64,000 nt of DNA from Thermincola ferriacetica (GTDB lineage: Bacteria; Bacillota; Thermincolia; Thermincolales; Thermincolaceae): contig NZ_LGTE01000002.1 in NCBI RefSeq assembly GCF_001263415.1, positions 186,001 to 250,000 on the forward strand, given 5' to 3'. Below, piece after piece: positions 1-64,000 of this stretch (position 1 is its first letter; every line of letters starts with the position of its first letter). The notes beneath the pieces are model-generated. The model searched no databases. It worked only from the letters and a program-made list of their open reading frames with translations, and was not told the origin of the DNA. A program made the position numbers and the translations under genes.

Positions 1-71
1 AAAACAGCGCTTAATATAAAACCTATACCTATGCCCAGAACGGTATCCGTCTTCAGCCATTTAAATACCAT
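1..71 (-). CDS. Partial membrane protein N-terminus, last visible gene of the fla/che operon
   Basis: A reading frame opens with ATG at 71 and runs off the window edge after 23 codons without a stop. A good ribosome-binding site (AAAGGGGAAG) lies just upstream, and the start overlaps the end of the preceding gene by 11 bases, as expected for translational coupling. The visible residues are a short charged start (MVFKWLKTD) followed by a hydrophobic stretch (VLGIGIGFILSAVF), so a membrane anchor is likely. In related clostridia a small MltG-like or membrane-anchored protein is often found here; that assignment is a guess from position and is not shown by the residues. Confidence 0.55.
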   Translation of the reverse strand, partial: MVFKWLKTDTVLGIGIGFILSAV

Positions 72-636
72 TTATTTCTTCCCCTTTGTTTTTCAGTTCC
101 AGTATCAAAGCTACTTCTCCTTTCCCGATGGACATTTGTTTGGCTATCTGATCTACTGTATATCCCATTTCCGCCAGAGAATACACCGCTTGGTGCTTGG
201 CCGGAACAGCCTGGGGCAACTTTTCCTGTGGATATTCTGAAGAGGAATCCTTTGTTACTGCCGGTTTTTGTACAACTTCTTTTTTGGCCAACTGCAGCTT
301 AATATCCCGTTCCTTTTCTTTTGACCGAGTCTCATACAGGCTGATAATTTTCCCGGTTTTGTTTTCCTCTTCGGCGCGCGTACATTGGTCAGGGTTAATA
401 ACCGGCATGTTTTGTACTGTGACCTGGGCTTCTTTTATCTTTTCGCTGATCGTTTCTACCACCTGCTCGGAAACACCTATCAGTTCTTTCATTAGACTCC
501 CTACATCTTCTTTGGCCTGAACAATTTCTGCCTTTATTTTTTGTAAGTCCTTAATTTCCTGCTCATTGAACCGGCGCCTAGACCAAAAACTGCCTATTAC
601 TAAAATCAAGCCAATTAACAAAAGTAAATCCGACAA
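61..636 (-). CDS. DUF6115/SwrB-like membrane-anchored protein
   Basis: This 191-residue protein has an N-terminal membrane segment (about residues 3-17), a charged coiled-coil region (about 22-75), a low-complexity linker and a C-terminal helix-turn-helix-like segment (VYSLAEMGYTVDQIAKQMS). This layout matches DUF6115 proteins found behind sigD in clostridial fla operons, in the position of swrB in Bacillus subtilis, where SwrB promotes flagellar basal-body maturation. The start is TTG at 636 with AGGGGAGA upstream. A role in flagellar assembly is inferred from position and architecture only. Confidence 0.7.
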   Translation of the reverse strand: MSDLLLLIGLILVIGSFWSRRRFNEQEIKDLQKIKAEIVQAKEDVGSLMKELIGVSEQVVETISEKIKEAQVTVQNMPVINPDQCTRAEEENKTGKIISLYETRSKEKERDIKLQLAKKEVVQKPAVTKDSSSEYPQEKLPQAVPAKHQAVYSLAEMGYTVDQIAKQMSIGKGEVALILELKNKGEEINGI

Positions 637-657
637 TCTAAATCTCCCCTCATGGAA

Positions 658-981
658 TTAAACTTTTATGTCTAATAGGTTGCCTTTATTAGGTTCTTTG
701 AAATCCTGCGGAGAATCTTCTTCTTGTGCATTATACCTTTGTTTCTTGCCATCTCCGGACTGCTGCCGATATTTTTCCTTTTCATTCTCTTTCTTTATCT
801 TGCCACCTTCTGATTTGGGGGAATTGGTCACCTGTTTCTGCTGTAATTCAGCCTGCTTCTGGAGTTGAGCCGCAAACTGCTGTTGTTGAAATTCCTCATG
901 CTGGTTTTGAATCTGGTGGCTTTTGGCTACTTCGTCTATCTTGGGTATCAACACTTGCATATCCACTGGACGCAACGACAT
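658..981 (-). CDS. Small glutamine-rich hypothetical protein of the flagellar operon
   Basis: I chose the ATG at 981 (MSLRPVDMQV), which has AAGGTGG about 9 bases upstream; a GTG 24 bases further upstream would start inside that ribosome-binding region. The 107-residue protein has a short conserved-looking start (SLRPVDMQVLIPKIDEVAK), then a Gln-rich middle likely to form a coiled coil and a highly charged tail. No enzyme motif or signal peptide is visible. It lies between fapA and the DUF6115 gene, so it is cotranscribed with them. A flagellar accessory role is inferred from position only. Confidence 0.65.
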   Translation of the reverse strand: MSLRPVDMQVLIPKIDEVAKSHQIQNQHEEFQQQQFAAQLQKQAELQQKQVTNSPKSEGGKIKKENEKEKYRQQSGDGKKQRYNAQEEDSPQDFKEPNKGNLLDIKV

Positions 982-1022
982 ACCCAACCACCACCTTTTT
1001 ACCACTTACTTTTATCTAACTT

Positions 1023-2630
1023 TTATCTATATGAAGAAATTTTGATTTCCGAGCCATCCTTGGTCAAACAAGCAAAGTGAATATCATCATGTACATGCAG
1101 AGAGGCCATGCCTATGGTTACCCTAACCCCGGAATGAATAACACCCTCGACCAGTATCCTTCCTCGTTCAGATTGCGCTATCTGATACTCCATGTTTTCC
1201 AGGTCATTTTTTAATGCTTCCATATCCTTGACCAACTGGGCCTGGGTCTGGGCCACTTTAACCACGATAGCCTTTTTATCAGTGGGTAGTTCCCCTAACG
1301 ACTGCTGCATTTGTTTCAGGAGAGTTAATGCTTTTGTAGCCTTTTCCAACTCATTCTCTTTGGCTACCAGCTCTGTTTTGGCCTTGGCATATTCCAGCCG
1401 TAAATAGGGGTTTACACCTGCTTCCAGTTCAGTAAGCGTAGCCAGGTTAGAACCAACTATCTTGGCCTGGATTTCTTCTCCGGCCCGGATAACTCCTCCG
1501 ACTATCACTCCCTTGCCACCGACCGTTACCGTTTTGCCGGCTGATACATGTGAATGCATGATTGCTTCACCGACTACTATATCTTGTCCTGCCGTGACAC
1601 TGGCGTTTTCAATAAACTGGGTATACACGCTTCCGCGGCAGACAATCATCCCTTTGCTTCTACCCACTATGCCGCTCTTTATTTTTAAATTTCCGCCACA
1701 ATGCACAAAACCGCCGGATACGGAACCCTGGATTTCAATATCAGCTTCCGCCTTGACCGTAAAACCGTCGTTTACCGATCCTTTAACAATTACACTGCCG
1801 TTAAAATCGATGTTACCGGTACTGAAATCAACGTCGCCTTTTACTTCCAGAATGTTGGAAACAGTTATTTTATTTCCCTGCAGAACTACATGGCCGTTAA
1901 TGGTAGAAACAGCCACCAAGCCATCATTTGTAAGCTCTACGTTCTTTCCTGCCGCCAGAATAACATCCTTACCTTGCCTGGGCGGCAATTCTTCTCCCGT
2001 TACTGTAAAACCCGGCACACCGGGAGTAGCCGGAATCTTCTCTGCCAGTACCTGCCCGGCCTCCACATTTTGTATCAAATCCAGGTTGTAAAAATCTACC
2101 CGGCCATCAATTAGTTCCTTGGGTTTCCCGGGCATTCCGCCGGGGTTAAACTTATAATCTATTCTGGCCGGCTGGCCGTCTTCTGCTGCCTTCCCCCTGG
2201 CCACTACTAACGGTTCAGTCATTCTCTCCATAGACAGGGCAAGTTCAATGGCTTCTTCATCAATCCCTGCCTTCACTCCTGCCTGTTCGAGGGCTTTGTT
2301 CACGTCTTCCCTGGTTACCGGTTTTCCTCCTCTTGGCGGAGTAATAAAAAGATAGGCTTCCATTTTGTTCCTGCTTACATCAACCCGGCAAGTTCCATCT
2401 ACTAATACTTCTTGTTGCGGCGGCGCTACCAGGACAGCTTCACCCGGATTTTCTAAAGCCTTCCTCACTTTATTCAAATCCGGGTTCTCCACTTTGCGTG
2501 AATGAAGTTCCATAATGATGTCATTGGGAGAAGGCACAGATTCTCCTCGTATGGGAGGAAAAACCAGTAAGTATACTCCGTCACCACGATATTCAAGTAA
2601 GAATTTGCTGTCGTTTCGATTACTCATCAT
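1023..2630 (-). CDS. fapA: FapA/DUF342 flagellar assembly protein A
   Basis: This 535-residue protein matches the DUF342/FapA family: an N-terminal alpha/beta domain, a central parallel beta-helix made of repeated hydrophobic-Gly turns (about residues 220-390, for example DIEIQGSVSGGFVHCGG), then a coiled coil (about 400-490) and a small C-terminal beta domain. FapA proteins are linked to flagellar assembly and polar organisation in several bacteria. ATG at 2630 has GGAGG five bases upstream; the GTG at 2642 would precede this ribosome-binding site. It sits directly behind sigD. Confidence 0.85.
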   Translation of the reverse strand: MMSNRNDSKFLLEYRGDGVYLLVFPPIRGESVPSPNDIIMELHSRKVENPDLNKVRKALENPGEAVLVAPPQQEVLVDGTCRVDVSRNKMEAYLFITPPRGGKPVTREDVNKALEQAGVKAGIDEEAIELALSMERMTEPLVVARGKAAEDGQPARIDYKFNPGGMPGKPKELIDGRVDFYNLDLIQNVEAGQVLAEKIPATPGVPGFTVTGEELPPRQGKDVILAAGKNVELTNDGLVAVSTINGHVVLQGNKITVSNILEVKGDVDFSTGNIDFNGSVIVKGSVNDGFTVKAEADIEIQGSVSGGFVHCGGNLKIKSGIVGRSKGMIVCRGSVYTQFIENASVTAGQDIVVGEAIMHSHVSAGKTVTVGGKGVIVGGVIRAGEEIQAKIVGSNLATLTELEAGVNPYLRLEYAKAKTELVAKENELEKATKALTLLKQMQQSLGELPTDKKAIVVKVAQTQAQLVKDMEALKNDLENMEYQIAQSERGRILVEGVIHSGVRVTIGMASLHVHDDIHFACLTKDGSEIKISSYR

Positions 2631-2646
2631 GTTTACCTCCACTTAT

Positions 2647-3435
2647 TTAAAGAATCTTCTTCTTCACGCGGCTAAGCCTCCCCCGCAGTCTCAGTATAGC
2701 TTTGGTATGTAATTGCGAAATGCGTGATTCTGTAACCCCAAGTACCTTGCCGATTTCTTTTAAAGTCAATCCTTCGTAATAGTAAAGAGCGATAACCATC
2801 TTTTCTCTTTCCGGCAATTTATTTATTGCTTCTCCGAGGATCTTTTTTCGTTCCTCAAACATTACCGCTGCCACGGGGTCAGGCACTTTACTGTCGGCTA
2901 TTGTATCAATCATCTTGACCCCATTGGACCCATCCCGGTCAAACACAAACAGATCTTCCAGGGAGAGCAAGGAAGTACAACTGGTTTCCTGCAAAAGGCT
3001 GTAAAACTGTTGTTTGGTGATGCCCAATGTTTGGCACATTTCCTCATCTGTAGCCGGACGTCCCAATTCATTTTCCAGCCGTGCGTAGGTCTCCTCCAAC
3101 TCTTTGGCCTTCTGTCGAACGGAGTAAGGTATCCAGTCCATGGACCTCAATCCATCCCATATGGCGCCCTTGATCCTGGAAATAGCATAGGTTTCAAATT
3201 TAATATTTCTTTCTGGTTCGAATTTCTCAATGGCGTCTATCAGGCCAAAAATTCCATAGCTGATCAGGTCATCCTGCTGTACATTAGGCGGCAAAGATAT
3301 GGCTAACCGCCCCGCAACATACTTTACAAGGGGTGCATATTTTAATATCAACTGCTCCCTGGCAGCAAGATCCCGTTCTTTTTTAAACCTGTCCCACAGG
3401 GAAATGTATTGGATTTTAGCGGTAGAACCTGTCAT
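2647..3435 (-). CDS. sigD: RNA polymerase sigma-28 factor SigD/FliA
   Basis: Sigma-70-family factor of the FliA/WhiG type, 262 residues. Region 2 (LILKYAPLVKYVAGRLA, then DLISYGIFGLIDAIEKFEP and FETYAISRIKGAIWDGLR), region 3 and region 4 (EREKMVIALYYYEGLTLKEIGKVLGVTESRISQLH) are all visible. It directs RNA polymerase to late flagellar and chemotaxis promoters and is normally held by anti-sigma FlgM until the hook is complete; flgM is not in this window. ATG at 3435 has AGGAGG upstream. Position near the end of the fla/che operon matches Bacillus. Confidence 0.95.
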   Translation of the reverse strand: MTGSTAKIQYISLWDRFKKERDLAAREQLILKYAPLVKYVAGRLAISLPPNVQQDDLISYGIFGLIDAIEKFEPERNIKFETYAISRIKGAIWDGLRSMDWIPYSVRQKAKELEETYARLENELGRPATDEEMCQTLGITKQQFYSLLQETSCTSLLSLEDLFVFDRDGSNGVKMIDTIADSKVPDPVAAVMFEERKKILGEAINKLPEREKMVIALYYYEGLTLKEIGKVLGVTESRISQLHTKAILRLRGRLSRVKKKIL

Positions 3436-3457
3436 TTTTTAACCTCCTGCAGCGGGT

Positions 3458-3889
3458 TTACTCTTCAAGACCCATTTTCCGAATTAATTCCGCCATGCGT
3501 TTTGGGTCATTATTAATTATCCTGCTAACCTGGGGGTCAATTTGTTTAGCCTGAAGCGGCTCAAAATTAAGTTCATTTCCTGACTCTTGTACGTTATTTT
3601 CAGGTTTTTCCCGCATTGTATTTGTCTCCAGGACACCATGGTCATCGATCCTGAGATCCAGCTTAGGCCTGTTCGACTGTATTCCGTCCCCGTAATTTGA
3701 ATTGTTAAAAGCCATGATCCGCACAATATTAGTTAAGCATAAAGTGATTACTGCAAAAATTCCCCCACCCAATAATCCTCTGGATAAAGAAGCCCATAAG
3801 GAAACATCACTGCTCAATGCGACTATAAATATAAAAACGAATACTAAGCCACCGACGAGTACAAACAACTTTAAATGGCTAAAATTCAA
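3458..3889 (-). CDS. Small membrane protein between cheD and sigD
   Basis: This 143-residue protein begins with two hydrophobic segments (about residues 7-23 and 36-55) and continues as a hydrophilic tail ending in a compact helix (NDPKRMAELIRKMGLEE). I do not recognise a named family. The start is TTG at 3889, with GGGGAGG eight bases upstream; no ATG alternative fits. Its place between cheD and sigD suggests a motility accessory protein with cytoplasmic tail, but nothing in the residues shows the function. Confidence 0.7.
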   Translation of the reverse strand: MNFSHLKLFVLVGGLVFVFIFIVALSSDVSLWASLSRGLLGGGIFAVITLCLTNIVRIMAFNNSNYGDGIQSNRPKLDLRIDDHGVLETNTMREKPENNVQESGNELNFEPLQAKQIDPQVSRIINNDPKRMAELIRKMGLEE

Positions 3890-3909
3890 GAACTTTTCCT
3901 CCCCGGAAA

Positions 3910-4395
3910 TTAAATGATTTTTTCCCCGACATTTATAGTTCGGATATACAGTTTACCGGTTTCAGTATAAAACTCTATGGTACGTCCATAGTTCCCTCCT
4001 ACATCCTCCGCCAAAAGTTTAATCTTCAGCTTGGCCAATGTCTCTTTAACGGCCTCAGCGTTTCTTTCACCTATACGCATAATATCGTTGCCACTGTAAA
4101 ACGAAAACATCTGAGCGCCCCCGGCAATCTTGGCCACCAACCTCTGCCGCAAGGCTCCCAAATTTTCCATTTGCTTTACCAGCAGAGGAATTGCTGTGTC
4201 AGCAAACTTGGCTTCGTTTCCCACAGAACGGGCCTGTGTGCTATAAGGAAGCATAATATGGGCCAAACCGCCTATTTTGGTAATGGAATCCCACAAACAT
4301 ACACCCACGCAGGAGCCCAATCCTGCAGTCTGAAGAATGTCCGGGCAGTTGGCAACGTTAAGGTCAGCCATGCCTATTTTGATGATTTTTGCCAT
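3910..4395 (-). CDS. cheD: CheD chemoreceptor glutamine deamidase
   Basis: CheD, 161 residues, hydrolyses side-chain amides of chemoreceptor glutamines and interacts with CheC. The active-site pattern is present: Thr23, Cys29 (QTAGLGSCVGV) and His46 (GGLAHIMLP). The conserved GGA motif (AKIAGGAQMF) and the C-terminal GRTIEFYTETG segment also match the family. Its ATG directly follows the cheC stop (TAGATG), so the pair is translationally coupled, consistent with their partnership. Confidence 0.95.
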   Translation of the reverse strand: MAKIIKIGMADLNVANCPDILQTAGLGSCVGVCLWDSITKIGGLAHIMLPYSTQARSVGNEAKFADTAIPLLVKQMENLGALRQRLVAKIAGGAQMFSFYSGNDIMRIGERNAEAVKETLAKLKIKLLAEDVGGNYGRTIEFYTETGKLYIRTINVGEKII

Positions 4396-5013
4396 CTACC
4401 CAGTCACCCCTAATGATTCCAATATTTTTTCCAAAGACCCTTGTTCCGGGAGTAAAAAGAACTGGCCAGTAATTTTTTCCTTTATTGCACTAAATTCTGT
4501 TTCCAACAAAAGGGCGTGGTCACCGATTGTGCCAGCCTGGGCCAGGACCGTATCTAAAATGGCACCGGCCATATCTATAGCTATAGCAGGCACTGAAGGA
4601 ATAAAGTCCAATTTGGTAAAGCCGGACAATGAATTTAAATATGCTCCCGAAACTACATTTGCCACCTCTGCCAAGGCAGACTTGTCCAAAGCATCTAATT
4701 CTGCGGTAGTTCCCAGAGGTCGCCCCATCAAAATATCTACCAATACCCTGGCTGACTCTATAGGCAATACAAATAAAATATTGCAGGGAGCCTCTCCGGT
4801 TGTGGTAGTAAACAGTCCGGCGACTACCTGTTCGGCACCCCCTAGAGCTTCTGTTACCTCTGTAAAAGGTATAATTTTTATTTCCGGTACTGTCATATGT
4901 ATTCTTTTGCCCATCATTACCGATAAAGCGGTAGCTCCGTTACCGGCTCCTATGGTACCAATTTCCCTGAGAGCATCAAGTTGACTTTCGGTTAATTCTA
5001 AAAACGCTGACAC
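4396..5013 (-). CDS. cheC: CheC CheY-P phosphatase, first active site altered
   Basis: CheC, 205 residues, two-fold pseudo-symmetric CheY-P phosphatase. Each half normally carries an E-x2-N signature. The second is intact (ALAEVANVVSG). In the first, REIGTIGAGN, the expected Asn is Thr19 (codon ACC), so that site should be weak or inactive. The rest of the fold is conserved, including the second helix pair (FTKLDFIPSVP). The start is GTG at 5013 with AAGGGTGA upstream. It sits between cheW and cheD. Confidence 0.93.
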   Translation of the reverse strand: MSAFLELTESQLDALREIGTIGAGNGATALSVMMGKRIHMTVPEIKIIPFTEVTEALGGAEQVVAGLFTTTTGEAPCNILFVLPIESARVLVDILMGRPLGTTAELDALDKSALAEVANVVSGAYLNSLSGFTKLDFIPSVPAIAIDMAGAILDTVLAQAGTIGDHALLLETEFSAIKEKITGQFFLLPEQGSLEKILESLGVTG

Positions 5014-5039
5014 AGAAATAGTTCACCCTTTCTAACTAT

Positions 5040-5486
5040 CTAGGGGTTTCTGTAATTTGTTACAGCATTTAAAATCTCCTCAATGTTCAGCAATATCAAT
5101 AAACGTTCCCCTAATTTGCCGACTCCGCCAAAATAAGTTGAGTTTTGATTGTTGGAGACAGTGGGTGCAGGTTCTATCTGCGATTTAGGTAAAGTAATAA
5201 CTTCCGAAACCGAGTCTACTATTATGCCCAACAACACTTCCTCGGCATTGATGATAATTATCCTAGTAGCTTCTGTATTCGAACGCGGTGATTTATTAAA
5301 AAGCGTCCGTAGGTCCAAAACTGGAATAACCATACCGCGCAGATTAATTACACCTTCAATAAAATGCGGGGCATGCGGAACGCGAGTTATATCAAGTAAC
5401 CTGATAATCTCCTGGACATATCTGATATCAACCCCGTATTCCTCGTTCGCCAAATTACAGGCCACTAACTGAATATCAGTTTCCAA
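5040..5486 (-). CDS. cheW: CheW chemotaxis coupling protein
   Basis: CheW, 148 residues, a single SH3-like coupling domain that links chemoreceptors to CheA. Family features include ANEEYGVDIRYVQEIIR, the VINLRGMVIPVLDLR core and GIIVDSVSEVI. The start is TTG at 5486 with a strong AGGAGGG ribosome-binding site. It follows cheA by 12 bases, the usual Bacillus/Clostridium arrangement. Confidence 0.95.
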   Translation of the reverse strand: METDIQLVACNLANEEYGVDIRYVQEIIRLLDITRVPHAPHFIEGVINLRGMVIPVLDLRTLFNKSPRSNTEATRIIIINAEEVLLGIIVDSVSEVITLPKSQIEPAPTVSNNQNSTYFGGVGKLGERLLILLNIEEILNAVTNYRNP

Positions 5487-5498
5487 GGTATGTCCCTC

Positions 5499-7607
5499 CT
5501 AGAACAAACTGGCCACATCTATAATCAACGAAACCTGGCCGTTGCCAAGTATTGTTGCCCCCGCTATCATAGGGATGCCCCCTAGCAAACTCCCCAGAGA
5601 CTTAATTACGATTTCCTGCTGTCCCATCAGTGCATCGACTATAAGGCCGGCCCTTTTTTCGCCTTTTCGCACGATGACCACGTTAATCTCTTCTTCTTTT
5701 TCTATATCGGAAGGAGGCACATTAAAAACCTTATGTAGCTTTATTAAGGGCAGCACATCCCCTCTGAGCAGCATTACTTCCTGGTCATTAACACTGTTTA
5801 TTTGGCCCGGCATAATACTTGTTGTTTCCGCAATAAAGCTGAGGGGAATTGCATAAATTTCGGCTTCCAACCGGACCAAAAGCGCTTGAATAATGGCCAA
5901 TGTAAGTGGTAACTGGATTTTAAATCTCGTTCCCTCTCCCATTTTACTTTCGATCTGTATGTTGCCGCTTAAGGCCTCAATTTTGTTTTTAACTACGTCC
6001 AGCCCCACACCCCGCCCGGAAACATCAGTAACTTTTTTAGCCGTACTAAACCCGGGCTGGAAAATATACATTAAAATCGCATTATCATCCATGGCAGTAA
6101 GTTCCTCGGGTGTTGCCAGTTGCTTTTCGAGTATTTTCTTTTTAACCGCTTCTACATCTATTCCTTTGCCATCATCCTTGACTTCGATGATTACATGGTT
6201 GCCTTCGTGCCTTGCAGCAAGAATAACTCTCCCAACAGGCGGTTTGTCGGCGGCAATTCTTTCCTCCTTGGTTTCTATTCCATGGTCTACCGCATTTCGT
6301 AGCAAGTGTACCAATGGGTCACCAATTTCATCTATAACAGTCCTGTCCATTTCAGTTTCTTTACCTTCAATAACGAGTTCAATTTCTTTATTCAGGTCCC
6401 TGGCCAAATCGCGAACCATACGGGGAAACCTACTAAATACCAAGTCAATAGGGACCATACGAACCTTCATAACCACATTCTGCAGGTCTATACTGATCCT
6501 GTCCATTTGCTCCAAAGTTTCTGTTAACTCGGGAACCTGCGCGTTACGACCGATTTGTACCAGTCTGGTTTTATTAATCACTAATTCCCCTACCAGGTTA
6601 ATCAGGCTATCCAACCGGTGGATATCCACCCGAACACTTTGACTCGTACGCATTTTTTGAACCAGTCCCGGTTTAGGCTGGGTTAGATTTGGTTGACTGG
6701 AAACAATAGGTAATGTTTGATTAGTTTCCGGCACTTGTATGGATGCCATTTGTGCAGTTGCAATTTCCTGTCCTGCAGGAATTGCAGGCGCTTCTAATGC
6801 TGGGACTGCGGCCGGCGCAGGAATAGTAACATGATTTAAACTATCTTTGGTAATTTCTTTTATCTCAGGTTCTTCCACCTCGGCAATACTCAGTAGGGCT
6901 TTTTGTACCCGCTCAGGTCCTTCACTGGAGATCACAACAACGTTAAAGCTGGTATCGAACTTCTCTTCTTCTATGTCCTGTACCGTTGGCACGCACTTTA
7001 TTATTTCTCCTATTTCTTCCAGGTTTTTAAAAACCATAAATGCCCGGGCTGATTTCATCACACACTTGGGGCTGATATGTACGGTAATATGGTAACATTT
7101 GAAACCTTGTTCAAAGGCTTCCAAGAGGAGGTTTTTTTCATATTCATTAAAGGCCTCTTCTTTACTGCCACTTTTAACGTTATTGCCGTTACTTACCGGC
7201 GACGCAGGATCTTGTCCGGCAAAACCTTGACCGCTGATTACATCGCGTAAACTGCTGATAATTTCACCTAAAGTAAGTTTGCCTTCTCCTCCATTGGCAA
7301 TATCATTAACGGCATTATCCAAGATGTCTACTGACTTAAAGAGCAGGTCAACGATATGACTGTTTAACTGCAAATCACCGCTACGGAGTTTATGCAACAC
7401 GTTCTCCATTTCATGGGTCAGTTCTGCCACCTGTGTATAGCCCATTGTTGCCGACATACCTTTAAGGGTATGCGCCGAACGAAAAATTTCGTCCAAGATG
7501 CCCCTGCCCTCCGGATTTGACTCCAGAGCTAACAAACTGTCATTTAACTTCTGAAGATGTTCTTTCGCCTCCTCTAAAAACATATCGAGGTATTGCGACA
7601 TATCCAT
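5499..7607 (-). CDS. cheA: CheA chemotaxis histidine kinase
   Basis: CheA, 702 residues, autophosphorylates in response to receptors and passes phosphate to CheY and CheB. Domains in order: HPt (phospho-acceptor His46 in FRSAHTLKGMSA), a P2-like response-regulator docking domain (about 150-255), dimerisation helices (about 320-390, IHRLDSLINLVGELVINKTR), HATPase (HLLRNAVDHGIE, DDGKGID, GRGVGLDVVKNKIE) and a C-terminal CheW-like domain. ATG at 7607 has GGGAGG eight bases upstream. All kinase boxes look intact. Confidence 0.97.
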   Translation of the reverse strand: MDMSQYLDMFLEEAKEHLQKLNDSLLALESNPEGRGILDEIFRSAHTLKGMSATMGYTQVAELTHEMENVLHKLRSGDLQLNSHIVDLLFKSVDILDNAVNDIANGGEGKLTLGEIISSLRDVISGQGFAGQDPASPVSNGNNVKSGSKEEAFNEYEKNLLLEAFEQGFKCYHITVHISPKCVMKSARAFMVFKNLEEIGEIIKCVPTVQDIEEEKFDTSFNVVVISSEGPERVQKALLSIAEVEEPEIKEITKDSLNHVTIPAPAAVPALEAPAIPAGQEIATAQMASIQVPETNQTLPIVSSQPNLTQPKPGLVQKMRTSQSVRVDIHRLDSLINLVGELVINKTRLVQIGRNAQVPELTETLEQMDRISIDLQNVVMKVRMVPIDLVFSRFPRMVRDLARDLNKEIELVIEGKETEMDRTVIDEIGDPLVHLLRNAVDHGIETKEERIAADKPPVGRVILAARHEGNHVIIEVKDDGKGIDVEAVKKKILEKQLATPEELTAMDDNAILMYIFQPGFSTAKKVTDVSGRGVGLDVVKNKIEALSGNIQIESKMGEGTRFKIQLPLTLAIIQALLVRLEAEIYAIPLSFIAETTSIMPGQINSVNDQEVMLLRGDVLPLIKLHKVFNVPPSDIEKEEEINVVIVRKGEKRAGLIVDALMGQQEIVIKSLGSLLGGIPMIAGATILGNGQVSLIIDVASLF

Positions 7608-7629
7608 GGTATTACCTCCCGAATAGGCT

Positions 7630-8724
7630 TTAATTTAGCAGTTCAAGCAGCAATTTGGCAACATCTGAAACCGGAACCACATAATCGGCACACCCGTTTT
7701 CAATAGCTGCCTTGGGCATTCCAAAAATTATACAGGTGGACTTGTCTTCAACAATAGTTAACCCGCCATTTGCCTGGATCTGCTGCAAGCCGACCACACC
7801 GTCTTTACCCATTCCCGTGAGAAGTAGTCCAATTTTACTTACCTTGCATCTGGCCAAAGAGGCCATCAAGGTATCAATAGAAGGGCAGTTGCCCGTTGGC
7901 GGCTTATTTTCCTGCAATCTAACAAAGCACCCTGCTGAATCTTCCTGAATTACCGTGTGCCAACCTCCGGGCGAGATATATACTGTTCCGGGCTGGAGCC
8001 TTTCACCATCCTCTGCCTCCTTTACAGTCAGGGGACAGACTTCATTTAACCTGCTGGCCAGCGACCTGGTGAACCCAGACGGCATGTGCTGGGCCACAAT
8101 AACTGCAGCCGGAAAGTTCTCTGGCAACTGCGGCAATATGGTTTGCAACGCCTTAGGGCCTCCGGTGGAAGCGCCAATAGCCACAACCTTCATTCTTGCC
8201 GGGTTAAATCCTTGAAACAGAATACCGTCATCCCAAGCCGTTTTTTCATTTTCAGTTATTTTGTTTTGGGCCCGGAGATCTTCATTAGTCACTCTGTTCC
8301 CGGGATAAAGCATCTTCTTTGCATCTGCTGCTATTTTCACTTTTTTTATCAGTTCATCCTGAACTTTTTCCAAGTCCAGCGATATTTGCCCCGAAGGTTT
8401 GGTTACAAAGTCAACGGCGCCCAATTCCAGCGCTTTAATAGTAGATTCAGCACCAATTTGCGTACAATTACTGAGCATAATAACCGGTGTGGGGGTTTTT
8501 CGCATAATTTCCCGCAGGGCCTCCAAACCGTTCATCACTGGCATTTCCACATCCATAGTTATAACATCGGGGCCCAGTTTTTCCGCTTTCTCCAACGCCT
8601 CAGCACCGTTGAATGCTGTACCGACAACTTGAATATCAGGGTCCTGATGCAGTAGGTCGGAAATGAATTGCGTCATAAAAAAAGAATCATCCACAACTAA
8701 AACTGTATACTTTCTGTTTTCCAT
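7630..8724 (-). CDS. cheB: CheB protein-glutamate methylesterase/deamidase
   Basis: CheB, 364 residues: an N-terminal receiver (VLVVDDS acid pocket, phospho-Asp in DVITMDVEMP, Lys in VTKPSG) joined to the methylesterase domain with catalytic Ser (GASTGGPKAL), His (AQHMPSGFT) and Asp (TGMGKDGVVG). It removes methyl groups from chemoreceptors during adaptation. I prefer ATG at 8724 (MENRKYTVL), with AGGAG five bases upstream, over the GTG at 8730, which overlaps that site. Confidence 0.95.
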   Translation of the reverse strand: MENRKYTVLVVDDSFFMTQFISDLLHQDPDIQVVGTAFNGAEALEKAEKLGPDVITMDVEMPVMNGLEALREIMRKTPTPVIMLSNCTQIGAESTIKALELGAVDFVTKPSGQISLDLEKVQDELIKKVKIAADAKKMLYPGNRVTNEDLRAQNKITENEKTAWDDGILFQGFNPARMKVVAIGASTGGPKALQTILPQLPENFPAAVIVAQHMPSGFTRSLASRLNEVCPLTVKEAEDGERLQPGTVYISPGGWHTVIQEDSAGCFVRLQENKPPTGNCPSIDTLMASLARCKVSKIGLLLTGMGKDGVVGLQQIQANGGLTIVEDKSTCIIFGMPKAAIENGCADYVVPVSDVAKLLLELLN

Positions 8725-8732
8725 GTCCACTC

Positions 8733-9392
8733 CTAAAGAAGGCCTTTTCTGCGAAGTTCACGCTGTTGGTTAAATATATAACGTATTATTTTATCCCTTT
8801 CGCTCTCCTCGATAATGTTGAATTCAATACCTACTGAATACATCTGCTGATCACCCTGACCATTTTTAATCACCCTGACCACTTTACCGATAGCGAGAAC
8901 ATTCACCCCATCCGGAAAAGCCATATGTATTTCCAGCAGGTCTCCCAAATGCAGGGGATTTTCCGTGCTGAACATAATACCCCCGCCGCTTATATCAATG
9001 GTTGTAGCATAGTAAAAGTCGGAATTCTTTTCCAGGTTTTCTTTCAGGAGGCAAAAAGTCATCGGTATTTTAGCATCTATCCGGACAAAATTTCTTCTTT
9101 GCACCCTTTTTATGTTATAGGGTTTGTCCAGTGTCAGTGTGGGTACAGGTTTTAAGTCGGTAGCCAAAACAACAGTATCAAAGGTATACAATGCCGCATT
9201 ATCCAGGTATGACACGGTGACCTGGGTGCCTATCTTCAGGGGTACAATTTGTCCGTTAACCATAGGCGCCGCCACGATCAAGTTTTTTTCCGTGATACCT
9301 TCCACGCGGCTTTTAAATTTGTTTATTCCCAAAGAAAAATTAACTTCAATTTCAATGGGTTGGTTGATTCTAATCGGGCCAAAGGTTCCCAT
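8733..9392 (-). CDS. PilZ-domain flagellar brake protein, YcgR/YpfA-like
   Basis: This 219-residue protein has an N-terminal YcgR-type beta domain and a C-terminal PilZ domain. The c-di-GMP-binding motifs are present: QRRNFVRI (RxxxR) and DISGGGIMF ([D/N]xSxxG). Such proteins slow the flagellar motor or otherwise act on motility when c-di-GMP is high. The start at ATG 9392 (MGTFGPIRI) has AAAGGAG six bases upstream; the frame stays open upstream but that stretch only reads through the flhG 3' end and a 17-bp duplication. It lies between flhG and cheB. Confidence 0.9.
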   Translation of the reverse strand: MGTFGPIRINQPIEIEVNFSLGINKFKSRVEGITEKNLIVAAPMVNGQIVPLKIGTQVTVSYLDNAALYTFDTVVLATDLKPVPTLTLDKPYNIKRVQRRNFVRIDAKIPMTFCLLKENLEKNSDFYYATTIDISGGGIMFSTENPLHLGDLLEIHMAFPDGVNVLAIGKVVRVIKNGQGDQQMYSVGIEFNIIEESERDKIIRYIFNQQRELRRKGLL

Positions 9393-9410
9393 CGCAAAGC
9401 TCCTTTCCTT

Positions 9411-9444
9411 GGACAACACTAACCAAAGGACAACACTAACCAAA
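9411..9444. repeat. Perfect 17-bp tandem duplication at the flhG 3' end
   Basis: The sequence GGACAACACTAACCAAA occurs twice, head to tail, at 9411-9427 and 9428-9444. The copy at 9428-9444 contains the flhG stop codon (TAG at 9438-9436); the other lies in the spacer before the ycgR-like gene. It does not alter either product and looks like a recent replication-slippage duplication. Confidence 0.9.
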
Positions 9445-10317
9445 AAAATTGGAAAGTCGGTTAAAAAAGGACTTAATTCCACTGGGCTCAGCATATTCCT
9501 GCTCCATCAACTGCGCAGCCAGTTTTTGAACACAGGCAGTAGCCGGCGACTTGGGATATTTTAAAACGAAGGGCTCCTGGCTTTTGACAGCCTTGGATAC
9601 AGACGGGTCGTCCAGTATAAAACCAAGACTCCCGATGTTGAGCTTTAAGAATTTTTCAGCAACAATTGACAATTTAGTTGCTGTAACATCGGCCTCTCTG
9701 GCATTTTCCACTTTATTAACCACCAAATGTATTACGCCGTTCTTTTTCTTGGTGGTCATCACTTTAACCAATCCATAGGCATCAGTGATGGCAGTTGGCT
9801 CAGGGGTAGTTATTACAATCACTTCATCGGCCGCCAAAACGAAGCTCATTACATTTCGCGATAACCCTGCAGCCGTATCTATAATCAGAATATCAGCCAA
9901 GCCCTCCAGTTCACCAAGTTTGGCAATAAACTGTTCTACCTGCCAGCGCCGCAGGTTGGCCAGTTCCTGGATACCCGAACCGCCGGCAATTATCTGGAGT
10001 CCCTGCGGTCCTGGTACGATAATTTCCTGGATTGTTTTTTCTCCCTTTAAAACATGGTACAGATTATACTTGGGGCTTATACCCAGTATGACGTCTATGT
10101 TGGCCAAACCCAAATCGGCGTCAAGAACTATCACTTTTTGACCGTAAGCCATCAGAGACAGGGCAAAGTTTATAGTAAAGTTAGTCTTGCCAACGCCGCC
10201 TTTCCCACTGGTAACAGCAATAATCCTGGTTTTTTTCCCGTTCCCTTTGATTTCTGACTCGACTTGGTTTTTAATGGTTCGAGCAAGAATGCGTAATTTT
10301 TCTGCCTGATCACGCAT
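9436..10317 (-). CDS. flhG: FlhG/FleN flagellar-number ATPase (MinD-like)
   Basis: FlhG (YlxH/FleN), 293 residues, is a MinD/ParA-type ATPase that controls flagellum number and placement with FlhF. The deviant Walker A (TSGKGGVGKTN) is at about residues 36-46, with the Walker A' Asp in VLDADLGLANID and Walker B in ILIIDTAAGLS. The C-terminus is a short amphipathic segment (FFNRLSNFFG) that could bind the membrane. ATG at 10317 follows the flhF stop immediately. The upstream neighbour is its partner flhF. Confidence 0.94.
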   Translation of the reverse strand: MRDQAEKLRILARTIKNQVESEIKGNGKKTRIIAVTSGKGGVGKTNFTINFALSLMAYGQKVIVLDADLGLANIDVILGISPKYNLYHVLKGEKTIQEIIVPGPQGLQIIAGGSGIQELANLRRWQVEQFIAKLGELEGLADILIIDTAAGLSRNVMSFVLAADEVIVITTPEPTAITDAYGLVKVMTTKKKNGVIHLVVNKVENAREADVTATKLSIVAEKFLKLNIGSLGFILDDPSVSKAVKSQEPFVLKYPKSPATACVQKLAAQLMEQEYAEPSGIKSFFNRLSNFFG

Positions 10318-10319
10318 AC

Positions 10320-11489
10320 CTACCGCTCCTTCACAATCATTTTTACAATTTTTTCAGGGTCTGCAATTTCAATGTCATCGGGAACGTTCTGGCCTACCGT
10401 AACATAAGACAAATGCTTTTGGGTTTTGTTGATAATGTTTAAAATAGCTCCGTATGTTGAAGTTTCATCAAGCTTAGTAAATACCAGCTTAGTAAGTGGA
10501 ATATCGGAATAGCTGTTGATAATTTCCAGCATATCCTTGTATTTCGTTGTAGCGCTCAGCACCAGGAGAATTTCTGTTGCATCAGCCGCATCCAGATATG
10601 CTTTCAGTTCTGCCATTTGGGCAACATTTTTATGACTGCGTCCGGCCGTATCAATGAGAATTAAATCCTTGTCCGTATGTTGGCCGATAGAATCCCGCAG
10701 CTCCTCGGGTGTATAAACAACGTTAACAGGAATACCGATTATTTCTCCGTAAGTTTTTAACTGCTCTACAGCCGCAACTCTGTATGTATCAGCAGTTATC
10801 AGGGCAACCTTCTTTTTATCGACGATGGAAAAGGTGGCTGCCAGCTTGGCAATAGTTGTAGTTTTTCCTACCCCCGTGGGTCCGATCAGAGCCACAACCT
10901 GTTGATGCAATCCTTGCTTTTTAAAAGTGATAGGCTTGGGGCGGCGTAATATTTTTAACATGGACTGTTCCAGAGATTTCTTAAGTTTATGCCCTTCTAC
11001 CGGTTCTTCGGCAGGATAAGTTTTTAAAAGCCCTTTTAGTATTTTCGCTGCCAGCGCCTCTTCCACTTCATTATCTATCAGTATCTGGTGGAACCTTTGC
11101 AGCGGCTCCGGCAGGCTTTTAGCATCCAAGTTAGCTTCCATCTGGCTTTTCATTTCATACATTAACATTTTCATTTCCTGTAGCTCCGCCTGCAAATCAG
11201 CGTTCCGTTCATCATCGACACCGCCGGCTTTTTCCTTAAAGGTAGCAAAGGAATGAACCTGAGCCTGGTTAGCAACCTTTTGCGCAGTAGGTTTGGGCTG
11301 CGAAACCGGAGAAATTGGATTATCTTCCACAGCGGCCGTTACTTCCACCATGGTTTTACCAAAAAAGCCGAAAAAACCGCCTTCTTTAAATTTCCGGGTA
11401 TGTAAAATAACAGCATCTTTTCCCATATCCATTTTCACTTTCAGCATGGCATCCTGCAGATTTTCGGCAACATATCTCTTAACCCGCAC
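10320..11489 (-). CDS. flhF: FlhF SRP-type GTPase
   Basis: FlhF, 389 residues, is a signal-recognition-particle-like GTPase that places flagella at the correct cell site. The N-terminal basic domain (MRVKRYVAENLQDAMLKVK) is followed by a linker, and the NG domain carries G1 ([16 protein letters not shown]), G2/G3 (TADTYRVAAVEQLKTY, IDTAGRSHKN) and G4 (TKLDETSTYG). The start is GTG at 11489, sharing one base with the flhA stop (TAGTG), a coupled junction. Confidence 0.95.
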   Translation of the reverse strand: MRVKRYVAENLQDAMLKVKMDMGKDAVILHTRKFKEGGFFGFFGKTMVEVTAAVEDNPISPVSQPKPTAQKVANQAQVHSFATFKEKAGGVDDERNADLQAELQEMKMLMYEMKSQMEANLDAKSLPEPLQRFHQILIDNEVEEALAAKILKGLLKTYPAEEPVEGHKLKKSLEQSMLKILRRPKPITFKKQGLHQQVVALIGPTGVGKTTTIAKLAATFSIVDKKKVALITADTYRVAAVEQLKTYGEIIGIPVNVVYTPEELRDSIGQHTDKDLILIDTAGRSHKNVAQMAELKAYLDAADATEILLVLSATTKYKDMLEIINSYSDIPLTKLVFTKLDETSTYGAILNIINKTQKHLSYVTVGQNVPDDIEIADPEKIVKMIVKER

Positions 11490-13555
11490 TAAATGTTCAC
11501 CACCCCAACGGATTCTACGTTAATCCTGTTATCAAGTTCGTTATAGGACAGTACTACCAGTTTAGGCATAAGTTTTTCCGTGAGCCGTTTAAAGTAAATC
11601 CTGACCACCGGTGCACATAAAATAATGGGCATGTATCCTTTTTCCGTAACCTGGGTAATCACATTCGACAGTTTTTCAAACAAAGCCTGTCCCTTGACAG
11701 GGTCTATCGCCACAAAAGACCCATGGTCAGTATGCTGGATAGAATCGCGAATTAACTGTTCCACAGCCGGGTCCAGAGTAATGACATGTAATTTTTCATT
11801 GCCGTCCAGGTACTGTTTTATAATCTGGCGTGACAACGCCTGCCTTACGTATTCCGTAAGCATTTCCGGGTCCTTTGTTACTTTCCCGTAATCAGCCAGC
11901 GTTTCCAAAATAGTAACCAAATCCCTGATAGCCACCCTTTCCCGCAACAGGTTGGCCAACACTTTCTGGACTTCTCCCAGGGAAAGTACCTGGGGTACCA
12001 GCTCTTCAACAACAGCCGGATAATTGCTCTTGATGTTATCAAGAAGTGTTTGGACATCTTGCCGGCTGAGGATTTCATGGGCGTGACTTTTAATAACTTC
12101 AGTTAGATGAGTGGCTACCACCGAAGACGGGTCAACAACGGTATAACCGGCTAATTCTGCCTGTTCCCGCAGGTTGGCAGGTATCCACTTGGCCGGCAAA
12201 CCAAATGCCGGTTCCACGGTATCTATACCGGTTATCCCGTTTTCGGTAAGACCGGAACTCATTGCCAAATACCTATCCATTATTAATTCACCGCCGGCCA
12301 CCTCAACACCTTTAATTTTTATCGAATAACAGTTGGGTTTTAACTGCATATTGTCCCGCATACGAATGGGTGGTAAAACAATGCCCAGTTCCAGCGCACA
12401 CTGGCGGCGGATCATAACGACCCTGTCCAGCAGGTCACCGCCCTGCTGGGCATCTACCAAAGGAATAAGAGAATAACCCAGTTCCAGTTCCAGGGTATCT
12501 ACGTGCAGCAAGCCCAGGACATTTTCCGGTTTCTTAATGTTTTCAATTTCTTCTTCCTGTTGTTTTTCTGATTGCAGTTGCGCCGTCTGCTGCTGAGTCC
12601 TATGTATACTGTAAGAAATGACGCCCATGACAGCGGCCAGGGCAATAAATGGAATAGCCGGCATTCCCAGAAAAGCTAGTAGAACCAAAGCGCCAGTAGC
12701 AATTGCCAGTACTTTCGGTTGCCGGAAAACCTGCCAGCCCACTTCGTGTCCCAGATCAGTATCGGAAGCGGCCCGCGTTACAATAATACCTGTGGCTGTA
12801 GATATGAGCAGGGCCGGGATCTGGCTTACCAGGCCATCACCTACAGTCAAAATGGTATATGTATTTAAAGCCTGGGTTACCGACATACCTTTTTGCAGAA
12901 CCCCGATGATAAAACCACCAACTATGTTTATGACTACGATAATTATACCGGCAATGGCATCACCTTTGACAAATTTGGAAGCACCGTCCATGGCGCCATA
13001 AAAGTCGGCTTCCCGCTGAATTTTTTTGCGGCGTTCCTTGGCCTCTTCCTCAGAAATGAGTCCCGTGTTTAGGTCGGCATCTATAGCCATCTGCTTGCCC
13101 GGCATAGCATCCAGGGTAAAACGGGCAGCAACTTCCGACACCCTCTCCGCTCCCCGGGTAATGACAATAAATTGAATAATTATCAGGATAATGAAGATGA
13201 CAAAACCTACAACAGCACTGCCACCCAGGACAAATTGGCCAAAAGTCTGAATAATCTCACCGGCAAAGCCTTGCAGCAAAATCAACCGGGTGGAAGAAAC
13301 ATTAAGAGATAATCTGAATAAGGTGGTAATTAATAAAAGGGATGGAAAAGACGAAAATTCAAGGGCCTCTTTGTTATATAACGCCACCAACAAAATAACC
13401 ACGGCGACGGAAATATTAACCGTCAAGAGAATATCCAGCAACTGGGTAGGTATGGGAACAATCATCATGATAACCATTGCCAGAACCGCTACAGCAAAAA
13501 CAATATCCAGGTGTTTCAAGCCTCTAATATTGATAGTATTGGAAGAGCTGGACAT
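11489..13555 (-). CDS. flhA: FlhA flagellar export gate protein
   Basis: FlhA, 688 residues, is the main component of the flagellar type III export gate and docks substrate-chaperone complexes. About eight membrane segments fill residues 15-310; the conserved FHIPEP-type region between them includes TRGAERVSEVAARFTLDAMPGKQMAIDADL, written here only by its key residues R-E-V-RFxLDxMPGKQMxIDxD. The large cytoplasmic domain follows. ATG at 13555 has AGGAGG upstream. It is followed by flhF, as in Bacillus. Confidence 0.97.
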   Translation of the reverse strand: MSSSSNTINIRGLKHLDIVFAVAVLAMVIMMIVPIPTQLLDILLTVNISVAVVILLVALYNKEALEFSSFPSLLLITTLFRLSLNVSSTRLILLQGFAGEIIQTFGQFVLGGSAVVGFVIFIILIIIQFIVITRGAERVSEVAARFTLDAMPGKQMAIDADLNTGLISEEEAKERRKKIQREADFYGAMDGASKFVKGDAIAGIIIVVINIVGGFIIGVLQKGMSVTQALNTYTILTVGDGLVSQIPALLISTATGIIVTRAASDTDLGHEVGWQVFRQPKVLAIATGALVLLAFLGMPAIPFIALAAVMGVISYSIHRTQQQTAQLQSEKQQEEEIENIKKPENVLGLLHVDTLELELGYSLIPLVDAQQGGDLLDRVVMIRRQCALELGIVLPPIRMRDNMQLKPNCYSIKIKGVEVAGGELIMDRYLAMSSGLTENGITGIDTVEPAFGLPAKWIPANLREQAELAGYTVVDPSSVVATHLTEVIKSHAHEILSRQDVQTLLDNIKSNYPAVVEELVPQVLSLGEVQKVLANLLRERVAIRDLVTILETLADYGKVTKDPEMLTEYVRQALSRQIIKQYLDGNEKLHVITLDPAVEQLIRDSIQHTDHGSFVAIDPVKGQALFEKLSNVITQVTEKGYMPIILCAPVVRIYFKRLTEKLMPKLVVLSYNELDNRINVESVGVVNI

Positions 13556-13566
13556 ATGCGTTCCTC

Positions 13567-14673
13567 CTAAATCCTGCCTTTAAGCTTATATACAAAGGCC
13601 AACACTTCGGCTACGGCCTGATAGAGTTCCGCCGGAATGGATTCGCCTATTTCAACGGCGTTATATAAAGCCTGAGCCAGTGGTTTATTTTCAACCAAAA
13701 TAACACCGTGTTCTTTAGCTACCTGTTTTATCCTTTGGGCCAGGTAATCTTGGCCCTTGGCCACAACCTCCGGAGCAGACATGGTATCGGCATCATATTT
13801 CAATGCCACAGCGTAATGAGTTGGGTTGGTAATTACCACATCGGCCTTGGGAACTGCCTGCATCATTCTGGCAAGAGACATCTGCTGTTGTTTTCGCCTG
13901 ATAGCAGCTTTAACCTTCGGGTCCCCTTCCGTCTGTTTCAATTCCTCCTTGACTTCCTGTTTGGTCATTTTCAGGCTGCGCTCATATTCCCACCATTGAT
14001 ACCAGTAGTCAAACGCGGAGAATATCAGTAAACAAACAGCGATCTTAAATGCCATATTAAGAATCAACCGGCCTATAAACAAACTGGAAGCCCGAATATT
14101 CATGTCCAAAAGCTGGGGGAATTTGTTAAACTCAGATTTGTAACCGGCATAAGCAATGTATCCTACTATGGCCACTTTTACCAGGGATTTCACAAGTTCC
14201 ACCAGCGACCTGGCGCCAAACATGCGCTTAATTCCGTTAATAGGGTTTAAAGCACTAATATTTGGCTTCAGCGGCTTGGTTGTAAATATAAAGCCTGATT
14301 GCAACAAGTTTGCGGCTACACCCGAAACCATTGCGATGCCTGCTATTGGCAGAACAGTCATGAAGCTTACCTTTATCGTAGAAAAGTATAATTGATGAGA
14401 GGTCCTGACGTTTAATACAAAGTCCTGGCTGCCCCACATCCTGTATATTTCCCTGAAAAATCCGGATAGCTGTTCAAGCATATAAGGGAAAAACAGTTTT
14501 ATTGAAATAAAAGTCGCCAACAAGACAACAGCAGAGTTGAATTCCATACTTTTTAAAACCTGGCCTTCCTGCCTGGCCTTTTGTCTTTTCTTCGCTGTCG
14601 CCTTTTCAGTCTTTTCCTGGGCAAACAACTGCAGGTTAAGCGAAAGATGCCTGGGTTGGCGTTTGTGGATCAT
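13567..14673 (-). CDS. flhB: FlhB flagellar export switch protein
   Basis: FlhB, 368 residues, sets substrate specificity of the flagellar export apparatus. It has a basic N-terminus, four membrane segments (about residues 45-235), and a cytoplasmic domain containing the autocleavage motif NPTH (VVITNPTHYAVALKY), where cleavage between Asn and Pro switches export from rod/hook to filament proteins. The length is typical. ATG at 14673 has AGGGGAAGG upstream. Confidence 0.96.
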   Translation of the reverse strand: MIHKRQPRHLSLNLQLFAQEKTEKATAKKRQKARQEGQVLKSMEFNSAVVLLATFISIKLFFPYMLEQLSGFFREIYRMWGSQDFVLNVRTSHQLYFSTIKVSFMTVLPIAGIAMVSGVAANLLQSGFIFTTKPLKPNISALNPINGIKRMFGARSLVELVKSLVKVAIVGYIAYAGYKSEFNKFPQLLDMNIRASSLFIGRLILNMAFKIAVCLLIFSAFDYWYQWWEYERSLKMTKQEVKEELKQTEGDPKVKAAIRRKQQQMSLARMMQAVPKADVVITNPTHYAVALKYDADTMSAPEVVAKGQDYLAQRIKQVAKEHGVILVENKPLAQALYNAVEIGESIPAELYQAVAEVLAFVYKLKGRI

Positions 14674-14685
14674 ATAAACCTTCCC

Positions 14686-15465
14686 CTAATGCATAAGTTT
14701 TATCAGTTTCAGCAAGTCACTGTAGTTGGTTTCAAAAAGCATATCCAGGAAGAACATATAAAACGGCAAAATCAATACCAGGAGAATGATTCCGATGACT
14801 ATCTTGGCCGGAATCCCTACCAGAAACACGTTCATCTGAGGTACCGTCCGGGCAATTATGCCAAGGGCAACTTCAGCCACCAGCAGTGCGCCGACTATTG
14901 GGACGGCCAGTTTAACGGATAATGCCAGAACATTACCAAACATGCCGATTAAGTATGTGGAAATGGCCTTGTTGGGCTGAAAACCCAGCAAAGGTATTAC
15001 ATCGTAGCTATGAAATAAAGCAGCAAATAAATAATTATAACTATTGGTAGTAAGATAAACTAAAATAGCAATCATATATTTAAAAGTTCCGACAAGAGGA
15101 ACCGATATTCCACTTAACGGATCAACCACGTTTACCATGGCAAAACCTATGTGCATATCTATCTCCTGACCAGCTATATAAATCACACTGAATATAAGAT
15201 AACTGGCGAAACCAATAATTAAGCCAATTACTAATTCACTTATCAACAGCAAGACAAAAGGAATAATCGATGTTGTCACCGTTGCCATTTGGGGATGTTT
15301 GGCCATAAATACAATTATACTTATAAGTACGATCAGGCCTGCTTTTACCTGCGTGGGCAGGTTCCGGGAGCTAAAAACGGGGGCTACCAGCAAAACACCG
15401 CTTACTCTGGCCATAACCACCAGAAATATGTCAACCCTGTTCAGCAAACTGGTTAAACTGTCCAT
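14686..15465 (-). CDS. fliR: FliR flagellar export protein
   Basis: FliR, 259 residues from the chosen ATG at 15465 (MDSLTSLLNRVDIFL), which has AGAAGGG upstream; the frame extends further upstream into fliQ but with no family similarity there. It is a polytopic membrane protein with about six hydrophobic segments (for example VFLVGIPAKIVIGIILLVLI near the C-terminus) and forms the export channel with FliP and FliQ. The neighbours are fliQ and flhB, in standard order. Confidence 0.95.
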   Translation of the reverse strand: MDSLTSLLNRVDIFLVVMARVSGVLLVAPVFSSRNLPTQVKAGLIVLISIIVFMAKHPQMATVTTSIIPFVLLLISELVIGLIIGFASYLIFSVIYIAGQEIDMHIGFAMVNVVDPLSGISVPLVGTFKYMIAILVYLTTNSYNYLFAALFHSYDVIPLLGFQPNKAISTYLIGMFGNVLALSVKLAVPIVGALLVAEVALGIIARTVPQMNVFLVGIPAKIVIGIILLVLILPFYMFFLDMLFETNYSDLLKLIKLMH

Positions 15466-15482
15466 GGCAGCCCTTCTTTCAA

Positions 15483-15752
15483 TTACTTGATATATGATGG
15501 TAAATTTATGAATATATTGGAAGTGTATGATAAAAGTACGTCTAACATCCACGACCCAAAAAGTACAATGGCTCCCAATATCCCAAGGATTTTGGGTACG
15601 AATGTAAGGGTTTGCTCCTGAATGTGGGTGGCCGCCTGAAAAACGCTGATTATTACACCTATCAGTAAACTGGTAGCCAAAATAGGTGTGGAAATTAAGA
15701 GAAGCGTTATAAGGGCATCCCTTCCTATGCCAATTATAGTTTCCGGTGTCAA
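15483..15752 (-). CDS. fliQ: FliQ flagellar export protein
   Basis: FliQ, 89 residues, two membrane helices (about 16-36 and 52-74) with the conserved AATHIQEQTLTFVPKI loop between them. It is a small component of the FliPQR export channel. Length and position between fliP and fliR are exactly as expected. Confidence 0.96.
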   Translation of the reverse strand: MTPETIIGIGRDALITLLLISTPILATSLLIGVIISVFQAATHIQEQTLTFVPKILGILGAIVLFGSWMLDVLLSYTSNIFINLPSYIK

Positions 15753-15765
15753 AATTTTACGCCTC

Positions 15766-16554
15766 CTATTGAAAACTCATAATCAGAGACCTTACTATGA
15801 GGTTCCATCCGTCGACCAAAACAAAGAGCAGTAACTTGAAGGGCAAAGAAATCATCATGGGCGGCAGCATGATCATACCCATGGACATTAAAGAACTGGC
15901 TATCACCATATCTATGACGATAAAAGGAATGTAAATCATAAAACCTATCTGAAAAGCCGTTTTTAATTCGCTTATTGTAAAGGCAGGAATTAAAACATAA
16001 GTCGGAACATCATCGTGTGTCCTAGGCCGTTTAATATTGGCCATTTTCACAAACAGGGCCAAATCCTTTTCCCGGGTCTGTTTGAACATAAAGTCCCGGA
16101 CCGGTGTAACAGCCTTCTTTAAAGCCTGTTCCTGCGAGAGCTTTCCTGACAGGTAAGGCTGCAGCGCCTCCTTATTAACCTGGCTCCAGGTAGGCGCCAT
16201 AATAAAAAAAGTTAAAAACAAGGCCAACCCGATAATAACCTGATTTGGTGGCGTAGTATGAGTAGACAATGCGCTGCGGACAAAAGACAGTACCACTACG
16301 ACCCTTGTAAAAGCTGTAGTCATGATTAATATAGCCGGAGCCAAAGAAAGGATTGTGATAAGAAAAAGTATCTGCAAGCTCTTACTTACTTCCTGCGGGT
16401 TGGAAGAAGAATTTATATTTATGTCCACATTGGGCACCGGCACCGCCGGAGCAGCAAATACTTTTACAACCGGAGCGCTAAAAAACGATAACCCCAAAAC
16501 TGCTATTGTCAGCGCTGAAAAGATTAATATTTTTCTAGCGCCCACACTATCCAT
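15766..16554 (-). CDS. fliP: FliP flagellar export protein
   Basis: FliP, 262 residues, forms the core of the flagellar export channel. A signal-peptide-like start ([18 protein letters not shown], cleavage likely near VFA-AP) is followed by family motifs [19 protein letters not shown] (key [14 protein letters not shown]) and [21 protein letters not shown] chose ATG at 16554, with AAAGG about nine bases upstream; this makes an 8-base overlap with the end of fliO. The longer upstream frame reads through fliO and is not used. Confidence 0.95.
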
Positions 16555-17152
16555 TCTGGTCATCCTTTCCGGTAGGTTTGTTTTTTGTACTGTCTGCCAG
16601 GTTTTGTAGTTTCTTAATCTGTTCCTGGATGTGACTGCTGAAATTCGCCGCAGGTAAATTACCGACCCCGGTTTTAGATAATATAACTTCCCAAAACCTG
16701 GGTGGTATAATAGGTTGGCTTTCACGTTCCGCTGCCCTGGTCCTGAGTTCCTCGATTATTTTGCTGTCCTTAATTTCATATAAAAAATTAATGTTGTGAT
16801 CGGTTACTCCCAGGACCAAGACCTTATCGGCCACGTCAACGATAAACAACCCCTTGTTCATGCCCAAAGCAAACTGGTCAAGTACGGAAATATTTTCACT
16901 GCTGCCCGTTATTTGGGCATTTTTCTTCAGAAAACGAATAGTCAAGTAAGCTAATCCACCAACTATAATCAGGCTAAGCATCAGTTTTACCAGCAGTGAA
17001 AACATGCTGGGCATGGGAGTAGGAACGGGGTCAATTTCGGTGTCTAAATTAAGCTTCTCCGATGCAGCCCAAACTATATTGCCGTTCAGCAAACAAAACA
17101 GGATACCGAAAAACAAAGTCTTAGCCGCATTCAATACTTTGGACAAGAACAT
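16547..17152 (-). CDS. fliO: FliO flagellar export assembly protein
   Basis: FliO-like protein, 201 residues, thought to help assemble FliP. It has a signal-like hydrophobic start (residues 5-25), a second membrane segment (about 48-66), then the small FliO domain ([31 protein letters not shown]). ATG at 17152 with AAGGGTG upstream is preferred to the GTG at 17161. It lies between cheY and fliP and overlaps fliP by 8 bases. Confidence 0.88.
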
Positions 17153-17176
17153 GGCCCACACCCTTCCGGATTCAAT

Positions 17177-17539
17177 TTAGCTAAGGGCCTTTCGGACAGC
17201 TTCCAATACTCTGTCAGGTTGAAAGGGCTTCACAATAAAGTCCCTGGCTCCGGCCTGGATGGCGTCAATGACCATTGGCTGTTGCCCCATGGCGCTGCAC
17301 ATAATTATATTTGCATTGGGATCGATTTTTTTTATCTCCTTTACTGCCGTAATGCCATCCATTTCCGGCATAGTGATGTCCATAGTAACCAAATCCGGCT
17401 TCAGTTCTTGATACTTTTCCACTGCTACCTGTCCGTTTTCTGCTTCACCCACGATTTCGTACCCGTTCTTGCTCAGAATATCTCTAATCATCATGCGCAT
17501 AAAAGCTGCATCGTCTACAATGAGAATGCGCGTTCCCAT
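17177..17539 (-). CDS. cheY: CheY chemotaxis response regulator
   Basis: Single receiver domain of 120 residues. The acid pair (IVDDAAFMR), phospho-Asp (DLVTMDITMPEMDG), Ser (IIMCSAMGQQ) and Lys (FIVKPFQPDRV) are all present. Phosphorylated by CheA, it binds FliM/FliY at the motor switch. As in Bacillus, it sits directly behind fliY, a CheY-P phosphatase. Confidence 0.96.
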   Translation of the reverse strand: MGTRILIVDDAAFMRMMIRDILSKNGYEIVGEAENGQVAVEKYQELKPDLVTMDITMPEMDGITAVKEIKKIDPNANIIMCSAMGQQPMVIDAIQAGARDFIVKPFQPDRVLEAVRKALS

Positions 17540-17557
17540 AGGTTTCCTCCTTAACTG

Positions 17558-18778
17558 TTATTGTAGATTGGTTACCCTTTCCATCGGACTTACGATATCG
17601 GTAATTCTTATCCCAAAATTCTCATCTATAACAACGACCTCTCCCTTAGCCAAAAGCTTGCCGTTTACCATCAGGTCAACAGGTTCACCGGCCAGTTTGT
17701 CCAGCTCGACAACAGAACCTGGCGCCAGGTTGAGGATTTCCCTTATAGTTTTCTTGGCTTTACCGAGTTCTACAGTAATTTGCAGGGGTACGTCCATGAT
17801 TAAATCGATAGTGGACGGAGTTTTTGGCTCAAAACCCATATTTAAGGGAGCAAATTGGGCCGGTTGCACTGGTACTGAATTGGCAGGCTTAACATTTCCC
17901 CCGCCGGTAAACCCTCCCAATTGGTATTGGGCATTACCGGTATCCTGTGCTATTGATTGAAGCGGTGCGTTTGGCTGTGAAGCTGCAGCCAACTGCTCCG
18001 TATATCCCGCATTGGTCGGGGTCTGAGTTTTGGCCGCAGCAGTTGCCGCCGCTTTTGCATGGGGAGCCTTCATATCATCCATCAATCTGCCCACCAGTTC
18101 CCTGGCAAAATCCAGAGGTATCAACTGCATCATTTCACTGTTTACCAGATCCTCAATGGTCATTTTAAAGGAAACCTTTACTATGGGTTCGTCAGGATTG
18201 GCCAGACGGCCCTTAAGTTCATCGGTGGCCAGATTGATCAAATCCACGGTAGGCGGCGAGATTTCCACCCTTTCCTTGATAATAGTGGAAAAAGCCGTTG
18301 AAGCAGAACCCATCATCTGGTTCATGGCTTCCGCTATGGCGCTTAAATGCATTTCTTCCAATTGAGCGGGCGGTGAAGTCCCATCACCCATCATCATTAA
18401 GTCCACGATTACACCGGCATCTCCGTCTTTGATGATCAAAACATTGGATCCCTTAATACCGGTCACATATTCCACATTCACCAACAAATACGGTAAAGGA
18501 TAATCGTGGCGTAACCTGGCCGGGGTAGTAATTTCCACAACCGGAGTGGTAATTTCTACTTTCTTACCGAGTAGTGTTGACAACGCTGTAGCTGCCGAAC
18601 CCATAACCATATTGGCAACTTCTCCCACAGCGTCTTTCTCCATATTGGTCAGTTCGTCACCGGTAGGTCCGGCGGCAGCTTGATGTGTTTCAGGTTCGCT
18701 GGCATTGATCGCTTCCTGAAAAGCATCTGACCTAAGCAAAGCATCTATTTCCTCTTGGGAGAGTACCCCGTCACTCAT
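17558..18778 (-). CDS. fliY: FliY motor-switch protein and CheY-P phosphatase
   Basis: FliY, 406 residues: an N-terminal CheY-binding peptide (LSQEEIDALLRSDAF), two CheC-like phosphatase motifs (GEVANMVMGSAATALS and IAEAMNQMMGSASTAFS, both with E-x2-N intact), a Gln/Pro/Ala-rich linker (about 235-310) and a C-terminal FliN/SpoA domain (ITVELGKAKKTIREIL). It forms part of the C-ring and dephosphorylates CheY-P. ATG at 18778 has GGAG nine bases upstream; it overlaps the fliM stop by 8 bases (ATGAGTGA). The in-frame ATG at 18787 lies against the ribosome-binding site. Confidence 0.95.
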   Translation of the reverse strand: MSDGVLSQEEIDALLRSDAFQEAINASEPETHQAAAGPTGDELTNMEKDAVGEVANMVMGSAATALSTLLGKKVEITTPVVEITTPARLRHDYPLPYLLVNVEYVTGIKGSNVLIIKDGDAGVIVDLMMMGDGTSPPAQLEEMHLSAIAEAMNQMMGSASTAFSTIIKERVEISPPTVDLINLATDELKGRLANPDEPIVKVSFKMTIEDLVNSEMMQLIPLDFARELVGRLMDDMKAPHAKAAATAAAKTQTPTNAGYTEQLAAASQPNAPLQSIAQDTGNAQYQLGGFTGGGNVKPANSVPVQPAQFAPLNMGFEPKTPSTIDLIMDVPLQITVELGKAKKTIREILNLAPGSVVELDKLAGEPVDLMVNGKLLAKGEVVVIDENFGIRITDIVSPMERVTNLQ

Positions 18779-19772
18779 TATCTTCATCTCCTTCCTTTAC
18801 AAGCCTGGTTATCTGTACAGCCAACCTGCTGCCAACCGTTCCAGGGCGTCCATAGAACTTTTTACGCTCGCCCACCATTATTTTCAATTCGTCAGTAGCC
18901 CTGTTATCAAGCTGGATTACATCTCCGGGCTGTAATTCGAGCAATTCACCCAACTTAATTGTGGTTTCACCCAAAACTGCGGATAGGGTGATTTTCGCTT
19001 TCTCCAACCTTCTCTGGGTACTTTGAATGTGCTCTGCGGTTACTGTTTTAGCTGTACCGGCAAACCAAAAATGCGCAGTCAATTTGCTGATTATTGGTTC
19101 CAACACAATAAACGGAATACAAAGGTTCATAATCCCTTCGGTTTCCCCGATGGTGGCATGGATGGAGATTAAGACCACCATTTCCGTGGGCGACACTATC
19201 TGAGTAAACAATGGGTTAGTCTCTATGACTTCCAGTTTCGGGTCAAATTCGATGATATTTTCCCACGCCTCTTTTAATATCTGCAAACAACGGATAATGA
19301 CCTTCTCAATGACGGTCCGCTCAATGTCGGTAAGGCCGCGCATTTTTTCGGGCGCCTGACCGGGACCGCCAAACAAGCGATCCAAAATGGTGAAGGTCAC
19401 ATTGGGGTTAACCTCCAAAATAGCATTACCCGCAAGGGGTTCCATCATAAAAATGTTTAAAAGCGTCGGATTGGGCAGTGAACGAATGAATTCATCATAA
19501 GTAATCTGTTCAACTGAATGAACGTTCATGGTGACAACAGTTCTTAAATGGGCGGACAGGAACGTTGACAGCAAACGGGCAAAGTTCTCGTGAATAGCCT
19601 GCAGGGTATGAATCTGTTCTTTGGAAAATTTGTTGGGCCTTTTAAAATCGTATACCCTGATTTTTTTGTGGTCTTCTTTTTTGCTCTGTGTTTCGGAAGA
19701 GCCGCCGACTTCGCCCGCAGACAGCGCGCCGAGCAGCGCATCAATTTCTTCCTGGGATAAAATCTCGCTCAC
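18771..19772 (-). CDS. fliM: FliM flagellar motor-switch protein
   Basis: FliM, 333 residues, C-ring protein that binds CheY-P. The N-terminal CheY-binding motif is LSQEEIDALLGAL; the middle domain carries ANPNVTF-type and DRLFGGPGQAP segments; the C-terminal SpoA domain is at about residues 250-325 (LSAVLGETTIKLGELLELQPGDVI). The start is GTG at 19772 with GGAGG upstream. It overlaps fliY by 8 bases. Confidence 0.97.
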   Translation of the reverse strand: MSEILSQEEIDALLGALSAGEVGGSSETQSKKEDHKKIRVYDFKRPNKFSKEQIHTLQAIHENFARLLSTFLSAHLRTVVTMNVHSVEQITYDEFIRSLPNPTLLNIFMMEPLAGNAILEVNPNVTFTILDRLFGGPGQAPEKMRGLTDIERTVIEKVIIRCLQILKEAWENIIEFDPKLEVIETNPLFTQIVSPTEMVVLISIHATIGETEGIMNLCIPFIVLEPIISKLTAHFWFAGTAKTVTAEHIQSTQRRLEKAKITLSAVLGETTIKLGELLELQPGDVIQLDNRATDELKIMVGERKKFYGRPGTVGSRLAVQITRLVKEGDEDNE

Positions 19773-19797
19773 TCAGTTCACCTCCTGTCGCCGCTGA

Positions 19798-20295
19798 CTA
19801 CTGAATAACAAAGTATGTAAAGTATATCTCATCGATATTTCCAGTAACCAGGAGTTCGTTGATATTTTTTTTCAACCTGTCAGCCAGCTTATCCATACTC
19901 TTGGGTTCATTTAACGCATCGGCTGATTGTTCCCGCAGCACCTTGTTGATGGTATTCTGGATAGCAGGTAACTTGTTGGTGATTTCCGTTTCCAGTTCTT
20001 TGTTGGCAAAGGAGAAAACGATTTTCACCTTAATATACCTGGACCCGCCGGCCAAATTAGTCAAATATTCACCGGCGTCAAAGGTGGTGCCAATGTTATC
20101 GGTTTTTATCTTGGCATTGGTGTTATAAGTAGACCCATGCTGCGGCGCGGATACGGCAGCAAAACGCGCCACCGCGAAGGATATCCCGGCCGCCAGAATG
20201 ATAATGGCAATACCGGCAATAATTAACTTGATGGTGCCGGCTGACGAGTTCTTGCCCTGCGGTTCCTGTTCCTCTTTTAAATCTTCTTCAGCCAT
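19798..20295 (-). CDS. fliL: FliL basal-body-associated protein
   Basis: FliL, 165 residues, one membrane segment (about residues 23-45) and an extracytoplasmic domain (YLTNLAGGSRYIKVKIVF, then LPAIQNTINKVLREQSADAL and the C-terminal DEIYFTYFVIQ typical of the family). FliL surrounds the stator and supports motor torque. It lies between flbD and fliM, as in Bacillus. Confidence 0.93.
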   Translation of the reverse strand: MAEEDLKEEQEPQGKNSSAGTIKLIIAGIAIIILAAGISFAVARFAAVSAPQHGSTYNTNAKIKTDNIGTTFDAGEYLTNLAGGSRYIKVKIVFSFANKELETEITNKLPAIQNTINKVLREQSADALNEPKSMDKLADRLKKNINELLVTGNIDEIYFTYFVIQ

Positions 20296-20328
20296 TTTCG
20301 TCCCCCCGATCTAACTATGGTTTCTTTC

Positions 20329-20592
20329 TTATTCTTTTGCTGTATCAGCATCTTCGCTCAGAATTTCAGGCAGCCATTCTTTTTTTTGTTCCGGGCCGCA
20401 AACTATAAACCTGGTGCCAATGGAACGCCGGTACTCGAGGACTTTTTCTATAACCTCATCGACAGTATCCTGCAGCACCAGTTTCCGGCCTGTGGAAAGA
20501 GTCAACACTGTATCAGGAGTGGCCTCCACAAATTCAATAAGTTCCGCGTTTACCACAATTTCCCTGCCGTTCATCCTGGTTACCTTAACCAT
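20329..20592 (-). CDS. flbD: FlbD family flagellar protein
   Basis: An 87-residue protein of the FlbD family (MVKVTRMNGREIVVNAELI, VEATPDTVLTLSTGRKLV, VDEVIEKVLEYRR). FlbD/YlzI proteins lie behind flgE in Firmicutes and spirochaetes; their biochemical role is not established. I chose ATG at 20592, with GAGG eight bases upstream, over the ATG at 20598. The tail (about residues 65-87) is longer than in many homologues. Confidence 0.9.
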   Translation of the reverse strand: MVKVTRMNGREIVVNAELIEFVEATPDTVLTLSTGRKLVLQDTVDEVIEKVLEYRRSIGTRFIVCGPEQKKEWLPEILSEDADTAKE

Positions 20593-20663
20593 CTCCATAA
20601 CCTCGCTTCCATATAGATTGGTTGGGGTAAGGGGTAACCCCTTACCCCAACCCTCCAGATGAA

Positions 20664-21905
20664 TTATCTCTTCAGGTTAACCAGTTCCTGGAGCATTTCG
20701 TCGGACACGGTAATTATGCGGGAATTGGCCTGAAAACCTCTCTGGGTAATAATCATATCGGTAAATTCCTGGGACAGGTCCACATTGGACATTTCCAACT
20801 GGCCGGGCGAGATATTACCCCGGCCGCCGGAGCCGGCAGCGCCAATTTGTGCATTACCGGAGTTGTTAGACTGAACGTATAAGTTTTCTCCAGCTTTCAT
20901 CAGACCTGCCGGGTTATTAAAGTTTGCCAGCGCTACTTGAGCCAAAGGTTTGGTTAAACCATTGGAAAATCTTCCGGTAATTATACCTGATTTATCGATG
21001 GCATATCCGTTTAAAACTCCTGAAGGATATCCGTCTTGACTATTCATGTCAGCATTGGATGAACCATTGAACTGAGTTAATTTTGTAAAGTCAATTTTAA
21101 CTGTTATTGGCGTACTCGCGCCCACAGAACCGTTTAAATTTAAGTTAAGTGTGGATGTGCCGGGAGCGGGGCTATTGTAAGTGCCATCAGGATTAAACGT
21201 AATAACATTATTTGTCAGTGTAAAACTGGTAATTCCCGATGGAAGTGTGCCCAAGTCAAAGGTCCATTCATTGGTATTACTTTTGGTAAAAGTTGCCGGT
21301 ATAGTGTATAAGTTCCCCAGCGAATCGTAAACCTCAATAGAAACATTCCGTACTGTACCTATTGCTGCACCGGCATCAAGATTATTTATGAAATCAATGT
21401 TGGCGGTCTGTTTAGGCTGGATAGACTGTCCTTTTGGAATGGTAATTCCCTGTATAGCTGTCGAGGTATCAATCTTGCCAGTATTATCTGCCAGCCACCC
21501 CTGTACTTTTAAACCGTTCGGGTATACTAAATTTCCCAGAGCATCAAAATCAAAATTGCCGGCCCTGGTGTAATACCTGTTCATGCCGTCTCCTACGATA
21601 AAGAACCCGTCTCCATCTACCATCATATCAGTAACCTTGCCGGTGGTTTCCGAACTGCCCTGGGTATGAATAGTATCTATGGTATTGATGGTCATACCGA
21701 GACCAACCTGCATGGGGTTGGTACCCCCCCTGGTAGTTGTCGGGGAAGAGGCGCCGCGGATATTCTGGCTCAACATATCCTGGAAAGTAACCCTGGATTT
21801 CTTATAGCCGATAGTATTAACATTGGCGATGTTATTGCCAATAACATCCATCCTGGTCTGGTGATTTCGCAATCCGGATACTCCGGCAAACATGGAACGC
21901 ATCAT
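20664..21905 (-). CDS. flgE: FlgE flagellar hook protein
   Basis: FlgE, 413 residues, builds the hook. The N-terminal rod/hook domain (MFAGVSGLRNHQTRMDVIGNN, NANVNTIGYKK-type) and the C-terminal domain (VDLSQEFTDMIITQRGFQAN) are present with a Thr/Asn-rich exposed middle (about 150-300). I chose ATG at 21905; GGAGG is 11 bases upstream, a slightly long spacing. A long spacer (107 bases) separates it from the preceding gene and contains a hairpin. Confidence 0.95.
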   Translation of the reverse strand: MMRSMFAGVSGLRNHQTRMDVIGNNIANVNTIGYKKSRVTFQDMLSQNIRGASSPTTTRGGTNPMQVGLGMTINTIDTIHTQGSSETTGKVTDMMVDGDGFFIVGDGMNRYYTRAGNFDFDALGNLVYPNGLKVQGWLADNTGKIDTSTAIQGITIPKGQSIQPKQTANIDFINNLDAGAAIGTVRNVSIEVYDSLGNLYTIPATFTKSNTNEWTFDLGTLPSGITSFTLTNNVITFNPDGTYNSPAPGTSTLNLNLNGSVGASTPITVKIDFTKLTQFNGSSNADMNSQDGYPSGVLNGYAIDKSGIITGRFSNGLTKPLAQVALANFNNPAGLMKAGENLYVQSNNSGNAQIGAAGSGGRGNISPGQLEMSNVDLSQEFTDMIITQRGFQANSRIITVSDEMLQELVNLKR

Positions 21906-21960
21906 AATGCAATCGACCTCCATATAAGCTATTCATTACTTAATTAGTCTGCACTTCACC

Positions 21961-21984
21961 GGCCGCCTCTGTCGTTCGGCGGCC
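21961..21984 (-). other. Hairpin in the spacer upstream of flgE
   Basis: A perfect 7-bp GC stem (GGCCGCC/GGCGGCC, loop 10 bases) lies in the 107-base spacer between the flg_new gene and flgE, the longest spacer inside the operon. No U-tract follows, so it is not a terminator. It may affect mRNA processing or stability; that is inference. Confidence 0.6.
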
Positions 21985-22012
21985 CAGGGCTTCCTCATAG
22001 AGGTCCGGCCCG

Positions 22013-22402
22013 TTAAACAATAACTGCACTGTCTATATTCGTAAAGACATTTTCCTTCATGCTGGCGTCATCCACGGCCGTAATGACTGTTCGGTTCGTC
22101 ACACTGACTATAAAAGCCATATTGTTCATCAAAACCAGCGAATCTCTTGCTCCCTTCTGAGCTGCCCGCTGAACCGCATCATTAAGCTTTTGCATATCGG
22201 CCGGACTTAGTTGAATATTCCTGGTGCTTAGCCGCTGCAGGGCATGCTGGGAAAACTTCACCGGCTCTTTGGCCATCTGCTGCAGCAGAATGTTTTGGAA
22301 GGACTGCGGCGCTTCAGCTCTGCCGCGCGGATCAGGCTGCTGTTTTTTGTGCGAAGGGTTGACAGGCAATATTGGTTGATTGAAGTACAATTTGTCTACC
22401 AC
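22013..22402 (-). CDS. Flagellar operon protein, TIGR02530 (flg_new) family
   Basis: A 129-residue protein with the family core FSQHALQRLSTRNIQLSPAD, DSLVLMNNMAFIVSVTNRTV and VFTNIDSAVIV. The family is found between flgD and flgE in Firmicute fla operons; the molecular role is not known. The start is GTG at 22402 with GGAGG upstream. Confidence 0.9.
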   Translation of the reverse strand: MVDKLYFNQPILPVNPSHKKQQPDPRGRAEAPQSFQNILLQQMAKEPVKFSQHALQRLSTRNIQLSPADMQKLNDAVQRAAQKGARDSLVLMNNMAFIVSVTNRTVITAVDDASMKENVFTNIDSAVIV

Positions 22403-22430
22403 TGTAATCCCTCCTTTTCAGCGCAAGTAA

Positions 22431-22871
22431 TTACGAGCCTAATACCATAGAAATATATCCCAGGCCAATTTCCTTGCCGTTTACAACTACCTTTGGTTCC
22501 CCATCAACTATCTTCATTGCCGTTACAAACCCGGTCAGCGGTTCATTCTGGTCGGGCAGCGTAGCCTCCACCTGTTTTCCTATTAGACCGATAGCCTGGC
22601 TGATAGTAGATTCCCTGAAAAGGGTTTCCTGAAATTGCGCTAATTTGGCAAAACCATCGCTCATATTGGTCATCTGTTCCAGGGCGCTGAACTGGGCCAT
22701 CTGGGCAATGAAGTCCTTGTTATCTGTGGGTTCCAATGGGTCCTGGTATTTTAACTGGGTCAACAGCAGTTTGAGAAAATCGTCTTTCCCCAGTACATTT
22801 TTTACCGTCCTGGATACCGCTTCCTGGTTCAGTGTTGAACCCGCATCAGATACATTATTTACTGTGGTCAT
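22431..22871 (-). CDS. flgD: FlgD hook-cap scaffolding protein
   Basis: FlgD, 146 residues, caps the growing hook and is then discarded. The conserved N-terminal region LGKDDFLKLLLTQLKYQDPL and AQMAQFSALEQM is intact. It is a short FlgD, with little of the C-terminal Ig-like domain of enteric proteins, as is common in Firmicutes. ATG at 22871 has AAAGGAGG upstream. Confidence 0.94.
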   Translation of the reverse strand: MTTVNNVSDAGSTLNQEAVSRTVKNVLGKDDFLKLLLTQLKYQDPLEPTDNKDFIAQMAQFSALEQMTNMSDGFAKLAQFQETLFRESTISQAIGLIGKQVEATLPDQNEPLTGFVTAMKIVDGEPKVVVNGKEIGLGYISMVLGS

Positions 22872-22887
22872 TCTTTACGCACCTCCT

Positions 22888-24381
22888 TTAAACGGTATAG
22901 TCAATGGTGTTGTCATCATACATTAAATAGGAGTTATCCAGAATACTGCCGGCCGGCCGGTCGGTTACAGAAGCAACATAGAATTTTCTGTGCCCCTGTT
23001 TTTGTTTCCATTGGGATTCCCTTTCAAACAAGTTGTATTCCCTTTCTGAATTCAGGGCAACTTCAAGCTGGTCTACCTTAATCCCCTGGTCGGTCAGGTT
23101 TTGCCGTAAATTCGCCAGGTTGGATTCCAGCAGTTCTTTCACCTGTTGCGTATCGGCGGTGAATTTTGCCGTGATCAGACCGTTCTCAACTGTAATCTTC
23201 ATCTGTAGTTTCCCCAGGGTTTCCGGTTTAAGTTGGATGGTAAATTCTGAGTGTCCCGGTATCTGAACCAACTTGGCCTTCTCGGCAATCATGTTCATGA
23301 GTGAATGGAAAACCTGTACGGCATCCTGTTGGCCGTTAAAGAATACCGGATTTGCAGCATACATGGAAAAATTATTCCCTGCCGCCTGGACAACCCATGT
23401 TTCACCCTGTATTCCACCGGCTAAATTTGCTTCAATATTTTTGATAAGTTTGTCAAAAATATTGGTAATCTTCCCTACCGAACGGCGCAGGTTGTCCAAA
23501 ACGATTTCCGGATTTTGGGGCACCGAATTATCAGGTTTTCCGGCATCTTCGGCAATCCCTTGCCCTGGATTGGCGATTAATCCTTTGATTTCTGCCCTCA
23601 GCAGGTTTCCGGTCTTATTGATTTCTTGCGGGGGCATACCTTCGGCATTAACTTTTTGCGCGGGTATGCCTTCAACTGGATCCTGCTGTTTTAGGTGTAA
23701 CCCTGCCAATAAAGCGCCTATTTGTTTTAGGTCTTTGGCGATGGCTGCAGTGTTTTCCCTGAACATACCGTCAAATTCCCGCAGGATATTGGCCATGCCA
23801 CCATCGGAATGAACAGCATTTTTACCAGTCCTGTTAACGATGGCCTGCAGTTCCCCATTCAGTGTTTTAATATGCCGCAACAAATTGGTTATTTCCCACC
23901 CCAGGTAGACAACCAACCTGCCCACATTGGTACCGGTATCGGCGCCACGGGAATATGCGTCAATGGCCTGATCTGCAATATTTAATTGATTGGCCGAAGG
24001 GAACAAGAAAACCAGCGTTTCTGCAATATCCCGGATAATATCCATTAGTTCATTTAATGTTTGTTTAAACTCGGCTGCATTGGGCACCTTATCAAATGAT
24101 ACTGCACATGCAATGCCGGCAGATTCCAACATTTTCAACAGCTCCATTATCGCATCGGTCAGTTTGTCTTTTGTCAATATAATTTCTCTGGTTTCAGGAT
24201 TTACCGGCACATCAGCAGAAACGGAAGTAATATCTCCGGCCTCTACCTGGCCCAACAGGTTTTGCAACAGCATGCCAAATCCGCCAGGCCCTTTGTTGCT
24301 CCGTACCTTATTCAGTTGACTGCCGATTCCACACCCGGCTCCATCGGTGGGATTAATCATAAAAGTTCCTACTGCTTGCAT
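22888..24381 (-). CDS. fliK: FliK hook-length control protein
   Basis: A 497-residue protein with a long weakly conserved N-terminal region and the FliK C-terminal domain at about residues 385-470 (IQLKPETLGKLQMKITVENGLITAKF, key P-E-LG-L-x-V/I; then LRQNLTDQGIKVDQLEV). FliK measures hook length and triggers the FlhB specificity switch. I chose ATG at 24381 (MQAVGTF), which has AAAGGAGG upstream; the earlier frame start lies inside that site. It is upstream of flgD, as in Bacillus. Confidence 0.9.
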   Translation of the reverse strand: MQAVGTFMINPTDGAGCGIGSQLNKVRSNKGPGGFGMLLQNLLGQVEAGDITSVSADVPVNPETREIILTKDKLTDAIMELLKMLESAGIACAVSFDKVPNAAEFKQTLNELMDIIRDIAETLVFLFPSANQLNIADQAIDAYSRGADTGTNVGRLVVYLGWEITNLLRHIKTLNGELQAIVNRTGKNAVHSDGGMANILREFDGMFRENTAAIAKDLKQIGALLAGLHLKQQDPVEGIPAQKVNAEGMPPQEINKTGNLLRAEIKGLIANPGQGIAEDAGKPDNSVPQNPEIVLDNLRRSVGKITNIFDKLIKNIEANLAGGIQGETWVVQAAGNNFSMYAANPVFFNGQQDAVQVFHSLMNMIAEKAKLVQIPGHSEFTIQLKPETLGKLQMKITVENGLITAKFTADTQQVKELLESNLANLRQNLTDQGIKVDQLEVALNSEREYNLFERESQWKQKQGHRKFYVASVTDRPAGSILDNSYLMYDDNTIDYTV

Positions 24382-24426
24382 TTTCTCACCTCCTTTCACG
24401 AGGGATAGCGAACAGTTTTACAACCT

Positions 24427-25047
24427 TTATTTGCGCATCTGATCCACAATACTTGCTGCCTTCTTGGGGTCCATGGCGCTCAATATGGCTGTAACCTGTT
24501 CGTCCTCTAAATTTAGCAGGATCCCTATCGTTACATCATCAGGCAGGTTGTTCATGATTTGGGCCGCTTTGTCCGGTTTCATTTCTGCATAATACCTGCC
24601 CAGGCTTTCGTAACTAAGGGTCTGCCCTTCCTGCTGGGATTTCCATTCCTGTAAGGAGTCTACCGTATTCTGCAAAGACTGTTTATCTTTTGCCAGTTTT
24701 TTATTTTTCTCCTCGGCAACAGCAAGTTTGTGTTTAATATCCTCTATTTCCCCTGATAACTGTCTTTTTTGTCTGTCGAGTTGCTCTTTCAGTTGCCTGT
24801 TTTCCATGCGCAACTGCTCATTTTCCAGTTGTAGCGGGGATTTTTCAGATTGCTTATTATTGTCATCAGCAATGTATTTTCCGACTACCGGTATCTTTTG
24901 GCCCATTTTCTGAACATTTAACACGCCGGTAAAGTCCAAAGCCCACAAGACTGCTGCAATAAATCCAAAAATCAGAGCAAGGAGGAACAGAATCAACAGT
25001 ATTTTTTTTAGTATGCGAAAGGGCTTACTGTGCAGAAACTTTGGCAT
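24427..25047 (-). CDS. ylxF: YlxF/MotE-like MgtE_N-domain protein
   Basis: A 206-residue protein with a basic start, one membrane segment (about residues 15-37), a coiled coil (about 70-135) and a C-terminal MgtE-N-like domain (LGRYYAEMKPDKAAQIMNNLP, ILSAMDPKKAASIVDQM). This matches YlxF/MotE proteins, coded between fliJ and fliK. MotE chaperones MotC in rhizobia; in Firmicutes the role is not settled. It is likely anchored in the membrane with the coiled coil outside or periplasm-like; orientation is not certain. Confidence 0.88.
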   Translation of the reverse strand: MPKFLHSKPFRILKKILLILFLLALIFGFIAAVLWALDFTGVLNVQKMGQKIPVVGKYIADDNNKQSEKSPLQLENEQLRMENRQLKEQLDRQKRQLSGEIEDIKHKLAVAEEKNKKLAKDKQSLQNTVDSLQEWKSQQEGQTLSYESLGRYYAEMKPDKAAQIMNNLPDDVTIGILLNLEDEQVTAILSAMDPKKAASIVDQMRK

Positions 25048-25062
25048 CTATATAAAGGCCTC

Positions 25063-25515
25063 CTAAATGGGATTATCTTTAAGTATGAACCTGTTCGTGG
25101 CCATCTCGTCAATCAGCTTCTGTTCTTCCAGAAGTACTTCTCTTATGTACCGGTGATAGTAGCGGGCTTTTATTTTCTCCATTACCTTACGTTCTCTCAT
25201 CACCGCGATTAATTGAGTTCTGACCCGATCCACCTCAGATCTTCTTTCTTCTACTTCAGCCTTCTGAATTTCAATTTTTTGTATAAGTACCGGAATAAAA
25301 TCTTGACATCTTTTCACGTCTTCCAGGTTCACAGTCTTTTTCTGGCTACGCCTGACCTGTTCTTGTACCCATTCCATCTGTTTATAAAAGCTGTTTAGCA
25401 CTTCCACACTGTTTTCGTAACTGCTTATAGCCCGTTGCAAAGCTTCCCTGGCCAGTTCTTCCTGTCGTAACTTAATATCAAGAGCCGTTTGCAGCCTGAA
25501 ATTAAAAGGTTTCAT
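25063..25515 (-). CDS. fliJ: FliJ flagellar export protein
   Basis: FliJ, 150 residues, almost entirely a long two-helix coiled coil (starting FNFRLQTALDIKLRQEELA). It fits into the FliI ATPase ring like the gamma subunit of F1 and helps deliver substrates to FlhA. It directly follows fliI, as expected. Confidence 0.92.
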   Translation of the reverse strand: MKPFNFRLQTALDIKLRQEELAREALQRAISSYENSVEVLNSFYKQMEWVQEQVRRSQKKTVNLEDVKRCQDFIPVLIQKIEIQKAEVEERRSEVDRVRTQLIAVMRERKVMEKIKARYYHRYIREVLLEEQKLIDEMATNRFILKDNPI

Positions 25516-25531
25516 GCCATATCATCCCTTT

Positions 25532-26854
25532 TCACGCTGTTTTTGCCATGCCTGTTATAGACAGCAACAACTCCAAGGCTTCATTAAAACTATATTGTTC
25601 CTTTACGTCCTGCTTTAGAAAATTTAAGGTATCATCCAGCTTTGATAATGCATAATCAATTTTGGGATTACTTCCCTTGTGATAGGCGCCTATATCAATT
25701 AGGTCTTTAGCATCCCGGTATGTAGCCAGGATGCTTTTTATTTCCTGAGCCGCTTTCCTATGTTCCTCGCTGACTATGTCCGGCATTACCCGGCTTACAC
25801 TGGCCAGTATATCTATGGCAGGATACTGGTTTTGCATGGCCAAATCCCTGGATAACACTATGTGCCCGTCAAGTATTCCCCGGACTGCATCAGCAATTGG
25901 TTCGTTATGGTCATCTCCGTCAACCAGGACCGTATACAATCCGGTAATTGTCCCGTGGCGGGAAGTACCTGACCTTTCCAACAGTTTAGGCAACATGGCA
26001 AAAACTGAAGGAGTATATCCCCTGGTAGCAGGTGGTTCACCCACCGCCAGACCGACCTCCCTTTGCGCCATGGCAAACCTAGTGACCGAATCCATCATCA
26101 GCATGACATCCTTGCCCTGGTCACGGAAATACTCGGCTATACTGGTGGCTACCAGCGCGCCCTTTAACCTGACCAATGCAGGTTGGTCCGAAGTAGCTAC
26201 AACCACAACAGACCGGCGCAATCCTTCTTCACCCAAATCTTTTTCCAGAAATTCTCTGACTTCACGACCTCGTTCGCCAATGAGGGCAATCACATTTATA
26301 TCGGCGGCAGTATTTCTGGCGATCATCCCCAATAAAGTACTCTTACCAACGCCACTACCTGAAAAAATGCCTACCCGCTGGCCTTTTCCGCAGGTCAGCA
26401 ATCCATCAACTGCTTTAACTCCTACTGATAATGGTTCGGTAATTCTCTTCCGTTCCAGGGGATTTGGCGGCGGTCCGCTTACCGGGTATTCTGTCTCCCA
26501 TTCTATTGGCCCCAGGCCGTCAATAGGATTGCCCAATCCATCAATTACCCGGCCGAGCATTTTATTGCTTACGCCAATTTTAAATGAATGCCCGGTGGCT
26601 ACAACTTCGCAACCCGGTCCGATACCGGTAAGGTCGCCCAAAGGCATGAGCAGTATCCTGTTTTCTTTAAAACCAACGACTTCTGCCTTTAACTTGCAAT
26701 CACCCACATTGGGGTATATGTAGCAAAGTTCTCCCAGATTAGCTGACGGACCCTGTGATTCCACTACCAAACCTATTATCCGCGTAACCTGCCCATTAAT
26801 TTTAATGGGGTCCAGATTAGCAAGAGCGGAAATATATTTATTTAAATCAACCAT
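25532..26854 (-). CDS. fliI: FliI flagellar export ATPase
   Basis: FliI, 440 residues, an F1-beta-like ATPase that energises flagellar export. Walker A is GIFSGSGVGKSTLLG (about residues 165-179), Walker B is VMLMMDSVTRFAMAQREV, and the family signature GEPPATRGYTPSVF is present. ATG at 26854 overlaps the fliH stop by 8 bases (ATGGTTGA), suggesting coupled synthesis with its regulator FliH. Confidence 0.97.
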   Translation of the reverse strand: MVDLNKYISALANLDPIKINGQVTRIIGLVVESQGPSANLGELCYIYPNVGDCKLKAEVVGFKENRILLMPLGDLTGIGPGCEVVATGHSFKIGVSNKMLGRVIDGLGNPIDGLGPIEWETEYPVSGPPPNPLERKRITEPLSVGVKAVDGLLTCGKGQRVGIFSGSGVGKSTLLGMIARNTAADINVIALIGERGREVREFLEKDLGEEGLRRSVVVVATSDQPALVRLKGALVATSIAEYFRDQGKDVMLMMDSVTRFAMAQREVGLAVGEPPATRGYTPSVFAMLPKLLERSGTSRHGTITGLYTVLVDGDDHNEPIADAVRGILDGHIVLSRDLAMQNQYPAIDILASVSRVMPDIVSEEHRKAAQEIKSILATYRDAKDLIDIGAYHKGSNPKIDYALSKLDDTLNFLKQDVKEQYSFNEALELLLSITGMAKTA

Positions 26855-27692
26855 TGGAATTCACTTCCAGTAAAGACTGTTCTATTTCCCGAAGCTGGCG
26901 TTCCATTCGCGCATCAACGGTTCCGTTGGACGTCTCTATAACGCAGCCGCCCGGAAGAATATCGGGGTCCGCGAGAACTTTCATTTTTTTTATTCCTTTA
27001 GCAGAGGACATAATCTGTTCCTGGTCGTTTAGAACTTGCTCCAGATTTTGCGGATTGACACGCAGGGATATTTCCTCTCTGTCCCGCACTTTCTCCAGGG
27101 CTTTTTGCACCATCCCGACAATAAGGTCCTGATTCGTACTTATCTCGTGACCAATGATCTTTTTGGCTATAGCGACAGCCAATTGTATAATCTCATCTTC
27201 AGCCCCAAGAATAATTTTTTTTCTTTCTTCAATGGCATCCTCCAGGGTCTTTTGAGCTGCCAATAAGGTCCCTTTCATTTCTTCTTCTGCTTTTTTGGTC
27301 CCTTCTGCATGGCCAACCTGCCAACCATCGTTATAGCCCTGTTCCCTGATCTCCTTAAACTTTTCCTGCCCCTCCTTAACGAGGTTTTCCGCTTCTTCTT
27401 TCGCTTTTTTTACTATTTTTTCAGCCTCCTGCCGTGCTGTCTCGAGTAGTTCTTTAACCATTTCCTCCGTTTCCCTGATAATTTCTTCTGCCTGTCTGGT
27501 AACTTCCTGGAGGTCTATAGCTCCGGAGGTTTCTCCCCCAGCCGCTGCATTTGTTTCATCCGCTCGGGAAGCCGCCAATTCCAAAGCAGCTTTCCCATTT
27601 ATGGCTGCAGTTTCCTCGGGATGAGAATAGGTATGGCTAATCAGCCGCGGACTCTCAAGTTTCAAATGTCCGGACTTGATTACCTTAGACAA
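26847..27692 (-). CDS. fliH: FliH regulator of the flagellar ATPase
   Basis: FliH, 281 residues: a variable N-terminus, a long coiled coil (about residues 65-155) and a C-terminal V-ATPase-E-like domain (EIIQLAVAIAKKIIGHEI, LRVNPQNLEQVL, ADPDILPGGCVIETSNGTVDA with key D-P-L-GG-E-G-D). It binds and restrains FliI. The start is TTG at 27692 (TTGTCTAA), overlapping the fliG stop by 8 bases. Confidence 0.92.
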   Translation of the reverse strand: MSKVIKSGHLKLESPRLISHTYSHPEETAAINGKAALELAASRADETNAAAGGETSGAIDLQEVTRQAEEIIRETEEMVKELLETARQEAEKIVKKAKEEAENLVKEGQEKFKEIREQGYNDGWQVGHAEGTKKAEEEMKGTLLAAQKTLEDAIEERKKIILGAEDEIIQLAVAIAKKIIGHEISTNQDLIVGMVQKALEKVRDREEISLRVNPQNLEQVLNDQEQIMSSAKGIKKMKVLADPDILPGGCVIETSNGTVDARMERQLREIEQSLLEVNSNG

Positions 27693-28689
27693 TTATCTCA
27701 TCTCCCCCGCCTCTGGCAATAACTATTTCACCGGCTTCTTCAAGTTTCCTGATTACATTAACAATACGCTGCTGGGCTTCTTCCACATCTCTTAAACGCA
27801 CCGGACCCATATACTCCATATCTTCCCTGAGCATGTCGGCAGCTCGCTTGGACATATTCCGGCTGACCTTGGCGGCCACTTCTTCACTGGAACCTTTGAG
27901 AGCCAGCGCCAAGTCTTTGCTGTCGACCTCGCGGAGAACTTGTTGAATAGCCCTGTCATCAAGCTGCACAATGTCCTCAAAGACAAACATCCTTTTCTTG
28001 ATTTCTTCCGCCAGTTCCGGATCCTGTATCTCCAGGGATTCCATAATGGTTTTTTCCGTAGTTCGGTCCACCCTGTTCAGAATGTCTACCACATTCTGCA
28101 CGCCTCCGGCGCTGGTAAAGTCCTCGGATACAACGGAAGAAAGCTTGCGTTCCAGCACGCGTTCTATTTCCCTGATTATTTCCGGCGAAGTACGGTCCAT
28201 AATAGCGACCCGACGGGCCACATCAGCCTGTCTTTCTGCCGGTAGTGCTCCCAAAATAGCCGCCGCCTGTTCAGGCTCTAAATAAGCAATAATCAATGCA
28301 ATGGTCTGCGGGTTTTCCGACTGGATGAAGTTTAATAACTGGGAAGGATCGGTTTTTCTCACAAAATCAAAGGGTTTTACTTGTAGGGTGGCCGTTAACC
28401 GGTTAATTATCTCCAGGGCTTTCTGGTTGCCCAGGGCCTTTTCCAAGACTTCTTTGGCATAATCTATGCCCCCGGAGGCAATATACTCCTTTGCTACCAA
28501 CAGCTCGTGAAACTCGTTAATAATTTCCTCTTTCACTTCTGTAGGTACCTTACGTATGTTGGCTATTTCCAAGGTTAACTGCTCTATATCCTCGTCCCTT
28601 AAATGCTTAAATATTTGCGCTGATATTTCAGGGCCTAGGGAAATGAGTAAAATTGCAGCTTTTTGCTTTCCCGTTAAGCCTTTCGCCAT
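27685..28689 (-). CDS. fliG: FliG motor-switch protein
   Basis: FliG, 334 residues, three armadillo-like domains forming the torque ring. The N-terminal FliF-binding domain (LTGKQKAAILLISLG), the middle EHPQ-like motif, here ENPQ (FIQSENPQTIALIIAYL), and the C-terminal charged ridge (FEDIVQLDDRAIQQVLREVD) are visible. ENPQ in place of EHPQ occurs in several Firmicutes. Confidence 0.97.
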   Translation of the reverse strand: MAKGLTGKQKAAILLISLGPEISAQIFKHLRDEDIEQLTLEIANIRKVPTEVKEEIINEFHELLVAKEYIASGGIDYAKEVLEKALGNQKALEIINRLTATLQVKPFDFVRKTDPSQLLNFIQSENPQTIALIIAYLEPEQAAAILGALPAERQADVARRVAIMDRTSPEIIREIERVLERKLSSVVSEDFTSAGGVQNVVDILNRVDRTTEKTIMESLEIQDPELAEEIKKRMFVFEDIVQLDDRAIQQVLREVDSKDLALALKGSSEEVAAKVSRNMSKRAADMLREDMEYMGPVRLRDVEEAQQRIVNVIRKLEEAGEIVIARGGGDEIIV

Positions 28690-28700
28690 TTATTCCACCT

Positions 28701-30254
28701 CTATTCTTCAGCCAACCAGGTTTTTAAGAGTTGCGCCACATCTGCCGGATTCTCCCCGGCAACTTTCTCTACCTGCTCCTTAATCCTGATCTTCTCTTTC
28801 TCTTCCGGTGTAAGTTCTTTTTCTTCGATTTCAATTATCTCTTCCATCGCCTTCAGCGGCAATGGCGTAGTAGCTATTTCTCCCAGTTCTTCCAGTTGTT
28901 CTTTTTTCAACATTCTCACTCTTAAAATTACAGCAACTATAATCAACAACAGTACAGCGCCCAACGACCCGAACAGGATAATGGTCTGTTTCCGGTCTGC
29001 CTGAGCCATCTCTCTGGCCATTTCCTGCTGATATTCGGTATTAAAGGGCATACCGATGACCGAAACCTGATCTCCCCTGGCTTTGTTGATTCCTGCTGCG
29101 TTCACAACAGCCTCTTCAATGGCTTTCTGCTGCTGCTGGTTTATGGCCTTATCTATCATTACGGAAACCGAGAGTCTCTTTACACTGCCCGGTGCAACCG
29201 TTTGAACCGTTTCTTCCTTATCATGGACATAGTTTCTGATCACATCGCTGCTGGAACTTTGGCTGTTGCTGTTTCCTCCCGTTGCCACATATCCGGGAAT
29301 GTTACCGGCTGTTCCCGGCGTATTTTGCGGGGTGGCAGTGTTTGAGCTGCTGGAACTCTGTTCAGTTTTTTGTTCGCTTAAAACATGCTTGTCTCCATAG
29401 TTTTCCGTTTTCTTTTGTATCTGGTCAAAGTCAAGCTCTGCCCTGACGCGGCAAACAACCTTGCCAATACCGACCACTTTCTCCAGCATCGACTGCAAGG
29501 AACGCTGTAAATCTGCCTGGAAGGTTTTCTGTATTTCCAGTTGGGTCATGGAAAGTTTTTGCTGTTGGGCCTCTTTGCTAAAATCCAGCGATTCACTGAG
29601 AATATTGCCGTTCATATCCACTACTGTGACATTTTCGGGAGAAAGGCCCTCAACACTGTTAGCCACTAGCTTTACTAATCCTTTGACCTGGTTTTCATCT
29701 AAAGTTTTGGTAGGTTTTAACTGCAACCATACTGCAGCTGTGGCATTTTTCTGTTCTTCCAAAAAAAGAGAAGGTTCGGGTAGGACTATGTGGACGCGAG
29801 CCTTATCCACTTCGGAAAAGCGCTCAATGGTACGGGTCAATTCCCCCTGTAAAGCGCGTATGAATCTGGCCCGGCGATCAGTATCTGTCTCCCCGAACTT
29901 GGTTTGGTCAAAAGCCTCAAAGCCGACAACCCCCCCTGTCGGATACCCCTCACTGGAGAGGGAGATCCGCGTTTGGTCCACATCCTTACTTGGGACCAGG
30001 ATAGTAGTTCCGCCATCGGCTAACTGGTAGGGTATTTTATTTTCTTTCAACCATTCCACGGTTTTTCCAGCATCTTGCGGGTCCAGTTGAGTGAATAAAG
30101 GCGCATAATCGGGTCGGGTAGCGCCCCTCACTAACACAGCCAGGGTTCCGACCAGAAAGAGGGCTGAGACGATAATGACAATCTTTTGGTTCCTGGTCAT
30201 ATTGTTCCACAGCCCTACTATTTTCGTTTTGAGTTGCAGCAAATACTCTCCCAT
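28701..30254 (-). CDS. fliF: FliF MS-ring protein
   Basis: FliF, 517 residues, forms the MS-ring on which the flagellum assembles. Membrane segments lie at about residues 21-40 and 430-452; the YscJ-like domain is between them (PDYAPLFTQLDPQDAGKTVEWL) with a Ser/Asn-rich linker (about 295-330). The C-terminal FliG-binding tail ends NPADVAQLLKTWLAEE. ATG at 30254 (MGEYLLQL) has GAGGTGG upstream; the longer frame begins before that site. Confidence 0.96.
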   Translation of the reverse strand: MGEYLLQLKTKIVGLWNNMTRNQKIVIIVSALFLVGTLAVLVRGATRPDYAPLFTQLDPQDAGKTVEWLKENKIPYQLADGGTTILVPSKDVDQTRISLSSEGYPTGGVVGFEAFDQTKFGETDTDRRARFIRALQGELTRTIERFSEVDKARVHIVLPEPSLFLEEQKNATAAVWLQLKPTKTLDENQVKGLVKLVANSVEGLSPENVTVVDMNGNILSESLDFSKEAQQQKLSMTQLEIQKTFQADLQRSLQSMLEKVVGIGKVVCRVRAELDFDQIQKKTENYGDKHVLSEQKTEQSSSSSNTATPQNTPGTAGNIPGYVATGGNSNSQSSSSDVIRNYVHDKEETVQTVAPGSVKRLSVSVMIDKAINQQQQKAIEEAVVNAAGINKARGDQVSVIGMPFNTEYQQEMAREMAQADRKQTIILFGSLGAVLLLIIVAVILRVRMLKKEQLEELGEIATTPLPLKAMEEIIEIEEKELTPEEKEKIRIKEQVEKVAGENPADVAQLLKTWLAEE

Positions 30255-30306
30255 TACAGCTGGTCCACCTCGTCTCACTCGATAAGGAATGTTGTTCTAA
30301 CTAAGA

Positions 30307-30606
30307 TTATACTTGCATGCGCATAATTTCCTGATATGCTTCCACTATTTTATTCCTTACCTGTAAAGTAAGCTCGAATGCCAAATTTGCTTTTTCAGCC
30401 GCTATCATAACATCATGAACATTTTCGATTTGCCCTGTAACCAGCTTCTGCTTCATTTCCTCTGATTGAACCTGCAGGTTGTTAACTTCGTTGAGAGCTT
30501 TTTTCAAAAACTCACCAAAAGATACCGTTTCTGAATTATCCTCATTAGTCGGCCGGGAATCAGTCAATACAACCGGCTGCGCGGTAAGAAGCTGATCTAT
30601 TTTCAT
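30307..30606 (-). CDS. fliE: FliE rod/MS-ring junction protein
   Basis: FliE, 99 residues, joins the MS-ring to the rod. The family signature is seen in VSFGEFLKKALNEVNNLQVQS, DVMIAAEKANLAFELTLQVRNKIVEAYQEIMRMQV (key motifs H/D-VMIAxExAxLxF-L-QVRNK-VEAYQEIM-M-V). Third in the operon after flgB and flgC, as in Bacillus. Confidence 0.96.
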   Translation of the reverse strand: MKIDQLLTAQPVVLTDSRPTNEDNSETVSFGEFLKKALNEVNNLQVQSEEMKQKLVTGQIENVHDVMIAAEKANLAFELTLQVRNKIVEAYQEIMRMQV

Positions 30607-30617
30607 TGAAAAACCTC

Positions 30618-31055
30618 CTAACGTCCGATTTCCATAGCTTTCGCAAACATTTCCTTTGTAGCTCTAATGGATGCTACATTTGCTTCATAGGCACGGGTAG
30701 CGGAAATCATATCCACCATCTCCGTAACTATGTTCACATTGGGCATTTCCACATATCCCTGTGCGTTGGCATCAGGATGGTTCGGATTATAGACAAGTTT
30801 TAAAGGTGACTGGTCTTCAATAATTTTCGTCACCCTGACTCCCTTACCGGGCGATACACTGTCTAACCGCTCCTGAAATACCTTATCAAAATCACCGTTT
30901 TTTGCCTCAAAAACAGCTAACTTTCTCCTGTATGGCCCCCCGGAAGCCGTCCGGGTAGTATTAACATTGGCAATATTTTCAGAAATCAGGTCCATTCTCA
31001 ACCTTTGTGCTGTTAAACCGGAAGCGCTGATATCAAAGGAATCAAACATACCCAT
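30618..31055 (-). CDS. flgC: FlgC proximal rod protein
   Basis: FlgC, 145 residues, a rod component. It starts MGMFDSFDISASGLTAQR, followed by ENIANVNTTRTASGGPYRRK, and ends in the conserved VTEMVDMISATRAYEANVA and FAKAMEIGR segments. The start overlaps nothing; the spacing to flgB is 7 bases. Confidence 0.97.
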   Translation of the reverse strand: MGMFDSFDISASGLTAQRLRMDLISENIANVNTTRTASGGPYRRKLAVFEAKNGDFDKVFQERLDSVSPGKGVRVTKIIEDQSPLKLVYNPNHPDANAQGYVEMPNVNIVTEMVDMISATRAYEANVASIRATKEMFAKAMEIGR

Positions 31056-31062
31056 ATTTTAT

Positions 31063-31479
31063 TTACCCCCTTCCGTTGATGGCCATCCTAAGTTTTTTGA
31101 AATCTCCATTAATACCGTTAATCAGGAACTCATACATGATCTGATTTTTGGCCAAAGCAGCAGTTTCTTTATCTATATCTACGTTGTTATCATCGTTTCT
31201 CATGGTTGTATCGGTGTCCCGAACAAATCGGGGATTAATTTCTATTGGTTTTTTACCGCCGATGGGTATATGCCTGGGGTCTGAGGTCAATCCTTGTAAC
31301 CTGCCATTTGCAGCCATAGCTTTCTTCAACTCTTCTTCAAAAGCCACGTCCACGCGTTTATAGCCGGGAGTATCGACATTGGCCATGTTATTAGCAATAG
31401 CTTCATTTCTCATACTGGCGGCATCTAGAGCCCGCTGCAGCAGACCCATAGTATCGGATGTGATAAGTTTCTCTATCAC
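31063..31479 (-). CDS. flgB: FlgB proximal rod protein, first gene of the fla/che operon
   Basis: FlgB, 138 residues, a rod component with the conserved MRNEAIANNMANVDTPGYKR segment and C-terminal NQIMYEFLINGINGDFKKLR. The start is GTG at 31479 with GGAGG nine bases upstream. It heads the operon and is preceded by a terminator and a c-di-GMP-I riboswitch, so its expression, and that of the genes behind it, should respond to c-di-GMP. Confidence 0.96.
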   Translation of the reverse strand: MIEKLITSDTMGLLQRALDAASMRNEAIANNMANVDTPGYKRVDVAFEEELKKAMAANGRLQGLTSDPRHIPIGGKKPIEINPRFVRDTDTTMRNDDNNVDIDKETAALAKNQIMYEFLINGINGDFKKLRMAINGRG

Positions 31480-31496
31480 CTTTAAACGCCTCCTAT

Positions 31497-31532
31497 AAAA
31501 TAAAATCCAAACTGAGGGAAACCGCAGTTTGG
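31497..31532 (-). terminator. Attenuator terminator between the c-di-GMP riboswitch and flgB
   Basis: On the minus strand an 8-bp stem CCAAACTG/CAGTTTGG (31532-31525 and 31514-31507, loop 10 bases) is followed by ATTTTATTTT, just before the flgB ribosome-binding site. It lies 26 bases downstream of the riboswitch aptamer, the expected place for the expression platform. Ligand-promoted termination is the likely mode, by analogy with flagellar c-di-GMP-I riboswitches; the direction is inference. Confidence 0.85.
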
Positions 31533-31557
31533 TTCTACTAAACGCAAACCCTCCTTC

Positions 31558-31632
31558 GGCAACCCGGCAACCATTGCGTTATGTCGCTTTAGGCCCGTAG
31601 TTTTGCGCCTTTATCTTTCGATAAAGTTGCCC
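31558..31632 (-). promoter_or_regulatory. c-di-GMP-I (GEMM-I) riboswitch aptamer
   Basis: The minus-strand RNA contains the main conserved blocks of this class: AAGGGCAAC opening P1, a first hairpin with a GAAA tetraloop (TTTATC/GATAAA), the GCAAAACTACGGGCCTAA joining and receptor region, and the closing GGTTGCCGGGTTGCC. P1 pairs GGCAAC with GTTGCC. It precedes a terminator and flgB. Binding of c-di-GMP would set transcription of the flagellar operon. Confidence 0.93.
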
Positions 31633-31666
31633 TTATCAAAGTTAGGTACTGCTTTTGTTCATGGTA

Positions 31667-31696
31667 ATGATACACTATGTGAGGAAAACTTTACAA
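31667..31696 (-). promoter_or_regulatory. Candidate sigma-A promoter of the fla/che operon
   Basis: On the minus strand TTGTAA (31696-31691) and TATCAT (31672-31667) are separated by 18 bases. Transcription would begin near 31660, about 28 bases before the riboswitch aptamer. The -35 is imperfect. No sigma-28 motif (TAAA/GCCGATAA) is evident here. Confidence 0.5.
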
Positions 31697-31707
31697 AGCA
31701 TTAATCC

Positions 31708-31826
31708 TATATTTCGTCATATTTTTGTGAATTCCTACTTTAAGTTGTAGATTTTTAGACTTTTTTCGCTAATCTATCTGAAGTTTATACAACATCTCTC
31801 ACTGTTTTTTATATTTCGTCATATTT
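31708..31826. repeat. Pair of identical 17-bp repeats upstream of the fla promoter
   Basis: TATATTTCGTCATATTT occurs at 31708-31724 and again at 31810-31826, in the same orientation and 102 bases apart. On the minus strand each reads AAATAT-GACG-AAATATA, that is, two AAATAT elements around GACG. The nearer copy ends about 12 bases upstream of the candidate -35. The surrounding region is AT-rich and non-coding. An operator for a regulator of the flagellar operon is plausible but unproven. Together with the promoter, riboswitch and terminators this accounts for the 436-base gap between flgB and codY. Confidence 0.85.
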
Positions 31827-31859
31827 ACTTAAAATCCTTTTTTTAGCAAATCTGTTGAC

Positions 31860-31891
31860 AAAAAAATAAACCATAGAAGATCTATGGTTTA
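31860..31891 (-). terminator. Rho-independent terminator of codY
   Basis: On the minus strand an 11-bp stem TAAACCATAGA/TCTATGGTTTA with a 3-base loop is followed by seven or more T residues. It lies 24 bases after the codY stop and insulates the upstream genes from the flagellar promoter. Confidence 0.95.
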
Positions 31892-31915
31892 CTGTCAATC
31901 AATAATATGGATCAA

Positions 31916-32698
31916 TCAATGCTTAAGCTTTTGCAATTCGTCCAATAAACGTTCGTTTAAAATCCTTATATAGGTGCCTTTCATGCCGAGGGATTTAGAC
32001 TCGATGACTCCGGCGCTTTCAAACTTCCTGAGAGCGTTAACAATTACTGATCTGGTTATTCCTACCCGGTCAGCAATTTTACTCGCCACAAGCAATCCCT
32101 CATCGCCTTCAAGCTCGTCGAAAATATGTTCAATTGCTTCTAATTCGGAATAAGACAAGGTACCCAGTGCAATTTGCACGGCAGCCTTCTTGCGAGCTTC
32201 TTCCTCGACCCTTTCAGCTTTAATGCGCAAAATTTCCATACCAACAACGGTAGCGCCATATTCAGCCAAAACCAAGTCTTCGTCAGTAAAGTTTTCGTCA
32301 CTTTTGGCCAATAAAAGAGTGCCTAACCTTTCGCCGCCGCCGACAACGGGAACAATCGTCATTACCTTTTCAGTAAATACACATTCTTGGGCATCGTCGA
32401 ATACACAAACATTGCCTTTCTGCTGAAAATTGGCCCTGGTTTCGTTCACCCGGAGCAGCGATTCATTATAGGCTTCCGGGAACCGGTCCGAACTCTCGAT
32501 TAAGTCTTTCATGGTTTGACAAGCAAAGTTATCCATGAAAGCACAGCCCAGAATTTTACCGCGGCGGCCTATAATATAAGTATTTGCCCTTATGTTTTCA
32601 GTCAATACGTCAGCCATTTCCTGAAAGTCTACCGGATGTCCTGCGGCTTTTTGAAGAAGTTTGTTAATACATCTGGTTTTTTCTAACAAATTCCTCAT
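31916..32698 (-). CDS. codY: CodY global transcriptional regulator
   Basis: CodY, 260 residues: an N-terminal GAF domain that senses branched-chain amino acids, a long linker helix, and a C-terminal winged helix ([36 protein letters not shown]; key [26 protein letters not shown]). With GTP as co-effector it represses stationary-phase genes, often including motility genes. ATG at 32698 has AAGGGGG upstream. It lies behind hslU and ahead of flgB exactly as in Bacillus subtilis. Confidence 0.97.
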
Positions 32699-32744
32699 TA
32701 CTTGTCCCCCTTAAAGGTAAAATTGACAGCGTATTGTATAAATA

Positions 32745-34148
32745 CTACAAAATGTACCTGCTCAAATCACGATTGTGTATTACTTCACTAAGTTTTTCCT
32801 GAACATACTTTTCATCAATTACGACAACTTTTTGGTCGGTATCAGGCGCCTCATAGGCAATGTCTTCAAGTAATTTCTCTAAAATTGTATGAAGACGTCG
32901 AGCCCCGATGTTTTCTGTCTGTTCATTAACAGTATAAGCTATTTTTGCAATTTCATCAAGAGAATTTTCTGTAAATTTCAACATGATTCCTTCTGTTTCC
33001 AACAAAGCCTTATATTGCTTAATTATAGCATTTTGGGGGGCGATGAGGATTTGTTTAAAGTCTTCTTCGGTCAAACTTTCTAATTCAACCCTAATGGGAA
33101 ATCGGCCCTGTAACTCAGGAATTAAATCGGACGGTTTGGCTATATGAAAAGCCCCGGCAGCAATAAATAAAATGTGGTCAGTTTTTACTGCCCCATATTT
33201 TGTCATAACTGTTGAACCTTCTACTATGGGCAATATATCTCTCTGCACCCCGCCTCTGGAAACATCTGGCCCGGCGCCGCCGTCCCGGGCAGCAATTTTA
33301 TCAATTTCATCCAAAAAAATAATGCCTGATTGCTCGGCCCTTTCTATGGCCTGAGAAATAACTTCATCCATATCGATTAACTTCTGGGCTTCCTGGTTGG
33401 TTAAAATTTTTCGGGCCTCTTCTACAGTAGTTTTACGTTTTTTCTTTCTTTTGGGGAGTATGCCACCGAGAATATCCTGGATGTTGATGCCCATTTCTTC
33501 GACTCCGGCCCCGGAAAAAACTTCTACTGTAGGCACGTTGGTATCTTCAACTTCTATTTCTATGTACTCGTGTTCCAATTCACCCTTCTGCAGTTTTTCC
33601 CAAAGTATGTCCCGCTCCCGCTGGACCTGGTTCACTCTCTCAGTAAATGCCTGTTCCTGTGCCTGGTCATCATTTCTTTGTCCACCGCCGAAAAGGGCTT
33701 CAAAGGGGTTTTTTAATCCCATTTCCCTTTCCGGCAGGGGGGCCAAGATGTCCAGAATTCTTTTTTCAGCCATAACCCTGGCCTTTTCTTCCACTTCGGC
33801 CATTTTCTCCTGCTTAACCATCCTGATGGAAGTCTCCACCAGATCCCTGACCATAGATTCCACATCCCTGCCCACGTATCCCACTTCGGTAAATTTTGTT
33901 GCTTCTACCTTGACAAAGGGGGCATTTACCAGTTTGGCCAGGCGCCTGGCAATTTCCGTCTTTCCTACACCGGTAGGGCCAATCATTATTATGTTTTTGG
34001 GAACAACTTCATCTCTTAATTCCGGGGGGAGTTTTTTTCGGCGGTACCTGTTTCGCAACGCTACCGCAACAGACCGTTTTGCTTTATGCTGGCCAACAAT
34101 AAACTTATCCAGTTCCTCGACAATTTGTTTTGGTGTCAAATCCTGCAC
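32745..34148 (-). CDS. hslU: HslU/ClpY ATPase of the HslUV protease
   Basis: HslU, 467 residues, AAA+ unfoldase that feeds substrates to HslV. Walker [18 protein letters not shown], pore-loop-region motif [20 protein letters not shown], the I domain (about residues 110-245), Walker [13 protein letters not shown] and sensor II near [15 protein letters not shown] are visible. GTG at 34148 has GGAGG seven bases upstream; a TTG at 34151 is the alternative. Confidence 0.96.
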
Positions 34149-34213
34149 CAAAATCCCTCCTAAAACTAGTTTTTCATCAACGACTGAACGCCTGTTGGTG
34201 CCCGGCAGTTTAC

Positions 34214-34756
34214 TTAGTTAGGGCCGTTTAATTCCTCCACAACAATGTTATCATTGGTAAAAACACAAATAGAGGCGGCTATCGTCAGCGCCTCCCTGGC
34301 TATCTTCGCAGCATCCAGCTCAGTAAACTTTATAAGCGCCCTCGCGGCAGCCAGTGCGTAGGATCCCCCCGAACCTATGGCCGCCACATTATCGTCAGGT
34401 TCAATTACTTCGCCGTTGCCCGAAATGATCAACAGATGTTTTGAATCGGCAACAATCAGTAGCGCCTCCAGCCGGCGGAGAATTTTGTCCATCCTCCATT
34501 CCTTAGCCAGTTCAACGGCGGCTCTCTGTAAATTTCCCCTATACTCCTCAAGTTTGCCTTCAAACTTTTCGAATAAGGTAAATGCGTCGGCCACTGAACC
34601 GGCAAACCCGGCCAAAACCTTATCGTTATATAACCGTCTTACCTTTCTGGCCTGATGTTTTAACACTACATTTCCACCAAAAGTTACCTGACCGTCGCCG
34701 GCTATTGCTGTTTGGCCGCCCTTTTTCACCGCAACAATAGTGGTTCCCTTGAACAT
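34214..34756 (-). CDS. hslV: HslV/ClpQ peptidase of the HslUV protease
   Basis: HslV, 180 residues, proteasome-beta-like peptidase. Removal of the first four residues (MFKG) would expose Thr5 as the N-terminal nucleophile (TTIVAVKK). The [33 protein letters not shown] and [14 protein letters not shown] segments match the family. It pairs with hslU directly downstream. In B. subtilis ClpQ the nucleophile is a Ser; here it is Thr, as in Escherichia coli. Confidence 0.95.
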
Positions 34757-34771
34757 TTAATTACCTCCTAT

Positions 34772-35680
34772 TCAAGCCCGCGGATGTGCTTTCTTGTAAA
34801 CTTCTTTTAAATGTTCTCTGGTTACATGGGTATAAATTTGTGTCGTAGACATTTTAACGTGCCCCAATAATTCCTGTACTGTTCTAAGGTCTGCCCCAGC
34901 ATCCAATAAATGGGTGGCAAAGGAATGACGGATAATATGGGGGCTTACCCTCTGCCTGATGCTGATTTTACGCACGTATTTATTAACGATATCGCGAATA
35001 CTGCGTACAGAAATACGTTGTCCCGCTTTGTTCAGGAAAACAGCCTCCGAAGGTTCTTTTGACCTGCAGGCCAGCCTGGTTCTGCCGTGAGTAAGATAGG
35101 CTTTCAGGGCGTTTATGGCAAACTGACCCAGTGGAACAACTCGTTCTTTGGCGCCTTTGCCCATTACACGCACATAACCTGTGTTCAGGTCGATATCGGT
35201 CATATCCAGATTGACCAGTTCACTGACCCTGATTCCGGATGCGTAAAGGGTTTCCAGAATGGCCCTGTCTCGCAATCCCCTGGGAGTGTTTCTCTCCGGC
35301 GCTTCAATCAGGTTTCTTATGTCGTCCTGGTATAAAAATTGCGGCAGTCGTTTTTCCACTTTCGGGGTAGCAACTTCAATCAACGGGTTTCGCGTAATTA
35401 CTTCTTCCCGGCATAAAAACCTGAAAAAAGTCCGCATGGCTGCCAGTTTTCGAGCTATGGTACTTCTGGACAGTCCTCTTCTCTGTAGTTCAGCCAGGAA
35501 TTTTCTGATTACCAGGTGGTCAACCCGGTCCGGTTGCAGATTTTCCGGAGTTATATTAATTTCAGCACTTATAAAGTCCACCATCTGGAATAAGTCAGTC
35601 TGATAGCTCTGCAGTGTTTTTTCGGAGGCATTTTTTTCGACCTGTAAATAGACCATAAAATCATCAACATAATTGTACAT
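34772..35680 (-). CDS. xerC: XerC/CodV-type tyrosine recombinase
   Basis: Tyrosine recombinase of 302 residues. The N-terminal SAM-like DNA-binding domain (SEKTLQSYQTDLFQMVDF) and catalytic domain are complete: Arg in YASGIRVSELVNL, Lys in GKGAKERVVPL, HxxR in SPHIIRHSFATHLLDAG, and Tyr in STTQIYTHV. It resolves chromosome dimers at dif with a partner. Position between trmFO and hslV equals codV of B. subtilis. ATG at 35680 has GGGGTGA upstream. Confidence 0.95.
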   Translation of the reverse strand: MYNYVDDFMVYLQVEKNASEKTLQSYQTDLFQMVDFISAEINITPENLQPDRVDHLVIRKFLAELQRRGLSRSTIARKLAAMRTFFRFLCREEVITRNPLIEVATPKVEKRLPQFLYQDDIRNLIEAPERNTPRGLRDRAILETLYASGIRVSELVNLDMTDIDLNTGYVRVMGKGAKERVVPLGQFAINALKAYLTHGRTRLACRSKEPSEAVFLNKAGQRISVRSIRDIVNKYVRKISIRQRVSPHIIRHSFATHLLDAGADLRTVQELLGHVKMSTTQIYTHVTREHLKEVYKKAHPRA

Positions 35681-35737
35681 ATTTCGTCACCCCTAATAAA
35701 CATGATACTGAAGGTGTACGTTTTTTCAGGGGGACTA

Positions 35738-37045
35738 TTATAAATTATTTTTAAAATTTTCCAATGTTATCACTGCTCTTTCAGAAATCAAACGGTTCTT
35801 CATCTTTTTATCTTTGATTCTTTCTTCCAGAGGCGGTAAAAGGCCAAAATTTATGTTCATAGGCTGAAAACTGGCCGGATTAGCCGTAGTAATGTAATGG
35901 CTCAATGCTCCATGGGCCGTGGCCGGGGGAAACACCACCGGTTCCTGCCCTTTTACCAGTCGGGCGGCATTGATTCCGGCCATCAATCCGGCTGCAGCAG
36001 ATTCAACATAACCTTCAACACCGGTAATCTGTCCGGCAAAGAACAGGTCTTTTCTTTTGCGAAACTGAAAAGTTGGCTCCAGCACTGTAGGTGAATTAAT
36101 AAATGTGTTCCTGTGCATCACGCCGTATCGAACAAATTCCGCCTTCTCCAATCCCGGTATCATGCGGAACACCCGCTGCTGCTCCCCCCATTTTAGGTGG
36201 GTTTGAAAACCGACTATATTGTAAAGCGTTCCTTCCATATCATCCTGGCGCAACTGGACAACGGCGTATGGCCGTTCCCCAGTTTTGGGATTTTCCAGGC
36301 CAACCGGTTTCATCGGCCCGTAGAGAAGGGTTTTCATCCCCCTTGCCGCCATGGCTTCAATGGGCATACAGCCTTCAAAAAATATTTCCTTTTCAAAGGT
36401 TTTTAAAGGGACTGTTTCGGCTGAAGTCAATTCATGCCAAAAACTTTCATATTGTTCCTTGGTCATCGGACAGTTCAGGTAATCGGCATCACCTTTGCCA
36501 TACCGAGAAGCCCGGTAAATAACGTCGTGGTTGAGGGATTCATAGGTGACTATCGGAGCTGCCGCATCATAAAAATATAAATAATCTTCGCCGGTTAACT
36601 CTTTGATGCTAGCCGCCATTGCTTCGGAAGTCAAGGGGCCGGTTGCTATAATTGCCGGACCATCATTCGGTACCGATGTGACCTCTTCCCGGACTATTTC
36701 CACTAAGGGGTGGTTTTCCAATTCAGCAGTAACCTGGGCGGCGAATTTCTGCCGGTCCACGGCCAAGGCGCCGCCTGCAGGCACCCTATTGGCATCGGCA
36801 CACTTCATGATCAACGAATTCATTATGCGCATTTCTTCCTTTAACAGCCCGACAGCATTTTCCATACCTGCCGCCCGTAGGGAATTGCTGCATACCAATT
36901 CAGCAAAGTATGCAGTTGTATGGGCCGGCGCCATTTTTTGAGGCCGCATCTCGTATAATTTTACTCTTACACCACGGTTAACTGCCTGCCAAGCCGCTTC
37001 CGACCCCGCCAGTCCTGCTCCGATAATTACTAATTCCGCTTCCAT
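35738..37045 (-). CDS. trmFO: TrmFO tRNA m5U54 methyltransferase
   Basis: TrmFO (formerly Gid), 435 residues, makes 5-methyluridine 54 in tRNA using methylenetetrahydrofolate and FAD. The FAD-binding motif is [17 protein letters not shown] at the N-terminus; [10 protein letters not shown] contains the conserved catalytic-region Cys, and [20 protein letters not shown] is the C-terminal FAD motif. I chose ATG at 37045 with AGGAAG upstream over the GTG at 37054. It lies between topA and xerC as in Bacillus. Confidence 0.96.
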
Positions 37046-37057
37046 TGGAATCACTTC

Positions 37058-39157
37058 CTATATCGTTTTGGTCTCGGCTTTTTCTTTATAGTTGCAGTTT
37101 TCGCTTATGCATTGGTAAACAGCGCCTTTATTCTTGAATTTCTTTTGTACCAGCATACTTTCACATTTCGGGCACTTCTTTTCGGTTGGCAGGTCCCAGG
37201 TAACGAAATCGCAGTTGGGATAATTACTGCACCCATAAAATTTACGACCTTTTTTACTTTTGCGCAATACCAATCGGCCATCGCAGTGCGGGCACTTGAC
37301 CCCCGTTTCTTCCAACAAAGGTTTGGTATTTCTGCATGCAGGAAAACCGGGACAGGCCAGGAACTTGCCGTAACGGCCCATTTTCACCACCATGTTGCGG
37401 CCGCATAATTCACAAATTTCTTCTGTCACTTCGTCTTCCAGTTCTACCTGGCCGATAACCTTTTCAGCTCTTTCCAATGTATCCTTAAAAGGCCGATAAA
37501 AGTCTTTCAGTACTTGGACCCAGTCCATATCGCCTTCTTCGATTAAATCAAGTTTTTCCTCCATGGCAGCCGTAAACTGGATATCAATAATATCAGTAAA
37601 GTGCTCTTTTAGCAACTCGACTACAACCATGCCTAGTTCAGTAGGATGAAACTGTTTCTGTTCTTTGACAACATACCCTCTTTTCTGAATCGTCTCCACG
37701 ATAGGCGCATATGTACTTGGCCGTCCTATACCATGTTCTTCCAGAGCCTTGATTAGAGTTGCGTCGGTATACCTGGGCGGAGGCTGGGTAAAATGCTGCT
37801 TCGGCACCAGTGATGTGGCAATCAGCCTTAATCCTTCTTCCAAATTTTCCGGCAGTGTTTTTTCTTCCTCATTGTCATCTTCATCTTTGCCCTCAGTATA
37901 AATCTTCATATATCCCGGAAACTTGATAATTGAACCATGGGCCCGGAATGTATAATCCCCTGCTTCTATATCAATACTGGTTGTATCGAGGACGGCAGGA
38001 CTCATCTGGCTACTGACAAATCGTTCCCAGATAAGCTTGTAGAGCTTATATTGGTCTCGGCTTAAAAAATTCTTTACCTGGTCCGGCTCCCTAAAAACAG
38101 ATGTGGGGCGGATAGCCTCATGAGCATTTTGTATCTTACCGTTAGATGTAAACTGCCTCGCTTTCTCCGGTACATACCCCGTACCGAATTTCCCTTTTAT
38201 ATATTCTCGTGCTTCCGCCTGGGCCGTTTCAGCAACCCTGGTGGAATCTGTTCTGATGTAGGTCACCAAACCAACGGTTCCCTCAGGCCCTAAATCCAGT
38301 CCTTCATATAGCTGTTGTGCAACCTGCATGGTTTTCCGCGCAGGGAAATTAAGCTTGCGGTAGGCTTCCTGTTGCAGGCTGCTGGTAATAAATGGCGCTA
38401 CCGGATTTCTCTTTTTTTCCTTTTTCCTTAATTTAGTAAGAAGGAAAGAAGCATCTTTTAAATCGTCCAGTATTGCCTGGGCTTCTGCTTCACTGCCGAT
38501 GTGGATCTTTTCTTTGCCTTTTTGCAGCAATTTTGCCTCTATGGTCCATTTTTTATCTGTCCCGGTAAAAACTCCGGTAATATCCCAGTACTCTTCCGGA
38601 ACAAAGGCTTTGATTTCCTCTTCGCGGTCACAGATCAGCCGTACGGCCACAGATTGTACCCGACCGGCACTGAGACCCTTTTTTACTTTCCGCCACAACA
38701 GCGGACTCAAGTTATATCCCACCAAGCGGTCCAGAATTCTCCTGGCCTGCTGAGCATCTACCCGGTGCCGGTCAATAGTCCTGGGCTCTTTGATGGCATT
38801 GACGATAGCATCCTTGGTAATTTCATTGAATTCTATCCTGCATTTATCTTTTTCGTTTATATCCAGGTAATGCATCAAATGCCAGGCAATGGCTTCACCT
38901 TCACGGTCCGGGTCCGGTGCTAGAAGAACCTTGGAAGACTTCTGGGCCGCCTGCTTTAAATCTTTAAGTATTTCTCCTTTTCCCCGAATAGTTATGTATT
39001 TGGGAGCAAAATCATGTTCGACATCGACGCCAACCTGGCTTTTGGGCAGATCCCGGATATGGCCCATAGAAGCCTTTACCCTATATCGTGATCCCAAAAA
39101 CTTGCCAATAGTCTTTGCTTTGGCCGGTGACTCGACAATAACCAGAACCTTGGACAA
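37058..39157 (-). CDS. topA: DNA topoisomerase I
   Basis: Type IA topoisomerase, 699 residues, relaxes negative supercoils. TOPRIM motifs VLVIVESPAKAKTIGKFL and LAPDPDREGEAIAWHL, the active-site region GLVTYIRTDSTRV (Tyr nucleophile) and three C-terminal Cys4 zinc ribbons (CELCGRNMVVKMGRYGKFLACPGFPAC-type, from about residue 575) are present. The start is TTG at 39157 with GAGGTGA seven bases upstream. Confidence 0.97.
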   Translation of the reverse strand: MSKVLVIVESPAKAKTIGKFLGSRYRVKASMGHIRDLPKSQVGVDVEHDFAPKYITIRGKGEILKDLKQAAQKSSKVLLAPDPDREGEAIAWHLMHYLDINEKDKCRIEFNEITKDAIVNAIKEPRTIDRHRVDAQQARRILDRLVGYNLSPLLWRKVKKGLSAGRVQSVAVRLICDREEEIKAFVPEEYWDITGVFTGTDKKWTIEAKLLQKGKEKIHIGSEAEAQAILDDLKDASFLLTKLRKKEKKRNPVAPFITSSLQQEAYRKLNFPARKTMQVAQQLYEGLDLGPEGTVGLVTYIRTDSTRVAETAQAEAREYIKGKFGTGYVPEKARQFTSNGKIQNAHEAIRPTSVFREPDQVKNFLSRDQYKLYKLIWERFVSSQMSPAVLDTTSIDIEAGDYTFRAHGSIIKFPGYMKIYTEGKDEDDNEEEKTLPENLEEGLRLIATSLVPKQHFTQPPPRYTDATLIKALEEHGIGRPSTYAPIVETIQKRGYVVKEQKQFHPTELGMVVVELLKEHFTDIIDIQFTAAMEEKLDLIEEGDMDWVQVLKDFYRPFKDTLERAEKVIGQVELEDEVTEEICELCGRNMVVKMGRYGKFLACPGFPACRNTKPLLEETGVKCPHCDGRLVLRKSKKGRKFYGCSNYPNCDFVTWDLPTEKKCPKCESMLVQKKFKNKGAVYQCISENCNYKEKAETKTI

Positions 39158-39182
39158 AACGTAATCACCTCATCTGATAGCT

Positions 39183-39210
39183 ATTATAGCCACTAACCCT
39201 TTTTTTTAAC
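39183..39210 (-). promoter_or_regulatory. Candidate topA promoter
   Basis: A perfect TATAAT (39188-39183, minus strand) lies 25 bases upstream of the topA start. No good -35 matches at the right distance; the preceding bases are an A-rich run with GTTAAA. Weak support. Confidence 0.3.
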
Positions 39211-39262
39211 ATATATAGAATGAATGAATGGTTTAGAACTCCATTATCATTTGAAAAATAAT

Positions 39263-40342
39263 TTATACGTTGCTTACAAATAACTGTCCGTCAATTCGTT
39301 TGACAAGTCCCTTCAGTTCCAGAAAGGTCAACGCAGCGCTTACCTCCGCGGGATTTATCCCGGCTTTTTCCACTATCTCTTCTATATTGACCGGTTCCAA
39401 GGTTAAACAGGCTAAAATCCTTTGCTCAGCGGGATTTAGATCAAACTCCTCCCTTTTTTCCTGCCTTTCCCTGTCCAATCCGTATTCTTCAAGAATGTCC
39501 CGGGCACATTCAACCAGTTTGGCCCCCTGCTTTATTAAACTGTTGGTGCCTTTGCTCAAGAGGCTCGTTGCCGGGCCGGGCACGGCAAAGACATCCCTTC
39601 CCTGCTCCAAAGCCAGGTCGGTCGTAATTAAGGACCCACTGTTCTGAGCTGCCTCCACTACCAGAACTCCGTCGGCCATCCCACTGATAATTCGGTTTCT
39701 CATGGGAAAATGACTCGGTTGTGCCTTTGTCCCCGGGGGAAACTCAGAAACTACGGCGCCATGAGTGATTATATTATCCATTAACCTTCTGTTTTCCCTC
39801 GGGTAAACAATATCTACCCCTGTACCCAGTACAGCAACAGTGCGCCCGCCGCCTTCGAGGCAGCCTTTGTGAGCAGCAGAATCAATTCCCCGGGCCATAC
39901 CGCTTATTACTGTTACCCCTGCTCTGGCCAATTCCCTGGCTATTTCTTCTGCCATTTTAAGTCCATAAGGAGTACACCTCCTCGCCCCTACAATGGCAAT
40001 GTTTAAACAGTCGTCATCAGGCAATTGGCCCCGAACATACAATACGTAGGGAGGAGTGGCAATATTTTTTAGCCTGGCCGGGTAGCAGTTATCTTCAATA
40101 GTATATACCGATATACCCTGTTCTGCAAGAATATTAATCTCTTTCTCCAGGTCGGTCCTCTCACGCAAACTAATCAATTCATCAATTGTCTTGGTAGGAA
40201 TTTCTTTAATACAGTAAAGCAAGCTTGGTTTGGCTTGCCATACTTCTTTCGCCGACCCGAAATAGGAAATCAGCAGCTCCAGCCTGCGCGGGCCAATACC
40301 CGGTAATCTGCTCAGGCCAAATAAAAATTTCCGGTTATCCAT
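39263..40342 (-). CDS. dprA: DprA/Smf DNA-processing protein
   Basis: DprA, 359 residues, loads RecA onto incoming single-stranded DNA. An N-terminal helical domain (LSRLPGIGPRRLELLISYFG) precedes the Rossmann-like domain (NIAIVGARRCTPYG, GVTVISGMARGIDSAAHKG, AVLGTGVDIVYPREN, FPMRNRIISGMADGVLVVEA), and a C-terminal winged-helix-like domain follows. Of two adjacent ATGs I prefer 40342, which leaves six bases to the AGAGG site. Its place before topA equals smf of B. subtilis. Confidence 0.95.
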   Translation of the reverse strand: MDNRKFLFGLSRLPGIGPRRLELLISYFGSAKEVWQAKPSLLYCIKEIPTKTIDELISLRERTDLEKEINILAEQGISVYTIEDNCYPARLKNIATPPYVLYVRGQLPDDDCLNIAIVGARRCTPYGLKMAEEIARELARAGVTVISGMARGIDSAAHKGCLEGGGRTVAVLGTGVDIVYPRENRRLMDNIITHGAVVSEFPPGTKAQPSHFPMRNRIISGMADGVLVVEAAQNSGSLITTDLALEQGRDVFAVPGPATSLLSKGTNSLIKQGAKLVECARDILEEYGLDRERQEKREEFDLNPAEQRILACLTLEPVNIEEIVEKAGINPAEVSAALTFLELKGLVKRIDGQLFVSNV

Positions 40343-40433
40343 CATCCACCTCTAAAAATCAGTAAGCATAAAACTCATGCTAACTGTTTTTCGGGATGAT
40401 TTATACTTTTCCTGCCTGGCAGGCAAAATTTTG

Positions 40434-41339
40434 TTACGTGACTAATGTCAGAAGCCCTGCGAAGGACTGTTCCTGGTGCAGTATAGGACGATACAAATCA
40501 CCCACCTTTTTAATCCGTGGAAAAATAGTTTTGATGTTAAAATCTTCTGGTTCAATATCACCGGCCCGGACCTCATCCCACGTCAACGGAGTGGAAACCG
40601 GCGCTCCGGGGTGCGGCCGCAGGCTGTAATGAAAGGTCATAGTGTGGCCCCTGGTATTCTGACCGTAATCCAGATATACTTTACCTGCCCGTTTGTCTAT
40701 AGACCGTTCGAGCGTTGTTTTTTCCGGGTAAACAGCATGTATGTGTTCAAATAAAAACCTGACCCCTTCTCTTACCTGGGCATAAGTAAATTCAGGCCGC
40801 ACAGGAAGAAAAATATGCAGTCCCGTAGAACCTGATGTTTTCGGATACCCTTGGAGACCAAACCGGTCCAGGGCTTCTTTAACCAACATAGCCACATCCA
40901 ATGTATCCTTAAAAGTAGCCGGGGGAAAAGGATCTAAATCAAACACCACAATGTCCGGGTAGTCCAGCCTTTCCTTCTGAGCCATCCAAATATGCAGTTC
41001 TATACAGGCCTGGTTCGCAAGCCATACTAAGGTAGGCAAGTCATCACAAACAATGTAATTGACTACTTTATTCTCACGTTCCGAAACCAGCGGATAGGTT
41101 TGCACCCATTCGGGCGTGTATTCAGGAGCGTCTTTTTGGTAAAACATTTTTCCGGTGATTCCGTCAGGGTAACGGCTCATAATAAAGAGCCTGTTTTTGA
41201 TATAAGGAAGAATGTAAGGGGACATATCTACATAATACTTTATCAAATCAGCTTTTGTATAACCATCGGGCCACATTTCCTTTTCCAAATTTGTTAAGCG
41301 CACTTCTTTCTCTTCTATTTGTACGATCTGACAGGTCAA
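40434..41339 (-). CDS. ligD-pol: LigD-type polymerase/primase of NHEJ
   Basis: A stand-alone LigD polymerase domain, 301 residues, of the archaeo-eukaryotic primase superfamily. It fills and adds nucleotides, preferring ribonucleotides, at breaks held by Ku. The metal-binding Asp pair is DIVVFDLDPFP, and the SGSTGLHIFLPV and DYGQNTRGHTM segments match the family. The start is uncertain: TTG at 41339 leaves nine bases to GGGAG, TTG at 41345 only three. The ligase domain is a separate gene 31 bases upstream. Confidence 0.9.
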   Translation of the reverse strand: MTCQIVQIEEKEVRLTNLEKEMWPDGYTKADLIKYYVDMSPYILPYIKNRLFIMSRYPDGITGKMFYQKDAPEYTPEWVQTYPLVSERENKVVNYIVCDDLPTLVWLANQACIELHIWMAQKERLDYPDIVVFDLDPFPPATFKDTLDVAMLVKEALDRFGLQGYPKTSGSTGLHIFLPVRPEFTYAQVREGVRFLFEHIHAVYPEKTTLERSIDKRAGKVYLDYGQNTRGHTMTFHYSLRPHPGAPVSTPLTWDEVRAGDIEPEDFNIKTIFPRIKKVGDLYRPILHQEQSFAGLLTLVT

Positions 41340-41370
41340 AAACAATCACTCCCACAAAATATGAGTTCAG

Positions 41371-42315
41371 TTAACTTTGCTCAAAAATACATTGAGCCGG
41401 AGGAATTTCGACAAAAGCCTGAATGCTTGGCTGCCTGAGTGTATGCCCCTCTGTCCATTCAATATACCTGATTTTAGCCGTTAATTCCGGTTTCACCCAG
41501 GTAACATTTTTTACCCGTGCAGGTTTATTGACAAAAGGACATTCACCGCTTACTAAGGGTTTAATTCGTTCAGTCAAATCCCTCCATTCGGCCCTAGTCA
41601 ATTTACCCGTACCGGCGTGGCCTATGTACCATAACTGACCGTCCCTGTCGTATAATCCCAGGAGAACAGCGTTAATGATATTACCCCTATAGGTTGCCCC
41701 TCCAATCACGGCCACCAAATCACGATAGTTTTTCAGTTTACGCCATCGGCCATCTTTACCTTTGATGGTATATCTGCTGCTGATATCCTTACAGACAATC
41801 CCCTCCAGGCCCTGGGCCTTTATGGCATCGAACAAAATTTCCGCTTCGCGGAAATTTTCCACTAACTGCACATCCTCTTGGGGAACTATGCATCGGTTCA
41901 GGATTTCCTGACGTTCTTCAAGAGTACGGCCAATAATCCATTCCCCATTAAAGTAAAGAACATCAAAAATCATATAAACCAGAGGAATGGCTTTTCGGAC
42001 ATGGCCCACTTTTTCGGGCTGCCTTATGCCGTCCCTTTTCATTACTTCATGAAAAGAAGGTTTTCCCCGGCGGAAAGCAATGATTTCACCATCAAGAATT
42101 ATTGACGAAGCAGTACAAAAACGCCTGATTTCAACAAATTCGGGAAACTGTACCGTTCTTTCATGTTGCCTCCGGTTATATAACCGGACAGAATGTCCGT
42201 CATAATATGTAAGAACACGGACCCCATCCCATTTTACCTGGGCTATCCATTGTTCGCCGTGCGGAATTTGTACTGCACTGACTGGTTCAAAGGGAACTAC
42301 CGGTGTAAACTCCAT
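41371..42315 (-). CDS. ligD-lig: ATP-dependent DNA ligase of NHEJ (LigD ligase domain)
   Basis: ATP-dependent ligase of 314 residues. The adenylated Lys28 lies in QVKWDGVRV (motif I, KxDG); ILDGEIIAF, YMIFDVLYFNG, GLEGIVCKD and WRKLKNYRD give further nucleotidyltransferase motifs, and an OB domain follows. It lacks the phosphoesterase domain of mycobacterial LigD. It is coded between ku and the polymerase gene, a split version of LigD. ATG at 42315 has AGGAGGGG upstream. Confidence 0.92.
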   Translation of the reverse strand: MEFTPVVPFEPVSAVQIPHGEQWIAQVKWDGVRVLTYYDGHSVRLYNRRQHERTVQFPEFVEIRRFCTASSIILDGEIIAFRRGKPSFHEVMKRDGIRQPEKVGHVRKAIPLVYMIFDVLYFNGEWIIGRTLEERQEILNRCIVPQEDVQLVENFREAEILFDAIKAQGLEGIVCKDISSRYTIKGKDGRWRKLKNYRDLVAVIGGATYRGNIINAVLLGLYDRDGQLWYIGHAGTGKLTRAEWRDLTERIKPLVSGECPFVNKPARVKNVTWVKPELTAKIRYIEWTEGHTLRQPSIQAFVEIPPAQCIFEQS

Positions 42316-42347
42316 GTGCCCCTCCTTTTTTTACAAAAAAACCATTT

Positions 42348-43193
42348 TCAGGACGTTTTGCGGACCCTTTTTTTCCTGGGTTTTTCTTCTATTTGCTCCT
42401 TCTGGGCCTGCCGCCTTTCCTTTTCTGTTTTGGCCAGTTCTATACTTTCCTTGAGGGCTTCCATTAAATCGACAACTTTCCCAGTTTCGGGTCTGGGCGC
42501 AACTTCGATTTCCTCGCCGGCAATTTTAGCCTGGATCAGGTCCAACAAGGCTTGCCTGTACTCATTAGTATACTTTTCCGGGTAGAAATGCTCTGACAAA
42601 CTACCGATAAGTTGTAAAGCCATTTTACGCTCGGTTTCGTTTATTTTTACTTGGTAATTAAGTTCCGGCATTAAATCCACGGAACGAATTTCATCGGGAT
42701 AATGCATGGTGGCCATCAAGATAGCGTCCTTATAAACTCGTAAAGCCACAATGGCCTCCTTTGATCTTATCACTACTTTGGCTATAGCAATCTTATTGGC
42801 TTCCTTCATGGCGCTCTTTAATAATTCGTAGGCTTTCTGCCCTCCGTCACCCGGAGCCAGGTAATAGCTTTTGTCAAAATAGATGGGGTCTATTTCTTCC
42901 ATCTCCACAAAATCTATTATATCAATTGACCTCGCTGTCTCCAGAGGCAGTTTCTCAAAATCCTCGTCCCGCAAAATTACATAGCGCCCCTTTTCGTATT
43001 CATATCCTCGTACGATTTCTTCCGGTGGAACTGTCGTCTCACAGGTTGGGCATACCCTTTCATATTTGATAGGTGTCTTGCATTTTTCATGCAGGTAATT
43101 GAACTTCACATCCTTATCTTCCGTTGCTGTATACATCTTTACCGGCACATGCACCAGCCCGAAGCTGATGGCCCCCTTCCATAAGGTCCGCAT
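42348..43193 (-). CDS. ku: Ku DNA-end-binding protein
   Basis: Bacterial Ku, 281 residues, a ring-forming homodimer that binds double-strand ends. It starts MRTLWKGAISFGLVHVPVK and shows RVCPTCETTVPPEEIVRGYE, IDIIDFVEMEEIDPIYFDKSYYL-type and MHYPDEIRSVDL segments; the tail is Lys/Arg-rich (KPRKKRVRKTS). ATG at 43193 has GAGGGTGG upstream; the longer frame begins inside the leader. It heads the NHEJ set and points away from the plus-strand gene at 43360. Confidence 0.95.
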   Translation of the reverse strand: MRTLWKGAISFGLVHVPVKMYTATEDKDVKFNYLHEKCKTPIKYERVCPTCETTVPPEEIVRGYEYEKGRYVILRDEDFEKLPLETARSIDIIDFVEMEEIDPIYFDKSYYLAPGDGGQKAYELLKSAMKEANKIAIAKVVIRSKEAIVALRVYKDAILMATMHYPDEIRSVDLMPELNYQVKINETERKMALQLIGSLSEHFYPEKYTNEYRQALLDLIQAKIAGEEIEVAPRPETGKVVDLMEALKESIELAKTEKERRQAQKEQIEEKPRKKRVRKTS

Positions 43194-43304
43194 ACCACAC
43201 CCACCCTCTTTGTTTTTCATATTTTAACCGGAATCTTTTTGCTGCTTTAGTTGCCTTTACTTTATTATCACCTGGGCGATGATCAAAAATGTACATAAAC
43301 CCCT

Positions 43305-43333
43305 TTGACTTCCTAATCAAACAATGGTAAAAT
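43305..43333 (+). promoter_or_regulatory. Sigma-A promoter of the PK-C-like gene
   Basis: TTGACT (43305-43310) and TAAAAT (43328-43333) are separated by exactly 17 bases on the plus strand, with GGAGG 15 bases further on before the ATG at 43360. This is one of the clearest promoters in the window. Confidence 0.8.
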
Positions 43334-43359
43334 TTGTTTCAAGAAATGGAGGTATGGGT

Positions 43360-43905
43360 ATGTACTTTACAAGAAAAGGTGAAATAAATACCGATGAAAC
43401 CATCAGGTTAGCTCTGGAAAAGGCGGCTGAACTAAAGATAAAGCATTTTGTGGTCGCTTCGCACAGGGGCAAAACAGCCGAAAAACTGTTGAACAAGGGG
43501 GTTCAAGTTGTCTGTGTCACCCACCATGTAGGTTTTTCGGGTCCCGGAATCGATGAAATGACTCCGGAAGTGCGCAAAAAGTTACTTGATGCAGGATGCA
43601 AGGTATTAACCACTACCCACCTATTTGCCGGGCTGGACCGGGCTATCAGAAACAAGTTCGGGGGAGTGTACCCCACGGAAATTATGGCCCAAACCCTGCG
43701 TATGTTCGGCCAGGGCGTGAAAGTATGTGTTGAAATAGCTGGTATGGCTTTGGATGCAGGACTTATTCCTCATGGCGAAGATATCATAGCCATCGGCGGC
43801 AGCGGTACCGGCGCTGACACGGCTATTGTGGTAAGACCTGCTCATTCTAACCATTTTTTTGATACTCAAGTCAAACAAATTATTTGCAAACCCATGGAAA
43901 TATAA
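43360..43905 (+). CDS. Stand-alone pyruvate-kinase C-terminal-like domain protein
   Basis: A 181-residue protein resembling the alpha/beta C-terminal domain of pyruvate kinase (PK_C), with no catalytic barrel. Visible features: LKIKHFVVASHRGKTAEKLL, VVCVTHHVGFSGPGIDEM, a Gly-rich IIAIGGSGTGADTAIVVRPA. Such single domains occur in archaea and clostridia; no function is established, and a small-molecule-binding role is a guess. ATG at 43360 has GGAGG seven bases upstream. It is the only plus-strand gene in the window and has its own promoter and terminator. Confidence 0.75.
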   Translation: MYFTRKGEINTDETIRLALEKAAELKIKHFVVASHRGKTAEKLLNKGVQVVCVTHHVGFSGPGIDEMTPEVRKKLLDAGCKVLTTTHLFAGLDRAIRNKFGGVYPTEIMAQTLRMFGQGVKVCVEIAGMALDAGLIPHGEDIIAIGGSGTGADTAIVVRPAHSNHFFDTQVKQIICKPMEI

Positions 43906-43909
43906 ATTA

Positions 43910-43937
43910 AAAGGTGTGCATATTTTAGCACACCTTT
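43910..43937. terminator. Bidirectional terminator between convergent genes
   Basis: A perfect 10-bp stem AAAGGTGTGC/GCACACCTTT with an 8-base AT loop lies between the plus-strand PK-C-like gene and the minus-strand kinase gene, whose stop it overlaps. A/T-rich ends on both sides allow it to serve both transcripts, though the U-tracts are short. Confidence 0.8.
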
Positions 43938-44772
43938 AGTCATTGAAAGGCAATTTAACAACTACGCGGGAATTGTCATCATTTAAAGCCATAATCAGGT
44001 CTCCATGGTGGTTTTCTATAATCTGTTTAATAACCCTTATACTGAGGCTGTCATGGCATTCAAAAACATCAAATCCATGCTTAAATATTTTTTTTTCGAA
44101 ATCTTTTTTCTCATTGCTGCAAACCTTAAAAATGATTTCATTATAGCCTGCTTCCTTTTTAGATTCAACAGTAATAAACAAAACAGTTCCTTCGGCCATC
44201 GCCTTAATCAGATTTTTCCCCAGGTGATATAAAGCAATTCTCATCTGGTCAAGGTCCACCTTAGCATAGGCCAAGGTATCTTCGAATTTTGTTATAACCT
44301 GAACCCGGTTATCAACGGCCTCTTTAGCCAGTAATGGCAATATTTCGTCCACAAGTTTGCTTAAATGTACCCATTGTTTTTTGGGAAAAGTAGGTTTTGT
44401 CAGTAACAAAAACTCCTCTATCAGGTTTTCTATAATTTCTGTTTCCTTCAATATTCTGTTTATGTACTGCCATTCTTTGCACCCTTTTTCGAATTGCTGT
44501 CTTAGTAATTGGCTAAAACCTTTGATCCCGGTCAAGGGATTCCTTATTTCGTGAGCAATACCGGCGGCAACCTCCCCCAAAGCAAGTATTATTTCTTCCC
44601 ATTGTTTTTGTCCTATTTGGTGTTTTTTCCCTTCCATCGATGTGGCTAATTTCTGACTGAGTATGCGGTCTGCTGTACCCACCATAATTATCACCGAAAA
44701 CCTCTCTTTCCATTTTATACCTTTTACATGTATCTTTGATTCAAAAAAACTTACATCTTTTTCTACTTCCAA
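43936..44772 (-). CDS. Short histidine kinase-like protein with degenerate ATPase domain
   Basis: A 278-residue protein. Residues 1-40 resemble the last strands of a PAS domain (IHVKGIKWKERFSVII). A sound HisKA dimerisation domain follows, with phospho-acceptor His74 in AAGIAHEIRNPLTGIKGF, close to sporulation kinases. The HATPase region keeps an N-box-like LYHLGKNLIKAM but the DxGxG box is replaced by VCSNEKKDF and the GxGLGL box by CHDSLSIRV. It may be a phosphotransfer or dominant partner protein, or a decaying kinase. The start is TTG at 44772; no ATG is available. Confidence 0.8.
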   Translation of the reverse strand: MEVEKDVSFFESKIHVKGIKWKERFSVIIMVGTADRILSQKLATSMEGKKHQIGQKQWEEIILALGEVAAGIAHEIRNPLTGIKGFSQLLRQQFEKGCKEWQYINRILKETEIIENLIEEFLLLTKPTFPKKQWVHLSKLVDEILPLLAKEAVDNRVQVITKFEDTLAYAKVDLDQMRIALYHLGKNLIKAMAEGTVLFITVESKKEAGYNEIIFKVCSNEKKDFEKKIFKHGFDVFECHDSLSIRVIKQIIENHHGDLIMALNDDNSRVVVKLPFND

Positions 44773-44846
44773 TGCCTTAATTCCTTTAAATTTTGGTTAA
44801 AATAAATGTTGATTTATGAGAAATTTTCCCGAATTTGGGTGCACGC

Positions 44847-44875
44847 AAAAAAAGCGCCTGTGCAGGCGCTTTTTT
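44847..44875 (-). terminator. Terminator of the DUF362 gene
   Basis: A strong stem AGCGCCTG/CAGGCGCT with flanking A and T runs (13 bp including A-T pairs) overlaps the stop codon of the upstream minus-strand gene. On the minus strand it ends in seven T residues. Confidence 0.9.
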
Positions 44876-45980
44876 ATACTTTAATCAGATTATATTCTCT
44901 TGTACCCAGGCCAATTTCCGCACCGTAAGCCAGTTGCACGGCCCAGTCAATCATGGGGTGTACGCCGCCAAATTTATCGTCTATATCGAAATGGTAACCG
45001 TCCAGCCTGGTATTGGGAAGGGCTTTTTGTTTATTTACCAGATCTACACAGGCCTGGTCAAGAGCCACAGGGTCCATGGAGGCCAGAATACCTACATCAT
45101 TTACAATAGGCGCATCGCTCCACCCACAGCAATCGCAGTCCGGCGTAACATTCATTACAAAGGTAATAAACCCCACTTTGCCTTTTTTGTTAGCCATTGC
45201 ACCAATACAGTATTCAACCATTTTTTCCTGAAAATCATCGGGGTCCGTTTTCCAGTTAATTGCTATCGCATGAGCCGGACAAGTAACGGTGCATTCGCCA
45301 CAGCCAATACATTTTTCTTCAGAGATACGGGCAACTTTTTCGTTTACCGTAATGGCATCTGCAGGACACCAATGGGTGCATTTGGTGCAGCCAATACATT
45401 TGTCAGCATCAACTTTAGGCAGGACACTGGAATGCATCATTTGCTTTCCACTGCGGCTGCCCGTACCCATACCCAGGTTCTTGATCGCTCCGCCAAAACC
45501 CGATGCTTCATGTCCTTTAAAATGTGAAACCACTAACATTGAATCAGCATGGTAAACGGCGCTGGCAATATTAACTTCGCTGAAATGTTTGCCGTTTACC
45601 TTGACTTTTACGTAGTCTTTGCCGTTTAAACCATCGGCAATTATTAAGGGAGCATCCACGACAGCATAGTCAAATCCGTTTTCTATGGCTGTCCGCAGAT
45701 GGTCTACAGCGTTTGAACGAGTCCCTACATATAAAGTATTGGCGTCGGTCAAAAAGGGTCTTCCTTCACATTCCTTTACCTTTTTCACTAATCGCCTGAA
45801 GAACTGTGGCCTGATATAGGCGGTGTTTCCTGATTCGCCAAAGTGTAATTTAACAGCTACCAGGTCTTTAGGCTGAATTATATTTTTAAACCCAGCCCTG
45901 TCAAATAACTTTTCCACTTTGTCCAACAGGCTTTCTCCATTTTTGGCTCTCATATCTGTAAAATATACATCGGCAGCCAT
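44874..45980 (-). CDS. DUF362 protein with two 4Fe-4S clusters
   Basis: A 368-residue protein: DUF362 regions (VAVKLHFGESGNTAYIRP, VSHFKGHEASGFGGAIKNLGMG) surround two bacterial ferredoxin motifs (CIGCTKCTHWCP and CIGCGECTVTCP, about residues 195-235), enough for two 4Fe-4S clusters. A further short Cys pair occurs near DCDCCGW. The substrate or partner is unknown; such proteins are frequent in anaerobes. ATG at 45980 has GGAGGGA upstream. It is apparently monocistronic. Confidence 0.88.
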   Translation of the reverse strand: MAADVYFTDMRAKNGESLLDKVEKLFDRAGFKNIIQPKDLVAVKLHFGESGNTAYIRPQFFRRLVKKVKECEGRPFLTDANTLYVGTRSNAVDHLRTAIENGFDYAVVDAPLIIADGLNGKDYVKVKVNGKHFSEVNIASAVYHADSMLVVSHFKGHEASGFGGAIKNLGMGTGSRSGKQMMHSSVLPKVDADKCIGCTKCTHWCPADAITVNEKVARISEEKCIGCGECTVTCPAHAIAINWKTDPDDFQEKMVEYCIGAMANKKGKVGFITFVMNVTPDCDCCGWSDAPIVNDVGILASMDPVALDQACVDLVNKQKALPNTRLDGYHFDIDDKFGGVHPMIDWAVQLAYGAEIGLGTREYNLIKV

Positions 45981-46073
45981 TTGATCCCTCCTCGCTTGCT
46001 GGCTACTATTTGTTAAATAATAAAGTATTCTGCTTTAATCGGACTTTTCCTCTTTTAAAATTGGTGAAAAGGC

Positions 46074-46099
46074 AAAAGAGGCCATCAACAATGGCCTCT
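46074..46099 (-). terminator. Terminator of the sleB-like gene
   Basis: A 9-bp perfect stem AGAGGCCAT/ATGGCCTCT with a 5-base loop lies just behind the stop; on the minus strand it is followed by TTTTGCC, a short U-tract. Confidence 0.75.
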
Positions 46100-46108
46100 C
46101 TAAGTAAG

Positions 46109-46882
46109 TTATTTGGCGAATACGTGATTTCCGATTACCCTGGTTACCGGCAGGGTCCTAATCCAATTATCCGTACTCGTTTTCGGGTTATAGAAGAACA
46201 AAGCCCCTGAAGTAGGGTCTTTTCCTTCGATGGCCTCTTGAGCAGCCTTAATTGCTGCTTCACTTGGCTCCATATTGATGGTTCCATTACTTACGGGAGT
46301 AAATTGATATACCCCATTGGTCTTCTGATAGATGATTTCCCGTATGCTGTCGGGAAACCGGTCGCTGGCCAGCCGGTTCAGGATAACGGCCCCTACAGCC
46401 AGTTTGCCTATATCATCCTCGCCCCGGGCTTCGGCGTGGATCAACCTGGCCAATAATTCTATATCTTCCTGTGAAATATAGGTATTGACCTTATTGCCCA
46501 TAGCCGGCTCTGTCATATTTCTTTTTTTACCGGGAATTATTAAATTTTGCCCCGGGAATATTAAAGTATTATTCATCCCGTTTACGGACATCAATTCATT
46601 CAACGAAATCTTATATTTCCGGGCAATTCTAAACAGATTATCACCCTTTTTTACTTCGTAAACCCGGCTTTGCGAAGGGATTTTCAGTACCTGGCCCGGA
46701 TAAATTACCGTAGTGGCCAAATCATTGGCGGCCATTATTTCCTGATGGTTTACCCCCATTAATCTACTTATTTTATACAAATTATCGCCAAATCTCACTT
46801 TATAGCCAGTACCGGCATACGCAGACCCTGTCACGGTAACCATAATAAGGGTAACAATCAGTAAAACAGTAATTCTTCTCAT
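46109..46882 (-). CDS. LysM-SleB spore cortex-lytic hydrolase
   Basis: A 257-residue secreted protein: signal peptide (ITVLLIVTLIMVTVTGSAYA), two LysM repeats (YKVRFGDNLYKISRLMGV and YEVKKGDNLFRIARKYKI) and a SleB/CwlJ-type hydrolase domain (LLARLIHAEARGEDDIGKLA with the likely catalytic Glu; VTRVIGNHVFAK at the end). Such enzymes act on spore cortex peptidoglycan during germination. Classic SleB has a different N-terminal binding domain; LysM repeats are common in clostridia. Of two adjacent ATGs I prefer 46882 (seven bases to GGAGG). Confidence 0.9.
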   Translation of the reverse strand: MRRITVLLIVTLIMVTVTGSAYAGTGYKVRFGDNLYKISRLMGVNHQEIMAANDLATTVIYPGQVLKIPSQSRVYEVKKGDNLFRIARKYKISLNELMSVNGMNNTLIFPGQNLIIPGKKRNMTEPAMGNKVNTYISQEDIELLARLIHAEARGEDDIGKLAVGAVILNRLASDRFPDSIREIIYQKTNGVYQFTPVSNGTINMEPSEAAIKAAQEAIEGKDPTSGALFFYNPKTSTDNWIRTLPVTRVIGNHVFAK

Positions 46883-46965
46883 CATTCAACCTCCTTGCAT
46901 GATTGTACCCAGTATTATTATGGTCAATTCAGGGAGTTTTTAACCATTTTGTTTTTTTCTGGTAC

Positions 46966-47640
46966 TTATACCTCCAGGGTCGCTAAAACCGGCAAATGGT
47001 CTGACGCATCGGAATTGATCACTTCCAAACTGTAATCCACAATATTCTCGGAAACCAGTATATAATCTATACGGGCAGTCGGGTTGTCGGCAGGAAAGGT
47101 GGGTCCGCTGTTTACGCCCAGATCTCTGACCAAACCTTCCAAAGGTCTCAGTTCATCAGTAAAGGCGTTAAAATCCCCCATTAAAATAACCGGTGTACGT
47201 TCACCCCTGATAAGACCGGCCAGGGTTTCTATCTGCCCGACTCGTTCTTCCTTGTTTAAGCCTAAATGGGTAACCACGACTGTCAGCTCAGTACCGGGCA
47301 GTTGTATCCTGGCCTTAATACAGGCCCGGAACTCTATTTTGGAATGTAGTTTTATACATTCCCAGGCTATGATAGGAAATTTTGACAAAATGGCGTTACC
47401 GAAAAAACCGAAGGGCCCGATTTTGATGGCAGGGCCAAAAACATAGTATGGAAACCCGTTCTGGGCCAGCTTTTTGGACTGGTCCACAAACAGTGTACGG
47501 GGGCTCATTTTTTCGACTTCATTTAAGCCGACTATGGAAGGCTTGTAAACCTCAAAAAGGTTGTTAATTTGCGGCAAAGAGTCTTTTTTGGACAACCCTA
47601 TACAGGAATGAACATTATAAGTCATTACCCTTATAATCAT
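46966..47640 (-). CDS. Endonuclease/exonuclease/phosphatase family protein
   Basis: A 224-residue protein of the EEP superfamily (metal-dependent phosphoesterases). Motifs: VMTYNVHSCIG, GLNEVEK (metal Glu), VVVTHLGLNKEERV, ILMGDFNAF and SDASDHLPVLATLEV (catalytic His). No signal peptide is seen, so it is probably cytoplasmic. The substrate is unknown. ATG at 47640 has GGAGG, part of which can pair with an upstream inverted repeat. Confidence 0.88.
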   Translation of the reverse strand: MIIRVMTYNVHSCIGLSKKDSLPQINNLFEVYKPSIVGLNEVEKMSPRTLFVDQSKKLAQNGFPYYVFGPAIKIGPFGFFGNAILSKFPIIAWECIKLHSKIEFRACIKARIQLPGTELTVVVTHLGLNKEERVGQIETLAGLIRGERTPVILMGDFNAFTDELRPLEGLVRDLGVNSGPTFPADNPTARIDYILVSENIVDYSLEVINSDASDHLPVLATLEV

Positions 47641-47649
47641 ATCTGTTCC

Positions 47650-47714
47650 TCCGGATTACCTTTCTTTGTTTAATATTATGCCCCTTAAGCCCTTACGGGC
47701 ACTGCTAATCCGGA
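47650..47714 (-). promoter_or_regulatory. Inverted repeat able to mask the ribosome-binding site of the EEP gene
   Basis: Two perfect 9-bp arms, TCCGGATTA (minus 47714-47706) and TAATCCGGA (minus 47658-47650), flank 47 bases containing a smaller GCCC/GGGC hairpin. The second arm runs into the GGAGG site of the gene at 47640. No U-tract follows. It may regulate translation or act as an mRNA-end structure for the upstream HAD gene; this is inference. Confidence 0.55.
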
Positions 47715-47722
47715 AGTACAGG

Positions 47723-48529
47723 TTACAGGACGAACTTTTCTATAACCTCAATTACTCCCCGCCAGTATTTACCCTTGGCCACGTAATCGGCATATCTTTT
47801 CGCCCCTGCCGCCGCATTGCCTACTGCTACTCCCAGCCCGGCCCGCTCCATCATCTCCACGTCATTTGCTTCATCACCAATGGCTATAGTCTCCGCGGGG
47901 CTTATCCCCATTACCCGGCACAGTTCTGCCACGGCAAAACCCTTCGAAACCTTGGGGTGAGCTACATCCAGGAAAAAAGGGCGGGAATTGGCTAAATAAA
48001 GTTGGCCCGCAAAACGGTCCCTGAATATGGTTGTCCATTTTTTTATTTCTTCCGGCTCCGCTCTTAATGTTATCATAATCGGGTCCTTATCCAATACGGA
48101 AGCAAGACGCCTGACATAAACAAATTTCACGCCCAAAGCGTCAGCATAAGGCCGCGTAAAAACCTCTTCTGTATCGGTAAAAACAATATCATCCCTGAAA
48201 ATAAACCGCATCACAGGCTGCCCTTCAGTTAATTCAACAATTTCTCCCGCTTTGCCTTTCGGCAGAGGTACTTCCATCATCGTTTCATCGGTAACGGGGT
48301 TTCTGATCAAAGCGCCGTTATAGGTAATTAAAGGCACCTTTAGCCCCAGTTCCCTGGCATACTGAACTGCCGATGGATAGAGCCGGCCCGTGGCAAAAGT
48401 AAACTCACAGCCCCTGCCGCGCGCTTTTATAACCGCTTCTTTCAATTCGGCAGCCAGAGTGTAAGTTTGGTCAAAAATTGTGCCGTCCAGATCGGAAACT
48501 ATTAATTTATATTTTCTTAGGTCCTTCAT
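47723..48529 (-). CDS. Cof-type HAD-IIB sugar-phosphate phosphatase
   Basis: A 268-residue HAD-IIB hydrolase. Motif I LIVSDLDGTIFDQ (Asp nucleophile), motif II TFATGRLYPSA, motif III Lys in PKVSKGFAVAEL and motif IV IAIGDEANDVEMMERAG are intact, with a C2-type cap between. Family members hydrolyse small phosphorylated metabolites; the substrate here cannot be told. It follows cbiC by 41 bases on the same strand but belongs to no known cobalamin step. Confidence 0.92.
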   Translation of the reverse strand: MKDLRKYKLIVSDLDGTIFDQTYTLAAELKEAVIKARGRGCEFTFATGRLYPSAVQYARELGLKVPLITYNGALIRNPVTDETMMEVPLPKGKAGEIVELTEGQPVMRFIFRDDIVFTDTEEVFTRPYADALGVKFVYVRRLASVLDKDPIMITLRAEPEEIKKWTTIFRDRFAGQLYLANSRPFFLDVAHPKVSKGFAVAELCRVMGISPAETIAIGDEANDVEMMERAGLGVAVGNAAAGAKRYADYVAKGKYWRGVIEVIEKFVL

Positions 48530-48570
48530 TTTCTTAACCCCGCAGTCAATTTCTAAACCGGTCGAGGACC

Positions 48571-49203
48571 TTAAAATATTTCTTCCGCCAGATTTAATAG
48601 CGCGTTTATTGCCGCCACAGCAATAGTGCTGCCGCCCCTCGTACCGATCATGGTAATATATGGAACAGGGGTGTTCATCAGTTCTTCCTTGGATTCCCTG
48701 GCCCCCACGAACCCAACTGGCGTACCTACTACCAGGGCCGGTTTTATTTTATCCTGCTTGATCATCTCGCATAAAGTAAACAAGGCTGTAGGTGCATTGC
48801 CTATGGCGACAATCGCTCCGTCAAGCAGTTCCGCTTTCATTTTCATGGCCACCATCGCCCTGGTCTCACCGGTTCTTTTGGCCTCTTCAATGACAATGGG
48901 GTCTTTGATAAAACAGTACGTGGTCATGTTAAACCGGGCCAGCTTCCGCGAATTTATTCCCGCCTGCAGCATATGCACATCGGTAACTACAGGCCTTCCG
49001 GCCCGGATAGCTTTAAGCCCGGCCTCAACGGCATCGGGACTTATCTTTATTAATTCAGGGCAGCTTAAATCGCCGGTAGTATGGACAATACGCCTGATAA
49101 TTGCCCGTTCTCCTTCCGGCATCTTCCTCAGAAAAGGGAGACTGTTTTCGATTATCTGCATGCTCGTTTTTTCAATATCAATCGGGTCCCTGACAAAATC
49201 CAC
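48571..49203 (-). CDS. cbiC: CbiC cobalt-precorrin-8 methylmutase
   Basis: CbiC, 210 residues, moves a methyl group from C11 to C12 to give cobyrinate. The family core DPIDIEKTSMQIIENSL, RIVHTTGDLSCPELI (catalytic His in HTTGD), VVTDVHMLQAGI and GTPVGFVGARESKEEL is present. I chose GTG at 49203, with GGAGG nine bases upstream, which falls two bases after the cbiX stop; the upstream open frame overlaps cbiX and lacks similarity. Confidence 0.95.
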   Translation of the reverse strand: MDFVRDPIDIEKTSMQIIENSLPFLRKMPEGERAIIRRIVHTTGDLSCPELIKISPDAVEAGLKAIRAGRPVVTDVHMLQAGINSRKLARFNMTTYCFIKDPIVIEEAKRTGETRAMVAMKMKAELLDGAIVAIGNAPTALFTLCEMIKQDKIKPALVVGTPVGFVGARESKEELMNTPVPYITMIGTRGGSTIAVAAINALLNLAEEIF

Positions 49204-49204
49204 C

Positions 49205-49570
49205 TCAGGATACCTCCTTAATCCGGTCCAGGAGTACACCGACAATCCGGTCGTCGGCGCCCAGGTTTTTGGCAAGCACTATTTCTACGCCCGGGTTCTT
49301 GTCTTTTTGTTCGGCAATTACTGCCGGAATATCTTCCTGCACATGTATTCCGTTATACAGAAACAGCGGTAAGATGATGACTTTTCGCGCCCCTTTGGCT
49401 ATCACAGTTTGTATGGCTTCCGGCAGGTCAGGCTTGTTGAACTGCAGTGATGCTATTTCCACAATACCGTCACCCAGGCTTACCCTGACCATTTTCGCTA
49501 TTTTCTTTAAGGTCTCCAATGCTTCCGGGGCCTTGCTGCCGTGGCCCAGGATGATAATCCCTCTGTCCAT
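49205..49570 (-). CDS. cbiX: CbiX(S) small sirohydrochlorin cobaltochelatase
   Basis: A 121-residue single-domain chelatase that inserts cobalt into sirohydrochlorin. Metal-binding His residues are seen in IIILGHGSKAPEAL and in LFLYNGIHVQEDIP. The length matches the small archaeal-type CbiX, half the size of two-domain CbiX/SirB. Its ATG shares a base with the cbiJ stop (TAATG). Confidence 0.92.
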   Translation of the reverse strand: MDRGIIILGHGSKAPEALETLKKIAKMVRVSLGDGIVEIASLQFNKPDLPEAIQTVIAKGARKVIILPLFLYNGIHVQEDIPAVIAEQKDKNPGVEIVLAKNLGADDRIVGVLLDRIKEVS

Positions 49571-50331
49571 TAAATTACCCTCCTTAATATTTCATCAATC
49601 ACCGTAAAAACATTTTTCCCCAGCGTTTCAGGCCTTTTTATTACCAGAACGGGAATACCCAGTTCCAGGGCGGCCGATATCTTTGTGTCAGCCCCTCCGA
49701 CGGAACCGGCGTCTTTTGTAACCACCACCCCGGCCCCGTAATCCTCAAACATGGCTTTATTTAAACTATGGCTAAAAGGCCCTAAAACGGCAATTACATC
49801 TTTTGGCGTCAACCCCAGGGCAAAAACCTGTCTGAGAACATCTGCATCGGGTAAAACTCGGGCTACCACCCGCACCCCGAGTTTTTGGGCTTCCGCCACA
49901 AAAGGCACAAGTCTTTTACTTCCGATAGTTAGAAAAATGTTTCCTTTGTTCTTGAAAGCCAATTGAACCGCCTTTACAGCGGCTTCTTCATAAGAATCAA
50001 CTTTCTCCACCAAAGGGTCCCCGCCGACCACTGCGGGCCTTTCGTACCGGTAATACTCTATACCCATTTCCTCGGCCACAGCCGAAGCCAGTTTGGATAT
50101 TTCCTCGGCATAGGGATGGGTGATGTCAATGATGATATTAATCCCTTTATCTCTAATCAGTTGCACCAGGCTTTGTCTGTCCAGGCATTTCCGAACCACT
50201 TGCGCAGATTGTTCCCTGGCTAATTGCATGCCGTAATCGGATGTAACCGTTGTTATAAAAGGCTTGCCTGCAGCCTTAAGCCTTCCGGCCAGTACACCCG
50301 CTTCCTGAGTGCCCCCAAGCAGTAAGATCAT
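49570..50331 (-). CDS. cbiJ: CbiJ cobalt-precorrin-6A reductase
   Basis: CbiJ/CobK family, 253 residues, reduces the macrocycle of (cobalt-)precorrin-6A with NAD(P)H. N-terminal nucleotide-binding motif MILLLGGTQEAGVLAGRL; DITHPYAEEIS and VTKDAGSVGGADTKISAA are family signatures. The ATG overlaps the cbiH stop by four bases (ATGA). Confidence 0.94.
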   Translation of the reverse strand: MILLLGGTQEAGVLAGRLKAAGKPFITTVTSDYGMQLAREQSAQVVRKCLDRQSLVQLIRDKGINIIIDITHPYAEEISKLASAVAEEMGIEYYRYERPAVVGGDPLVEKVDSYEEAAVKAVQLAFKNKGNIFLTIGSKRLVPFVAEAQKLGVRVVARVLPDADVLRQVFALGLTPKDVIAVLGPFSHSLNKAMFEDYGAGVVVTKDAGSVGGADTKISAALELGIPVLVIKRPETLGKNVFTVIDEILRRVI

Positions 50332-51155
50332 AAGCTGTAGCCCCTGGGCGTTATCATGAGTTCTGCTGAGCTAAAGGTTCTGTTGTTACCAATTAAAACA
50401 ACGGTAAACATATCGATAGGGTGCTTGAGGAATTCGGCCAGGGTAGAAACGGTTACTTCTTCATTACCCCGTTTGGCATTTCTTACAATGCCTACAGGAG
50501 TATTACCCGGTTTATATTTAAGAAAAATTCGCTGCGCCTCTTTAATCTGTTCTGTCCGCTTTTTACTCACGGGATTATATAACACCGTAACAAAATCTCC
50601 TTGAGCAGCATATTCCAGCCGCTGAACTATTGTCTTCCAGGGTGTCAAGAGGTCGCTCAAACTGATTACGGCAAAATCATGCATTAAGGGCGCTCCCAAA
50701 GATGCCGCGGCAGCATTGGCAGAAGTAATCCCGGGAATAATCTCAATATCAATTGCTTCCTGAACACCCATTTTCAGCGCTAATTCCAGGACTACGCCGG
50801 CCATACCGTAAATACCGGGATCGCCGCTGCTAATAACAGCCACGGACCGTTTTTGCAAAGCTATTTCAATGGCCTTTTGGCAGCGGTCTACTTCTTTCAT
50901 CATTCCGGAACTTATTACTTCCTTGCCTTTGACCAGTTCTGCCACCAGGTCTATATAAGTCTTGTAACCGACAATGACTTCCACTTGCTGCAGTGTGCGG
51001 TATGCTTTTATACTCATCTGATCCAAATCGCCGGGGCCGATACCGATTACTGCTAAATATCCTCTGCTATTGCCACCGTTACACCCTTCCCGGAGGTTTT
51101 CGGCAAAATCAGTTTCCCCTGATTGCCCGTTTCCAACAAAGCCGCCGGTTCGCAT
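50328..51155 (-). CDS. cbiH: CbiH precorrin-3B C17-methyltransferase
   Basis: SAM-dependent methyltransferase of 275 residues that methylates C17 and drives ring contraction. LAVIGIGPGDLDQMS, VISSGDPGIYGMAG, IPGITSANAAAASLGAPL and IGNNRTF match CbiH/CobJ. The family start would be near residue 32, but no start codon exists there in frame; the nearest is ATG at 51155, with AGGAG ten bases upstream. This makes a 31-residue extension and a 103-base overlap with cbiG, unusual for this operon. Confidence 0.9.
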   Translation of the reverse strand: MRTGGFVGNGQSGETDFAENLREGCNGGNSRGYLAVIGIGPGDLDQMSIKAYRTLQQVEVIVGYKTYIDLVAELVKGKEVISSGMMKEVDRCQKAIEIALQKRSVAVISSGDPGIYGMAGVVLELALKMGVQEAIDIEIIPGITSANAAAASLGAPLMHDFAVISLSDLLTPWKTIVQRLEYAAQGDFVTVLYNPVSKKRTEQIKEAQRIFLKYKPGNTPVGIVRNAKRGNEEVTVSTLAEFLKHPIDMFTVVLIGNNRTFSSAELMITPRGYSL

Positions 51156-52129
51156 ACTCCATCAACTCCTAACTTTTCTTTTACAAATTTTGACCTGGTC
51201 AGTTTCCCGGATTCCTTGCAACTAAAGACTTTCTGCAGTTCACCGGGGGAATAAAATTGCACCGGTATATTCCATTCCCCGGCCAGTTCCAGCAAGGCCG
51301 GTTCTTTCGCTTTCAAATCCACCGAAGCAATGGCCCGTACACTTTCAAAAACCACATTGGCTTTTGCCAGCGCATCAATCACCGCGTCACGTAGAGCAGC
51401 TTTACTGACCCCTTTTCGGCACCCGATGCCCAACACCAGGTTCTTTGGCCGCAGGAACAATGTATCCTCTGAATTACCCGGCAAAAACCTGTTGGTTACC
51501 ACCACTCGGAGTGCCCCCGCATCCTCAGTGGGTTTGAATTGATACACAGGAAACTGTACGACGTTTTTCGGCAAGGACGTATTTATTTCTTCATCACAAT
51601 AGAGATGAACAAGGGCACAGTTAACTATAGCCGCATTGACCTTTTTTACAAGAGAAAAATCGCCCACTGCCCATCCCTTTTCTTTGGCCATCATCTCAAT
51701 AGCCGGTAGCCCCTGAACGTCGGTGGCCGTTGTGATAACAGGGTTAGCGCCCATTTCCTGCGCCAGTTCGCTGGTCAGGCCATTGGCCCCACCCCAGTGC
51801 CCCGAAAGTACGCTGATCACATTGCATCCCTTTTCATCAAGCACTACTACTGCCGGGTCTGTTCTCTTATCCTGCAGATGGGGAGCAATTAATCGCACCA
51901 CGATGCCCAGGGCCATTATACAAACAATTGCTTCATATTCATGCATCAGTTCAGCCATTAAGTCACGCAACGGTTTTCTGAAAGGGCTGCGGTGTCCGGG
52001 CAGCTTCAAAAGACTGTATTTACCGGGTACGAAAAACATAACCTGGTGTCCGCGTTTTGTCAGGGCTTTTTCAACTTCCGCCCCCTTTTGGATGCCTTGC
52101 TTGGTCAATGCAACTACGGCAACTTTCAA
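51053..52129 (-). CDS. cbiG: CbiG cobalt-precorrin-5A hydrolase
   Basis: CbiG, 358 residues, opens the delta-lactone of cobalt-precorrin-5A and releases acetaldehyde, a step specific to the anaerobic pathway. The N-terminal (VAVVALTKQGIQKG), middle (VISVLSGHWGGANGLTSELA) and C-terminal (LVLGIGCRKGVSKAAL) family segments are present. The start is TTG at 52129, overlapping the cbiF stop by four bases (TTGA), with GGAGGG upstream. Confidence 0.95.
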   Translation of the reverse strand: MKVAVVALTKQGIQKGAEVEKALTKRGHQVMFFVPGKYSLLKLPGHRSPFRKPLRDLMAELMHEYEAIVCIMALGIVVRLIAPHLQDKRTDPAVVVLDEKGCNVISVLSGHWGGANGLTSELAQEMGANPVITTATDVQGLPAIEMMAKEKGWAVGDFSLVKKVNAAIVNCALVHLYCDEEINTSLPKNVVQFPVYQFKPTEDAGALRVVVTNRFLPGNSEDTLFLRPKNLVLGIGCRKGVSKAALRDAVIDALAKANVVFESVRAIASVDLKAKEPALLELAGEWNIPVQFYSPGELQKVFSCKESGKLTRSKFVKEKLGVDGVCEPAALLETGNQGKLILPKTSGKGVTVAIAEDI

Positions 52130-52881
52130 CTCTGTCCCTCCCGGTAACCATGGCTGAAATTCTTGTCATACAATTTGGATAAGGCATACTGTCCCCGGAA
52201 GACATCACTGACTATAATTAGGGCTGTCTTGGTGATATTGGCTTCCCTTACCTTACCGGCTATGTCATCGAGGGTCCCCCGGACAATTCTCTCGTCCGGC
52301 CAGGATGCCTTTTGAATTACGACTACAGGTGTATCAGGCGGGTAACCTTCTTTTAATTCCTCTGCTACCTCTTCAATAGCATGCACGCTTAAGAAAATAC
52401 ACATTGTCGCCCGGTAACGGGCTAATTTGCGCAGCCGTTCTTTTTCCGGCACTTCAGTTCTTCCTTCCAGCCTGGTCAGGATCACTGTTTGCGTTACATC
52501 GGGCAGCGTGTATTCCTGCTTCAACGAAGCCGCTGCCGCGACGAATGAACTTACGCCGGGGATCACTTCGTAAGGTATATTCATATTCTTTAAAGCATCC
52601 ATCTGTTCCTGTATTGCGCCGTATATGCTGGGGTCACCGGTGTGCACCCGGGCAATGATTTTTCCTTCGCGGCAGCCCTCTTTCATTACCGTCAAAACCT
52701 CGTCGAGATTCATATGGGCGCTGTTGTAAATTTTGGCTTCCGGGCGCGCATATTTAAGTATTTCCTTGTTTACAAGAGAACCGGCGTAGATGATTACATC
52801 GGCGCTTTCTATGGCCTTAGCTCCTTTGACAGTAATCAGTTCCGGGTCGCCCGGCCCGGCGCCTATAAAATATACTTTCAT
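52126..52881 (-). CDS. cbiF: CbiF precorrin-4 C11-methyltransferase
   Basis: CbiF/CobM, 251 residues, SAM-dependent methylation at C11. VYFIGAGPGDPELITVKG, VIYAGSLVN, RVHTGDPSIYGAIQEQM and IPGVSSFVAAAASL match the family. I chose ATG at 52881, preceded by GGAGGAG, which shares a base with the preceding stop (TAATG); the longer upstream frame overlaps cbiL and has no similarity. Confidence 0.96.
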   Translation of the reverse strand: MKVYFIGAGPGDPELITVKGAKAIESADVIIYAGSLVNKEILKYARPEAKIYNSAHMNLDEVLTVMKEGCREGKIIARVHTGDPSIYGAIQEQMDALKNMNIPYEVIPGVSSFVAAAASLKQEYTLPDVTQTVILTRLEGRTEVPEKERLRKLARYRATMCIFLSVHAIEEVAEELKEGYPPDTPVVVIQKASWPDERIVRGTLDDIAGKVREANITKTALIIVSDVFRGQYALSKLYDKNFSHGYREGQS

Positions 52882-53600
52882 TATAATCTCCTCCAACCCG
52901 CTTTCCTGATAATCATAATGGACATATAGTCCTTGTCCTTGCCAACTAACGATTCCAAATCTGTTGTATAAAACTGGTCGGGATAACCACACCTGCTTAC
53001 AAAAACTGCCTTGTCCAGCAGTTTTTCCTCCCGCAGCAGTTGTACCACTTCATCATAAATTCTATTTACCTTCATCAGAACAATGTTTTCAAATTTTTTG
53101 ACAATCTCTTTGAGCTCTTCTATGCCGTAAGCTGCCGGAATAACGGCCAGCTTTTCTTCGCCTTCCGTTAGGGCTTCATTTATAAAGGCAGAACAAGCGG
53201 CAAAAGCCGTCACTCCCGGAATTGTCTCTACCTTGATTTCCGGGTGGCTGCCTTTAATGCGTTCCAATAAATAGGCATATGTACTGTAAAACATGGGATC
53301 GCCAATAGTAATAAAGGCTACCTGCCTGCCTTTCCGCAGTTCGCTTATTACCTGTACGGCGGCCTGGTCCCAGTGTCTGGCCAAAACTTCATTGTCGGTA
53401 GACATGGGAAACAGTAATTCCAAAATGTCAAACTGTTTTTCAACAGCCTTTTTGACAATGGATAATGCCAGGCTTTCTTTTTCAGCTCTTGACTTCGGTA
53501 CACACAGCACATCGACGCTTTGTAAAACCCGCCAGGCTTTGAGCGTCAATAGTTCGGGGTCGCCCGGCCCTACCCCCAAACCGTAAAGTTTTCCTGCCAT
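52881..53600 (-). CDS. cbiL: CbiL/CobI precorrin-2 C20-methyltransferase
   Basis: SAM-dependent methyltransferase of 239 residues acting on (cobalt-)precorrin-2. LYGLGVGPGDPELLTLKAW, VAFITIGDPMFYSTYAYLL and IPGVTAFAACSAFINEAL are characteristic. The clear GDPMFYST signature distinguishes it from cbiF and cbiH. It lies between cbiT and cbiF. Confidence 0.95.
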   Translation of the reverse strand: MAGKLYGLGVGPGDPELLTLKAWRVLQSVDVLCVPKSRAEKESLALSIVKKAVEKQFDILELLFPMSTDNEVLARHWDQAAVQVISELRKGRQVAFITIGDPMFYSTYAYLLERIKGSHPEIKVETIPGVTAFAACSAFINEALTEGEEKLAVIPAAYGIEELKEIVKKFENIVLMKVNRIYDEVVQLLREEKLLDKAVFVSRCGYPDQFYTTDLESLVGKDKDYMSIMIIRKAGWRRL

Positions 53601-53620
53601 TGTTTTCCCCTCTCCGGTTT

Positions 53621-54226
53621 TTATTGGGAACTATCCCTACGGGCAGAAATCACATAAACTGGATTACTGCCTTTGAACATATGTTTTATGCCCAGCGGAG
53701 CCGCCTTAGAAACAGCAACCTGGGTAATTTCCATTTCTGTAAAACTTCCGGCCTTCAAAAAACTTACCAATTCGGCCAAATGCTCCAACACCAGTACATT
53801 AGCCACTAACCTGCCTCCGGGAAGCAAAACCTCTGTTATTCTTGTTAAGATTTCCCGCAGGTTTCCGCCGCTGCCGCCAAGAAAGACCACGTCTGGCCTG
53901 GGCAGACCGTGCAGTGCCTGTGGAGCGGTCCCGTGGATTATTTCCACATTTGTTAAACCAAACTTATCTACATTGCGGGAAATCAAATCAATACCGGCCT
54001 GCTCTTTTTCTATGGCATAAACTCGGCCTTCCGGAGCACAAATTGCCGCTTCTACGGTAAAAGAACCGGTACCGGCCCCAATGTCGTAGATAATAGAGTT
54101 TGGTTGTATTTTAGCCTGGGCCAAGGAAATAACCCGGACCTCTTTTTTTGTCATCGGCACATCGCCCCGGACAAAAAGTGCATCATCCACTCCCGGCGTA
54201 CTGTAGGGCCACCTTTTTTCATTCAT
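53621..54226 (-). CDS. cbiT: CbiT cobalt-precorrin-6B C15-methyltransferase (decarboxylating)
   Basis: CbiT, 201 residues, class I SAM methyltransferase that methylates C15 and removes the C12 acetate carboxyl. The SAM motif is IIYDIGAGTGSFTVEAA, with VYAIEKEQAGIDLI and VFLGGSGGNLREIL. ATG at 54226 overlaps the cbiE stop by eight bases (ATGAATGA); an ATG at 54250 is an alternative. In many bacteria cbiE and cbiT are fused as cobL; here they are separate. Confidence 0.93.
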   Translation of the reverse strand: MNEKRWPYSTPGVDDALFVRGDVPMTKKEVRVISLAQAKIQPNSIIYDIGAGTGSFTVEAAICAPEGRVYAIEKEQAGIDLISRNVDKFGLTNVEIIHGTAPQALHGLPRPDVVFLGGSGGNLREILTRITEVLLPGGRLVANVLVLEHLAELVSFLKAGSFTEMEITQVAVSKAAPLGIKHMFKGSNPVYVISARRDSSQ

Positions 54227-54872
54227 CCGGACCACCAACTTTATGCTCATAATTTACTATCACCATAACACTTCCCGGGTACCCCGGCGATTTGGCCAGG
54301 CTTTCCAGGCTAAACTCACGGACAAACTCATTACTGTATGACAAGTTTTGGCACACCCATACCTTTTTGCCCACCACACCGGCGACTATCAGTTCCTGCG
54401 CTACCACCGCCGGCGTCAGCCGGTAATCAGTCAGGGTAATAACTTTATCGTGGTTGCGCACCAGGTCAACCAGACCCTTGATTTCCCGGCCATGCACACT
54501 GGTAATCACCGCATCATGCCAGGATATGCGCAGCCTGGCACAGGCCAACTGGACAGAACTAATACCCGGAATGACCTCCATCTGTTCAGGAGAGAAATGC
54601 CTTAACAAAAAATTTAGAATACCGTACATGCCGGGGTCGCCGGAAGCCAAAACGGCAACTTTCTTTTCCTTTAAGTTTTTCTTGATAAAGTTCACTACAT
54701 CCTCTAAATTGTTTTTGATAACAAAGGTGGATTTCCCTTCGCCTGCAAAAGCTTCTAACAACCGTTCTCCGGCAACAATTACCTCTGCCTCATCGATGAC
54801 CTGCCGGGCCAAGGGAGTCAGATAGCTTTCGCTGCCCGGGCCCACACCAACTACCGTTAACAAATCTTCCAC
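54219..54872 (-). CDS. cbiE: CbiE cobalt-precorrin-7 C5-methyltransferase
   Basis: CbiE, 217 residues, SAM-dependent methylation at C5. LTVVGVGPGSESYLTPLA, VLASGDPGMYGILNFLLR, IPGISSVQLACARLRISWHDA and SVHGREIKGLVDLV match the family. The start is GTG at 54872, overlapping the end of cbiD by 16 bases; the ribosome-binding site there is weak. Confidence 0.94.
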   Translation of the reverse strand: MEDLLTVVGVGPGSESYLTPLARQVIDEAEVIVAGERLLEAFAGEGKSTFVIKNNLEDVVNFIKKNLKEKKVAVLASGDPGMYGILNFLLRHFSPEQMEVIPGISSVQLACARLRISWHDAVITSVHGREIKGLVDLVRNHDKVITLTDYRLTPAVVAQELIVAGVVGKKVWVCQNLSYSNEFVREFSLESLAKSPGYPGSVMVIVNYEHKVGGPDE

Positions 54873-55984
54873 CCCAACTTCTTTCCTAATTCACGGGCAT
54901 TAGCATCATAAGCAACAATATCACCCTGCATGGTAAAGAGAACCGTCCCCACCTGCAGGTCGCCGTATACATATTCTGCCGCCCGGCGGCTGGCAGCATC
55001 TGCGATGCGATTGAAAACCCCCAGCAGATTGTTTTCTTTCAATACCTGGTAACCTTCCTCCGCCGTGTTACTGCGCATCAATGTATCCACCACCTGCCGG
55101 GAAGCTCCCATCAAAGCTGCATGAGCCGCCAGGGTTTCCAGCCTGGCATCGGCCACCCGGTTATGGGTATGAAAACAGCCGGCCGCTATCTTGGTAAGCT
55201 TGCTATGGTGGCCAACCAATATGACGCCTTCAATTCCCTCTTTAACGCAGACTTCCAACATGTAGCCAACAAAGTTGCTCATCTGCGCCACGCAGTCAAC
55301 GGGCAAGCCCAGCTTTTCCACAGCCCACTTCTCGCCGAGCCGGCCAGGGGTCAGGCATACCGTTCTAAAACCGTTTGCTTTAGCTATGGAAATCTGGGGC
55401 GCCAATGAACGTTTAAAGGAGTCTTCGGACATGGGTTCGACAATCCCGGTGGTCCCCAGCACAGACAGTCCATTGACAATGCCAAGTTTCGGGTTAAGGG
55501 TTCTTCTGGCCACTTCCTCGCCCATAGGGATGGAAATGCAAACCCTGGCTCCGAAGCCCTCCGGCAGTTCCCTTTTTACTGCCTCCGTTATCATCTGCCT
55601 GGGCACAGGATTGATGGCCGGCTGTCCTACCGGAACCTGAAGCCCGGGTTTTGTCACTGTCCCTACCCCTGGCCCGGACGTAATTTCCACACCGGTGCCG
55701 GGGATAAACGATACTTCGGCCACTATATCCAGCCCGTGGGTTGTATCGGGATCATCTCCTCCGTCTTTTACCACAATGCCAGTAGCTTTGTCCCCATCCA
55801 GCCTTACCGATTTAATTTTAACCACCAATTCCTGGCCGGTAGGGTTTACAACCTTGTAAAACTCCAACCTTTCTCCCCTGCTTAACAGCGCTGTTGCAGC
55901 GCCGGCCGCGGCAGCCGCCGAGGCTCCTGTTGTAATTCCGCAACGCAGGGCGATGTTGTGGCTTTTTTTGCTTATTTCCCCCAC
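54857..55984 (-). CDS. cbiD: CbiD cobalt-precorrin-5B C1-methyltransferase
   Basis: CbiD, 375 residues, methylates C1 in the anaerobic pathway. ALRCGITTGASAAAAAGAA, VKDGGDDPDTTHG, PGVGTVTKPGLQVPVGQPAINPVPR (key GVGTVTxxGL-PVG-PAINPVPR) and VILVGHHSKLTKIAAG are diagnostic. The start is probably GTG at 55984, but the AGGGG before it is very close, so the exact start is uncertain. First gene after the cobalamin riboswitch. Confidence 0.94.
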   Translation of the reverse strand: MGEISKKSHNIALRCGITTGASAAAAAGAATALLSRGERLEFYKVVNPTGQELVVKIKSVRLDGDKATGIVVKDGGDDPDTTHGLDIVAEVSFIPGTGVEITSGPGVGTVTKPGLQVPVGQPAINPVPRQMITEAVKRELPEGFGARVCISIPMGEEVARRTLNPKLGIVNGLSVLGTTGIVEPMSEDSFKRSLAPQISIAKANGFRTVCLTPGRLGEKWAVEKLGLPVDCVAQMSNFVGYMLEVCVKEGIEGVILVGHHSKLTKIAAGCFHTHNRVADARLETLAAHAALMGASRQVVDTLMRSNTAEEGYQVLKENNLLGVFNRIADAASRRAAEYVYGDLQVGTVLFTMQGDIVAYDANARELGKKLGWKIC

Positions 55985-55996
55985 CCCCTATAAGCG

Positions 55997-56027
55997 AAAA
56001 TAACCCCAGCCTTCAACTGAGGTTATT
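55997..56027 (-). terminator. Attenuator terminator of the cobalamin operon
   Basis: On the minus strand an 11-bp stem (AATAACCTCAG paired with CTGGGGTTATT, one G-U pair) is followed by TTTTCGC, 13 bases before the cbiD start. Placed behind the riboswitch, it is the likely premature-termination element. Confidence 0.75.
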
Positions 56028-56031
56028 AACT

Positions 56032-56058
56032 GATCAGATAAAAAAACAGACTCTGATC
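56032..56058 (-). other. Second hairpin between the cobalamin aptamer and the terminator
   Basis: A 7-bp stem GATCAGA/TCTGATC encloses 13 bases that include seven T residues. It sits in the expression platform and may belong to an alternative antiterminator fold. Upstream, CCTTCGAG and GAAAGGCTGGG repeat parts of the terminator sequence, which would allow strand exchange. Confidence 0.45.
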
Positions 56059-56098
56059 TCGTCTCCCAGCCTTTCACTCGAAGGTTTGACGGCAGACC

Positions 56099-56259
56099 GG
56101 AACAGGCAGGTCTCCTGGCTCACAGTTCATAGTCCCCTTGCGCCTTCCCGGGCAAACCGCTCAGTGGCAAAATGCAAGGTTTCTCCCTGTTACAGTGGCG
56201 GGACCGCGTTGGAATCTCACCAAACTTCCCTTTTCAACTCGTAAAGAGTCACCTGTTCC
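56099..56259 (-). promoter_or_regulatory. Cobalamin riboswitch
   Basis: The minus-strand RNA carries the class hallmarks: a P1 helix GGAACAGG/CCTGTTCC closing the domain (56259-56252 with 56106-56099), AAAGGGAAGTTTGGTGAGA, the core CGGTCCCGCCACTGTAA, and the B12-box end GAGCCAGGAGACCTGCC. It precedes the cbi operon and should reduce its expression when adenosylcobalamin is abundant. It occupies most of the 467-base gap between cbiD and the dnaC-like gene. Confidence 0.97.
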
Positions 56260-56349
56260 TGACTATTAAATTGAAAACACATTCTAATATTAAGTTCTAC
56301 CACAAAAGAAAAATTCCTGCCAAAGTGTAATTATTTTTTGAATATCAAA

Positions 56350-56398
56350 GAAATCATGCTTTGAGGTAAAATTGTGGATAACCTCAAAGCATGATTTC
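56350..56398. repeat. Perfect 18-bp inverted repeat downstream of the dnaC-like gene
   Basis: Arms GAAATCATGCTTTGAGGT (56350-56367) and its exact complement (56381-56398) enclose a 13-base loop. Neither strand has a U-tract after it, so it is not an ordinary terminator. It lies between the dnaC-like gene and the cobalamin riboswitch. Confidence 0.9.
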
Positions 56399-56406
56399 CG
56401 GATATC

Positions 56407-56445
56407 AACAAAAGTATCCCTGAGGTTTGGGCAGAAACTTTTGTT
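56407..56445 (-). other. Hairpin at the dnaC-like gene 3' end
   Basis: Arms AACAAAAGT (56407-56415) and ACTTTTGTT (56437-56445) with an inner CCC/GGG pair form a hairpin immediately behind the stop codon of the dnaC-like gene. On the minus strand TTTTGTT follows as part of the stem; termination by it would be weak. Confidence 0.55.
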
Positions 56446-56451
56446 CTTATT

Positions 56452-57312
56452 CTAAATTTCTCTGTCCGTGTTTTGGTCTTTGGACCTGCGCTTTTGTATC
56501 CTGATATCAGTATCAACCAACAACCGCACCACCTGGCACAATTGGACTATGCGGGAAGTGGTCCGATCACCCAGGTGCTGTTCCAGTTCAGCCAGGTCCA
56601 GATTAGTTGTTATAACAGTGGGGAGTTGGTTATTTAACCTGTAATTTATTATTGAGTAAAGTTTATTCCTGGTCCATTCTGTATAATTATGCGCACCAAG
56701 GTCATCCAGGATAAGATATTTTACCTTCCGGGCCGTGTCCAGCAGTTCCTGTTCTGTGACATCGTGAACTCCATTGTCATAAGTTGCCCGTATTTCATCA
56801 AGCAGGTCCGGAACAACCAGAAATAAAAGTTCTTCACCATGCTCCAGTAAAGCATTGGCGATACAACAGGCCAGGAATGTCTTGCCACTACCCACATTGC
56901 CGGTAAACATGATACCGTCCGGGCGTTCCCCCTTCAGCGCCCTGTCAACAAACTGCCTGGCCAGCCGATAAGCGATAGCCGCATTTTCGTAATAAGAACG
57001 CCCACGGGTACTATCGTAAGAATTTTTATCATAATAGTTGGGGTTGAACTGGCTAAAGCTGCATTTCAGCATGGAAAGGCTTATCTTGGCGCTCTTAATT
57101 TTGGCCAGCAGACTTCTCTGTCTCATACACTGGCAGGGAACAGCGCTCTCTCCGCTCTCAGAGATAATTAAACCCCGGTCATGGCAAAGGGGGCACCCCC
57201 CTGTCTGCACATTGTTGACCGGAGCACTTCCATTACCTGGTAGATTGATATTTTTTTCCTGTCCAGGTTTGCGTAAATTCTCCAGGACAGAATCAACCTT
57301 GTCCATTGACAT
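56452..57312 (-). CDS. DnaC/DnaI-like ATP-binding protein
   Basis: A 286-residue AAA+ protein of the DnaC/DnaI/IstB group. An N-terminal zinc-binding region (CPLCHDRGLIISESGESAVPCQC, with Cys pairs at both ends) precedes Walker A MFTGNVGSGKTFLACC, Walker B KYLILDDLGAHNYTEWTR (IDDLG type) and sensor residues in TVITTNLDLAEL. It probably loads replicative helicase; a chromosomal role is suggested by the adjoining DnaD-like gene, as with dnaI/dnaD/dnaB in Bacillus. No transposase is nearby, so IstB is unlikely. Confidence 0.85.
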   Translation of the reverse strand: MSMDKVDSVLENLRKPGQEKNINLPGNGSAPVNNVQTGGCPLCHDRGLIISESGESAVPCQCMRQRSLLAKIKSAKISLSMLKCSFSQFNPNYYDKNSYDSTRGRSYYENAAIAYRLARQFVDRALKGERPDGIMFTGNVGSGKTFLACCIANALLEHGEELLFLVVPDLLDEIRATYDNGVHDVTEQELLDTARKVKYLILDDLGAHNYTEWTRNKLYSIINYRLNNQLPTVITTNLDLAELEQHLGDRTTSRIVQLCQVVRLLVDTDIRIQKRRSKDQNTDREI

Positions 57313-57387
57313 CCTCCTATTTAAACAATGACAATTCTACACACTGGTGAAAAATTTCTCTTTTGCATTGAAACATGCGAGACATAA

Positions 57388-58185
57388 TCAAAGATATAAA
57401 AGACGGAATTTATCCTTCGCTTTCTGCTCAGCTTCACCCTGTTTGCCCCTTTTTCCCTTACTTGCCTGACGTTGCCGGAAGTTATTTTCATATTCCAGAA
57501 CAGCTCTGACAGTTTTTAAATTATTTTTTTGCCACTCCAGCAAAATACTGTCTATATATTTAAAATTATGTTTGCCCATGAATACGGCTCTTTTTAGTGC
57601 CTCCAGAATCAATTCCGAAGAACCGTGAAAATCTTCCAACCAGGTACCGATTTGTTCCAGCTCCATAGGAGACATAGGCCGGCCAAACTCCTTTTCAAAG
57701 GTCTTGCAGACTTTGGCATATTCCGTCTTGGCAATGGTGGTAGAACTTCTTGTCTCCTTTAATTCCTTTTCTTTTAAAGCCTTTTTCATCTGCTGCAGGC
57801 CTTTTACTTTTTCACAGGCCCAAAACTCCGAGATCTTTTCAAATAAGGGTTCCAAACTATAGGTAGACATTACGTCGCCCGTTTCTTCATCATAATAATA
57901 GCAGACAGATATAATTTCTTTTTCTATCAAACCGGCCAGGTCGCTCTTTAATTTAAAGGAATCTCCGGTCATACACTCCGCCAACTGGTCAAGGGAAGGA
58001 AAAGGCTTATTATCAAAGGATTTTAACCTTAAAAGCTGAATAATCAGCATCATTTCGCTGTCAGTTACGCCTATCTTGGAATAATACTTTAACACCAAAT
58101 TAGGTATGCTCGTATAACCCTGGGAAACCAGATCGTTACCGAAAGATGCAGTAATGTTCCCCTTTTTTTCTCCGCCTAACCGCAT
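57388..58185 (-). CDS. DnaD-domain replication protein
   Basis: A 265-residue protein with an N-terminal winged-helix-like DnaD domain (YTSIPNLVLKYYSKIGVTDSE, MMLIIQLLRLKSF) and a C-terminal DnaD/DnaB2 domain (KTFEKEFGRPMSPMELEQIG and ILEALKRAVFMGKHNFKYIDSILLEW, key K-YID-IL-W). The tail is Lys-rich. Such proteins help restart or initiate replication and recruit the helicase loader. ATG at 58185 has GGAAGGGAG upstream. It lies directly before the dnaC-like gene. Confidence 0.88.
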   Translation of the reverse strand: MRLGGEKKGNITASFGNDLVSQGYTSIPNLVLKYYSKIGVTDSEMMLIIQLLRLKSFDNKPFPSLDQLAECMTGDSFKLKSDLAGLIEKEIISVCYYYDEETGDVMSTYSLEPLFEKISEFWACEKVKGLQQMKKALKEKELKETRSSTTIAKTEYAKVCKTFEKEFGRPMSPMELEQIGTWLEDFHGSSELILEALKRAVFMGKHNFKYIDSILLEWQKNNLKTVRAVLEYENNFRQRQASKGKRGKQGEAEQKAKDKFRLLYL

Positions 58186-58233
58186 CTATGTAAACTCCCT
58201 TCCAGCGCATAAATTTATTTAACGATTTAACAA

Positions 58234-59292
58234 TTATAAAATCTTGGTAATAAATATTGTTTTTTCTTCGCTTAAGTCTATCTGCCGTGGATAGTCGAGC
58301 CGGTTATTGTTTTTGTCGTAACATATCTTGACTATCGGCCTGGGCGCTGAAGTTTTCTGTACGTTCACAACTACCCCGATTTCACCGGTGCTGAGTTTGA
58401 CCAGACTACCCAGGGGATAGGCCGATATACTGCTGGTAAAGGCTTTTACCACCCGCACATCAAAATAGAAATTTCCGGCGCCATAAAGATATTCCATGGC
58501 CTCATGAGGCAGGTACTTTTGTTTGTACGTGAGACCTCTGATCAAATCATCATAAACATCAGCTGTTTGCACTATCCGGGAAAAAAGGTCGATATTATCG
58601 CCGGCCAGCCTGTTTACATAACCGCTGCCGTTCCACCTTTCATGATGATATAATGCTACCTTGGCTATGGGTACGTCAAACCCATGTTCCCGCAAAATAC
58701 GGTAGCCTTCTTTTACGTGTGCCTGAAACATTTGCGTTTCCTGCGGCGTCAAATCTTCTCTTTTGGCCAGTATCTCAGGCGGAACCGCTTTCTTCCCGAT
58801 GTCATGGACCATTGCCCCAATGCCAAGCATATATAGCCGGTCAGGCGTAAATTTTAACGCGGCGCCAACGATAAGGGACAAAACGCATACTGTTATGGAA
58901 TGGTCCAGCGTATCATCATCTATAGTGCGCAAGTCCAGAAAAAGCTCGTGTACCTCTTTTGTTTCCATTATCTTGGCAATTGTCTCCGCTACCAGTTCGT
59001 ATCTAAACTGCGCATCCTCCAGCCGGGAACCACACAGGTCGGCAGGTATAACAGTTCCAAGAATTCTGAGTGCCTGGGTATGTACTCGGTTGGTTAATAC
59101 TTCGTTGGGGTCAATAGGAATAGTATTTTCATCATTGACACATACCCGGGGAACCTGCATTTCCATTAATCGTTTTATAAGGTCCGGGGTCAACTTGGTG
59201 CCTTCCGCTAACAGAACTTTGCCACTTGCAGAATAAACCGATTCCGCAAGAATCATATCCGGTTCTAACTGGTCAACCTTTAATTGTTTCAT
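58234..59292 (-). CDS. HD-GYP domain c-di-GMP phosphodiesterase
   Basis: A 352-residue protein with an N-terminal beta domain (LEPDMILAESVYSASGKVLLAEGTKL) and a central HD-GYP domain (about residues 125-290): HD in MVHDIGKKAVP, HVKEGYRIL, and ALYHHERWNGSGYVNRL in place of the GYP motif (Tyr-Val here). No receiver or membrane segment is seen. It should hydrolyse c-di-GMP; the GYP variant is mild and other HD-GYP proteins tolerate it. Confidence 0.88.
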   Translation of the reverse strand: MKQLKVDQLEPDMILAESVYSASGKVLLAEGTKLTPDLIKRLMEMQVPRVCVNDENTIPIDPNEVLTNRVHTQALRILGTVIPADLCGSRLEDAQFRYELVAETIAKIMETKEVHELFLDLRTIDDDTLDHSITVCVLSLIVGAALKFTPDRLYMLGIGAMVHDIGKKAVPPEILAKREDLTPQETQMFQAHVKEGYRILREHGFDVPIAKVALYHHERWNGSGYVNRLAGDNIDLFSRIVQTADVYDDLIRGLTYKQKYLPHEAMEYLYGAGNFYFDVRVVKAFTSSISAYPLGSLVKLSTGEIGVVVNVQKTSAPRPIVKICYDKNNNRLDYPRQIDLSEEKTIFITKIL

Positions 59293-59444
59293 CGATTTCC
59301 CTCCAACAATGTACAGTTGACAAACCTTTTGCCAATATGACTGAATTCTACATGTTGTGGCAAAATCCTGCCATTCTTTTCAGAAGTACCAATATTCCGA
59401 TTTTTTCTAAAACATTATTTACCGTGGCCATTTATCTTGTTACA

Positions 59445-60350
59445 TCACTCGATAATACTGGAACAGCGCCGCTCAAAGGTGGATAATTTTAATCCCATAC
59501 CCTCCAGCAGCAGCACAGCCTCTTTAATACCCCGGCCCAATTCACTGATTCTATGACTGTCAGAGCCCGTCGTATATACAGAAACCCCGAATTCTTTTGC
59601 CAATAAAAGAATTTTTTTACCCGGATAAAATTCATTCTGGCCATGCTTTAAGCTTGACGTATTTATTTCCATCCCAATATTTCTTTTAGCCATCTCCTCA
59701 AGCACGGGTTCCACCAAACCTTCGTGGGCGTTTTCCACATCTATACCGAAGAATTTCAATCCATGCCGCCTGTACAAGTCCATGTGCCCTACAACATCAA
59801 AAAGACCTGTCTTCACCCCTTCCAGTAAAGTCGTGAAATACTTACGCACCACATCTGTCAACTGTTTTCCCGGGAAATAGTTATAACTCTCGCGGGCTGA
59901 TGAAATGGCTACGTGATCTACACAATGTACAGACCCGATAACAAAATCAAAAGGATACCTGAGTACCCTGGCTATGGCGTCCTCCAACCCCAAATCATAG
60001 CCCACTTCCAAACCGTTCTTCACCTTTAGTCCCATCGGCGCATATTTATCCTGGGCCCGGACAATTTCTTCAAAATAACTGTCCAGCCAGTTCCCGGTCA
60101 TGGGCGCCAAGGTACCGCGGCAGCGGACCAACCAGTCAAGATGTGCCCTTTGCGGGTCGCATTCAAAATGGGTCGTAAAACATATTTCCTTTAAACCTAT
60201 TTCCAGGGCCTTTTCGCAATAGTTTTCGATGGAATAGTCGTCTGCGTCTATGGAATAATTGGGATGGACGTGATAATCAGCCAGGTAAATAGTTGAGCCC
60301 TCCCCGAATAATTTCAAATCTGCCGCCGTTTTTATATTCTCTGTTTCCAT
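59445..60350 (-). CDS. PHP-family phosphoesterase, histidinol-phosphatase-like
   Basis: A 301-residue protein of the PHP family. Metal-binding motifs: LADYHVHPNYSIDADD, CFTTHFECDP, GLEVGYD, VIGSVHCVDH, VGHMDLYRRHG and TGSDSHRISELGRG. It resembles HisK-type histidinol phosphatases, and its only visible neighbours are cwlD-like and HD-GYP genes, not his genes, so the substrate is open. ATG at 60350 has AGGAGGAAG upstream. Confidence 0.85.
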   Translation of the reverse strand: METENIKTAADLKLFGEGSTIYLADYHVHPNYSIDADDYSIENYCEKALEIGLKEICFTTHFECDPQRAHLDWLVRCRGTLAPMTGNWLDSYFEEIVRAQDKYAPMGLKVKNGLEVGYDLGLEDAIARVLRYPFDFVIGSVHCVDHVAISSARESYNYFPGKQLTDVVRKYFTTLLEGVKTGLFDVVGHMDLYRRHGLKFFGIDVENAHEGLVEPVLEEMAKRNIGMEINTSSLKHGQNEFYPGKKILLLAKEFGVSVYTTGSDSHRISELGRGIKEAVLLLEGMGLKLSTFERRCSSIIE

Positions 60351-60376
60351 CCATCTTCCTCCTGTGAAAAATCAGC

Positions 60377-60406
60377 AAAAAAAGCGATGCCTCAAGCAAC
60401 ACCGCT
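60377..60406 (-). terminator. Terminator of the cwlD-like gene
   Basis: On the minus strand a 7-bp stem AGCGGTG/CATCGCT (one G-U pair, 10-base loop) is followed by seven T residues, 20 bases behind the stop. It also separates this gene from the PHP gene. Confidence 0.85.
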
Positions 60407-60426
60407 ATATTTCCCTACTGCTCTTG

Positions 60427-61140
60427 CTATTGTTCCGGTAATCCGTCACAATACTGCTTTATTCCTACTGCTATTGCCCGGGCTAACTTTTTTCTTCCTG
60501 CATAACTCGACAGTACTTCCCGGTCCCGTGGGTTCGTCAGAAAGCCTGTTTCCACCAAAACAGAGGGCATTTTGTCCCAGGCTATGACCGACAATCCTTT
60601 TTCCAGCATGTTGTTATCAGCGCCCCAATACAGGTTCAACTGCTCTTGGATATTGGAAGCCAGTCTCATATTGTTTTTGTTGAATTGAGTATAATACACT
60701 ATGCCTCCCGAAGCCTGCTTGCTGTTGTTAGCGTTGCTATGAATACTTATTAATATATGGCCCTTCTCTTCAAGAGCAAATTCTCTTCTCCTCCGCAGGT
60801 TTTCCATCCACTTGACGTAACTCATTTTCTTGTCCGGCACCAGCGGCCCCTTTTCCTCCCTTGTCAGTACCGCTTTCGCTCCCATTCCTTCCAGTTCCTT
60901 TTTCAGTTCCCGGGCCAGGCTAAGGTTAATATCTGCTTCCTTCAGTGAGCCGACCATGGCCCCGGGATCTGCCCCGCCATGGCCGGGGTCAATTACAATA
61001 ACCTTGTTTTTTATTCCCCGGTGATACATTTCTTCCTGCCAAGCGTATTCCCTGTATTTATTTAAGCCAATCCTGCAAATAGACAAAAGAAAAATAACAC
61101 CGACAACCCACACCGGGAATGTCCGCCTTACAAAGCTCAT
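60427..61140 (-). CDS. cwlD: CwlD-type N-acetylmuramoyl-L-alanine amidase
   Basis: An amidase_3 protein of 237 residues: an N-terminal membrane anchor or signal (about residues 8-25) and a zinc amidase domain with ligands His in VIDPGHGGADPGA, Glu in LKEADINLSLA, His in ILISIHSNAN and catalytic Glu in SVLVETGFLTN. Size and layout match CwlD, which makes muramic delta-lactam in spore cortex. It lies among sporulation genes, supporting the call, but other amidases share the fold. Confidence 0.88.
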   Translation of the reverse strand: MSFVRRTFPVWVVGVIFLLSICRIGLNKYREYAWQEEMYHRGIKNKVIVIDPGHGGADPGAMVGSLKEADINLSLARELKKELEGMGAKAVLTREEKGPLVPDKKMSYVKWMENLRRRREFALEEKGHILISIHSNANNSKQASGGIVYYTQFNKNNMRLASNIQEQLNLYWGADNNMLEKGLSVIAWDKMPSVLVETGFLTNPRDREVLSSYAGRKKLARAIAVGIKQYCDGLPEQ

Positions 61141-61172
61141 AATAAATCAGTCCTTATGCGAATTAAATAGCA

Positions 61173-61200
61173 TTAAATTACCGGCGCAAAGCGCCGGTAA
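61173..61200 (-). terminator. Terminator of the rubrerythrin gene
   Basis: A perfect 10-bp GC-rich stem TTACCGGCGC/GCGCCGGTAA with a 3-base loop lies just after the stop; on the minus strand the tail is TTTAAT, a short U-tract. Confidence 0.8.
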
Positions 61201-61211
61201 AGCTTTTCCCG

Positions 61212-61703
61212 TTAACCCACATTTTTAAATTTATTTGACGGAGCGCCGCATACCGGGCATTTGTCGGGAGCGCTGCCCTCATGAATATAGCCGCAAACTT
61301 CACAGACAAAATAATCAGTATCAGCCTTCTGCTCCAACAAAGCCAAAGCCTTTTTATAAAGCTCAGCGTGTACCTTTTCTGCTTCATTGGCCAGTTCGAA
61401 GGAGCGTTTTGCCTGTTTGGCCCCTTCAGCATCAGCTTCTTTTATAAAACCGGGATACATTTCGGTAAATTCGTAAGTTTCTCCGTCAATGGCTGCCTGC
61501 AGGTTTTCCGCAGTAGATTTTATTCCCTCCAAAGCCCGCAGATGGCTGTGGGCGTGAATTGTCTCTGCTTCAGCGGCAGCTCTGAACAGTTTGGCCACGC
61601 CGGGATAACCTTCTTCATCGGCTTTCTTGGCAAAAGCCAGGTATTTACGATTGGCCTGGGATTCACCGGCAAAGGCTGCCTGTAAATTTTTTTCTGTACT
61701 CAT
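61212..61703 (-). CDS. Rubrerythrin
   Basis: A 163-residue rubrerythrin: an N-terminal four-helix di-iron domain (AFAGESQANRKYLAFAKKA, AAEAETIHAHSHLRAL, MYPGFIKEADAEG, ANEAEKVHAELY carry the ExxH ligands) and a C-terminal rubredoxin-like FeS4 site (CEVCGYIHEG, CPVCGAP). It reduces hydrogen peroxide in anaerobes. It has its own promoter and terminator, so it is monocistronic. Confidence 0.96.
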   Translation of the reverse strand: MSTEKNLQAAFAGESQANRKYLAFAKKADEEGYPGVAKLFRAAAEAETIHAHSHLRALEGIKSTAENLQAAIDGETYEFTEMYPGFIKEADAEGAKQAKRSFELANEAEKVHAELYKKALALLEQKADTDYFVCEVCGYIHEGSAPDKCPVCGAPSNKFKNVG

Positions 61704-61742
61704 TCTGATTCCCCCTTCACTTTTTTCTTTGACCTTTTGTTT

Positions 61743-61771
61743 ATGGTAACATGTTCCACCCGCAAAGTAAA
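61743..61771 (-). promoter_or_regulatory. Promoter of the rubrerythrin gene
   Basis: On the minus strand TTTACT (61771-61766) and TACCAT (61748-61743) are 17 bases apart, with TG one base before the -10 (extended -10). The ribosome-binding site GAAGGGGGA follows before ATG 61703. Confidence 0.6.
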
Positions 61772-61774
61772 CTG

Positions 61775-61795
61775 TCTTATTTCAATTTGATAAGA
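61775..61795. promoter_or_regulatory. Imperfect palindrome just upstream of the rubrerythrin -35
   Basis: Arms TCTTAT and ATAAGA are spaced by nine bases, ending four bases before the -35. The size and A/T content resemble a PerR-type operator, but the match to the PerR box is only partial. Could be a peroxide-response site; low certainty. Confidence 0.35.
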
Positions 61796-61804
61796 AATTC
61801 GACA

Positions 61805-61834
61805 ATAAAAATATTTTAAGCAGGCTTTGCCTGC
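61805..61834 (-). terminator. Terminator of the BASS-like transporter gene
   Basis: On the minus strand GCAGGC/GCCTGC with a 3-base loop is followed by TTAAAATATTTTTATT. Placed four bases after the stop, it separates the transporter from rubrerythrin. Confidence 0.75.
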
Positions 61835-61838
61835 AATA

Positions 61839-62822
61839 TTAACTTGTTTTAACCAATTTCTCCCTGAAAAAATCAAGTTTTTCTGAAATCTTGCCGTACC
61901 AGGCCGCGCTTTGAACCTGTAAAATAAAAGCAAGCGTAACAATCAAGCCGGCTTTAGGTCCGAATGTTGTGACGGCCAAACCCAAGGCCAAGGACAAATT
62001 GCGCATCACCGTCCCGTAAACCACCGTGATAGCATCTTTCCGGTCCATAAGCATCCGCCCCGTCAGGGTGCTAATAAGGTAGTTAAGTAAATAGAAAACA
62101 GATAAAACAATTAAGCCGGTAAAAATAACCGTCGGGTTAGAAATAATCATCCTGGCCTTCATGCTGATACTGGAAAAAATAACAAACAACATAGCCCAAA
62201 CACTTAAAGCTGGGAAAAAAGGTTTAACCTTTTTCTGAAACTGTTCCTGGGTCATGCGGGTCATCAAGAATTTATGAGTAATGTTGCCCAAAATTAACGG
62301 AATGAAAACAATTACAGAAATTGTCAGGAAGGTTTGCTTAACATCTACCTGTACCAATTTTCCAACCATTGCCAAGAGGTACCAGGGAGCCAACAAAGAA
62401 CCGATCAGTAAACTGACGGCCGTTATCTTTACTGCAGCCGGAACGTTACCTTTATGCAGCATTGTCCAGGAAATAGTCATACCGCTGGTGGGCAGTAAAG
62501 ACGCAATGGCCAATCCGGCAAACATCTGAGGTTCACCGGTCAGAAAAGTCAGACCCAAAAAATATGCAATCAGCGGAATGATAGCAAAATTAATGAGTAC
62601 AGTAGCTAAAAGAACTTTGGCATGAGACAGGTCGAAGGCCTCTTTCAACTTGAACCCAATCATAGTAGGAAAAATCATAAGAAACGTAGCCAGCAGTATA
62701 TATTGTTTAAGAAAAGAAGTGTTGTAGACGTAACCCGTTAGAAATCCCAGACCTAAAACGATAGGAATAACAGTAGTTAAATTGTTGGAAGGCCAAAGAA
62801 AAAATCGTTTCAATGTGTTCAT
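61839..62822 (-). CDS. BASS/ACR3-like membrane transporter
   Basis: A 327-residue protein with about ten membrane segments, of the bile acid:sodium symporter/arsenite-permease superfamily. The repeated GxxLxPTSGMTxSW-type segment (LLPTSGMTISWTMLHKGN) marks the family. The Cys conserved in ACR3 arsenite pumps at this helix is absent, and no arsR or arsC is nearby, so arsenite export is not supported. ATG at 62822 has GAGGAGG upstream. A CsoR-family-like operator in its leader points to a metal or reactive-sulfur signal. Confidence 0.8.
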   Translation of the reverse strand: MNTLKRFFLWPSNNLTTVIPIVLGLGFLTGYVYNTSFLKQYILLATFLMIFPTMIGFKLKEAFDLSHAKVLLATVLINFAIIPLIAYFLGLTFLTGEPQMFAGLAIASLLPTSGMTISWTMLHKGNVPAAVKITAVSLLIGSLLAPWYLLAMVGKLVQVDVKQTFLTISVIVFIPLILGNITHKFLMTRMTQEQFQKKVKPFFPALSVWAMLFVIFSSISMKARMIISNPTVIFTGLIVLSVFYLLNYLISTLTGRMLMDRKDAITVVYGTVMRNLSLALGLAVTTFGPKAGLIVTLAFILQVQSAAWYGKISEKLDFFREKLVKTS

Positions 62823-62839
62823 TGATTAACCTCCTCATT

Positions 62840-62856
62840 ATACCCCCATGGGGTAT
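62840..62856. promoter_or_regulatory. CsoR/CstR-family-like operator
   Basis: ATACCCC and GGGGTAT form a 7-bp perfect palindrome around CAT, just downstream of the -10 and before the ribosome-binding site of the transporter gene. C4/G4 tracts flanked by TA are typical of operators for CsoR, CstR and related repressors that sense copper, nickel, formaldehyde or persulfide. The repressor gene is not in the window. Confidence 0.65.
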
Positions 62857-62865
62857 TTTGTGAAT

Positions 62866-62894
62866 ATAATACCACCTGCCCTTTTCTTTGTCAA
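62866..62894 (-). promoter_or_regulatory. Sigma-A promoter of the BASS-like transporter gene
   Basis: On the minus strand a perfect TTGACA (62894-62889) and TATTAT (62871-62866) are 17 bases apart. The operator-like palindrome starts 9 bases beyond the -10, so a bound repressor would block initiation. Confidence 0.85.
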
Positions 62895-62910
62895 TAAAAA
62901 ATAAGTATAT

Positions 62911-62936
62911 AAAAAAAGACGGCCTTACGACCGAAA
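62911..62936 (-). terminator. Terminator of spoIVA
   Basis: On the minus strand CGGTC/GGCCG with a GTAA loop is followed by TCTTTTTTT, directly behind the spoIVA stop. The stem is short but the U-tract is strong. Confidence 0.75.
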
Positions 62937-62938
62937 TT

Positions 62939-64000
62939 TTAAATGATGATGCAAATGAGCCCGCCGCTTCCGTCATTGACAATTCGCTGCAACGTCTCCT
63001 GCAGCTTGACCTGAGCGTTTTCGGGCATTCTATGCAGCTTGTTTTGAATGCCTTCTCTGACCAGGTCATGAAGCGACTTGCCGAAAATATTGGACTCCCA
63101 AATTTTCTTCGGGTTTTCTTCAAATTCGTTAAGCATGTAACGTACCAGTTCTTCACACTGTTTTTCGGTACCGATAATAGGGGTAATCTCTGTGGTAATA
63201 TCGGCCCTGATGATATGTAATGACGGAGCGCTGGCTTTCAGTCTTACGCCAAAACGACTGCCCTGCTTAATCAATTCGGGTTCTTCAAGGTTCATTTCAT
63301 CAAGTCTCGGAGTTACAACGCCATAGCCGCTTTCTTTAACTTCCTCTAATGCAGAAGCCACTTTTTCATATTCACGCTTGGCGTGAGCAAGATCACGCAT
63401 AAGCCTTAACAGGGTGTGTTCTCCTTCGATTTCAAAACCGCTTACCTCCTGAAGGATCTGGTAGAACATTCCTTCAGTTGCATCCATATCAATAGTGGCC
63501 ATACCGGTGCCCATATCCATTGACCGGAGATTAACCTCACCCACAAAATCGTATACGCTCAACTTCTCGATAGCTCCGTCTATATCACGCAGTTTTTGTA
63601 CGTCCTGTATCGTTTCACCGACGGCCTCCTCAAATTTTGTCCGCAGCCAGTGGGTTTCTTCCAACTCTTCTATCCACTTCGGAAGAGTTATATTTACCTC
63701 ATTAACAGGGAATTCATACAAGATTTCTTCCAAAATGTCCAGTATGTCCTGCTGGGTCAGTTGGGCTACGTCCATGGGCAGAACCGGTACCGAATATTTT
63801 TCTTCCAGCGAAAAGGCCAGGTCCTGGGTTTCCGGCGCTTTGGGCTTGGTGGAATTAAGTAGGACTACAAAAGGTTTATCAAGTTCTTTCAGTTCCTCTA
63901 TAACTCGCTCTTCAGCCGGTATATAATTAGCCCGCGGTATTTCGGTAATAGTCCCGTCAGTAGTTACTACTACCCCGATGGTGGAATGATCGGTGATAAC
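62939..64000 (-). CDS. spoIVA: SpoIVA spore coat morphogenetic ATPase (5' part missing)
   Basis: The visible 353 residues begin inside the reading frame at the window edge, with VITDHSTIGVVVTTDG, and end in the family C-terminus (QRIVNDGSGGLICIII). PFVVLLNSTKP and the long alpha-helical middle match SpoIVA, which polymerises around the forespore as the base of the coat; the N-terminal Walker A is outside the window. This marks the organism as a spore former. Confidence 0.96.
   Translation of the reverse strand, partial: VITDHSTIGVVVTTDGTITEIPRANYIPAEERVIEELKELDKPFVVLLNSTKPKAPETQDLAFSLEEKYSVPVLPMDVAQLTQQDILDILEEILYEFPVNEVNITLPKWIEELEETHWLRTKFEEAVGETIQDVQKLRDIDGAIEKLSVYDFVGEVNLRSMDMGTGMATIDMDATEGMFYQILQEVSGFEIEGEHTLLRLMRDLAHAKREYEKVASALEEVKESGYGVVTPRLDEMNLEEPELIKQGSRFGVRLKASAPSLHIIRADITTEITPIIGTEKQCEELVRYMLNEFEENPKKIWESNIFGKSLHDLVREGIQNKLHRMPENAQVKLQETLQRIVNDGSGGLICIII

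What the first reader, a model, noticed from the sequence alone, without database searches (positions are those of the whole stretch)
62840..62894. Strong promoter with a CsoR/CstR-like operator drives a BASS/ACR3-like transporter
A perfect TTGACA-N17-TATTAT promoter is followed by ATACCCC-CAT-GGGGTAT at the start of the transcript. Repressors with such sites sense copper, nickel, formaldehyde or persulfides. The transporter lacks the ACR3 Cys, so its cargo may be a metal complex, a sulfur compound or another anion. The pairing suggests a stress-export system with a repressor coded elsewhere.
Basis: partly seen in the sequence, partly recalled or inferred. Interest (0 to 1): 0.55.

Follow-up and report, generated by a model that had tools for sequence, protein, structure and literature searches.

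The report
Sulfur-linked repressor site before a transporter
A short mirror-image DNA site lies right behind a strong promoter and probably lets a thiol-sensing repressor of the CsoR family, coded elsewhere in the genome next to thioredoxin, switch on a membrane transporter as part of a scattered sulfur and redox stress regulon.

Summary
In detail: TTGACA-N17-TATTAT (62894-62866, minus strand), then ATACCCC-N3-GGGGTAT (62840-62856), then a cysteine-free BASS-family transporter (61839-62822). Comparative evidence makes the palindrome a real operator. The genome has 3 perfect copies and 9 with at most one mismatch (reversed control 0), 8 of the 9 ahead of genes; a copy lies directly upstream of 7 of the 12 closest transporter genes, own included. 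The genome encodes two CsoR-family repressors. One is copper-type; its own gene and copA carry a different CCCCCC/GGGGG operator. The other is co-linear with trxA, keeps both sensor cysteines but has Tyr for the copper-binding His, and has a window-type site before its own gene. Predicted co-targets are thioredoxin, YeeE/YedE sulfur transporter, ferredoxins, an Fe-S/cytochrome b pair and HesB-like selenoproteins. In Anoxybacillus the transporter heads an operon with SQR-like and dioxygenase-rhodanese genes; in Carboxydocella it lies near DUF302, TusA and YeeE. Best reading: operator of a trxA-linked, persulfide/disulfide-responsive CsoR paralogue controlling a transporter of a sulfur anion. 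Effector and cargo are inferred, not shown.

The parts
62889..62894 (-). -35 hexamer TTGACA
   Evidence: consensus match; conserved before the operator in 5 of the other 6 close homologues that have the site
62866..62871 (-). -10 hexamer TATTAT, 17-nt spacer
62840..62856 (.). operator palindrome ATACCCC-N3-GGGGTAT, 9 nt behind the -10, probably at the start of the transcript (start inferred)
   Evidence: conserved upstream of orthologues
62837..62864 (-). second, overlapping promoter-like pair TTCACA-N16-TATAAT whose -10 is formed by one arm of the palindrome; may be chance
   Evidence: 11 of 12 matches; region as a whole has no more matches than shuffles
62830..62836 (-). ribosome binding site GAGGAGG
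   Evidence: by eye
61839..62822 (-). BASS/SBF-family transporter, 327 aa, no Cys
   Evidence: PF01758 93.4 bits, cut-off 24.3; TIGR00832 acr3 69.7 bits, cut-off 282.8, not met

Best explanation
The palindrome is the operator of a CsoR-family repressor coded at G000:C5:103480-103716 just upstream of trxA. The reduced repressor sits at the start of the transcript and blocks the promoter. When its cysteine pair is persulfidated or cross-linked by reactive sulfur species (or another thiol oxidant) it lets go, and the transporter is made together with thioredoxin, a YeeE/YedE sulfur transporter, Fe-S electron carriers and HesB-like selenoproteins. The BASS transporter most likely moves a small sulfur anion such as sulfite or thiosulfate, in the place held by TauE-type exporters in cst operons. 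Shown by computation: promoter, operator, their geometry and conservation, two paralogues with two operator types, the predicted co-targets. Inferred: that this paralogue binds, the effector, the cargo and the direction.
For: Site repeated in front of genes in the genome and conserved upstream of transporter orthologues. The trxA-linked repressor has ATACCC-N5-GGGTA-type sites before its own gene in 9 of 10 genomes of the order at 3 or fewer mismatches. The copper-type paralogue's gene and copA carry CCCCCC/GGGGG operators without ATA/TAT ends. The trxA-linked repressor has Tyr where copper CsoR has His, both Cys kept. Homologue operons with SQR-like, dioxygenase-rhodanese, OsmC, DUF302, TusA and YeeE genes. 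Published sulfane-sulfur sensor ScCsoR binds ATACC-N6-GGTAT (PMC7533328, passages).
Against: No binding or expression data. The same palindrome precedes copper genes in other lineages (G045, G053, G056, G026), so the site alone does not name the effector. 5 of the 12 close homologues lack a direct upstream site, though in Carboxydocella (2 of these 5) a 2-mismatch site heads the operon. G011, with a site before both genes, has a trxA-linked repressor that keeps the copper His. The autoregulatory site differs from the consensus by 2 mismatches here. GlcD, HD-GYP and DUF1638 targets have no known sulfur role.
Confidence: 0.55

Rival explanations
1. Copper response: the copper-type CsoR (C3:180233-180472) binds the site and the transporter exports a copper complex or copper-binding ligand.
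For: A Cys-His-Cys CsoR is present; ATACCCC palindromes precede copA or copZ-copA in G045, G053, G056 and G026.
Against: In this genome the copper-type csoR and copA promoters carry CCCCCC/GGGGG operators without ATA/TAT ends, and relatives of this csoR in the order lie beside copper ATPases with similar G-rich sites. None of the predicted targets here is a copper gene.
Confidence: 0.12
2. The trxA-linked repressor answers a general thiol oxidant or electrophile (disulfide stress, nitroxyl, metal-thiol damage) rather than sulfane sulfur, and the transporter carries an organic anion or conjugate.
For: Linked thioredoxin and the many Fe-S proteins would fit thiol or Fe-S damage. BASS proteins carry varied organic anions, including pantoate (NF047939 partial match).
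Against: Homologues in operons with persulfide-dioxygenase-like and SQR-like genes and near TusA and YeeE point to sulfur.
Confidence: 0.22
3. Formaldehyde or nickel/cobalt response by a CsoR-family member (FrmR-like, RcnR/InrS-like).
For: Both repressors belong to the family; weak profile matches to FrmR and RcnR.
Against: Scores far below the curated cut-offs; no formaldehyde dehydrogenase or nickel gene seen among the targets.
Confidence: 0.03
4. The palindrome is not an operator: chance repeat, or an RNA hairpin in the leader.
For: One of the nine copies in the genome (C1:118772) looks like an intrinsic terminator; 8 perfect 7-N3-7 repeats of any sequence exist in the window.
Against: No T-run follows here; in most homologues the distance to the -10 is kept (4-10 nt in 6 of 7); in G006 and before the own yeeE gene the site lies inside the promoter spacer, where it would not be transcribed as a leader hairpin; copies recur before related genes in many genomes.
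Confidence: 0.05

Closest known systems
ScCsoR of Streptomyces coelicolor, sulfane-sulfur sensor controlling persulfide dioxygenase, rhodanese and a sulfite exporter (PMC7533328, passages read)
   Same: CsoR family; two sensing Cys; operator ATACC-N6-GGTAT; represses its own gene; a transporter among the targets.
   Different: There the targets are one gene cluster and the exporter is TauE-like. Here the targets are scattered, the repressor is linked to trxA and the transporter is of the BASS family.
CstR of Staphylococcus aureus (PMC5480029, passages) and YrkD of Bacillus licheniformis (PMC9918477, passages)
   Same: CsoR-family persulfide sensors with two Cys; targets include sulfur enzymes and a TauE-type transporter (S. 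aureus); the Anoxybacillus operon of this transporter has SQR-like and dioxygenase-rhodanese genes.
   Different: In the tree the trxA-linked repressor does not fall with the CstR-like branch (weak support) and its regulon is dispersed.
Copper CsoR (Geobacillus, PDB 4m1p; Mycobacterium tuberculosis, 2hh7)
   Same: Same fold family; 4m1p is the best PDB match (65 bits); similar C4-G4 palindromes.
   Different: Copper-binding His replaced by Tyr in the trxA-linked paralogue.
TTHA1953 of Thermus thermophilus, CsoR-family regulator of sulfur oxidation (PMC10318464, passages)
   Same: A second CsoR paralogue devoted to sulfur genes spread over the genome, with operator specificity distinct from the copper paralogue.
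   Different: Its operator TACNNTACNNNNGTANNGTA lacks the C4/G4 runs found here; it controls sox genes.
BASS transporters: ACR3, PanS, ASBT
   Same: PF01758 over its cut-off; partial matches to ACR3 and PanS profiles; ASBT-type structures are the closest in the PDB.
   Different: No ACR3 Cys; Glu260 and Gln264 of NmASBT (sodium ligands, recalled) align to Val268 and Arg274, the latter invariant in 15 homologues.

Membership tests
CsoR-family operator | pseudo-palindrome with runs of at least 4 C and 4 G (stated in PMC10318464) | tested here: met
   ATACCCC-N3-GGGGTAT
CsoR-family operator | a CsoR-family protein in the genome | tested here: met
   two PF02583 genes over the cut-off
CsoR-family operator | the protein binds this DNA | not testable with these tools
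   only autoregulatory sites and co-occurrence
Copper CsoR (trxA-linked paralogue) | Cys-His-Cys copper triad | tested here: not met
   Cys-Tyr-Cys
Copper CsoR (C3 paralogue) | Cys-His-Cys copper triad and copper genes as neighbours | tested here: inconclusive
   triad met; own gene has no copper neighbour, but relatives in 6 of 7 loci do and own copA has a similar operator
CstR persulfide sensor | two Cys, no copper His | tested here: met
CstR persulfide sensor | groups with CstR proteins in a tree | tested here: not met
   placed apart from the branch holding 7mq1 (named a copper sensor in the PDB; that it is pneumococcal CstR is recalled); weak support
CstR persulfide sensor | released by persulfide or polysulfide | not testable with these tools
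   none
FrmR formaldehyde sensor | NCBIfam FrmR cut-off (133 bits) | tested here: not met
   36.0 and 38.1 bits for the two repressors
ACR3 arsenite exporter | NCBIfam TIGR00832 cut-off (282.8 bits) | tested here: not met
   69.7 bits; the genome's other BASS protein scores 470.3
ACR3 arsenite exporter | conserved Cys in TM4 (recalled) | tested here: not met
   Thr112 at that place; protein has no Cys
BASS/SBF transporter family | Pfam PF01758 cut-off (24.3 bits) | tested here: met
   93.4 bits

The most novel reading that the evidence does not exclude
A subfamily of BASS transporters is an unrecognised exporter of a sulfur (or selenium) oxyanion or persulfide. In Thermincolales and other Clostridia it is controlled by a distinct, trxA-linked CsoR subfamily that lost the copper His several times and became a thiol/sulfane-sulfur switch commanding a scattered Fe-S and selenoprotein regulon.
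Probability: 0.35. Interest if true: 0.68.

Novelty: new variant of a known kind. Interest (0 to 1): 0.5.

Why it matters
It gives an uncharacterised CsoR paralogue a testable genome-wide regulon, ties HesB-like selenoproteins of unknown function to sulfur or redox stress, and proposes a cargo class for a widespread BASS subfamily. It also suggests how two CsoR paralogues in one cell are kept apart: by operators with or without the ATA/TAT ends around the C/G runs.

Tried and rejected
Copper, arsenite, formaldehyde and chance were weighed as rivals. One of the nine genome copies, C1:118772 (L006), was set aside as a terminator (hairpin followed by a T-run). The looser pattern ATACC-N7-GGTAT gave 17 sites against 3 in the control; of the new ones several lie inside genes (L262, L264, L268) and were not counted as targets. 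Perfect sites in G004 on C28, C88, C95 and C52 have no convincing target. Rubrerythrin downstream of the transporter: not found in any of the 30 homologous loci searched besides its own, so it is not treated as part of the unit. Paper searches on CsoR with thioredoxin and Clostridia, CstR with bile acid sodium symporter, YeeE/TsoY selenoproteins, sulfite export with BASS or OsmC, HesB-like with CsoR, and Thermincola with CsoR listed nothing that by title or abstract describes this link; only openly licensed PMC papers were searched. Structure prediction was not run: the fold family was already clear and a model would not settle the cargo.

Rows dropped and limits: one search skipped proteins identical over the first 60 residues (one of the ten trxA-linked repressors of the order among them), and one search left out 3 of the 90 rows (60 residues or shorter). 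The neighbour labels there are rules of thumb (trxA: BLAST hit starting within 900 bp downstream; HMA/CopA: sequence motif within 1600 bp), and the proteins are related, so the Fisher p-value is only indicative. In one search, 10 of 80 transporter loci gave no usable frame; 49 of the other 70 had operon neighbours, 123 proteins, of which 105 were scanned.

Full report
What is there. On the minus strand a near-consensus promoter, TTGACA-N17-TATTAT (62894-62866), is followed 9 nt later by ATACCCCATGGGGGTAT (ATACCCC-N3-GGGGTAT, 62856-62840), a ribosome site and the start codon of a 327-residue BASS/SBF transporter (61839-62822). The scan also reports an overlapping promoter-like pair (TTCACA-N16-TATAAT, 62864-62837) whose -10 is made by one arm of the palindrome; a protein on the palindrome would cover it too.

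Is it more than chance. The window alone cannot say. The genome (3.18 Mb, 78 contigs) has 3 perfect copies and 9 with at most one mismatch, and 0 for the reversed pattern. Sixty-one genomes hold 47 perfect copies and no reversed one, and each of the 10 genomes of the order (own included) has at least one. Of the nine copies here, eight precede or overlap the start region of a gene: the transporter, a 63-residue ferredoxin, a twin-arginine-like 4Fe-4S protein with cytochrome b561, a GlcD-like FAD oxidase, a HesB-like selenoprotein, a 59-residue protein followed by a ferredoxin, an HD-GYP protein followed by a ferredoxin, and a DUF1638 protein; the ninth looks like a terminator. Two weaker copies (2 mismatches each, a level at which the control also gives hits) precede a second HesB-like selenoprotein and a YeeE/YedE pair.

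Conservation at the transporter. Of the 12 transporter genes with at least 50% identity (own included), 7 have the site with at most 1 mismatch directly upstream (own, G001, G002, G003, G005, G006, G011) and 5 do not (G013, G059, G050, G056, G058). G046, at 35% identity, has a 3-mismatch copy. Six of the 7 keep the order promoter, 4-10 nt, operator; in G006 the operator lies inside the promoter spacer and an arm forms the -10. G006 appears to be a Thermincola ferriacetica assembly, because its contig C55 has the same length as the record of L157. In 80 homologues from named genomes (the best 80 of 291), 8 have a copy with at most 2 mismatches within 350 bp upstream, against 3 hits in 624 kb of the rest of those loci; two of the 8, L151 and L157, repeat G005 and G006.

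Homologue operons. In Carboxydocella (L150; G013 and G059 are the matching genomes without a direct site) the transporter is fourth in an operon (4Fe-4S protein, cytochrome b561, RACo-type protein, transporter) headed by ATACCCAGTAAGGGTAT; further down follow a small coiled protein, a methyltransferase, DUF302, YeeE/YedE and TusA. In two Anoxybacillus genomes ATACC-N6-GGTAT precedes transporter, OsmC, an SQR-like protein, an unknown, and a metallo-beta-lactamase/rhodanese fusion of persulfide-dioxygenase type (domains and neighbours on L158; L159 has the same order). Over 105 operon neighbours of the transporter homologues the commonest Pfam families are Pyr_redox_2, DUF302 and OsmC (5 each), then response regulator, rhodanese and thioredoxin (3 each).

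Which repressor. The genome has two PF02583 genes. The one on C3 has the copper triad Cys-His-Cys. Of 7 loci of this type in the order, 6 have a copper-ATPase-like neighbour (own does not). Its promoter here, and that of copA, carry CCCCCC/GGGGG-type operators without ATA/TAT ends. The one on C5 is followed by trxA. In the order the gene run is aspS, a ThiF-like gene, csoR, trxA where visible, then a RarA-like ATPase gene in most (gene names by eye). The C5 protein has Cys-Tyr-Cys, and ATACCC-N5-GGGTA-like sites lie 54-82 bp before its domain in 9 of 10 genomes of the order, own included. Repressors in the same gene run outside the order often keep His (G011, G012, G046, G050); others have Asn, Gln or Tyr. 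Both cysteines are kept in 27 of 27 trxA-adjacent proteins and His in 13 of 27, against His in 24 of 24 HMA/CopA-adjacent ones (Fisher p 1.7e-5, lineages related). A Cys pair that is kept while the copper His is not is what one expects of a thiol switch. The tree puts most of these proteins apart from the CstR-like branch and from most copper-linked ones, with poor support (0.19 for the trxA-linked group).

How it likely works. Reduced repressor bound at the start of the transcript hinders initiation; persulfide, polysulfide or disulfide chemistry on the Cys pair releases it. The target list (thioredoxin, YeeE/YedE, ferredoxins, Fe-S/cytochrome b, Sec-containing HesB-like proteins) suits reactive sulfur handling in an anaerobe. 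HesB-like frames with in-frame TGA (GFG-TGA-GG or similar) lie right behind perfect sites in G001, G005 and G009, besides the two here behind 1- and 2-mismatch sites. YeeE/YedE genes also follow perfect sites in G002 and G005 (recognised by eye). The cargo is a guess: cst-type operons carry TauE-like sulfite or sulfonate exporters, and the transporter could take that place in the Anoxybacillus operon. The lack of cysteine and an invariant Arg274 where NmASBT has Gln264 would suit an anion and argue against ASBT-type sodium binding (sodium ligands recalled).

Against. There is no experiment. The same palindrome serves copper genes in other lineages. Five close homologues lack a direct site. G011's repressor of this group keeps His. 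Some targets have no known sulfur role. The site before the C5 repressor's own gene is a weaker match than the window's.

Papers. PMC10318464, PMC5480029, PMC9918477 and PMC7533328 were seen as passages; all other papers only as search listings.

Noticed in passing
window 61212-61703 (-): Rubrerythrin gene 135 bp downstream of the transporter; not found near any of 30 homologous transporter loci, so co-transcription is open.
   Followed up: partly
L146:2771-3067 and L147:2591-2905 (own genome, C1): Two HesB/IscA-like genes with an in-frame TGA (GFG-TGA-GG, GFG-TGA-SG), likely selenoproteins; matches to NF038090 and TIGR01911 below cut-off for the first.
   Followed up: partly
L269:845-1954 (own genome, C16): A true ACR3 arsenite exporter (TIGR00832, 470 bits) beside an ArsR-like gene.
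   Followed up: yes
L295 (own genome, C3:135000-141500): copA promoter with a CCCCCCC/GGGGGG operator, unlike the window site.
   Followed up: yes
L009:1278-1457 (own) and L150:5507-5740 (Carboxydocella): Small coiled protein with no Pfam match; by eye the two resemble each other, and both stand in the presumed regulon or cluster.
   Followed up: no
L136 near 2040, minus strand (G005): A perfect site is followed by a short ferredoxin-like frame with a TGA directly before a Cys codon; Sec or a later start is possible.
   Followed up: no
L169:3965-5560: In another Bacillota genome ATACCCCCAGGGGTAT precedes the transporter, followed by a HesB-like frame split by a stop, perhaps a selenocysteine codon.
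   Followed up: no
L261 and L265 (own genome, C2:40098 and C15:21766): Looser ATACC-N7-GGTAT sites lie near an FmdE-like gene and a ZIP transporter gene; significance unknown.
   Followed up: no
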